The notes under the pieces were generated by a model that saw nothing but the letters and a program-made list of their open reading frames with translations, made no database searches and was not told the origin of the DNA. Below are positions 1 through 35,704 of a DNA stretch of 35,704 nt, one piece after another. Origin of the DNA: Flavobacteriaceae bacterium (GTDB lineage: Bacteria > Bacteroidota > Bacteroidia > Flavobacteriales > Flavobacteriaceae); contig JAOZTK010000004.1 in NCBI GenBank assembly GCA_029942185.1, positions 1 through 35,704 of the forward strand. The letters are read 5' to 3'. A program made the translations under genes and the position numbers. Numbering within the stretch: the stretch's first letter is position 1; each line of letters starts with the position of its first letter.

Positions 1-183
1 AAAAATTATGGGCTTGAAATATTTCAAGTCCACAGGTTTTGCACTTGCTCCGTCTCCTTTTTTCAGGAATGGGTTTACTAAATCCAACCAAAAATCCACA
101 CCGGCACGAGTTGATTGCGCTAAATGAGAAACACCAATGGCAACCCCCGCAAAAAGTAATCCGAGGCCTATCTTTTTATAAAT
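1..183 (-). CDS. Unknown protein, 5' part only (runs off left edge); ATG missing
   Basis: Seen: directly after murA on the same strand there is an open frame of 61 codons to the window edge, reading roughly (x)YKKIGLGLLFAGVAIGVSHLA..., a two-lysine start followed by a hydrophobic stretch like a signal peptide or membrane anchor, then VDFWLDLVNPFLKKG. An in-frame TGA lies just upstream of codon ATT at 183-181. No ATG, GTG or TTG occurs before the hydrophobic segment, so the start would have to be ATT (or ATA at 171), or the real start was lost. The short gap after the murA stop (192) suggests the same operon as DUF4290 and murA. I do not recognise the family. The ORF-track entry at 39-305 (+) is the antisense shadow. 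Confidence 0.5.
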   Translation of the reverse strand, partial: MYKKIGLGLLFAGVAIGVSHLAQSTRAGVDFWLDLVNPFLKKGDGASAKPVDLKYFKPIIF

Positions 184-191
184 TCAAATAC

Positions 192-1499
192 TTAATTTAT
201 ACGGGTGATTTTTGCTCCAATAGCACGAAGTCGCTCATCGATACGTTCATAACCTCTATCAATTTGTTCAATGTTATGAATAGTACTCACTCCATCTGCA
301 GATAAAGCAGCGATCAACAAAGAAATACCCGCTCTAATATCCGGAGAAGTCATGGTAGTAGCTCGTAAAGGAGTTTCGTGATTGTTACCGATAACCGTGG
401 CTCTATGTGGATCACAAAGTATAACTTGCGCACCCATATCAATAAGTTTATCGACAAAAAACAAACGACTTTCAAACATTTTTTGATGAATTAATACACT
501 CCCTTTTGCCTGAGTTGCCACCACCAATACAATACTTAATAAATCAGGTGTAAAACCGGGCCATGGAGCATCAGAAACCGTTAGAATAGATCCGTCCATA
601 TAATTTTGAACCTCATAAGAATCTTGGGCAGGAACATATATATCATCGTTACGATTTTCTAATTTTATTCCTAATTTTCTAAAAACACTTGGTATCTGAC
701 CTAAATCTTTCCAACTTACATTTTTGATAGTTAGTTCAGATCGTGTCATGGCAGCCATTCCAATCCAACTCCCAATTTCTATCATATCGGGCAAAATAGT
801 ATGTTCACAACCCTTTAATTCTCTAACTCCTTCTATAGTCAATAAGTTTGATCCTACACCGGTTATTCTCGCTCCCATACTATTCAACATTTTAGATAAT
901 TGTTGAATATAGGGTTCACAAGCTGCATTGTATATTGTTGTCTTTCCTTTTGCAAGTACTGCAGCCATAATAATATTGGCAGTACCTGTTACAGAAGCTT
1001 CATCTAACAACATATCCGTACCTTGTAATTCATCAGCTTCTACTCCGTAAAAAAATTCTTTGTCATTGTATCGAAAATCCGCTCCCAATTTGATAAAACC
1101 TTCGAAGTGTGTATCCAAACGTCGTCGACCAATTCTATCGCCACCCGGACGAGGAATATAACCTCTACCAAACCTCGACAACAAAGGACCTACCAACATA
1201 ATAGAACCTCTTAATTGACTGCCGTCATTTTTAAAATCTTCTGACTCCAGGTAATCTAAATCAATTTCATCGGCTTGAAAAGTATAGGAATTCGCACTCA
1301 ACTTTTTAATTTTAACACCTAATTCGCCTAAAATAAATATTAGTTTATTTACATCTTTTATATTAGGAATATTATTGACTTGAACCTTTTCTGAGGTTAA
1401 AAGCGTCGCATTTAAAATCTGTAAACATTCATTTTTAGCGCCTTGAGGTGTGATTTCACCTTGAAGTTTATGCCCTCCTTCAACTTTGAAAGTTCCCAT
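192..1499 (-). CDS. murA: UDP-N-acetylglucosamine 1-carboxyvinyltransferase
   Basis: Transfers enolpyruvate from PEP to UDP-GlcNAc, the first committed step of peptidoglycan synthesis in the cytoplasm. The 435-residue length is normal for MurA, and the N-terminus shows the substrate-binding Lys-Asn pair (GAKNECLQ, K22/N23). The mobile catalytic loop reads RPGGDRIGRRRLDTHFEG. The residue that is Cys115 in E. coli (PGGC) is Asp here, at about residue 121. MurA enzymes with Asp at this position (for example in mycobacteria and chlamydiae) are intrinsically insensitive to fosfomycin, so that is inferred here. The start lies 2 bp downstream of the DUF4290 stop, indicating a shared transcript. Confidence 0.97.
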   Translation of the reverse strand: MGTFKVEGGHKLQGEITPQGAKNECLQILNATLLTSEKVQVNNIPNIKDVNKLIFILGELGVKIKKLSANSYTFQADEIDLDYLESEDFKNDGSQLRGSIMLVGPLLSRFGRGYIPRPGGDRIGRRRLDTHFEGFIKLGADFRYNDKEFFYGVEADELQGTDMLLDEASVTGTANIIMAAVLAKGKTTIYNAACEPYIQQLSKMLNSMGARITGVGSNLLTIEGVRELKGCEHTILPDMIEIGSWIGMAAMTRSELTIKNVSWKDLGQIPSVFRKLGIKLENRNDDIYVPAQDSYEVQNYMDGSILTVSDAPWPGFTPDLLSIVLVVATQAKGSVLIHQKMFESRLFFVDKLIDMGAQVILCDPHRATVIGNNHETPLRATTMTSPDIRAGISLLIAALSADGVSTIHNIEQIDRGYERIDERLRAIGAKITRIN

Positions 1500-1501
1500 G
1501 T

Positions 1502-2137
1502 TTATTTCCTTTTATATTTTCTCTGATTTTTACTTTGATTTTTACTTTTTGACTGTGTTCGTTTGTGACCTTGCATTAATTTGGTAGAAGCAATTAATGG
1601 GTGTTTTTTAATATCAAGTACCAGTTTACTATCTGATAAATCTCTTAAATGATTTTCAATAATAGTATCCGTAACACTGTCTTTATTCCACAATAAATAA
1701 CATTTTTTCATATGATTAGCAATTGACTGCGTCAGCTTCTCTTTCATCTCTCCCGCTTCCCAAGAAATTGCTACATCAATCATCGTTTGCATATTATGTC
1801 CATAATAACGATACTTAGAAGGCGACTTTGGATACGGTAATTTTTCCGGTTTTTCTTTTAGTTCTTCCTCTGTTGGGATTGTATAAGGTGAATCTACATC
1901 CAATTTAAAATCTGCAATTATAAAGAGTTGATCCCAAAGCTTGTGTTTAAAATCAGGGACATCTCTCAGATGTGGTTGCAAATTACCCATTACTTCAATA
2001 ATTGCTTTTGCCATCTTGTTTCGCTTTTCTCTATCAGGCAAAGCAATGCAATGATTTACTAATTTTTGAATATGACGGCCATATTCAGGTATTGCCATTG
2101 CAGGTCGCTCCGAATTATACTCTAAATCAAACTCCAT
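1502..2137 (-). CDS. DUF4290 domain-containing protein
   Basis: A 211-residue soluble protein with no signal peptide or membrane segment. The sequence (EFDLEYNSERPAMAIPEYGRHIQKLV..., KLPYPKSPSKYRYYGHNMQ) matches my memory of the Bacteroidota-specific DUF4290 family, whose function is unknown. The last 25 residues are a very basic Lys/Ser/Gln tail (GHKRTQSKSKNQSKNQRKYKRK) that could bind nucleic acid or be disordered. It sits immediately before murA with only 2 bp between them, an arrangement I recall from other Flavobacteriaceae, so a role tied to growth or cell-wall synthesis is a reasonable guess but not shown. It is the first gene of this minus-strand operon. Confidence 0.85.
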   Translation of the reverse strand: MEFDLEYNSERPAMAIPEYGRHIQKLVNHCIALPDREKRNKMAKAIIEVMGNLQPHLRDVPDFKHKLWDQLFIIADFKLDVDSPYTIPTEEELKEKPEKLPYPKSPSKYRYYGHNMQTMIDVAISWEAGEMKEKLTQSIANHMKKCYLLWNKDSVTDTIIENHLRDLSDSKLVLDIKKHPLIASTKLMQGHKRTQSKSKNQSKNQRKYKRK

Positions 2138-2220
2138 AAAAGTACTGTTATTAATTATTATTTATAGCTTGCAAATTACTTAAAAAAATTGAATTTTATC
2201 AAATTCTTTTACAGAACATA

Positions 2221-2266
2221 CGAATTCTTTTTGTTGATGATAGCAAACAGCATGCAAAAGAATTCG
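2221..2266. repeat. Perfect 11-bp inverted repeat in intergenic spacer
   Basis: cgaattctttt (2221-2231) is exactly reverse-complementary to aaaagaattcg (2256-2266), with a 24-nt loop. It lies in the 311-bp gap between the lipoprotein gene and DUF4290 (2138-2448), which otherwise holds only the possible small ORF and AT-rich spacer. There is no T-tract directly after either arm, so a simple terminator is doubtful. It could be an RNA stem downstream of the lipoprotein transcript or a protein-binding site. Confidence 0.4.
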
Positions 2267-2348
2267 GTTGCTAAAAAACCAAAAGTATATTCATTGGTAA
2301 ACCGGTAAACAAACGCTGTATTTCTCCAATAAAATCATAGTGTAAAAA

Positions 2349-2471
2349 CTAAGTATCCAATGTGTTTGTATTGCTTTTTTGAATCAATTGTCTCATCGAC
2401 AACAAACTACTTAAGGAAGCAATAGACCCTTTTTGATTGCCCTCTTGATTAAATTCCCAAAATTTTTGCAT
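2349..2471 (-). CDS. Possible 40-residue small protein overlapping the lipoprotein 3' end
   Basis: Seen: an ATG inside the last codons of the upstream lipoprotein gene (GATGCAAAA) opens a second frame of 40 codons that ends at TAG 2349. It reads MQKFWEFNQEGNQKGS followed by IASLSSLLSMRQLIQ and a short Asn/Thr tail. The overlap is 23 bp, as in translationally coupled genes. The composition (Ser/Leu/Gln, few Lys/Asn/Ile runs) is less like random AT-rich spacer than usual. It is too short for the ORF track. It could be a real small protein, an extended tail of the lipoprotein after frameshifting, or chance. Confidence 0.25.
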   Translation of the reverse strand: MQKFWEFNQEGNQKGSIASLSSLLSMRQLIQKSNTNTLDT

Positions 2472-2982
2472 CAACAGCGAACATGGTATGTATCTTTATA
2501 TCAAGATCTTCCGTTACAATTTCATCTGATGCTACCTCAACACGTAAATTGATTGCTTCCTTTTTGAGATATTCAGATAAATCTTGGCCTTCAAGATCTA
2601 AATATAAATTTGCACCTATAGTATCATCAATCACTAATTTTGAAGCTATTAATATTTCATCCAATCCCTCAGCGTCTAAATAAAAACTAATTGATTTTAA
2701 AAAACCAAAATCACTACTTGTAGGATTGATCACCGTTAAAGATGCTTCCTTTAAAATAATTTCTTCTATGAGGTTTTTGGACGTGTTATACGATAGAAAT
2801 GTGTTTTCGCTATCCGTTAAAAAGGGATAATTAAAACTAATCGGATCATCCACAATAATTGGAATTGGCGGCAAGGTCAGCACTTCATCAAAAGTCATGT
2901 TAAAATGAGTTAATTCATCAATTGTTTTACATGAATTAAGAAAAAATCCTAATGCGAATACAATTACTAATATTTTTTTCAT
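2449..2982 (-). CDS. Small lipoprotein of unknown function
   Basis: A 177-residue protein with a clear type II signal peptide: MKK, a hydrophobic core (ILVIVFALGFFL) and lipobox LNSC with Cys at residue 18. It would be exported and lipid-anchored. The mature part has no Cys pair or enzyme motif that I recognise. It looks rich in beta strands (for example ANLYLDLEGQDLSEYL, INLRVEVASDEIVTEDLDIKIHTMFAVDAKILG), like small Bacteroidota lipoproteins with an immunoglobulin-like or jelly-roll fold. It stands alone, divergent from clpB. The 5' untranslated region contains an inverted repeat (ttaaaag/cttttaa, 3011-3028). I cannot assign a function. Confidence 0.75.
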   Translation of the reverse strand: MKKILVIVFALGFFLNSCKTIDELTHFNMTFDEVLTLPPIPIIVDDPISFNYPFLTDSENTFLSYNTSKNLIEEIILKEASLTVINPTSSDFGFLKSISFYLDAEGLDEILIASKLVIDDTIGANLYLDLEGQDLSEYLKKEAINLRVEVASDEIVTEDLDIKIHTMFAVDAKILGI

Positions 2983-3137
2983 CTTTAGATAATTTTAGTT
3001 TTACACAATCTTAAAAGTCCCCTTTTAAAAAAACCTAAGCAGCAAAAATAGCATTAAAACTCACGAAACCTGAAAAAAAGTCATAAATATCAGGTGATTA
3101 GCGTCAAAATGTCCTATTGTTTACTACAATTGTTGCG

Positions 3138-3153
3138 TGGAATATCTTTTGAT
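3138..3153 (+). promoter_or_regulatory. Candidate clpB promoter (-24/-12-like or -7 element)
   Basis: TGG-AATATCTT-TTGAT carries GG, ten bases, then GA. This is one base from the sigma-54 pattern GG-N10-GC. The overlapping TATCTTTTG also resembles the Bacteroidota -7 box TAnnTTTG with one extra T, and a TTG lies 23 bp upstream (3117-3119). Either could drive clpB, about 90 bp downstream. The two readings cannot be separated by eye. Confidence 0.3.
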
Positions 3154-3244
3154 AATACCCTAAGTAGGAAGTTTAGATGACAAAAGATGAAGGAAGACAG
3201 AAAACTACCAAACTATATTAAAAAATAACCTAAAAAAAAATATT

Positions 3245-5833
3245 ATGAATTTTAACAATTTCACCATAAAATCACAAGAGGCTGTACAACAAGCGCAACT
3301 AATTGCACAAGGCTACGGACACCAACAAATTGAAAACGCACATTTACTAAGAGCCATGTTTGAAGTAGATGATAATGTAACTCCTTTTCTATTGAAGAAA
3401 ACAGGAATCGATCTTAGTATAATCACGAAAACTTTAGACCGTATTATCGAGAGTTTTCCTAAAGTTACAGGGGGTGATTTAATGCTGTCGAAAAGAGCCA
3501 ATAAAACACTCCTAGAAGCGAGTAATATTGCTAAAAAAATGAAAGATGAGTATGTAACTTTAGAACACATACTCTTGAGCGTTCTCGAATCAGATGGTAA
3601 AGCCTCCCAACTTCTCAAGGACAACGGGCTCACAAAAAAGGCATTACAATCCGCTATTACCGAGATGAGAAAAGGGAGCAATGTACACTCTCAAAGTGCT
3701 GAAGACACCTATAATTCACTTAAAAAATATGCGAAAAACTTAAATGATCTCGCTAAAACAGGAAAATTAGATCCCGTAATTGGTCGTGACGAAGAAATAC
3801 GCAGAATATTGCAAATTCTTTCTCGTAGAACTAAGAATAATCCCATATTAATCGGTGATCCGGGAGTTGGAAAAACAGCCATTGCAGAAGGTTTGGCACA
3901 TCGTATTATACGAGGTGACATTCCTGAAAACTTAAAAGATATTCAACTCTTTTCATTAGACATGGGTTCTTTAATTGCAGGGGCGAAATACAAAGGGGAA
4001 TTTGAAGAACGTTTAAAATCCGTTGTAAAAGAAGTCATTGAAGCAGAAGGAAAGATTGTTTTATTTATTGATGAAATCCACACTTTGGTCGGAGCTGGTG
4101 GTGGACAGGGCGCGATGGATGCTGCAAACATATTAAAACCAGCTTTGGCTCGTGGGGAACTTCGTGCTATCGGAGCCACTACTCTGGACGAATACCAAAA
4201 ACATTTTGAAAAAGACAAAGCTTTAGAACGCCGTTTTCAAAAAGTAATGGTTGATGAACCCGACACGGAAAATGCCATTTCAATACTACGAGGAATAAAA
4301 GACAAATACGAAGCTCATCACAAAGTATTGATTAAAGACAATGCCATTATTGCTGCTGTAGAATTATCACAACGCTATATTACTTCCCGTTTTTTACCGG
4401 ACAAAGCCATTGATTTAATGGATGAAGCAGCTGCTAAAATTAGAATGGAAATCAATTCCAAACCTGAAGAATTGGATGTCTTAGATCGTAAAATAATGCA
4501 ACTTGAAATTGAAATTGAAGCAATAAAACGTGAAAACGATCTTAAGAAGCTAGATAGCTTACGCAAAGAATTGGCTGAGATTAAAGATGAAAGAAATGTT
4601 TTAAATATAAAATGGACAAGTGAAAAAGACATCGTCGACAATATTCAAAAAATTAAAAACGACATTGATCACTTTAAATTGGAAGCGGAACAAGCAGAGC
4701 GTGAAGGCGATTATGAAAAGGTAGCCGAATTACGTTACGGCAAAATCAAAAAGTCCGAAGAAGAACTCAAGGAATTACAAACGAAAATGACCAAAAATCA
4801 AGCTACAGCATTGATTAAGGAAGAGGTCACTGCAGATGATATAGCCGAAGTTGTCGCAAAATGGACAGGAATTCCGGTTCAAAAAATGCTACAATCAGAA
4901 CGTGAAAAATTACTGCATCTAGAAGCCGAATTACACAAACGTGTCATTGGACAAGACGAAGCGATTCAAGCAGTTTCTGATGCGATACGTCGTTCCAGAG
5001 CCGGGTTACAAGACAGCAAAAAACCCATAGGTTCTTTCTTGTTTTTAGGGACAACCGGCGTTGGTAAAACAGAACTTGGAAAAGCACTTGCAGAATACTT
5101 ATTTGATGATGAAAGTGCTCTTACACGAATAGATATGAGTGAATATCAAGAACGTCATGCTGTCAGTAGATTAATAGGAGCTCCTCCAGGTTATATTGGA
5201 TACGATGAAGGCGGTCAATTGACGGAGGCCGTACGAAGAAAACCATACTCTGTAGTACTTTTAGACGAAATTGAAAAAGCACATCCCGACACATTTAATA
5301 TCTTATTACAAGTATTAGATGAAGGGCGCTTAACTGATAACAAAGGGCGTACAGCAGATTTTAGAAATGTAATTATCATTATGACTTCTAATTTGGGAGC
5401 ACATATTATCCAAGAGTATTTTGAGAATATGGAAATGGAAAATCGTGATGAAATTACCGGTAAAGCTAAAACAGAAGTAATCGCTTTATTACAAAAAACA
5501 ATTCGCCCGGAATTTCTCAACCGGATTGATGAAACCATTATGTTTACACCGCTAAACAAAGATGAGGTTCGACAAATTGTAGTATTGCAATTAAACAATT
5601 TAACAAAGATGCTACAAAAACAAAATATTATCTTTAAGGCAACTGAAGAAGCAATTGATTCCTTGGCAATTAAAGGTTATAATCCACAATATGGAGCACG
5701 TCCTATAAAGCGTGTCATACAACGAGAAGTACTCAATGAATTATCAAAAGAGATTTTAGCGGGAAGCGTAACTGCCGACAGTAAAATTCTTTTAGACGCA
5801 CTTAATAACCGTTTCGTTTTTAAAAATCAATAA
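3245..5833 (+). CDS. clpB: ATP-dependent disaggregase ClpB (Hsp104 family)
   Basis: A hexameric AAA+ unfoldase that rescues aggregated proteins together with DnaK. All domains are in order: Clp N-domain repeats (residues about 1-145), first AAA module with Walker A GDPGVGKT (about 204-211) and Walker B FIDEIH, a coiled-coil M domain (about 400-520, rich in Glu/Lys heptads), second AAA module with Walker A GTTGVGKT (about 604-611), and the ClpB D2-small C-domain. The M domain and the absence of a ClpP-recognition loop separate it from ClpA/ClpC. Length (862) is normal. It is a single-gene unit followed by a strong hairpin terminator. Heat-shock control is expected for the family. Confidence 0.97.
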
Positions 5834-5858
5834 GATAAATTACACCAATTCTCTCTAC

Positions 5859-5906
5859 AAGCATCCGGCTTTTATCGACCTATAGATCAATAACCGGATG
5901 CTTTTT
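5859..5906 (+). terminator. Rho-independent terminator after clpB
   Basis: aagcatccgg (5859-5868) pairs perfectly with ccggatgctt (5894-5903) and is followed by a T-run. The loop is about 25 nt, itself containing tatagatcaata. It ends the clpB transcript before nhaA. Confidence 0.75.
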
Positions 5907-5941
5907 ATTTTGTTTAAATAAGACAAAAAATAAATTATGAT

Positions 5942-5949
5942 TACTTTTG
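5942..5949 (+). promoter_or_regulatory. Bacteroidota -7 box directly before nhaA (possible leaderless start)
   Basis: TACTTTTG fits TAnnTTTG exactly and ends only 4 nt before the ATG at 5954 (TACTTTTG-TCTT-ATG). Transcription from this box would begin at or next to the start codon. A -33 TTTG at the usual 17-23 bp is not obvious; one lies 29 bp upstream (5909-5912). Confidence 0.4.
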
Positions 5950-5953
5950 TCTT

Positions 5954-7258
5954 ATGATACAAAAATTTATACTTACACCTTTTCAAAAATTTGTTAAGAT
6001 AGAAAGCCTGAGTGGGATGTTATTAATGGGAGCCACAATACTTGCAATGACTTGGGCAAACTCTTCCTATAGTGAATCTTATAACGCCCTTTGGCAGTAT
6101 AAAATAGGTATAAGTTCTCAGAATTTCGAACTTACTAAACCGCTTATTTTATGGATAAACGACGGGCTTATGGCAATCTTTTTCTTTTTAATAGGATTGG
6201 AAATTAAGAGGGAATTGCTTATAGGCGAATTAAATTCAATACGAAAAGCGGCTTTCCCTTTGTTTGCTGCAGTTGGTGGGATGCTCATACCTCTTGCTTT
6301 CTTCCTTCTCTTAAATCAGAATCCTGAAACAGCGAATGGTTGGGGAATTCCCATGGCAACAGATATCGCTTTTTCTCTAGCAATTTTGACCTTACTCGGC
6401 GATAGAGTACCCTTAAGTTTAAAAATATTTTTAACCGCATTTGCAATTGTCGATGATCTTGGGGCTGTACTTGTCATCGCAATTTTCTACAGTGAAAGTA
6501 TAAATTGGATGTTAATCGCTTACTCAATTATACTACTTCTATTTTTGTTTTTCCTTAGCTATAAAAATATATATTCAAAGTATCTAAGTCTGACTATAGG
6601 AATTATAGTATGGTTTCTATTTTTAAAATCAGGATTACATCCAACGATAGCCGGCGTTTTGCTTGCCTTCACAATTCCTATTAGGCAAAAGATTGATTTA
6701 GGCACCTATATAACCGAGCTTTCCGGAATTATTACACGAATTAAAGATTGTCCACCGAATGAAAATTCTATTTTAAATAAAAAACAGATCTCACAAATTG
6801 ACGATTTAGAAGACTGGACAGAGCAAGTACAGTCTCCGTTACAGCACCTTGAACACAAACTGCATAATTGGGTCGCTTTTTTTATAATGCCAGTTTTTGC
6901 ATTAGCCAATGCGGGAGTCGTATTCAGTATGAATATGAAATTGGATATACCCCTAATAATTAACATTGTGTTGGCCTTATTCCTAGGGAAATTTATAGGT
7001 GTTACACTTCTGTCTATCTTGGGTATTAAGCTTAAATTAGCAGAGTTTCCTGAAGGTGTAAATTATTGGCAATTAGTAGGAATATCTATTCTAGCAGGTG
7101 TTGGATTTACTATGTCCATTTTTATTGCAAACTTAGCTTTTGCTGAACACACTGTTTTTATAGATTCTGCCAAAGTCGGTATCTTAATTGGATCTCTTAT
7201 TTCCGGTATTGTTGGTTACATCATCCTAAGAATGAGTAGTAAACCCATCTCATCTTAA
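5954..7258 (+). CDS. nhaA: Na+/H+ antiporter NhaA
   Basis: Inner-membrane antiporter exporting Na+ (or Li+) in exchange for protons, for pH and sodium homeostasis, which suits a marine or salt-exposed organism. The 434-residue protein has about 12 hydrophobic segments and the hallmark motifs: MATDIAFSLAILTLLG with the TM-IV aspartate, AIVDDLGAVLVIAIF with the paired ion-binding aspartates of TM V, and GVGFTMSIFIANLAF near the C-terminus. It is longer than E. coli NhaA (388) mainly because of a hydrophilic insert (about residues 255-295) between TM VIII and IX, common in Bacteroidota homologues as I recall. Monocistronic and convergent with the PTPS gene. The ATG sits 4 nt after a -7 box. Confidence 0.95.
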   Translation: MIQKFILTPFQKFVKIESLSGMLLMGATILAMTWANSSYSESYNALWQYKIGISSQNFELTKPLILWINDGLMAIFFFLIGLEIKRELLIGELNSIRKAAFPLFAAVGGMLIPLAFFLLLNQNPETANGWGIPMATDIAFSLAILTLLGDRVPLSLKIFLTAFAIVDDLGAVLVIAIFYSESINWMLIAYSIILLLFLFFLSYKNIYSKYLSLTIGIIVWFLFLKSGLHPTIAGVLLAFTIPIRQKIDLGTYITELSGIITRIKDCPPNENSILNKKQISQIDDLEDWTEQVQSPLQHLEHKLHNWVAFFIMPVFALANAGVVFSMNMKLDIPLIINIVLALFLGKFIGVTLLSILGIKLKLAEFPEGVNYWQLVGISILAGVGFTMSIFIANLAFAEHTVFIDSAKVGILIGSLISGIVGYIILRMSSKPISS

Positions 7259-7305
7259 ATTGGTTTAATCAAAAAGAATGCTGAAACCGGAGTTTGTATT
7301 TTTTC

Positions 7306-7716
7306 TTATCCTCCGTTATAAACTACAAAGTTACGAGGCGTTTCGTACAAAGTAATTTTTAGTTTTAGTTTTTCGGGAATATATGGGCGTAATCTCTTCC
7401 AAATAACCACTGAAATATTTTCTGAGGTTGGATTCAATTCCTTAAATTCGGGAACTTGAATGTTGAGGTTTTTGTGATCAAATTCATCTTCAATTTTTTC
7501 TTTTATCAATTCTTTGAGTCGTTTCATATCCATCACAAAACCTGTTTGCAAGTTTATTTCGCCGGTAACTGATACTATTAATTCATAGTTATGTCCGTGA
7601 AAATTCGGATTGGCACACTTGCCAAAAACATCTTCATTACGATCGCCCGACCATTCGTTATTATACAATCTATGGGCAGCGTTAAAATGAGCTTTTCTAC
7701 TAACAGTTACTATCAT
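7306..7716 (-). CDS. queD: 6-pyruvoyltetrahydropterin synthase / QueD family protein
   Basis: Converts dihydroneopterin triphosphate either to 6-carboxytetrahydropterin (queuosine route) or to 6-pyruvoyltetrahydropterin. Zinc ligands are visible as H15 (FNAAH) and H40/H42 (FHGHNY). The catalytic Cys is C34 (FGKCANPN), the Asp-His pair is D80-H81 (FDHKNL), and the pterin-binding Glu is about E125. The FGKC.NPN.HGHNY and TSEN blocks resemble animal PTPS as much as E. coli QueD. The ORF track begins at a TTG (7743); I prefer the internal ATG at 7716, which gives 136 residues and begins MIVTVSRKAHFNAAH, as expected for the family. No other queuosine gene is nearby, so the product is uncertain. 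Confidence 0.85.
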   Translation of the reverse strand: MIVTVSRKAHFNAAHRLYNNEWSGDRNEDVFGKCANPNFHGHNYELIVSVTGEINLQTGFVMDMKRLKELIKEKIEDEFDHKNLNIQVPEFKELNPTSENISVVIWKRLRPYIPEKLKLKITLYETPRNFVVYNGG

Positions 7717-7788
7717 GTGGCTAATATAAGTATCCGTTTTCAATTATCAATATATAAATTTAGAAAATGAAAAACTGTAGACTGTTAA

Positions 7789-8913
7789 CTATTCTTCAGT
7801 TTCTTCTTCCTTATCCTCTTTTTTCTTTGTTGCTTTATTCCAAATTTTAATTTTTTCTCCTTCTTTTACACCTTCTAATATTTCTACATTGATTCCATCC
7901 GATATCCCCAATTTTACATCTCTTTTCTCAAACTTTTCATCTCCTTCAATTTCCACTTCTACATAGGGCTTATCTGTCTTTTTATTAAAACGCAATAAAG
8001 CTTCACGGATGGATAATACACTGTCTTTTTTCTCTAATACAATATTGGCATTAGCACTATAACCGGCTCTGAGATAATAGCCTTCTTCTAAAGTGACATC
8101 TGCTTTTATCTTAAATTGTACTGCTCCTTGTTCTTCAGTTCCTTTGGGTGCGATAAAATTTAATTTTGCAGGAAAAAGCTTATCTTGAAACGCTCCTAAT
8201 TCTACCTCAATATCAGTACCCTTTACCAATTTTCCTACTTCTGCTTCATCCACTTTTCCCTCAAAAATCATCTTATTCATATCAGCAATAACCGCTACAG
8301 TTGTACCTGGGCTGAAGGTATTACTTTCAATAACCGAACTTCCCTCTCGAATTGGAATTTCCAAAACAGTTCCCGCTATCTCAGCTCTAATGTTTGTATT
8401 GGCTGTTCTGCCCATACCACTTGCAGCTCCTTTTTTAATAATCTGAAGATTACTTTTCGTGTTTTTATACTGCTCTCTTGCGTTGTTGAAATTTAATTCT
8501 ACTGTTTCAAATTCTTGTCTCGGAATAACTCCTTTATTGAATAGAGCTTTATTTCTATCATACAAAATCTGGGCATTATCAAGATGTAGTTTTGTACTAC
8601 GTACACTACTCTGAGCTGAGTTCAAAGCTTGTACATTAGGAACCACACGTACCGTTGCTATCAGATCTCCTTTTTGCACTTTGGCTCCTTCTTCCAAAAA
8701 TATTTTATCCACAATTCCTGAGATTCTCGGTTTTATTTCGATTTCTTCTAAGGGAACCACGGTACCTGTTGCTACAGTTTTACGAACTATATCCGTTTTA
8801 AAAGGTATTTCTGTCTCATATTCTATAGCTGATTTGTTATTTTTTTTACCAAACCAAACCAACACTGCAATTAGAGCCAGTCCTAATACTGAAAAGATAA
8901 TTGTTTTTTTCAT
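7789..8913 (-). CDS. Periplasmic adaptor (membrane fusion protein) of MacAB-like ABC exporter
   Basis: A HlyD/MacA-type adaptor (374 residues) that would link the inner-membrane ABC permeases to an outer-membrane channel. It has an N-terminal hydrophobic anchor (TIIFSVLGLALIAVLVWF), then the first biotinyl-lipoyl half (VVPLEEIEIKPRISGIVDKIFLEEGAKVQKGDLIATV), an alpha-hairpin with heptad-like helices (about residues 75-160), the second lipoyl half (ANTNIRAEIAGTVLEIPIREGSSV), and beta-barrel and membrane-proximal domains. It ends in an unusually charged tail (KATKKKEDKEEETEE). It is the last gene of a four-gene operon. No TolC-like gene is adjacent. Substrate unknown. Confidence 0.9.
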   Translation of the reverse strand: MKKTIIFSVLGLALIAVLVWFGKKNNKSAIEYETEIPFKTDIVRKTVATGTVVPLEEIEIKPRISGIVDKIFLEEGAKVQKGDLIATVRVVPNVQALNSAQSSVRSTKLHLDNAQILYDRNKALFNKGVIPRQEFETVELNFNNAREQYKNTKSNLQIIKKGAASGMGRTANTNIRAEIAGTVLEIPIREGSSVIESNTFSPGTTVAVIADMNKMIFEGKVDEAEVGKLVKGTDIEVELGAFQDKLFPAKLNFIAPKGTEEQGAVQFKIKADVTLEEGYYLRAGYSANANIVLEKKDSVLSIREALLRFNKKTDKPYVEVEIEGDEKFEKRDVKLGISDGINVEILEGVKEGEKIKIWNKATKKKEDKEEETEE

Positions 8914-8999
8914 TTGTCTAAAGTTTCTTACACAGTCGCATAAGCACCGTGCTTAATTATTTGTTTATCCTTATTGAGACGCTATTTTGCGTCATTTTA

Positions 9000-10247
9000 T
9001 TATTCATCACGTAGCGCGTCAATCGGCTTTATACTTGTGGCGATATGCGCGGGTATAAGTCCGATTAAGGTCCCCAAAGCTATTAATAATAGTACTGAAA
9101 TCAATACAATCGGTATATTAACAGTTGGATTTGACAACCAAGCATCTTCACCGGTTACAGCAGAAGAATGATCTATCAGAAATAAGATAAATCCCCCTAA
9201 AATAATTCCTAAAGCTCCTGCTATACTTGTCAAAAAAACGGATTCTAATACTATTTGTTGTTTGATTTCTCTCGGTGTTGCTCCCAATGCTCTTCGTATT
9301 CCAATTTCTTGTGTTCGTTCTTTCACTGTAATCAACAAAATGTTACCTATTGCAAATATTCCTGCTATTAGCGTTGCAATACCCACAAACCAAGTTAAAA
9401 ACTGTATTCCTTTTAAAAATCCGGTGAATTTTTTAAATGCCTCTCCGAGATTAAAACTTCCAAATGCACGTTCATCCTCAGGGTGCACTTCGTGTAAATT
9501 CTTAAGTAATAGTTTTACATCTGCTTCAATTTGTTCAATTTCATAGTCAGGTCGTCCGGTAATCGTTAACCAACCTATGTTATTCCCTTGATTATACACT
9601 TGTTGAAAAGTTGAAAATGGAATATGGATTCCACCTTGCGGTCCACCGCCCATATTTATTTTTTTATAAACACCTATAACCTTGTAATTAATACTATTTA
9701 TTTTAATGTAAGTACCAATAGGGAACTCATCAATTTCAAAAAGTTGTTTATACGTATCTTCATCGATAACACAAACTTTTTTACGTTCATCAATATCATT
9801 CTCATTTATAAAACGTCCATAAATCAGGTTTTTCTTTTCCACTTTATCTAATATGGGATAATCTCCATAGACACCTACATCTACATTTTTCAATCCTCTT
9901 ACAATCTTACTTTGAGACTGATTTCGTGGTACTACAAACTCAAGTCCTTTTACATTGTTTTTAATCGCAGCTACATCCGATTGTTTTAAACGAATGGGAC
10001 GACCTGTTTGAAATCCTTTAAAGGGTTTACCTGTTGATTGTGCCCAAACAAAAACAGAATTAGTAGCAAAATCTCCAAACAATTTTTCAAAATTATTTTC
10101 AATACCTCTCGCAACTCCCAATAAACTAACTAGAAGCAACACACCCCACATAACACCAAAAATTGTAATTGCAGTTCGCAACATATTTTTTCGAATTCCT
10201 TCGAAAATTTCTTGCCATGTGTCAATATCAAATATAAATTTAAACAT
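9000..10247 (-). CDS. MacB-like ABC transporter permease (second copy)
   Basis: A 415-residue permease of the MacB/FtsX type. It has a first transmembrane helix near residues 20-45, then a large periplasmic MacB-PCD domain (about 50-270), then three C-terminal helices in the FtsX domain. The cytoplasmic coupling signature ERTQEIGIRRALGATPREI lies between helices 2 and 3. No ATPase domain is fused. Its start is 3 bp after the stop of the upstream paralogous permease. The two probably form a heterodimer that uses the ATPase encoded first in the operon. The MacB family exports peptides, lipoproteins or drugs; the substrate here is unknown. Confidence 0.92.
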   Translation of the reverse strand: MFKFIFDIDTWQEIFEGIRKNMLRTAITIFGVMWGVLLLVSLLGVARGIENNFEKLFGDFATNSVFVWAQSTGKPFKGFQTGRPIRLKQSDVAAIKNNVKGLEFVVPRNQSQSKIVRGLKNVDVGVYGDYPILDKVEKKNLIYGRFINENDIDERKKVCVIDEDTYKQLFEIDEFPIGTYIKINSINYKVIGVYKKINMGGGPQGGIHIPFSTFQQVYNQGNNIGWLTITGRPDYEIEQIEADVKLLLKNLHEVHPEDERAFGSFNLGEAFKKFTGFLKGIQFLTWFVGIATLIAGIFAIGNILLITVKERTQEIGIRRALGATPREIKQQIVLESVFLTSIAGALGIILGGFILFLIDHSSAVTGEDAWLSNPTVNIPIVLISVLLLIALGTLIGLIPAHIATSIKPIDALRDE

Positions 10248-10250
10248 AGT

Positions 10251-11480
10251 TTATGCTGCGTTTAAGGCTTCTATTGGTCTAATACGTGCTGCTCTTTTTG
10301 CCGGTAGATAACCAGCAATTAATCCGGCGATAATTAAGGTGACTGTCGCACCGATGACTAACACATCACTGACGGAAGGATTGGTTATAAAATAGTCCTT
10401 AAGCTTTGGAGCCATGTACTCTAAAACTGCAACACCTGCCAACAAACCACTATAGCCGGCAATAGCTGTTATCAATAAAGTTTCTTGTAAAATCATTCCA
10501 ACAATGGATTTTGGAGTGGCACCTAAAGCTTTTCTAATACCCAATTCTTTAGTCCTTTCTTTGACTACAAACACCATGATATTACTGATCCCGACAATAC
10601 CTGCAATTAAAGTTCCTAATCCTATAATTAATATTACAAGATTAAGGCCGAACATTAGTTGTCCGACTCCTTGACTGGCTTCAGCCATATTTTGTATACG
10701 AATAGCACTTTGATCTCTCGGAGCAATGTTGTGTTTTACTCTTAACTTTTGTCCAATTTTTTTTCCAAAAGAAATTGCAGCCGCATTATTCATGGTCGGT
10801 TTAAATGTCAATCTAATATTATCGATATAATCCGTATTTCCATAAATTGCTTGGACCGTTGTTATAGGGGCATAAATATAACGTTCGTCATTATCACCAC
10901 CCGGATCAGAAAAGACACCTACAACTTTATAATTAAACCCGTCTAGAGAGATGTATTTGTTTAATGCACTTCGTTTTCCAAACAAGTCTTTTTCAACCAA
11001 ACGCCCAATTGCTACCACTTTTGCTTTTCGTTTTAAATCAAAATAAGAAATAAATCGTCCTTGTTCTAACTCCATCTCCTCTAGAAATTTAATATCCGGA
11101 TGAACGCCTCTTACTTGGTATCTAGAATTTTCATTTCTATAAACTGCTTTTAAAAATTTAGTTAATAATACCGTTATATACTGTATGTCTTCTCCAAATT
11201 CATCAATCAAATACTTATAATCATCATTTTTAAACTGTATTTTTCTTCCGATCTGAAGGCCTTTATATGCTTTAGCCGTTTTACCACTTCTTATATATAC
11301 GGCATTATTCGCATCTCCGGCAAACTGTTCAGCAAATGTGTTTTTTAACCCATTACCGATTCCAAATAATAGTGTAAAAAGAAAAATAGCAAAAGCTATC
11401 GTAAATCCTGTAAGGATTGTACGCAACTTATTATTGCTTATCGCTTGAAATATTTCACGCCAACGATCTAGGTCGAACAT
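10251..11480 (-). CDS. MacB-like ABC transporter permease (first copy)
   Basis: A 409-residue permease with the same plan as its downstream neighbour: N-terminal helix (TILTGFTIAFAIFLFTLLFGIG), periplasmic MacB-PCD domain, and C-terminal FtsX domain with coupling motif ERTKELGIRKALGATPKSI. The N-termini are parallel (MFDLDRWREIFQAI here against MFKFIFDIDTWQEIFEGI), so the pair likely arose by tandem duplication and diverged substantially. It lies 77 bp after the ATPase gene and only 3 bp before the second permease. A heterodimeric exporter is the simplest reading. Confidence 0.92.
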   Translation of the reverse strand: MFDLDRWREIFQAISNNKLRTILTGFTIAFAIFLFTLLFGIGNGLKNTFAEQFAGDANNAVYIRSGKTAKAYKGLQIGRKIQFKNDDYKYLIDEFGEDIQYITVLLTKFLKAVYRNENSRYQVRGVHPDIKFLEEMELEQGRFISYFDLKRKAKVVAIGRLVEKDLFGKRSALNKYISLDGFNYKVVGVFSDPGGDNDERYIYAPITTVQAIYGNTDYIDNIRLTFKPTMNNAAAISFGKKIGQKLRVKHNIAPRDQSAIRIQNMAEASQGVGQLMFGLNLVILIIGLGTLIAGIVGISNIMVFVVKERTKELGIRKALGATPKSIVGMILQETLLITAIAGYSGLLAGVAVLEYMAPKLKDYFITNPSVSDVLVIGATVTLIIAGLIAGYLPAKRAARIRPIEALNAA

Positions 11481-11557
11481 ATTACTGATTGCTTATTACT
11501 TATTACCATTCATTAATCACAACTCACTGCTTTAAATTTATCTTATTCAAAGCCCTT

Positions 11558-12253
11558 TCATTTCTTAATTTTCCGCTTGATTACTTTTTTATCACTTACT
11601 ATTATTCCATCTTTTAGACGAATAATCCGATCACTCATATTTGCAATATCTTCTTCGTGAGTTATGACAATTAAAGTCATTCCTTCTTCATTTATCTGAC
11701 GTAATAATTTCATAACTCCCTCTGACGTTTTTGAATCCAATGCACCTGTAGGTTCATCTGCTAAAATCACTTTAGGATTACTAACGATAGCTCTAGCAAC
11801 GGCCACTCTTTGTTTTTCACCACCTGACAATTCATTAGGCAAATGATACGCACGGTCTTTCAAACCTACTTTTTCTAAATAAAACAAAGCTTTTTTATTG
11901 CGTTCAGATCTTTTCATACCCTGATAGTAAAGGGGCAGTGCTACATTTTCTAATGCATTTTTATAAGATATCAAATTAAATGATTGGAATATAAAACCTA
12001 GAAATCTATTACGAAGAACAGCTGCTTTTTTTTCATTGAGGTTTTCAATGAGTTGGTCGTTTAAGTAATAGCTACCATCATCATGTATATCAAGCAATCC
12101 CAAAATATTCAACAAGGTTGATTTACCGGAACCCGAAGCGCCCATAATAGCGATAAACTCACCCTCCTTTACTTCTAAATCTAAACCTTTTAAAACATGT
12201 AAAGAGGTTTTTCCCATCGGGTAGGATTTATGCAGTTGTTTGATTCGTATCAT
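11558..12253 (-). CDS. ABC transporter ATP-binding protein (MacB/LolD type)
   Basis: A 231-residue nucleotide-binding subunit that would power the two permeases downstream. Walker A is GASGSGKST (about residues 36-44), the Q-loop region is FIFQSFNLI, the ABC signature is LSGGEKQRVAVARA, Walker B is VILADEPTGALD, and the H-loop is VITHE. The PTGALDS and LNILGLLD features are typical of the LolD/MacB/FtsE group rather than importers. The C-terminus is short and basic. First gene of the operon, divergent from the broken DCC gene, with a 15-bp palindrome in the 120-bp spacer. Confidence 0.93.
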   Translation of the reverse strand: MIRIKQLHKSYPMGKTSLHVLKGLDLEVKEGEFIAIMGASGSGKSTLLNILGLLDIHDDGSYYLNDQLIENLNEKKAAVLRNRFLGFIFQSFNLISYKNALENVALPLYYQGMKRSERNKKALFYLEKVGLKDRAYHLPNELSGGEKQRVAVARAIVSNPKVILADEPTGALDSKTSEGVMKLLRQINEEGMTLIVITHEEDIANMSDRIIRLKDGIIVSDKKVIKRKIKK

Positions 12254-12292
12254 TCAATTAATATTAATGTAAGTAATTTAGCTACATTTACG

Positions 12293-12324
12293 CTGTGAAA
12301 CGAGCATTTCAAATGCTAACACAG
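12293..12324. promoter_or_regulatory. Nested palindrome between DCC pseudogene and ABC operon (candidate operator)
   Basis: AGCATTT-C-AAATGCT (12303-12317) is a perfect 7+7 palindrome. It is flanked by a second, slightly off-centre inverted pair, CTGTG (12293-12297) and CACAG (12320-12324). On the minus strand the palindrome contains TTTG, followed after 19 bp by TAAATGTA, a weak match to the Bacteroidota -33/-7 promoter reading into the ABC operon. A repressor bound here could control the exporter. Inference only. Confidence 0.4.
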
Positions 12325-12373
12325 AAAAATAGCGTATGCCATATGTTACTTTTAAAAAACAATATTAAAACAT

Positions 12374-12789
12374 ATGCAACCTACTACTAAAAAAGCGATT
12401 GTTTTATTTGATGGTGTATGTAACTTGTACAATGCCTCTGTAGAATTTACACTAAAACACGATAAAAAACATCACTTCATTTTTGCGGCTCTACAATCAG
12501 ACGTCGCAAGAGATATTTTGTTACACTATCCTAAAGAATTCACAAAAAAAGACAGCATTCTTTTAATTAAAAATAAAAAAATTTATTCTGAATCAACCGC
12601 AGTTCTTCTTATTGTAAAAGAATTTAATGGAATTTGGAAACTCTTTCTAATTTTTTGGATAATTCCAAAATTCCTTCGCGATAATGTTTATAGATTTATA
12701 GGTTTATAGCAAAATATCGATATCGATGGTTTAGTAAAAGCGCTGTTTGTTACTTCCTCAACAATACAATTGCAGATCGTTTTTTATAA
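12374..12789 (+). pseudogene. Frameshifted DCC-family (DUF393) thiol-disulfide oxidoreductase-like gene
   Basis: The first frame (12374-12709) encodes 111 residues that match the N-terminal two thirds of the DCC/DUF393 family (IVLFDGVCNLYN..., then ...DNVYRFIG) and stops early. The missing C-terminus is present in another frame from 12703: FIAKYRYRWFSKSAVCYFLNNTIADRFL, ending at TAA 12787. The break is an imperfect 8-bp tandem duplication, tagattta/taggttta, at about 12691-12706. Removing one copy restores VYRFIAKYRYRWF, which fits the family. The family motif CNLC is also altered to CNLY, losing the second redox Cys, and the terminal Cys block is degenerate. A disabled or strongly modified gene. 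Its restored end overlaps the convergent DUF6787 gene by 6 bp. Confidence 0.75.
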
Positions 12790-13080
12790 CTGTTTTTTAG
12801 TCAACAAACGAATTTTTATTTTAATAAATTTTGTAAAGAATGCTCGCTGTCCAAATATAACGCCCCACACATATAAAAGCACTGTATAAATTGGTAGTAT
12901 TAAAAGGACGAAAACGAGCAATTTAATAAGGAAAGAAGTTTCATCATTTATTCCTATAAGTTTATTAATGAATCTATGGACATATAAGGTTGAGAATCCT
13001 GTAATTGCAAACACGACCAAGATTAATACAACTTGAAAGTTGTTTGTAATTTTCCAATGTCTTTTTAATTTATCCCACAT
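12784..13080 (-). CDS. DUF6787-type small membrane protein
   Basis: A 98-residue protein with two hydrophobic helices (about residues 17-37 and 49-75), an N-terminal MWDKLKRHWKI and a basic C-terminus (KIKIRLLTKKQL). The pattern of W-K-I-x-(S/N)-N near the start, ITGFSTLYV in helix 1 and WGVIFGQ..FF after helix 2 matches the Bacteroidota family that I recall as DUF6787. Function unknown. It lies between the symporter gene and the disrupted DCC gene. Its last codons overlap the restored end of that pseudogene. Confidence 0.75.
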   Translation of the reverse strand: MWDKLKRHWKITNNFQVVLILVVFAITGFSTLYVHRFINKLIGINDETSFLIKLLVFVLLILPIYTVLLYVWGVIFGQRAFFTKFIKIKIRLLTKKQL

Positions 13081-13140
13081 ATTTGAACATTTCTAAATAG
13101 TATTTTAGCACCTACATAAATTAATTACAGACAAGAAAAC

Positions 13141-14469
13141 TTACTTCACGGCATCATAATGATCATCCCATTCCTTACTATGGGGTTTGCTCAACTTATT
13201 AAAAGATTTGGCAACCAACATAGAAACCGTTGCATCGCTTGTTACATTTATGGTGGTACGCATCATATCCAGAGGCCTATCAACTGCAAAAATCAAAGCC
13301 AAACCTATAGGTAATAAATCCGATGGAAATCCAATGGAATCTAGCACGATAACCAACATAACCATACCGGCTCCCGGAACTGCGGCGGCTCCAATAGATG
13401 CTAAGAGAGCTGTGAGCACTATGGTCAACTGATTTTGAAAGTACAAACCTTCCGGCCATAAAACTTGTAAAATAAATACTGCTGCTACCGCTTGATACAG
13501 ACTGGTACCATCCATATTAATGGTAGCTCCTATTGGCAAGACAAAACTAGCCACTTCTCCATCCACTCCTATATGTTCTTCCACTCGTTCCATGGTTACA
13601 GGTAAAGCAGCTGCACTTGAACTCGTAGAAAATGCCAACAATTGTGCCGGAGCCAATTGACGCATGACCCAAAAAGGATTTTTTTTCACAATAAAAGCGA
13701 TTGCCAACATATAAAAAATAATCATAATGAGTAATCCCATTACAACTACAGCAGCATAATGAAGTAATTTCACTAAAATAACAGGATCATCAGCAGTTAC
13801 AATTACTGTCGCTAATAAAGCAAACACTGCATACGGAGCTGTAAGCATAATTAAATCCACCATTTTTAATACGACTTCATTTAACGAGTCAAAGAATTTT
13901 TTTAGAGGCTCAGCTCTTTTTTCTCCTATTAAAATTAAACTAATTCCCATGAGCATCGCAAAAAAGATAACTTGCAGCATCAACTTGTTATTTCCCATTG
14001 CATTTATAGCATTATCTGGGACCATATCGACTAAAAACTGTAAGGGACTTGCTTCTTTTTGCTTTACGGCTTCTGTAATTTTTTTTTGAATTCCTACATC
14101 ACTCGAATAAGTCTCTTTTAGTTGCAATACGGTCTCTTGTGAAATTCCTTCTCCCGGCTTAAAGGTGTTAACCAAACCCAAACCCACGCCTATGGCTAAA
14201 GTAGTTGTAACCATATAGATTGCAATAGTTCTTATCCCCATACTTTTAAATTTGGAGATATTCCGTAGATCCGAAATACCTTTGATTAAAGATGCTAATA
14301 TCAAAGGGACAGCAATTAATTTTAGCATTTTTACAAATATGGTTCCAAAGGGCTCTATCCAATCTTTCACTAATTCTTTACCTTGGGGAAAAGAAGTCAT
14401 CAACAGACCAAAGAGAACACCCAAAATCATTCCTATCATTATTTTCCAATGTAAAGCAAGTTTCTTCAT
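13141..14469 (-). CDS. Dicarboxylate/amino acid:cation symporter (DAACS family)
   Basis: An inner-membrane secondary transporter of the glutamate/aspartate/C4-dicarboxylate family, using Na+ or H+. The 442-residue protein shows about eight membrane helices, the serine-rich re-entrant loop FSTSSSAAALPVTM (HP1), the NMDGT motif in TM7 (TINMDGTSLYQA) and HP2 with GAAAVPGAGMVM. The substrate Asp/Arg region in TM8 reads AVDRPLDMMRTTINVTSDA; an Arg near this position tends to go with acidic amino acids, but the exact substrate cannot be fixed from sequence. A hydrophilic insert (about residues 115-150) between TM3 and TM4 is longer than in E. coli GltP. Single gene, minus strand, 60 bp before DUF6787. 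Confidence 0.92.
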   Translation of the reverse strand: MKKLALHWKIMIGMILGVLFGLLMTSFPQGKELVKDWIEPFGTIFVKMLKLIAVPLILASLIKGISDLRNISKFKSMGIRTIAIYMVTTTLAIGVGLGLVNTFKPGEGISQETVLQLKETYSSDVGIQKKITEAVKQKEASPLQFLVDMVPDNAINAMGNNKLMLQVIFFAMLMGISLILIGEKRAEPLKKFFDSLNEVVLKMVDLIMLTAPYAVFALLATVIVTADDPVILVKLLHYAAVVVMGLLIMIIFYMLAIAFIVKKNPFWVMRQLAPAQLLAFSTSSSAAALPVTMERVEEHIGVDGEVASFVLPIGATINMDGTSLYQAVAAVFILQVLWPEGLYFQNQLTIVLTALLASIGAAAVPGAGMVMLVIVLDSIGFPSDLLPIGLALIFAVDRPLDMMRTTINVTSDATVSMLVAKSFNKLSKPHSKEWDDHYDAVK

Positions 14470-14520
14470 AAAAATAGTCTTTTTAAAAATTTCGGAAAGT
14501 TACTAAAAAAAACAACTCTT

Positions 14521-14532
14521 AACCTGAGTTTG
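14521..14532 (+). repeat. Short dispersed element, copy 1 (AACCTGAGTTTG)
   Basis: One of three intergenic copies of AACCTGAGTT in this window (also 15325-15336 plus and 31251-31263 minus). This one lies 52 bp upstream of the symporter start on its promoter side and about 80 bp before the DUF937 gene. Confidence 0.4.
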
Positions 14533-14611
14533 GTCTCAGCATATTATACTTCCCTAAAAAAATTGTAAATTGCAGCTCATAATTCAGTATTAACCTAAAA
14601 AAATTTAAACA

Positions 14612-15250
14612 ATGTCAGGAATAGTAGATTTATTAAAAGGTCCCATGGGGAAAATGTTAATTTCCGGTACCGGGAAACAACTAGGGATGGGAGAAAAAAA
14701 AGCGAGTATGGCTATACAATCCGCCATACCATTAATTTTAGGAGCCATGAAAAATAATGTATCATCAACAGCCGGTGCTACTAATTTACTCAAAGCTTTA
14801 GGAGACAAAAAACATGGAGGAAATATCTTAGAGAACCTAAGTCATATCTTAGGAGGAAAGAATATAGACCATGACGTAATGCAAGATGGTTCCAAAATAT
14901 TAGGACATGTTTTCGATGGAAGAGAAGAGAATGTTGCACGTGCGGTAGGCAAATCGAGTGGCCTTAATTTAAGTCAAGCCATGAATATTTTAAAAATTGC
15001 TGCACCTTTTGTTATGGGATTCTTAGGCAAAAAGAAAAGAGCTGATAATATAAACAATCAAAGTGGTATTGGTGACTTACTAGGTGGTTTATTAGGTGGT
15101 GGACGAAAAAATAGCCAAAGTATGGTAAATCGTTTGTTAGATGCTGATGGTGACGGTAGTATTATTGATGATGTAGCCGGAATGTTACTAAGTGGGAATA
15201 AAAAAGGTGGTCTTGGTGATTTATTAGGCGGTTTGCTTGGTGGAAAATAA
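14612..15250 (+). CDS. DUF937 family protein with Gly/Leu repeats and EF-hand-like loop
   Basis: A 212-residue protein. The N-terminal MSGIVDLLKGPMGKMLISGTGKQLG and MAIQSAIPLILGAMKNN match the DUF937 helical family of unknown function. The C-terminal third has two near-identical low-complexity segments, GIGDLLGGLLGGG (about 152-164) and GLGDLLGGLLGGK (200-212), around an acidic loop DADGDGSIIDDV (177-188). The loop has Asp at EF-hand positions 1, 3 and 5 but Val at position 12, so calcium binding is uncertain. No signal peptide. It is transcribed alone and followed by its own terminator. Confidence 0.85.
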   Translation: MSGIVDLLKGPMGKMLISGTGKQLGMGEKKASMAIQSAIPLILGAMKNNVSSTAGATNLLKALGDKKHGGNILENLSHILGGKNIDHDVMQDGSKILGHVFDGREENVARAVGKSSGLNLSQAMNILKIAAPFVMGFLGKKKRADNINNQSGIGDLLGGLLGGGRKNSQSMVNRLLDADGDGSIIDDVAGMLLSGNKKGGLGDLLGGLLGGK

Positions 15251-15277
15251 ACAAAGATCCCATTATAGTTTTATAAC

Positions 15278-15306
15278 AAGCCTTGCTTTTTGCAGGGCTT
15301 TTTTGT
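15278..15306 (+). terminator. Terminator after DUF937 gene
   Basis: aagccttgc (15278-15286) pairs with gcagggctt (15292-15300) with one G-T wobble and a 5-nt loop, followed by TTTTTTTG. A typical Rho-independent terminator 28 bp after the stop. Confidence 0.8.
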
Positions 15307-15324
15307 TGCTATTTTTTAACTTAT

Positions 15325-15336
15325 AACCTGAGTTCG
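15325..15336 (+). repeat. Short dispersed element, copy 2 (AACCTGAGTTCG)
   Basis: Second copy of the AACCTGAGTT element, downstream of the DUF937 terminator in the 207-bp gap before rpsT. Flanks differ from copy 1 beyond the core apart from a preceding T. Confidence 0.4.
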
Positions 15337-15396
15337 GATATCTCTAAAATCTATTTAATTCACTCACGATACCCCAGCTGAATTAGATTTAGATTT

Positions 15397-15433
15397 AAAA
15401 AAAAAAGAAAGACCACCTAAAATAGGCAGTCTT
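15397..15433 (-). terminator. Terminator after rpsT
   Basis: On the minus strand AAGAC-tg-CCT-attt-AGG-tg-GTCTT forms a stem with a small internal mismatch, followed by TTTC and a run of ten T (the A-run at 15397-15406 on the plus strand). It lies 24 bp beyond the rpsT stop. Confidence 0.7.
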
Positions 15434-15457
15434 ATACTTAAATATGTTTTTTACAAA

Positions 15458-15712
15458 CTATTTTAAAGCAGCGACAAATTTTGCTAATTTTGATTTTAAA
15501 TTAGCGGCTTTGTTATTGTGGATAACATTGTTTTTCGCTAATTTGTCTAACATAGAAGTAATTTCAATGTATTTGGCCTCAGCATCTTTCTTTTTAGTCA
15601 TTGCACGTAAATCCCTGATAGCATTACGTGTCGTTTTATGCTGATATTTATTACGAAGCCTTTTTGTTTCGCTACTTCTAATTCTCTTTAATGCTGATTT
15701 ATGCGTTGCCAT
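15458..15712 (-). CDS. rpsT: 30S ribosomal protein S20
   Basis: A small basic 84-residue protein that binds 16S rRNA early in 30S assembly. The sequence [36 protein letters not shown] and the helical C-terminus [16 protein letters not shown] are typical S20. The ORF track extends the frame to 15868, but that extension runs through the tRNA-Glu gene and is not coding. The ATG at 15712 gives the family length. It sits 45 bp downstream of tRNA-Glu on the same strand and probably shares its promoter. Confidence 0.95.
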
Positions 15713-15757
15713 TTTAAATAAATTAATTAATCTAGTTACTAAAATAATAACTATTTG

Positions 15758-15829
15758 TAGCCCGTAGGGGAATCGAACCCCTCTTACCAGGATGAAAACC
15801 TGGCGTCCTAGCCGATAGACGAACGGGCC
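15758..15829 (-). tRNA. tRNA-Glu (anticodon TTC)
   Basis: The minus strand reads GGCCCGTTCGTCTATCGG... with acceptor stem GGCCCGT/ACGGGCT (G1-U72 wobble), D arm GTCT...AGGAC, anticodon arm CCAGG-TTTTCAT-CCTGG with anticodon TTC, and T arm GGGGT-TCGATTC-CCCT. 72 nt including the discriminator A. The 3' CCA is not encoded (ACAA follows). It lies between proS and rpsT. Confidence 0.95.
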
Positions 15830-15857
15830 AAGAACTTTTTTCTTTTTAAAGCGAGTG

Positions 15858-15887
15858 CAAAAATACAACTATTTTCTGCTCCGCAAA
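15858..15887 (-). promoter_or_regulatory. Bacteroidota-type promoter for tRNA-Glu/rpsT
   Basis: On the minus strand TTTG (15887-15884), 18 bp, then TATTTTTG (15865-15858): an exact match to the -33/-7 consensus TTTG-N17-23-TAnnTTTG. It lies after the proS stop and about 30 bp before the tRNA, so tRNA-Glu and rpsT can be transcribed independently of proS. Confidence 0.7.
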
Positions 15888-15903
15888 ATTTTTATACAAA
15901 AAA

Positions 15904-17379
15904 TTAATAAGCTTTTGCAAATATTACCCTTTTATTCGAGGGTTTTCCGGTTAAAACACATACTCCTTTTTCTTCTTTTGCATCTAGAGGAATACATCTT
16001 AAAGAGGCTTTTGTCAGTTCTTTAATTCTTTTTTCAGTTTCAATAGTCCCGTCCCAGTGGGCTAAAACAAAACCTCCTTTTTCTTTTAACACTTTTTTAA
16101 ACTCTTCAAAGCTGTTTACTTCTGTTATATGATCATCTCTAAAGACTTTTGCTTTAGAAAATAAATTTTCTTGTATTTCTTTTAGCAAATCACTAATTTT
16201 TTGAACAACATTTATTTGCTCAACATTCGTCTTTTCAAAAGTATCCCTACGTGCCACTTCGATGGTGCCATTTTCTAGATCTCTTGGTCCCATCACCAAT
16301 CTTACTGGAACTCCTTTTAATTCATATTCTGCAAATTTCCATCCGGGTTTATGTGTTGTTCTATCGTCGTATTTTACGCTAATTCCTCTCGCACGTAAAT
16401 CACTCATTATTTGATTTACTCTTTCGGAAATTGCTTCTAATTGCTCTGCTATTTTATAAATTGGCACGATAACTACTTGATAAGGTGCTAAATTCGGTGG
16501 TAAAACCAAACCATTATCGTCAGAATGCGTCATGATTAAGGCCCCAATCAAACGAGTTGTCACGCCCCATGAAGTTGCCCATACATATTCTAGACCTCCT
16601 TCTTTTGTCGCGTATTTTACATCAAAAGCTTTGGCAAAATTCTGTCCTAAAAAATGGGAAGTTCCTGCTTGAAGGGCTTTTCCATCCTGCATTAATGCTT
16701 CAATTGTAAAAGTTTCTAATGCTCCTGCAAAGCGTTCATTTTCAGTTTTTGCCCCTTTTATTATAGGTATGGCCATAAAATCTTCTGCAAAACGAGTATA
16801 AACTTCATGCATTTTTTCAGCTTCTTCCAAAGCTTCTTCTTTGGTGGCATGCGCCGTATGACCTTCTTGCCATAAAAACTCAGTTGTACGCAAGAATAGT
16901 CGCGTTCTCATTTCCCATCGAACAACATTTGCCCATTGGTTTATAAGTAATGGTAAATCTCTATAAGATTGCACCCATCTTTTGTAGGTATCCCATATAA
17001 TGGTTTCTGAAGTAGGTCTTACAATTAGCTCTTCCTCTAGTTTTGCAGTTTCGTCTACAACAATTCCAGAACCATCTTCAGCATTTTTAAGTCTATAATG
17101 CGTAACTACGGCACATTCCTTAGCAAAACCCTCAACATGACTGGCTTCTTTACTAAAAAATGATTTTGGAATAAGCAAAGGGAAATAAGCATTCTGATGT
17201 CCTGTTTCCTTAAACATCCTATCTAATTCTGCTTGCATTTTTTCCCATATTGCATAACCGTAGGGTTTGATGACCATCATCCCTCTAACAGCTGAATTCT
17301 CTGCTAAGTCAGCCCTTAAAACTAGTTCGTTGTACCATTTAGAATAGTCTTCGCTGCGTTTTGTTAATTTTTTACCCAT
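15904..17379 (-). CDS. proS: Proline--tRNA ligase (archaeal/eukaryote-like short form)
   Basis: Class II aminoacyl-tRNA synthetase charging tRNA-Pro. The 491-residue form lacks the about 180-residue editing insertion of the E. coli-type enzyme. It carries the short-type features: [25 protein letters not shown] at the N-terminus, motif 2 region [26 protein letters not shown], motif 3 around [18 protein letters not shown], an anticodon-binding domain (about 290-390), and the C-terminal domain ending in Tyr (VIFAKAY), which is usual for this form. Divergent from the repetitive lipoprotein gene and followed by tRNA-Glu and rpsT on the same strand. Confidence 0.96.
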
Positions 17380-17381
17380 AA

Positions 17382-17413
17382 TTGAAATTTGGCATAAATA
17401 TTGTGTATATTTG
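17382..17413 (+). promoter_or_regulatory. Promoter for the repetitive lipoprotein gene
   Basis: TTG (17382-17384), 21 bp, then TATATTTG (17406-17413), matching TTG-N17-23-TAnnTTTG. It would give a leader of about 60 nt before the ATG at 17478. A TTTG at 17388-17391 is nearer but with only 14 bp spacing. Confidence 0.5.
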
Positions 17414-17477
17414 AATAATAAAAATACTTGGCAAATCTAATTATTTTTATACATTCAACAATCTAAAATCAATTATT

Positions 17478-18614
17478 ATGAATATACCGGCCATAAGTAT
17501 CAGAAAAAGCATCTATTTAACAGGTTTATTTTTAATAGGTGTTTTGGTTTCATCCTGCGGCTCCTATGGTGGAGTTGTTCATGAAAAAGATGGAATATAC
17601 AACAGATCCGGAGAGCAAAAAACACATGTTAAAGAAACTCATAAGGAAAATGATGATAATTATTTCGCTCGTGAACTTGATAAATATGAAGGTTTAAACG
17701 ACGATAATGAAATATTATTAGACGCAGATGCCTATTATTATGAAGATGAAGACGTAGACAGCCATGCATCTTGGGGCGAATACACAGAAGAAGTTCGTGT
17801 CACACATTATGTTGATTACAATTGGTACAATCCCTATTATTCCTCCTATCCTTTCGGTTACAATTGGGGATATCGCAACTGGTATTCCCCAAGATATTAT
17901 TATCATTATAGTTATACACCATATTACAACCCCTATTTCTACGGAGGCTTTTACGACCCATTTTTCTATGGTGGTTATTATAGTCCCTACAACTACGGTG
18001 GATACGGATATTACAACCCATATTACTACGGTGGATATGGATATAATGCATACAATCACAATTACGACAATAGACGCTACGACCAATACGGAAGAAGAGC
18101 CAATTATAATGCTAACGATGGTAGAAGAAGTTTGAGTAGTAGTGTTGCCAATGTCAATAATTCCAGACGTTCAATTATTAGAGGAAGCGGTAGTATCTCT
18201 GAAAGAATAAACAGAAGAACATCTGGAAACTATCAAAATGTTAAGCCCGATGCAAATGTTAGAGAATCCGATGTACGAAGAAGAACTACTTATCCAACTA
18301 GGGATAATACTGTTAGAGATAGAACTCGCAAACCCAATACTACTACAAAACCAAGAGTAAGGACAAATCAGAATAATAGAAATGTAAAACCTCACACAAA
18401 TAAAACAAAAAATACAACCACTACTGGAAGAACAAAAAGTAATAGTAAAACTTCAAGATCTAGCAATACCAGAACTTCATCTGGAAGCTCAAGTTCAAGA
18501 AGTTCATCAAACACTGCTACTTTTTCATCCGGAAGTAGCTCATCTAGTTCTTCCGGAAACTCATCACGTTCATCATCGAGTTCTAGAGGTTCTTCAAGTG
18601 GAGGTCGCCGTTAA
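17478..18614 (+). CDS. Low-complexity lipoprotein: Tyr/Gly-rich centre, Arg/Thr/Ser-rich tail
   Basis: A 378-residue exported lipoprotein: MNIPAISIRK, a hydrophobic core, then lipobox LVSSC with Cys at residue 27. An acidic segment follows (about 50-100, NDDNEILLDADAYYYEDEDV). A strongly aromatic region (about 112-200) is built of irregular YNPYYYGGYG-type units. A basic Arg/Asn-rich stretch (about 200-310) and a tail of almost pure Ser, with Gly, Thr and Arg (about 310-378), complete it. There is no catalytic motif. The composition suggests a disordered or adhesive surface protein, or one bound to polysaccharide. Homologues with this layout occur beside proS in related genomes, as I recall, sometimes misnamed vitellogenin-like. 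Other ORFs drawn here in three frames are shadows of the repeats. Confidence 0.8.
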   Translation: MNIPAISIRKSIYLTGLFLIGVLVSSCGSYGGVVHEKDGIYNRSGEQKTHVKETHKENDDNYFARELDKYEGLNDDNEILLDADAYYYEDEDVDSHASWGEYTEEVRVTHYVDYNWYNPYYSSYPFGYNWGYRNWYSPRYYYHYSYTPYYNPYFYGGFYDPFFYGGYYSPYNYGGYGYYNPYYYGGYGYNAYNHNYDNRRYDQYGRRANYNANDGRRSLSSSVANVNNSRRSIIRGSGSISERINRRTSGNYQNVKPDANVRESDVRRRTTYPTRDNTVRDRTRKPNTTTKPRVRTNQNNRNVKPHTNKTKNTTTTGRTKSNSKTSRSSNTRTSSGSSSSRSSSNTATFSSGSSSSSSSGNSSRSSSSSRGSSSGGRR

Positions 18615-18694
18615 TTTTCAAAAATATATCAATTAAATATAATCCCATTTCTTTTATTTGATGGGAATGTATATGTAATAAATTACGAACTATT

Positions 18695-20065
18695 ATGAAA
18701 AATATAATATTGATTTTTAGTCTGTTAATTAGTTTCTATGCTAACTCTCAGGTCTTAGGCTATGAAGATATTGCCGTATTATTAAGTGGTGAAAACACAC
18801 AAGGTACCGCTAGGACAATGGCTATGAAAGGTGCATTTGGTGCGTTAGGCGGCGATTTAAGTGCCTTGAGTATAAATCCGGCTGGTGCTGCTATTTTTAC
18901 AAGTTCGATTGCTACTATTACTCTTGGAAATAATCATACAAATTTAACAACTGACTTTTACGGCACGCTAACTCAGAATTCTTTTGACAAGTTCAATGTA
19001 TCACAAGTGGGAGGACTTTTATTGTTTGAAAACAACGATAGTTCATCAAAATACAGGAGAATTGCCGTTGGAATTAATCTTAACACCTTAAATAATTTTC
19101 ATAACGAGTGGACTGCCTCCGGCTTAACAACACCTACCTGGATTGATAATCCTACCGATAGCTCAATCGAATACACACAGATAGCATCACAAAAATACTT
19201 AAACGTCACAGGTGGAAACTATACACAATTGAACTTTTCATTTGCTACTCAATATGGAAAAAGCTTATTTTTAGGAGCTTCCTTTAACACATATGATATG
19301 GCTTTTAATGAAAGAGGGGAACGAATGGAAGTGGCAAGTGATGGAGCCGGTAATACAGTAGATGCCTATGAATACTTTTGGCAAGAAGTCAATGGCAATG
19401 GCTTTTCTTTTAGTACAGGTATTATTTTTAAGGCAACTCAAAACTTGAGATTAGGGCTCTCCTATTCATCTCCAACTTGGTTTGAGTTAAATGAGGAATC
19501 GAATATGTTTGCCGAAGATAATGATGATTTTGTTGGATACTACGATATTATTTATAGTAATGAAGAAGCTTCTTATACAAATAGTTACAACAAAGTACTG
19601 GCTTACAATTACAGATTACGAACTCCAAGTAAAGTAACTGGAAGCGTCGCTTATATTTTTGGAGAAAAAGGTTTAATCAGTGCTGATTTAACAAGAAAAA
19701 ACTTTAATGGGCTTCAGCTAAGCCCAAATTTTGAATTTGATTATGAAAACGACAATTTACAAGCTCTGCTGAGCAGCACCTATCAGATTAATCTTGGAAC
19801 AGAATGGCGTTTTAAAAAAATCAGCTTTAGAGGAGGTTATAGTTACGAGCAAACTCCCTATACGCAAACTTTAGATACAGATAACAAAAGAGGTTATGCT
19901 CTGGGATTAGGTTATAACTTTGGAAGTGTTAGCTTAGATATTGCTTATGATTATCACGAACAAACCGATTATTACAATTTTTATCCTGAATTCAATTGGG
20001 TTCGAGGTGCCGAGCTTTCCAAAAACAATGATAAAATTATGGCTACTTTGGCTTATAAGTTTTAG
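18695..20065 (+). CDS. Outer membrane protein transport protein (OmpP1/FadL/TodX-like)
   Basis: A 456-residue outer-membrane beta-barrel. It has a signal peptide MKNIILIFSLLISFYANS-Q, then an N-terminal plug-like segment containing GTARTMAMKGAFGALGGDLSALSINPAGAAIF, the conserved FadL/OmpP1 signature (gene copies with G-A-x-x-A-L-x-x-N-P-A-G). Amphipathic strands follow, ending with a C-terminal aromatic (ATLAYKF). The family passes hydrophobic compounds such as long-chain fatty acids or aromatics; Bacteroidota copies are sometimes labelled hemin receptor without evidence. It is 80 bp after the repetitive lipoprotein gene and is followed by a hairpin terminator before ubiE. Confidence 0.88.
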   Translation: MKNIILIFSLLISFYANSQVLGYEDIAVLLSGENTQGTARTMAMKGAFGALGGDLSALSINPAGAAIFTSSIATITLGNNHTNLTTDFYGTLTQNSFDKFNVSQVGGLLLFENNDSSSKYRRIAVGINLNTLNNFHNEWTASGLTTPTWIDNPTDSSIEYTQIASQKYLNVTGGNYTQLNFSFATQYGKSLFLGASFNTYDMAFNERGERMEVASDGAGNTVDAYEYFWQEVNGNGFSFSTGIIFKATQNLRLGLSYSSPTWFELNEESNMFAEDNDDFVGYYDIIYSNEEASYTNSYNKVLAYNYRLRTPSKVTGSVAYIFGEKGLISADLTRKNFNGLQLSPNFEFDYENDNLQALLSSTYQINLGTEWRFKKISFRGGYSYEQTPYTQTLDTDNKRGYALGLGYNFGSVSLDIAYDYHEQTDYYNFYPEFNWVRGAELSKNNDKIMATLAYKF

Positions 20066-20097
20066 CTGAGTATATCAGTTTATTGTTGATAATGATT

Positions 20098-20130
20098 GAG
20101 TATTCGTTTAAAACTGAATATTCCTTTTTT
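20098..20130 (+). terminator. Terminator after the OmpP1/FadL-like gene
   Basis: gagtattc (20098-20105) pairs with gaatattc (20116-20123), one G-T wobble, 10-nt loop, followed by CTTTTTT. It separates the porin gene from ubiE. Confidence 0.6.
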
Positions 20131-20213
20131 AATATCGCAGCATCAAAGAATAAATCTGAAATCATAAATCCAAAATCATATTTCCTTCTTATCTTTGCCA
20201 AAATATATTTTTT

Positions 20214-20945
20214 GTGTCAAAAACCATTAAACCATATTCAAATTCCAAACAGTCCAAAAAAGCACAGATCACAAAAATGTTTAATACCATCTCTAAAGAG
20301 TACGACGGTATTAACAGGATTATGACTTTTGGGATAGACAAGAAATGGCGTCGAAAAGTTATAGATATTATCGCTGAAAATAATCCCAGGTTTATTTTAG
20401 ACATTGCCAGTGGTACGGGAGATTTAGCTATTATGGCAGCGCAACAAACAAATGCAACAAAAATTATTGGTGCCGATATTTCAGAAGGAATGTTAAAAAT
20501 CGGAAAAGAAAAGATTAAAAAACTGCATTTATCCAATCGGATTACTATGCAAATTGCCGATGCTGAAAATTTACCTTTTGCTTCAAATTATTTTGATGCT
20601 ATCACCATAGCTTTTGGGGTTAGAAATTTTGAAAACCTCGCTAAAGGAATTCAAGAAATCTACCGGGTTTTGAAACCTGGTGGAAAATTTGTTGTTTTAG
20701 AAACCTCAGTTCCTACAAATCCAATTATCAAACAGGGATACTTATTTCATTCAAATTACTTGTTACCTTTTTTTGGAAAACTATTCTCCAAAGACCCCAA
20801 AGCTTATTCTTATTTGTCAAAATCGGCAAAAAATTTCCCTTATGGAATATCTTTCAACAATATTTTACAAAAAAACGGGTTTATAGAAGTACAGAATTTA
20901 CCACAAACTTTAGGAGTGGCAACCATATATATTGGGAATAAATAG
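20214..20945 (+). CDS. ubiE: Demethylmenaquinone methyltransferase UbiE/MenG
   Basis: SAM-dependent C-methyltransferase that makes menaquinone from demethylmenaquinone, the last step of the main Bacteroidota respiratory quinone pathway. A 243-residue Rossmann-type protein. Motif I is LDIASGTGDLAIMAAQ, with the acidic end of strand 2 at GADISEGML, and there is the UbiE signature block DAITIAFGVRNFENLAKGIQEIYRVLKPGG. The start is GTG at 20214, giving VSKTIKPYSNSKQSKK, consistent with the KPY-containing N-terminus of homologues. The next in-frame ATG (about 20278) would cut into the conserved MFNTISKEYDGINR block. It is followed after 11 bp by porT, so the two are co-transcribed. Confidence 0.96.
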   Translation: MSKTIKPYSNSKQSKKAQITKMFNTISKEYDGINRIMTFGIDKKWRRKVIDIIAENNPRFILDIASGTGDLAIMAAQQTNATKIIGADISEGMLKIGKEKIKKLHLSNRITMQIADAENLPFASNYFDAITIAFGVRNFENLAKGIQEIYRVLKPGGKFVVLETSVPTNPIIKQGYLFHSNYLLPFFGKLFSKDPKAYSYLSKSAKNFPYGISFNNILQKNGFIEVQNLPQTLGVATIYIGNK

Positions 20946-20956
20946 TCTACATTATT

Positions 20957-21688
20957 ATGCAAAGAATAAAAATTCTTACTTTATTGTCATTGCTGCTTTT
21001 AAGCACGAGTCTTTTCGCTCAAAAGAAGAAAGACAAAGTTGAGTATTTATCAAATTTTGACAAAAAAACATTACGTTGGGGATTCTACATAGGTCTCAAT
21101 AGAAGTGACTATAGAATATCATATAAAGCACCCGAAGATTACCCACAAGCTATTGACAAAATTGAAACCAGTCCGGAAATAGGTTTTAATGTAGGATTGA
21201 TTGGCGATATTCGTTTGCATAAAAACATCAATTTACGTATTGAACCCGGCTTAGCGACCAACAATAAAAAAATATACTTTAAGTATTTTAACAGTCCTGT
21301 CGACAGTGTAAGAAAAGCCAGTGGTACTTATATGCATATTCCCTTATTGGTGCAATTTAGTGCGAACCGGTACAAAAATATCAGACCTTATGTAATTGGC
21401 GGAGTTACCTATGATCATAATTTTGCTAGCAATTTTGACAATATAGATGATAATTCTTCGGGAGAATTTAGAATGCAAAAACACAATTTTATGTATGAAA
21501 TAGGTGTAGGAATAGACTTTTATTTGGTGTGGTTTAAATTCTCTCCCTCAATTCGAGGGATATTTGCGATAAACAACGAATTAAAACGTGATGCGGCAGA
21601 TACAGATCCGAGTAACACAAGCCAGTGGACTACTCCAATTGATTATTTTGGCACACGTGGTATCTTCCTGAGGTTTGCTTTTCAGTAA
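20957..21688 (+). CDS. porT: PorT/SprT family protein, type IX secretion system
   Basis: Outer-membrane beta-barrel protein required for type IX secretion in Porphyromonas gingivalis (PorT) and for secretion and gliding in Flavobacterium johnsoniae (SprT). 243 residues, signal peptide MQRIKILTLLSLLLLSTSLFAQ. The mature start KVEYLSNFDKKTLRWGFYIGLNRSDYRISYK matches the PorT family well. The remainder is alternating amphipathic strands (INLRIEPGLATNN, YMHIPLLVQFSANR, FLRFAFQ at the C-terminus). The order ubiE-porT-SpoU methyltransferase-TamL is, to my knowledge, conserved in flavobacteria. Its presence implies a T9SS elsewhere in the genome. Confidence 0.9.
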   Translation: MQRIKILTLLSLLLLSTSLFAQKKKDKVEYLSNFDKKTLRWGFYIGLNRSDYRISYKAPEDYPQAIDKIETSPEIGFNVGLIGDIRLHKNINLRIEPGLATNNKKIYFKYFNSPVDSVRKASGTYMHIPLLVQFSANRYKNIRPYVIGGVTYDHNFASNFDNIDDNSSGEFRMQKHNFMYEIGVGIDFYLVWFKFSPSIRGIFAINNELKRDAADTDPSNTSQWTTPIDYFGTRGIFLRFAFQ

Positions 21689-21732
21689 GCATGAGAGATT
21701 ATTTACAAATCAGAGAAAATTTTATTTAGTCC

Positions 21733-22455
21733 TTATCGCCTAAATTCACTTAACAAAACTGCGGTGGCGGTAGCGACATTTAGGCTTTCAGCATTGGAAC
21801 CCAAATCAAATTTTGGAATCGTAATTTGATAATCCGCCAATTTTTGAATACTTGGACGAATACCATTTGCTTCATTTCCCATCACAATAATTGCATCATT
21901 TGGAAAGGACTGCCGGTATATACTATCCCCTTGCATCAAAGTCATATACTTTGGCATTTCACTCTTCTCAAGGTAAGATACAATATCAACATAAGTGATA
22001 TTCACTCGTGCTATGCTTCCCATTGTAGCTTGTACAACTTTTGGATTAAAACAATCTACCGTATCATCCGAACATATTAATTGTGAAACACCAAACCAAT
22101 CACAAAGGCGAATTATAGTTCCTAGATTACCCGGATCTTTTATTCCATCTAAAAGAATTTGTAAACCTCCTTTAAGGGGTTTCTTAAAAGCCGGAATTTC
22201 AAAGACACCTAACGTAGAGTTCGGTGTCACAAGATTGCTTATTTTTTTTAATTCCTTTTCTGTGACAAGCTTTACTAAGGTTTTATCTAAATCAATATCC
22301 CTATTTTCTAAAGTGTAAATTTGCTTTATTTTAAAATGAGATTTTACCAATTCATTTACTAGTTTTTCCCCTTCAGCAACAAATAATAAATACTTATTGC
22401 GGTATTTTTTTTGGGTCAGACTCTTTATTAATTTAATTTCGTTTTTAGAAACCAT
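21733..22455 (-). CDS. TrmH/SpoU family RNA 2'-O-methyltransferase
   Basis: A 240-residue SPOUT-class enzyme that methylates ribose 2'-OH in tRNA or rRNA using SAM. The N-terminal substrate-binding domain (YLLFVAEGEKLVNEL, about 20-95) is followed by the SPOUT knot with motif 1 LLDGIKDPGNLGTIIRLCDWFG, motif 2 IIVMGNEANGIRP and motif 3 ESLNVATATAVLLSEFRR, which contains the SAM-binding trefoil residues. The target base cannot be inferred from sequence. Convergent with porT (44 bp) and divergent from tamL (start codons about 40 bp apart). Confidence 0.93.
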   Translation of the reverse strand: MVSKNEIKLIKSLTQKKYRNKYLLFVAEGEKLVNELVKSHFKIKQIYTLENRDIDLDKTLVKLVTEKELKKISNLVTPNSTLGVFEIPAFKKPLKGGLQILLDGIKDPGNLGTIIRLCDWFGVSQLICSDDTVDCFNPKVVQATMGSIARVNITYVDIVSYLEKSEMPKYMTLMQGDSIYRQSFPNDAIIVMGNEANGIRPSIQKLADYQITIPKFDLGSNAESLNVATATAVLLSEFRR

Positions 22456-22465
22456 ACAAAAACAG

Positions 22466-22473
22466 TATTTTTG
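22466..22473 (+). promoter_or_regulatory. -7 box before tamL
   Basis: TATTTTTG fits TAnnTTTG and lies 21 nt before the GTG at 22495. The -33 region (22442-22447, TTTTTA) is only a partial match. The box overlaps the TTG used by the ORF track as start, which favours the GTG. Confidence 0.35.
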
Positions 22474-22494
22474 AATTTTGAAACAATCCTATTT

Positions 22495-24996
22495 GTGAAA
22501 CGCAATATTACAATATTTCTAACATTTCAAGTTTTAATGCTGCTATTTTGGTCGTGTAACAGCACCAAATATGTTCCCGAAAACGAATTTCTGCTTACAA
22601 AGAACTCTTTTGAAATGGCTGACGGAAAAAGTAAAAAGGAAGTTCTCAATCCCTATGTTACTCAAAAACCCAATTCTTCAGTGTTAAAACTCCCCTTTAG
22701 ACTTTGGTTTTATAATCTAGGGAATAAGGATTATGAAAAAAAATGGGATGACAAAATTCTAAAATACAAAGATTCAAATCACCTTTTTACAAAGATATTT
22801 TCACTCAAACAGTCTGTGGGCTGGGCAAATTTTAATAAAGACATCAATAAATGGATTTTTAAAAATGGTGAAGAACCTGTTTTGTTAGATACAAAAAAGA
22901 CCTTAAAAACAACAAGAACACTAAAACGTTATTTCTTAAACGAAGGTTTTTTTAAAGCGAAAGTAGGTTTTAGAATTGACACCTTAAGTCCGAAAAAAGC
23001 AAAAGTAGTATACCAAATTAACAAGGATAAAGCTTTTGTAATTGATACAATTGCTCAACAAATAGCCTCCCCTATTATCGATTCATTGTATCAACTTCAT
23101 TCTAAAAAAACCTTTGTCAAGACAAATGAGCGATTTAAAGCTTCTGATTTTGAACAAGAAGCAGAAAGATTGACAGAGATTTTCAGAAATGCCGGGGTAT
23201 ATCATTTTTCAAAGTTTTCTATAAGCTTTAGGGATATTGATTCTACGAGATTAGATTTTAAAACAAATGTTCGAGTCTCTATCGCAGATAGATTTGTTGA
23301 AGAAGGAGACAGTTTAGTGGGATATCCTTACCAAATCTACACCATAAAAAAGGTAAAGATAATTACTGATTATTCCTATTTTAAAAGGCATGGCAGTCTA
23401 AATGACAGCCTTCATTATAAGGATTTAGATTTTTATGCCTATTCCCACATTAATTACAAACCCAAATATCTCAGTAGATCCATCTTTATAAAACCCGGAC
23501 AAAAATATTCTGACGACAACAATGAGTTAACTCGAAAACACATAAGAGAATTAAATGATTTTACTTCCGTTCGGATTAACTATGAAGAAATTGAAAAAAA
23601 TCAATTGATTGCACATATATTACTAACTCCATCAAAGCGATATGGAAGTAAAATTGAAGCAGAAGCAATACATTCAAATCAAAAACCTTTAGGTATTTCC
23701 GGTAAGCTTTCTTTTAAAAACAACAATACTTTTAAAGGAAACGAAATTTTTCAAATAGGTTTACAAGGATCATTTATAAATAGTTTGGAATTTGATGAAG
23801 GTAGTTTTTTCAATGCTTTAGAATTGGGTATTGATGTTTCTTATAGAGTTCCGAGACTTGTACTCCCTTTTAAAAGCCAAAAATTGGCAGCTAGCAATAT
23901 GAGTCCTAAAACAATTTTCACTTTAGGAACAAGCTTACAAAAGAATATTGGTTTAGACAAGGAGCGTTTTACAGGGATTATAGAATACAATTGGAAACCC
24001 AATAAAAAAGTTACTCATACTATAGAACTGATCAATGCACAATATATAAAAAACTTAAATGTAGAATCTTTTTTTAACGTTTACCCTTCTGAATTTAGGA
24101 AATTGGAAAGTATTCAATCGATGTATTATCCGGATTTTACAATCGACGAACAAAATGCACTCACTTTTATAGACACTGTTTTACAGGATTCTGATTTTGA
24201 ACAAAATAACCCGGATGATTTTCAGATTGTTCAGAACATTAACAAACGCTATGATATTATTACAGAAGATGTTTTAGTTCCGGCAATAAGCTACGAATTA
24301 ATTTATAACACACAGACTAGCTTTAAAGACAATACCTTCTCTCACATTAGAATGCGTTTTGCTTCATCCGGTTTACTCACATCGCTATTGACAAAAAAGA
24401 CAGATGATGATTCTCCAAAACAAATACTAGGAACTAATGTAGCACAGTACTTCAAACTAGATCTTGAATTTAGAAAACATTGGCATTTAGGAGGTAATAG
24501 AGTACTAGCCTATCGCAGTAGTCTTGGGATAGCGATACCCTATGGCAATTCTTCAAGTATTCCTTTTAGTCGCAGCTATTTTGCCGGAGGACCTAATGAC
24601 ATTAGAGCTTGGCGCATATATGAGCTGGGACCCGGTAGTGAAAATAGCGGTTTGGAATTTAACGTAGGTAATTTGAAATTATTAAACAGTTTCGAATACC
24701 GTTTCGATATTATGAGCAGTATTAAAGGAGCCCTATTTGTAGATACGGGAAATATTTGGGATATTTCAAATTCTGATATAACGAGTGATGAAGCTAGATT
24801 TAACGGTTTTAAATCATTCAAAGATATCGCAATAGGTAGCGGTTTTGGTATTCGTTATGATTTTAGTTTTTTAGTCTTTAGAGCCGATTTAGGTTTTAAA
24901 ACCTACGAACCCTATAATATCAGTGGTGAAAAATGGTTCCAAAAAGAAAGTCTTAAAAAACCCGTTCTAAACATTGGTATTAATTATCCTTTCTAA
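22495..24996 (+). CDS. tamL: Lipidated Omp85 protein TamL (BamA/TamA family)
   Basis: An outer-membrane biogenesis factor of the Omp85 superfamily. From the GTG at 22495 the protein has about 833 residues and starts VKRNITIFLTFQVLMLLFWSC, a signal peptide ending in Cys21, so it is probably a lipoprotein. A lipidated TamA paralogue is the definition of TamL in Bacteroidota. POTRA-like repeats occupy about residues 30-390. The C-terminal 16-strand barrel has the Omp85 motif FAGGPNDIRAWRIYELGPGS and ends with Phe (NIGINYPF). The ORF-track start (TTG 22471) adds eight residues and overlaps the -7 box. The expected partner TamB is not in the window. Confidence 0.85.
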   Translation: MKRNITIFLTFQVLMLLFWSCNSTKYVPENEFLLTKNSFEMADGKSKKEVLNPYVTQKPNSSVLKLPFRLWFYNLGNKDYEKKWDDKILKYKDSNHLFTKIFSLKQSVGWANFNKDINKWIFKNGEEPVLLDTKKTLKTTRTLKRYFLNEGFFKAKVGFRIDTLSPKKAKVVYQINKDKAFVIDTIAQQIASPIIDSLYQLHSKKTFVKTNERFKASDFEQEAERLTEIFRNAGVYHFSKFSISFRDIDSTRLDFKTNVRVSIADRFVEEGDSLVGYPYQIYTIKKVKIITDYSYFKRHGSLNDSLHYKDLDFYAYSHINYKPKYLSRSIFIKPGQKYSDDNNELTRKHIRELNDFTSVRINYEEIEKNQLIAHILLTPSKRYGSKIEAEAIHSNQKPLGISGKLSFKNNNTFKGNEIFQIGLQGSFINSLEFDEGSFFNALELGIDVSYRVPRLVLPFKSQKLAASNMSPKTIFTLGTSLQKNIGLDKERFTGIIEYNWKPNKKVTHTIELINAQYIKNLNVESFFNVYPSEFRKLESIQSMYYPDFTIDEQNALTFIDTVLQDSDFEQNNPDDFQIVQNINKRYDIITEDVLVPAISYELIYNTQTSFKDNTFSHIRMRFASSGLLTSLLTKKTDDDSPKQILGTNVAQYFKLDLEFRKHWHLGGNRVLAYRSSLGIAIPYGNSSSIPFSRSYFAGGPNDIRAWRIYELGPGSENSGLEFNVGNLKLLNSFEYRFDIMSSIKGALFVDTGNIWDISNSDITSDEARFNGFKSFKDIAIGSGFGIRYDFSFLVFRADLGFKTYEPYNISGEKWFQKESLKKPVLNIGINYPF

Positions 24997-25053
24997 CCTA
25001 AATTTATAATCTGAAGTTTATTTAAATATTCTTTTATTCAACAGAATGATTAT

Positions 25054-25084
25054 TTTGCTATTATTCTTATTAAGCTTACATTTG
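25054..25084 (+). promoter_or_regulatory. Bacteroidota-type promoter for fbaA
   Basis: TTTG (25054-25057), 19 bp, then TACATTTG (25077-25084): an exact match to TTTG-N17-23-TAnnTTTG. The predicted leader is about 24 nt before the ATG at 25112. Confidence 0.75.
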
Positions 25085-25111
25085 TAGCTTATCTAAAAAT
25101 CATTTTATATT

Positions 25112-26179
25112 ATGTCACATACAATCAAATCAGGAGTAGCAACAGGTACTCAAGTACAAGAAATTTTCAAACTGGCCAAAGCTAATAACTTTGCTATTCC
25201 AGCTGTAAATGTTGTTGGTTCTAACACAATAAATTCAGTTATGGAAACTGCGAGAGACTTAAATGCACCCGTAATCATACAGTTTTCGAGTGGAGGTGCT
25301 CAATTTAATGCAGGCATGGGATTGTCTAATGAAAACCAAAAAGCAGCCATAGCCGGTGCAGTTACCGGTGCCAAACACATACATCACTTAGCGAAACTAT
25401 ATAATATTCCTATCATTTTACATACCGATCATTGTTCAAAAAGCAAATTGCCTTGGATTGATGGTTTATTAGATGAAGGAGAAGTCTTCTACAAAGAAAA
25501 CGGTATTCCTTTATACAGTTCACACATGATTGATTTATCAGAAGAAACATTGGAAGAGAATATCAGTATTTGTAAAGCCTATCTAAAAAGAATGCACAAA
25601 TTGGATATGACCTTAGAGATAGAACTGGGAATTACCGGTGGTGAAGAAGATGGAGTTGACAATACTGATGTAGATACATCTAAACTATACACACAACCTG
25701 AAGAGGTCGCTTATGCTTACGAAGAATTATCAAAAATAAGTCCTAATTTCACGATTGCTGCTTCTTTTGGTAATGTACACGGAGTTTACAAACCCGGCAA
25801 TGTCGTATTAACACCCAAAATATTAGATAACTCACAAAAATATATTGAGAAAAAATTCAATACTGTAGAAAAACCTGTCGATTTTGTTTTTCACGGAGGC
25901 TCTGGTTCTACTTTAGAAGAAATACGGGAAGCCATCTCTTATGGTGTTATTAAAATGAACATTGATACCGACCTTCAATATGCTTTTATGACCGGAATCA
26001 GAGATTATATGGCTGAGAAAAGCGATTATTTACAAGGACAAGTAGGAAATCCGGATGGAGATGATCTTCCAAACAAGAAATTCTACGATCCTCGCAAATG
26101 GTTACGCTCCGGTGAAGAGACTTTTAAAGAACGTTTAAAACAAGCCTTTTCCGATTTAAATAATGTTGACACCTTATAA
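25112..26179 (+). CDS. fbaA: Class II fructose-bisphosphate aldolase
   Basis: Zinc-dependent aldolase that interconverts fructose 1,6-bisphosphate with DHAP and glyceraldehyde 3-phosphate, in glycolysis and gluconeogenesis. 355 residues, the long (E. coli FbaA, class IIA) form. The zinc and catalytic region IILHTDHCSK contains Asp106/His107, the second metal region contains TLEIELGITGGEEDGVD, and the phosphate-binding region is VFHGGSGSTLEEI followed by KMNIDTDLQYAF. It has a strong promoter of its own and is followed by AT-rich hairpins before accD. Confidence 0.97.
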   Translation: MSHTIKSGVATGTQVQEIFKLAKANNFAIPAVNVVGSNTINSVMETARDLNAPVIIQFSSGGAQFNAGMGLSNENQKAAIAGAVTGAKHIHHLAKLYNIPIILHTDHCSKSKLPWIDGLLDEGEVFYKENGIPLYSSHMIDLSEETLEENISICKAYLKRMHKLDMTLEIELGITGGEEDGVDNTDVDTSKLYTQPEEVAYAYEELSKISPNFTIAASFGNVHGVYKPGNVVLTPKILDNSQKYIEKKFNTVEKPVDFVFHGGSGSTLEEIREAISYGVIKMNIDTDLQYAFMTGIRDYMAEKSDYLQGQVGNPDGDDLPNKKFYDPRKWLRSGEETFKERLKQAFSDLNNVDTL

Positions 26180-26220
26180 AAAAACAATACTTGTTTATTT
26201 TTTTATATCTTGCCTAGCAA

Positions 26221-26267
26221 TATCAATTATTAAATTGATAGTCAAAAAACAAATAGTATTTGTTTTT
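26221..26267. repeat. Two AT-rich hairpins between fbaA and accD
   Basis: tatcaat/attgata (26221-26240, 6-nt loop) is followed directly by aaaaacaaat-agt-atttgttttt (26245-26267), a perfect 10-bp stem with a 3-nt loop. The second arm is T-rich and could act as a weak terminator for fbaA or as leader structure for accD, which starts at 26297. Confidence 0.4.
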
Positions 26268-26296
26268 GCACCTTAAAACCAACTAAAACCTAAAAT

Positions 26297-27181
26297 ATGA
26301 GTCCATGGTTTAAGCGCGATACCAAAGGTATCACAACACCTACTGAAGAAAAGAAGAATATTCCTGAAGGGATTTGGTATAAATCTCCTAACGGTATTAT
26401 TATCGACACAGAAGAGTTAAAGAACAATCTTTATGTAAGCCCTGAAGATGGTTATCATGTTAGAATTGGCAGTAAGGAATACTTCGACATATTATTGGAT
26501 GATGGTAAATTTAAGGAATTAAATCCTAAGATGAAATCGAAAGATCCACTTAAATTTGTGGACACTAAGCCCTATAAGGAAAGGTTGGAGCAAGCAGAAA
26601 AAAAGACAGAACTTTCCGATGCAATTAGAACTGTTGTCGGAAAATCTATGGGGAAAGATATTGTTATTGCAGCTATGGATTTTAGTTTTATCGGTGGTTC
26701 AATGGGTAGTGTAGTGGGCGAAAAAATTGTTCGTGCCGTCGATTATGCGATCAAAAAGAAATTACCTTTCTTGTTAATTTCTAAATCGGGTGGCGCGAGA
26801 ATGATGGAATCAATATTGTCCTTGATGCAGTTGGCAAAAACTTCCGCCAAATTAGCACAATTAGATGAGGAGAAATTACCTTACATCTCTCTATTGACAG
26901 ATCCTACAACGGGAGGGACAACTGCTTCATTCGCCATGTTAGGTGATATAAATATTGCCGAACCCAATGCATTGATCGGCTTTGCCGGACCTCGAATTGT
27001 AAAAGATACAACAGGAAAAGATTTACCCAAAGGCTTTCAACGTTCAGAGTTTGTCCTAGAACACGGATTTTTAGATGCTATTTACGAAAGAAAGAATCTT
27101 AAAAAAATGATTAATCTGTATATAGATTTAATTCAGAATCAACCTATACGGAAAGAAATAACGAAACCAAAAAATACTTAA
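26297..27181 (+). CDS. accD: Acetyl-CoA carboxylase carboxyltransferase subunit beta
   Basis: With AccA, transfers the carboxyl group from carboxybiotin to acetyl-CoA to give malonyl-CoA for fatty acid synthesis. 294 residues with the crotonase-like carboxyltransferase core: [61 protein letters not shown]. The N-terminal four-Cys zinc ribbon of E. coli AccD is gone: CDSC is replaced by SPNG (about residues 30-33) and CPKC by SPED (about 48-51), while the surrounding residues align ([15 protein letters not shown]). I recall this Cys loss in other Flavobacteriaceae. accA is elsewhere. Followed by a strong bidirectional terminator. Confidence 0.96.
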
Positions 27182-27206
27182 TAAACTCTTAACTTAATAT
27201 CAAACA

Positions 27207-27237
27207 AAAAGCCGCATTCGAATTGAGTGCGGCTTTT
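27207..27237. terminator. Bidirectional terminator between accD and the convergent lipoprotein gene
   Basis: aaaagccgca (27207-27216) pairs perfectly with tgcggctttt (27228-27237), 11-nt loop, with A-run before and T-run after, so it can stop transcription from both sides. Confidence 0.85.
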
Positions 27238-27254
27238 GATATATTTAAAAAAGT

Positions 27255-28082
27255 CTATTTCAATACAATTATATGTTCAACACCATCTGAATCGGTAAAT
27301 ATTGCTTCGTTATCGCAACTGCCATCACCAAAATCTAATGTACCTGCCTTATCGTTATGTGTCAAAGCAATAACACCACTTACAATAAACCTACACGCCA
27401 ATTCTCTGCGTAAAGGAGTTGTGACTAGTCCCGTATTAACATCTCCATTTGAAAAATCAGTGCTCCAATTCCCGGTAATTAAAAATACATTATCTCCCCA
27501 AGTTCCAGAACCAAATCCTTCGGTCCATTCTCGAATCTTTACCCCTACTCTATGAGCTGATTTCCCGTCAGGCCAAGTAAGCGTTATGTCTTGATCTTTT
27601 GTCGATTGAGAATTTCCATATTCATTTATCCGTTCTCTGAATATTGAACCACCACCTTCAATACTTTTATAATTAAAAAAGAAATTTGTAAAAGTATAGC
27701 TTATTGTTCTTGTCAATTCTTCGAAATTTCTGATGTATTCTATAGTTAGAATACCGCTTAGGTAATTGCCATTGTGCATCTCACAACCTGCACCAAAATC
27801 TAATGTTACTGTACGCGTAAAACCGTTAATAACTACTGTTTTTGTCATACATTCGGGTAAAAAAGGATTTGTTTTAGAACGTGTTACTAAGCCTTCTTCT
27901 GCAATAAACACTTCCTCAACAATACTCGACACATTATCGGAAACCACATCAATCTCTGCTGATTTTTGGACACTTTCAGTCGTAGCATCATCTGCGGCTA
28001 CAATTTCATCCTCTTTACAACTCGTTATAAATAAAACACTTATAAAAAGTATTACTAAAATTTTAAATTTGTTGATTTTCAT
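27255..28082 (-). CDS. Flavobacterial lipoprotein of unknown function
   Basis: A 275-residue lipoprotein with signal peptide MKINKFKILVILFISVLFITSC, lipobox FITSC and Cys at residue 22, followed by an acidic linker (KEDEIVAADDATTES, a Bacteroidota-style surface export signal is possible). The mature part is mostly beta-strand, with repeated phrases: TVTLDFGAGCEMHNGNYLSG and GTLDFGDGSCDNEAIF both have the F-G-x-G-x-C pattern. There are Cys at about 78, 94, 230 and 258, which may form disulfides. I do not recognise an enzyme motif. It stands alone, convergent with accD and divergent from rpsO. Confidence 0.75.
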   Translation of the reverse strand: MKINKFKILVILFISVLFITSCKEDEIVAADDATTESVQKSAEIDVVSDNVSSIVEEVFIAEEGLVTRSKTNPFLPECMTKTVVINGFTRTVTLDFGAGCEMHNGNYLSGILTIEYIRNFEELTRTISYTFTNFFFNYKSIEGGGSIFRERINEYGNSQSTKDQDITLTWPDGKSAHRVGVKIREWTEGFGSGTWGDNVFLITGNWSTDFSNGDVNTGLVTTPLRRELACRFIVSGVIALTHNDKAGTLDFGDGSCDNEAIFTDSDGVEHIIVLK

Positions 28083-28196
28083 AATGATAGATATAATAAA
28101 TTAAAAATATTTGTACGTTTTTTAAGACTGCTCTAACAAAAAAAGGTTTAAAACAGGATGCAAAGTTAATGAAAAAAATTAATTACCTGATACTCA

Positions 28197-28226
28197 TTGC
28201 CATTCTAAAATATAATGTTAATTTTG
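28197..28226 (+). promoter_or_regulatory. Promoter for rpsO
   Basis: TTG (28197-28199), 19 bp, then TAATTTTG (28219-28226), matching TTG-N17-23-TAnnTTTG. The predicted leader is about 57 nt. Confidence 0.6.
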
Positions 28227-28231
28227 CGGTC

Positions 28232-28282
28232 TTGATGAAAAACCATCAATACATAATAATTATTAATCATTAAACTTTAATG
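28232..28282 (+). promoter_or_regulatory. Structured rpsO leader (candidate S15 autoregulatory site)
   Basis: Two inverted repeats lie between the promoter and the ATG: ttgatg/catcaa (28232-28249, 6-nt loop) and cattaaa-c-tttaatg (28268-28282), the latter ending 5 nt before the start codon, where folding would block ribosome entry. S15 represses its own translation through leader structures in several bacteria. That this one does so is inference. Confidence 0.35.
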
Positions 28283-28287
28283 TTGGC

Positions 28288-28557
28288 ATGTATTTAACAC
28301 CAGAAATTAAAAAAGAGCTTTTTAAAAAGCACGGTAAATCAGAGAATGATACCGGATCAGCCGAAGGGCAAATTGCTTTATTCACACATCGTATCAATTA
28401 TTTGACAGGACATCTAAAAGATCATAAAAAGGATTTTAACACCGAACGATCTTTAGTTAAAATGGTGGGTAAACGCAGAAATTTACTAAACTATTTGATG
28501 AAAAAAGATGTATTGCGATATCGAGCAATCGTCAAAGAACTCGAATTACGTAAGTAA
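28288..28557 (+). CDS. rpsO: 30S ribosomal protein S15
   Basis: A primary 16S rRNA-binding protein of 89 residues, normal length. It has [36 protein letters not shown], with the conserved D-T-G-S-x-E-x-Q-I block contacting helix 22, and the RNA-binding LVGRR-like segment [19 protein letters not shown] near the C-terminus. It is followed by a hairpin and pnp, the common rpsO-pnp order. Confidence 0.97.
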
Positions 28558-28572
28558 AAGTCCAAACTGCAA

Positions 28573-28600
28573 GGAGGCGTTTTTACGTCTCTTTGTCTTT
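28573..28600 (+). terminator. Hairpin after rpsO (weak terminator or processing site)
   Basis: gaggcgt-tttt-acgtctc (28574-28591 within aaggaggcg...) forms a 7-bp stem with one G-T wobble, followed by the T-rich TTTGTCTTTTAG. It may partly stop transcription between rpsO and pnp, as seen in other bacteria. Confidence 0.5.
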
Positions 28601-28668
28601 TAGTGCCTAAACTAATTGGCACAACTAATAAAAGCGTTATTAAACTTTTCATTGGAAACTTTTTCGAC

Positions 28669-28713
28669 ACAATTACAGTAACCAATTGTTTAATATAATC
28701 CCGAATAGTCGGG
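28669..28713 (+). promoter_or_regulatory. pnp leader hairpins
   Basis: acaatt/aattgt (28669-28689) and the perfect cccga-atag-tcggg (28700-28713) lie just before the pnp ATG at 28730. The GC-rich second stem stands out in this AT-rich spacer. In E. coli, PNPase controls its own mRNA through a leader stem cut by RNase III; a similar role here is a guess. Confidence 0.4.
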
Positions 28714-28729
28714 TAAAAAAATTTAAAAA

Positions 28730-30958
28730 ATGATTCCAAAAGTTTTTAGAGAGGTCATTGACCTTGGAGATGGAAGAGAAATTTCCATCGAAACCGGAAA
28801 ATTAGCCAAACAGGCTCATGGTTCGGTAGTAGTACAAATGGGAAAAACCATGTTATTATGTACAGTTGTATCTAATTATAAAGCAAGTCCTGTAGACTTT
28901 TTACCTTTAACGGTAGATTATAGAGAAAAATTTGCAGCTGCAGGGCGTTATCCTGGAGGTTTCTTTAAAAGAGAAGCAAGACCAAGTGATGGTGAAGTAT
29001 TAACCATGCGTTTAGTAGATAGAGTGCTACGCCCTTTATTTCCTAAAGATTATCACAATGAAGTTCAAGTTATGATTCAGTTAATGTCTCATGATGAAGA
29101 TGTAATGCCAGATGCTCTAGCAGGTCTAGCAGCTTCTGCAGCAATTCAATTAAGTGATTTCCCTTTTGAAACTCCTATTTCTGAAGCACGTGTTGCCAGA
29201 GTAAATGGAGAATTCGTTATTAATCCTAGTAGAGCACAATTAGAAGAATCTGATATTGATATGATGATTGGTGCTTCTGCAGATTCAGTAATGATGGTTG
29301 AAGGTGAAATGCTGGAGTGTAGTGAGGAAGAAATGATAGAAGCAATTAAATTTGCACACGAATCTATCAAAGTTCAAATTGCAGCACAAGTTCGTTTAGC
29401 TGAAGCTGTTGGTAAAAAAGAAGTTCGTGAATACGAAACTGCTGAGGAAAACGAAGAATTAGGCAAAAAGATACACGACCTTTCTTATGACAAATGTTAT
29501 GCAATTGCAAAACAAGGCACATCTAAAGCAGAACGAAGTGATGCATTTGCTGCTGTAAAAGAAGAAGTAATTGCCTCATTTACCGAAGAAGAAATCGAAG
29601 AATTCGGTCACTTAGTTGGTGCTTATTACAATAAGTCTCAAAAAGAGGCGGTACGTGAATTGACATTAAGTGAAGGATCACGTTTAGATGGTCGTAAAAC
29701 TGACGAAATTAGACCTATTTGGTGTGAAGTTGATTATTTACCATCAACACATGGTTCTGCCATTTTCACAAGAGGTGAAACTCAAGCTTTAGCTACAGTA
29801 ACTCTAGGGACATCTAGAGAAGCAAATAAAATAGACATGCCATCTTACGAAGGTGAAGAAACATTCTATTTACATTACAACTTCCCTCCTTTTTGTACAG
29901 GTGAAGCACGTCCTTTAAGAGGAACGTCTCGTCGTGAAGTTGGTCATGGAAATTTAGCGCAACGTGCATTAAAAAACATGATACCTACAGATTGTCCTTA
30001 TACAGTACGAGTTGTTTCTGAAGTATTAGAATCTAATGGTTCTTCTTCAATGGCAACTGTTTGTTCTGGTACAATGGCATTAATGGATGCAGGTGTACAG
30101 CTTACAAAACCTGTTTCTGGTATTGCCATGGGATTAATTTCTGATGGAGATCGTTATGCAGTTTTATCTGATATTTTGGGAGATGAAGATCACTTAGGTG
30201 ATATGGATTTTAAAGTTACGGGTACTGCTGATGGGATAACAGCCTGTCAGATGGATATTAAAGTAAAGGGGCTTCCTTATGAGATTTTAATTAATGCATT
30301 GAATCAAGCTCGTGATGGTCGCTTACATATTTTAGAAAAATTAACAGATACGATAGCACAACCAAATGGAGATGTGAAATCACACGCTCCAAAAATGGTA
30401 ACAAGAACAATTCCTAACGAATTTATTGGTGCTTTAATTGGTCCTGGTGGAAAAGTTATTCAGGAAATGCAAAAAGAAACTGGTTGTACAATTGTTATTA
30501 ATGAAGATCCTGTCACTGAAGAAGGTATTGTTGAGATTTTAGGAACTGGTCAAGAAGGTATTGATGCTGTTTTAGCTAAAATTGATTCTATACTCTTTAA
30601 ACCTGTGAAAGGTGAAGTTTACGAAGTTAAAGTTATTAAAATGCTTGACTTTGGAGCAGTTGTAGAATATATGGATGCACCAGGTAACGAAGTATTACTG
30701 CACGTAAGTGAATTAGCTTGGGAACGTACTGAAAATGTTAGTGACGTAGTAAATATGGGAGATATTCTTAAAGTGAAGTATTTTGGTCAAGATCCAAGAA
30801 CTCGCAAAGAAAAAGTTTCTCGTAAAGCATTGCTAGAAAAGCCTGAAGGCTATGTAGCAAGACCGCCGAGAGATAATAACAGAGGTAGAAATAGCGGAAG
30901 AAGAGATAATCGCGGAAGAGATAATCATCGTGATGACAGAAAACCTAGAGATAATTAG
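28730..30958 (+). CDS. pnp: Polyribonucleotide nucleotidyltransferase (PNPase)
   Basis: Phosphorolytic 3'-5' exoribonuclease of mRNA decay. 742 residues in the standard order: first RNase PH domain (about 1-145), helical linker domain (about 145-300), second, catalytic RNase PH domain (about 305-540) with [21 protein letters not shown] and [14 protein letters not shown], then the KH domain ([26 protein letters not shown]) and S1 domain ([21 protein letters not shown]). It ends with a positively charged RGG-like tail ([27 protein letters not shown]) that would add RNA affinity or a degradosome contact. Downstream of rpsO, with a strong terminator after it. Confidence 0.98.
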
Positions 30959-30983
30959 CAAACTAATTGTTTTCTAAAGAAAT

Positions 30984-31018
30984 AAAAAAAGGCTTTCAAA
31001 ATTGAAAGCCTTTTTTTT
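30984..31018 (+). terminator. Terminator after pnp
   Basis: aaaaaggctttcaa and ttgaaagccttttt pair perfectly around a 2-3 nt loop, followed by TTTG. A strong Rho-independent terminator with A/T arms, 25 bp after the pnp stop. Confidence 0.9.
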
Positions 31019-31466
31019 GTTTTAATCCCATAAGAAAAGCGCTCAACACAAAGTGGTGAGCGCCTTCTTATTTACCCCCTTAGGATAAGCTAAGAACTTA
31101 CCCTTTTTCATAGTCAATTAGGGAAGCAAATGTACTAAAATTTTTAAGAGTAGCTTAAAAAGATCAATTTATGTTTAAAACTAGGTTTGAAAACTATAAA
31201 TACAACTTAAAATCTAAGTTCAATCTAAAAAGTTTTGCACTGTAGTCAAGCTGAACTCAGGTTACTACAACATTAAGTTGTAAAGTGCTAATTATAATGT
31301 TTTTAAAAAGTTGTCTAACATCTAAAATCTAGTAACGAAACGGCCTAATATTTTTTATCAGACAACAGTTATTTTTTTAAATACATTTTTTTTGTAACCT
31401 TTTTAAAAATTGTGCGTATATGTATATACAAGCTAGTATTTCATCTTTTAAAGCACACAATATTTA
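31019..31466. other. Gene-free region between pnp and rpoD
   Basis: No convincing ORF on either strand in about 450 bp. Seen: a second compact hairpin gcgctcaacac-aaa-gtggtgagcgc (31039-31063, ten of eleven pairs) without a clean T-tract, a small stem tacaac-attaa-gttgta (31266-31282), copy 3 of the AACCTGAGTT element (31251-31263), and a candidate rpoD promoter TTTG (31391-31394)-N22-TATATGTA (31417-31424), which matches the -7 box only partly. The length and hairpins leave room for a small RNA or a long rpoD leader. Confidence 0.5.
31251..31263 (-). repeat. Short dispersed element, copy 3 (AACCTGAGTTCAG)
   Basis: Third copy of the AACCTGAGTT element, in the opposite orientation (ctgaactcaggtt on the plus strand), in the pnp-rpoD spacer. 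Confidence 0.4.
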
Positions 31467-32330
31467 ATGAGACAATTAAAAATAACCAAGCAGGTTACTA
31501 ATAGAGAAACTGCTTCATTGGACAAGTATCTTCAGGAAATTGGAAAAGTAGACCTTATTACGGCTGATGAAGAGGTTGAATTGGCACAACGTATCAAAGC
31601 CGGTGATCAAATTGCACTTGAAAAATTGACAAAAGCAAATTTACGTTTTGTTGTATCTGTCGCCAAGCAATATCAAAATCAAGGATTAACACTTCCGGAT
31701 TTAATCAACGAAGGGAATTTAGGTTTGATCAAAGCGGCAAAACGTTTTGATGAAACACGTGGATTCAAATTTATTTCTTATGCCGTTTGGTGGATTCGAC
31801 AGTCCATTTTACAAGCTTTAGCAGAACAATCACGTATTGTACGTCTTCCTCTAAACAAAATCGGCTCCATTAATAAAATTAATAAAATGTACGCTTTCTT
31901 AGAACAAGAGAACGAACGTGAACCTTCTGCTGAGGAAATAGCAAAAAAACTCGATATGTCTATCAATGAGGTAAAAGAATCAATGAAAAACTCAGGAAGA
32001 CATGTATCCATGGATGCTCCTTTAATTGAGGGTGAAAATTCTAATCTGTACGATGTTCTACGATCCGGAGAATCTCCAAATCCGGATAGAAATTTAGTAC
32101 ATGAATCATTGCGCATTGAAATAGAACGTGCATTAGAAACGCTAACACCTCGAGAAGCAGATGTTGTTAAACTATATTTTGGTTTGGGCGAACATCAACC
32201 CATGACTTTAGAAGAAATTGGTGAAACTTTTGATTTAACGCGCGAACGTGTCCGACAAATTAAAGAAAAAGCCATCAGAAGACTCAAACATACTTCCAGA
32301 AGTAAAATCTTAATGACCTATTTAGGTTAG
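31467..32330 (+). CDS. rpoD: Primary RNA polymerase sigma factor (RpoD/SigA, short Bacteroidota form)
   Basis: A sigma-70 family housekeeping factor of 287 residues that lacks region 1.1 and the large non-conserved region of E. coli RpoD, as usual in Bacteroidota. Region 1.2 is [25 protein letters not shown]. Region 2 ([55 protein letters not shown]) contains the -7 box recognition and melting residues, region 3 is [22 protein letters not shown], and region 4 has the helix-turn-helix [28 protein letters not shown] for the -33 element. This factor reads the TTTG/TAnnTTTG promoters noted in this window. Own transcript, with a bidirectional terminator after it. Confidence 0.97.
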
Positions 32331-32348
32331 TATTTACTGAATCCTTAC

Positions 32349-32385
32349 AAAAAAGGCTGTCAATTAATAATTGATAGCCTTTTTT
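32349..32385. terminator. Bidirectional terminator between rpoD and gldA
   Basis: aaaaaaggctgtcaatt (32349-32365) pairs with aattgatagcctttttt (32369-32385), one G-T wobble, 3-nt loop, with A and T runs on the two sides. It serves both convergent genes. Confidence 0.9.
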
Positions 32386-32416
32386 CTGTTTTATATTGCA
32401 ACAATGAGTCTTGCTT

Positions 32417-33118
32417 TCAATTTTGAGTCAATTCACGAAACAAGTTTTCTAAACTGTTGTTAGAATTAAGATTTAAATCTTTTAAGAATTGATCCAACAC
32501 TATTTTTCCTTTATGAATAATGATTACTCTGTCACAAATAGCTTCAACCTCTTGTAAAATATGAGTTGAAAAAAGCACTGTTTTATCCTTTCCTATATTC
32601 TTGATAAGTTCACGTATATCTAGAAGTTGATTAGGATCAAGACCTGTTGTTGGTTCATCTAAAATAATTACGTTTGGATTATGCAATAAAGCTGCTGCCA
32701 AACCTACTCTTTGGCGGTAGCCTTTTGACAGCTCTTTTATCTTTTTTGATTTTTGAGAAGCTAAACCTACTTTACCTATAATCAGATCAATCTTTTCTTT
32801 ATCTACTTTATAAATCGATGCTTGAAAATCCAAATATTCTTTAACATACATCTCTAAATAAAGAGGATTGTGTTCGGGCAAATAACCAATCTCTCCTTTA
32901 GTTTCTATCTGATTTTCTCTAACTGATCTCTCATTGATAAATACTTCTCCTTCAAAGTCCGCTATATAACCTGTAAGAATTTTCATCACCGTAGATTTTC
33001 CTGCTCCATTCGGACCTAAAAAACCAACTATTTCACCTTTTTGTACGGTAAAATTGATCGCATCTACGGCCTTGTATTGCTTATAGGATTTTGAAAGATT
33101 TGAGACTTTGATAGACAT
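32417..33118 (-). CDS. gldA: Gliding motility ABC transporter ATP-binding protein GldA, C-terminally shortened
   Basis: ATPase of the GldAFG transporter associated with gliding in flavobacteria. Walker A is GPNGAGKST (about 35-43). The GldA-typical block is EIGYLPEHNPLYLEMYVKEYLDFQ, the signature region LSKGYRQRVGLAAALLHNP, Walker B VIILDEPTTGLDPNQL, and the H-loop FSTHILQEVEAICDRVIII. At 233 residues it is about 60 shorter than the roughly 300-residue GldA that I recall. The sequence passes from HKGKIVLDQF straight to SLENLFRELTQN, which is the very end of the usual protein, so an internal piece of the C-terminal domain is missing rather than the end. No gldF or gldG nearby. The ATG follows a -7 box by 4 nt. 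Confidence 0.88.
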   Translation of the reverse strand: MSIKVSNLSKSYKQYKAVDAINFTVQKGEIVGFLGPNGAGKSTVMKILTGYIADFEGEVFINERSVRENQIETKGEIGYLPEHNPLYLEMYVKEYLDFQASIYKVDKEKIDLIIGKVGLASQKSKKIKELSKGYRQRVGLAAALLHNPNVIILDEPTTGLDPNQLLDIRELIKNIGKDKTVLFSTHILQEVEAICDRVIIIHKGKIVLDQFLKDLNLNSNNSLENLFRELTQN

Positions 33119-33122
33119 AGGA

Positions 33123-33130
33123 CAAACCTA
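33123..33130 (-). promoter_or_regulatory. -7 box directly before gldA (possible leaderless start)
   Basis: On the minus strand TAGGTTTG-TCCT-ATG: an exact TAnnTTTG ending 4 nt before the gldA start, the same layout as nhaA (TACTTTTG-TCTT-ATG). No clear -33 TTTG at normal spacing. Confidence 0.4.
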
Positions 33131-33314
33131 CGATTTATTTTTTATTTGTATAGATTCTATTGAACAAGATCAAACCAAAAAAATTAACTTTAATGATTCT
33201 GTATTAGTTTGATTCCTTTGTTAAAATAAAAAATAATTTAACGAAAACTGATAAATAGCATACGCAAACTAAGTCAGTTTCCGTATCTTTAGCATTAGAA
33301 TTATTTTTAGCTCT

Positions 33315-34070
33315 ATGATAAAAGCCATAATAATTGACGACGAAAAAAATGCTAGAGAGTTTTTAAGCAAACTCATTCTAAGGTATTTTCCTAAAAAAAT
33401 AATCGTGTTAGACACTTGTAATTCGGTAAGTTCCGGTGTTGAGGCTATTAATTTACATAATCCAGAACTTGTATTTCTTGATATTCAAATGCCCAATGAA
33501 AATGGTTTTGGGTTATTTAAGTATTTTGATTCCGTAAACTTTGAAGTCATTTTCACCACAGCTTATAAAGAATATGCAATAGATGCAATAAAGCACGCTG
33601 CATTCGATTATCTGCTAAAACCCATTGTTTATATTGATTTATTATCAACAATAAAACGCTTTGAACAACGTAAAGATTCGTTACAACAACAAGAAAGAAT
33701 TACTTTACTTCTCGAAAATATCACCTCTAATGACACCTATTATAACAAAGTAGCACTACCTACCGAGAAGGGGTATGAAATGGTAAAACTAAATACTATT
33801 CTGTACTGCAAGTCTGACAGTAATTATTGCAAAATTTTTTGTGCAGATGGCACAGAATTTTTATTAGCAAAAACCTTAAAATATGTGGAGGAACTTCTTA
33901 ATAGTGATTTGTTTATTAGAACTCATAAATCCTATTTGGTAAACTTAAATTATGTGGTGAAATTTGATAAAATTGATGAGTTAAAAGTTACGCTAACCAA
34001 CGGAGAACAGTTACCTGTTTCTTTCCGAAAAAAAGAATCATTTTTAAATGCACTACTCAAGAAAAAATAG
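33315..34070 (+). CDS. LytTR-type response regulator
   Basis: A two-component response regulator of 251 residues. The N-terminal receiver (about 1-120) has acidic residues D8/D9 (IIIDDEKNAREFL), the phospho-acceptor D56 (VFLDIQMPNENGF), T81/T82 and K102 (DYLLKPI). The C-terminal LytTR DNA-binding domain (about 145-250) has VALPTEKGYEMVKLNTILYCKSDSNYCKIF and LFIRTHKSYLVNLNYVVKF. LytTR regulators bind paired direct repeats, often upstream of envelope or surface genes. The stop codon lies inside the start of the next gene (23-bp overlap), so it is co-translated with the propeller sensor that presumably controls it. Confidence 0.95.
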   Translation: MIKAIIIDDEKNAREFLSKLILRYFPKKIIVLDTCNSVSSGVEAINLHNPELVFLDIQMPNENGFGLFKYFDSVNFEVIFTTAYKEYAIDAIKHAAFDYLLKPIVYIDLLSTIKRFEQRKDSLQQQERITLLLENITSNDTYYNKVALPTEKGYEMVKLNTILYCKSDSNYCKIFCADGTEFLLAKTLKYVEELLNSDLFIRTHKSYLVNLNYVVKFDKIDELKVTLTNGEQLPVSFRKKESFLNALLKKK

Positions 34071-35704
34071 ATTTATTTTTTTGGTGTTTCTTTTTTGGAG
34101 CATCAATTTCTTTGGGCAGATTTTCCCCTCCCAACACATAAGTGTTGTAGAAGGATTACCTAACAATCAGGTTGAGTCGATTTTAAAAGACTCAAGAGGC
34201 ATTTTATGGGTAGGAACCAATAATGGTTTGTCCAAAATTGAGAATGGTAAAATCAAGAATTTTTTCGGCACTGATGGTCTGGCTCACAATAGTGCTTGGG
34301 ATATAATAGAAGACAAAAACAACAATATTTGGATAGCCAGTTATGGGGGTGGTGTAACTAAATTTGATGGTAAAACATTTTCAATTTTTAATAAAGAAAA
34401 TGGTTTAGTTAATAACTACGTCAGAAAATTATTTGAATATAAAAACAAGATTTTTGTAGGCACAAAAAATGGATTATCAATTATAAATACTCAAAATGAT
34501 AGCATTTCTACAATTAACACAAATAGTATTATAAATATAAGGTCTGGTTTACCTGATTTTCAAGTTATGGATTTATTTATCCATAAAGATGAACTTTATT
34601 GTGGTACATTTAGAGTGGGTATTTTTAAAATTGATATTCAAAATGAGAGTTTAGAAAAAATATTCAATTACAAAAATGGCTGGGATTCTTTATTTTCAAT
34701 ATATACCAAAGACAGTCTCTTTTACTATAGTGTAGATGGAGCTAATGACCCTAATAATAAAGCAACACTAAAAAAATTCAATATAGAAAAACTTCTTACT
34801 AACCAAAAAGAGGATTTGTTGTTTGGGAAATCAATTATTTGGGATTATGCAACAGATACTGGAAATAATTTATATGGTGCAGCTTGGTCTGTGTATACAA
34901 ATGATGGGGGTGTGTACCAAATAAAAGATGATAAATTCATCGATAGGTCTTTTGATTTTGGAGTGGATAGTGATAATATCAGATGCCTTTTTTTTGATAA
35001 AACATTTAACATTTTGTATATAGGTTCTACAGATAAGGGATTTTATAAAGTAGATTTAAATGAAAATATCACCCATTTTAAAAACGATAAAATTGATATA
35101 GTTGATATTGAGAATTCAAATAATAGCATTGCTTTTCTCAATAAAAAGGGCTTGACCCTAATCAATAACAACACAATCATAAAACACATTCCAAATTCAG
35201 AATTTTTGAATTTTTCAACAAATACTTTTCTAAACAATCCACCTATTTCAACAAAAATTTACAATTTTCTAATAGAAGGAAATACTGATAAAGATATTGT
35301 GTTCTATAAAATAGTATATAATGATGCTAGTTATTGGATTAGTAGTTATATAGGTTTATTTCAATTAGATTTACAAGGTAATTTTCTAAGTTTTCATCCT
35401 ATAAGAACTAATGAGTTTGAATTTGATTACCAGGACAGACTTATTAAACCAATTCCCTATTCTTCATTAGATATTGTTAAGGATTTAGCAAATTATAAAA
35501 GTAACACAGAAGATTACAATGCTAAAAGATATGATAGGGCAGACCCAAACACTCCAGTGAATGTCACTTCTTTTATTAAATCTAAAGGAAAAATATACAT
35601 GTCGACATTATATAAAGGTTTGATAGTATTTGAGAATGATATTTTTACTTCATTAAACGAAAAGGGTTTGTTAAATGAGTTAGAAATTAATCATTTATCA
35701 TTAA
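34048..35704 (+). CDS. Two-component regulator propeller sensor, partial (runs off right edge)
   Basis: An open frame of 552 codons from ATG 34048 to the window edge, with no stop, so it is absent from the ORF track. It begins MHYSRKNRFIFLVFLFWSINFFGQ, a signal peptide, so the sensor domain is periplasmic. Reg_prop beta-propeller repeats follow: SILKDSRGILWVGTNNGLSKI (about 44-64), DIIEDKNNNIWIASYGGGVTKF (about 80-101), then weaker ones such as KIFVGTKNGLSII. Such proteins normally continue with a Y_Y_Y domain, a membrane helix and a LytS-type (HisKA_3 or His_kinase) kinase; these would lie beyond the window. Composition is more AT-rich and Asn/Lys/Ile-rich than its neighbours, with weaker repeats toward the 3' part. 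Confidence 0.9.
   Translation, partial: MHYSRKNRFIFLVFLFWSINFFGQIFPSQHISVVEGLPNNQVESILKDSRGILWVGTNNGLSKIENGKIKNFFGTDGLAHNSAWDIIEDKNNNIWIASYGGGVTKFDGKTFSIFNKENGLVNNYVRKLFEYKNKIFVGTKNGLSIINTQNDSISTINTNSIINIRSGLPDFQVMDLFIHKDELYCGTFRVGIFKIDIQNESLEKIFNYKNGWDSLFSIYTKDSLFYYSVDGANDPNNKATLKKFNIEKLLTNQKEDLLFGKSIIWDYATDTGNNLYGAAWSVYTNDGGVYQIKDDKFIDRSFDFGVDSDNIRCLFFDKTFNILYIGSTDKGFYKVDLNENITHFKNDKIDIVDIENSNNSIAFLNKKGLTLINNNTIIKHIPNSEFLNFSTNTFLNNPPISTKIYNFLIEGNTDKDIVFYKIVYNDASYWISSYIGLFQLDLQGNFLSFHPIRTNEFEFDYQDRLIKPIPYSSLDIVKDLANYKSNTEDYNAKRYDRADPNTPVNVTSFIKSKGKIYMSTLYKGLIVFENDIFTSLNEKGLLNELEINHLSL

Follow-up and report, generated by a model that had tools for sequence, protein, structure and literature searches.

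Two groups of described systems bear on the locus analysed here. The first is the DCC1-like thiol-disulfide oxidoreductase family (PF04134, formerly DUF393), whose gene is present in 117 of 121 sampled genomes of the bacterial family and whose members carry a CxxC redox pair after Asp-Gly and a C-terminal segment with conserved Arg, Trp, Gly-Lys and Cys. The second comprises the small repeats dispersed through bacterial chromosomes, among them the short dispersed repeats and MITEs covered by two reviews (PMC10969869, PMC2229807), the REP elements with their RAYT (Y1) transposases (PMC3733652), and the TAACTGA direct repeats of Beggiatoaceae and some Bacteroidetes (PMC4679880).

The window, i.e., the whole 35,704-nucleotide stretch analysed, is contig C4 of genome G000, a draft of 2.2 Mb in 204 contigs that gene content and relatives assign to the Flavobacteriaceae. 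In a profile search, PF04134 has a single match in the whole genome, an ORF of 111 aa that scores 75 bits against a curated cut-off of 27.8 and covers positions 1-103 of the 113-position profile, whereas the congeneric proteins cover 1-113. The features of the gene are as follows:

12374-12709, + strand: truncated DCC1-like (PF04134) ORF, 111 aa
12428-12430, + strand: TAC (Tyr) codon replacing the second Cys of CxxC
12687-12710, + strand: array of three 8-bp TTTATAGN units (N = A, G, C) containing the frame break; two unit-lengths in relatives
12709-12789, + strand: what is left of the DCC C-terminus, out of frame (26 codons plus the TAA stop)
12784-13080, - strand: convergent DUF6787 gene (PF20584, 81.7 bits), overlapping the remnant's end; ortholog in G006

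The ORF shares with the family the profile match, the DGVCNL motif and the first 105 residues, and differs from it in having Tyr as its second Cys (CNLY) and in holding the segment with Arg, Trp, Gly, Lys and Cys out of frame only; the protein is a degraded PF04134 member. We read 12374-12709, with reasonable confidence, as the 5' four-fifths of what was once a complete DCC1-like gene, whose function has recently been lost or is being lost, and which bears a third array unit added by slippage, a separate change to CxxY, and an element inserted at its start codon. Structural context for the thioredoxin-like fold expected of the family is limited: the model obtained for a full-length relative has a mean pLDDT of 67, too weak to place the lost segment; its PDB matches, among them glutaredoxin, thioredoxin and GST chains, all fall short of E <= 0.001; and a search by sequence for solved structures returned none.

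The ORF now begins inside a short dispersed element, the parts of which are:

12295-12379, + strand: dispersed element copy of about 80 bp at the ancestral DCC start codon (covariance model R1, 80.3 bits, E 1.8e-15)
12340-12347, + strand: 5' arm of the helix (CATATGTT), covarying in 106 copies
12369-12376, + strand: 3' arm of the helix (AACATATG), its last three bases being the DCC ORF start codon

The left end (12295-12301) carries the old start context GTGAAAC and the right end the new ATG (12374-12376). Comparison with G004 shows conservation of TTTAGCTACATTTACG upstream and of the coding stretch CCTACTACTAA, with about 80 extra bases between them in G000; the element is missing at the corresponding site of G004 and G001 and from the DCC genes of the other congeners, which leaves G000 as the only filled case. 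A similar pattern is found at guaA and coaD, where the element occurs in G004 only and the orthologs found in other congeners are empty (for guaA in G005 this rests on R1, which finds no copy in that locus). Such empty sites are good evidence for an insertion, here of a hairpin element of about 80 bp placed precisely on the GTG with which the DCC gene used to start; the old start context is kept at the left end, and the right end supplies a new ATG in the 3' arm of the helix.

The stretch 12295-12379 recurs across the genus in BLAST searches, and R1, a covariance model built from 18 aligned copies, finds 142 copies at E <= 0.001 in seven congeneric genomes (between 7 and 65 in each), copies at E <= 1e-5 in 35 of 151 genomes of the family and others in several further Bacteroidia families, all counts coming from a search whose first pass may miss copies. 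Of the copies examined in context (88), 85 terminate in a start-type codon and 71 finish precisely on the ATG that opens an ORF of at least 60 aa; inner units of tandem arrays with a period of 87-88 account for many of the others. The same placement holds for 27 of 28 copies in other genera of the family (ORFs of at least 77 aa) and for most copies in other Bacteroidia families (seven loci, two of them identical and perhaps mis-binned). The two identical loci, L318 and L320, agree in the element as well as in the gene that follows it, and their genomes are placed in separate families of the class; contamination or mis-binning of one draft is the probable cause. The host genes, which we take from their N-termini to include guaA, coaD, murQ, a xerC/D-like recombinase gene, etfA and purE, are unrelated to one another. 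A few orthologous genes carry the element in two or three species, as expected of older or selected insertions.

The consensus runs from (A/G)TGAAAC GAGCATG... through a conserved ATGAYTAATAGCGAAC block to the helix CATNTGNN ... NNCANATG, followed by AAA. Over 106 copies, 94.4% of cells at the helix positions pair, against 83.9% in shuffled alignments, with double changes at all eight pairs and 83 double-changed cells where 24.6 are expected; this alignment was fitted to the helix structure, and its counts lean towards the helix accordingly, although covariation is also present in an unfitted alignment. None of 500 shuffles reached the observed values, and the signal is destroyed when the partner is slid by 1-3 columns. 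A conserved peptide encoded by the upstream ORF of the element (MKRACQILTHKGM...) was considered and rejected: 316 non-synonymous and 85 synonymous changes were counted where the expected numbers are 313.3 and 87.7 (a ratio of 1.04), and a stop closes the frame after 2-5 codons in many of the copies from other genera. The ends read CGAGCATG... and ...ACATATGAAA and form no terminal inverted repeat of the MITE kind, the sole consensus helix lying internally in the right half. Both ends bear ATGAAA-like hexamers, which might represent a target-site duplication; the one on the right does not always match the target, reading ATGACA at guaA and ATGCAA at the DCC gene, and it may on that account be borne by the element itself.

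Several further observations concern individual copies. Three-copy tandem arrays with a period of 87-88 lie at L073 1500-1769 (G004:C50) and L051 1402-1592 (G006:C195), preceding an xer-type recombinase gene and murQ. Some copies contain an extra palindromic stretch in the loop of the left hairpin, resembling an insertion of a second small repeat; examples are L051 (TCCCGATAGCTATCAGGA, about 1417-1436) and the longer copies of G006:C146 and G006:C215 (107 nt). Within the window, 7682-7772 gives a weak second R1 match (21.2 bits, E 0.012) and is possibly an eroded copy.

Taken together, the evidence leaves evenly balanced our proposal that 12295-12379 belongs to an undescribed, Bacteroidia-wide mobile family that inserts at ATGAAA starts, leaving the old start at one end and providing a replacement start in a covarying hairpin at the other, such that genes survive and their translation comes under the control of the element. 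Its novelty is provisional: no description was found in the literature searched, subscription papers and ISfinder lying outside that search, and no Rfam family reaches threshold at the window's copy of the element or at its other copies. Start-codon placement is weakened as proof that starts are recognised, because 10 of the 12 [AG]TGAAAC sites outside genes already lie at possible gene starts; a target preference combined with the purging of intragenic copies could suffice to concentrate the element there. The alternative that 12295-12379 is a conserved cis-regulatory leader of a regulon, and no inserted mobile repeat, has in its favour the strong covariation of the helix, the nearly constant position at start codons, the orthologs filled in two or three species and the spread over several Bacteroidia families; it is nevertheless unlikely in view of host genes as unrelated as guaA, coaD, murQ, etfA and the xerC/D-like gene, of guaA and coaD being filled in G004 alone, of arrays of three tandem copies, and of a copy number that varies from 7 to 65 within one genus.

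If the element is mobile, single-stranded or structured nucleic acid may be what is recognised during its spread. A connection with REP/RAYT systems was examined and rejected: none of the 15 Y1_Tnp loci of the genus gave an element match better than E 0.24, and a stretch of about 1.5 kb around each Y1_Tnp gene is free of the element. No mobilising enzyme was found in a search for an autonomous partner that covered the Y1_Tnp genes. At the level of the mRNA, the helix would hide the new start codon. In Flavobacterium johnsoniae, pairing close to the start codon lowers initiation and an A at position -3 raises it (PMC6847099); since the element has C at -3, it probably lowers translation of the adjoining gene.

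Returning to the DCC gene, the three array units start at 12687, 12695 and 12703 and read TTTATAGA TTTATAGG TTTATAGC; the aligned sequences of G004 and G001 are 8 bases shorter here, and relatives hold at most two unit-lengths, partly eroded. The stop of the 111-aa ORF (TAG, 12707-12709) falls inside the array, and the frame 12709-12786, ending at 12789, translates as AKYRYRWF...RFL, the C-terminus of the family. Alignment with five congeners and conservation scored over 96 DCC proteins of the family indicate that the remnant keeps the Arg, Trp and last Cys positions and has Ser for the conserved Gly; among the residues cut off by the truncation, the Arg is conserved in 95, the Gly in 90 and the Cys in 94 of the 96 proteins. 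An earlier sequence-only reading of this DNA had proposed a DCC-family gene broken by an 8-bp tandem unit, with a downstream frame fitting the family C-terminus, and each part of that proposal is borne out by the profile match, by an extra unit present in no relative and by the five-congener alignment. The tandem pair it described, TAGATTTA (12691-12698) followed directly by TAGGTTTA (12699-12706), is in place and represents the array 12687-12710 in another register. The gene's start, remade by the element at 12295-12379, went unremarked in that reading.

DCC frames are open and full-length in all five congeners that carry the gene (G001, G002, G003, G004, G006), and none of them has the short form; the gene was not found in G005, a genome that is 56% complete. 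Across the congeners sampled the truncation is thus specific to G000. Replication slippage on an existing pair of 8-bp near-repeats would have produced the third unit. The sequence and the relatives show that this unit put the rest of the gene out of frame and cost the protein its conserved C-terminal part; DCC function has probably been lost recently, or is being lost, in this lineage. The element insertion would have taken place at some point, probably earlier, because the copy at this site has diverged.

Evidence for the timing of the break comes from a codon model over six species. On the G000 branch, omega for the codons before the break is 0.08, against a background of 0.09; omega = 1 is weakly rejected (2dlnL of 4.6 for the upstream part and 3.3 for the remnant, fixing omega at 1 lowering the likelihood by 2.3 and 1.6 units, respectively), the test on this branch being weak since synonymous sites are saturated. 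A loss of purifying selection, for which the earlier reading proposed a test, is not clear on the G000 branch: the data weakly suggest constraint over most of it, with relaxed selection possible during part. Since the sequence on either side of the break seems largely constrained, the break probably happened recently, and a late frameshift in a still-working gene appears to be the simplest reading.

One alternative is that the frameshift is an error of assembly or consensus, or a minority allele, with the gene intact in most cells. The draft state in 204 contigs and the mostly constrained flanks speak for it; it is improbable, however, because the three units end in different bases (A, G and C), where an assembly stutter would yield exact copies, and because the insertion is of 8 bases and is no homopolymer slip.

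A functional short protein with a single Cys and a dispensable C-terminal segment is a more doubtful possibility still. The first 105 codons do retain nearly every conserved residue at an omega of 0.08, and Tyr at the second Cys position recurs in the open frame of G004; against this, the lost segment contains positions conserved in 90-95 of 96 relatives, the short form occurs in no congener, and G004 has also lost Gly14, Asp30, Ala76 and Pro98, which looks like decay and not like a new function. The phase-variable state suggested by the sequence-only reading, for which tandem 8-bp units whose number changes the frame would be suitable, is very improbable, since three imperfect 8-mers form no hypermutable tract, relatives have at most two partly eroded unit-lengths and no intermediate, and enzymes of the DCC kind are not known as typical phase-variable genes.

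The replacement of CNLC by CNLY noted earlier is real (TAC at 12428-12430), Cys being present at this position in 94 of 96 family proteins and Tyr in only two, those of G000 and G004. Its interpretation as decay linked to the frameshift is not supported: G004 has CNLY with an intact frame, and G006, the nearest relative, has CNLC; Tyr thus appeared at least once without any frameshift, so that, as far as these sequences indicate, the loss of the Cys and the frameshift are separate events and the former is no by-product of the latter. Descent of CNLY from an ancestor shared with G004 was considered and rejected, since G000 is joined to the Cys-bearing G006 in both the rpoBC tree (bootstrap 100) and the DCC-gene tree (support 0.98); these trees call for two origins of Tyr, or for a single origin followed by reversal in G006. 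Three genes of the neighbourhood give mutually discordant trees, so some recombination is possible.

The neighbourhood differs within the genus. The DUF6787 gene adjoins the DCC gene in G006 as well, lying between the DCC and dicarboxylate symporter genes in G000 and G006 and being absent from that interval in G004. The DCC gene of G004 itself (L005, G004:C8:15357-15686) has an open frame that has lost the near-invariant Gly14, Cys19, Asp30, Ala76 and Pro98; its omega of 0.19 does not differ significantly from 0.08, and it is likely to be a second, independent case of decay in the genus.

As gene loss, the DCC case is ordinary, and the useful correction is the separation of the Cys loss from the frameshift. 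The element is of more interest. If mobile, it would be a repeat able to multiply in a genome by taking over start codons while the genes themselves survive; as many as tens of unrelated genes in one genome would then stand behind the same start-codon hairpin, in bacteria that do without Shine-Dalgarno sequences. For annotation, it could mislead start-codon calls and yield short upstream ORFs that look conserved.

Among known systems, the short repeats and MITEs of bacteria (reviewed in PMC10969869 and PMC2229807) resemble the element in being short, non-coding and present in many copies, with empty and filled sites, hairpins and tandem copies; unlike them, the element has no end-spanning terminal inverted repeat, sits at ATGAAA starts, carries its own start codon in a conserved helix and is linked to no transposase. 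With REP elements and their RAYT (Y1) transposases (PMC3733652) it shares the character of a small, hairpin-bearing, multi-copy repeat, whereas its length (about 80 bp against 20-40), the lack of a visible GTAG/CGTC tag at its ends and its absence from the vicinity of Y1_Tnp genes set it apart. The TAACTGA direct repeats (PMC4679880) offer a parallel in position, being found a short way ahead of the start codons of genes unrelated to one another; those, however, are heptamer arrays, whereas the element described here is a hairpin of unrelated sequence that brings its own start codon.
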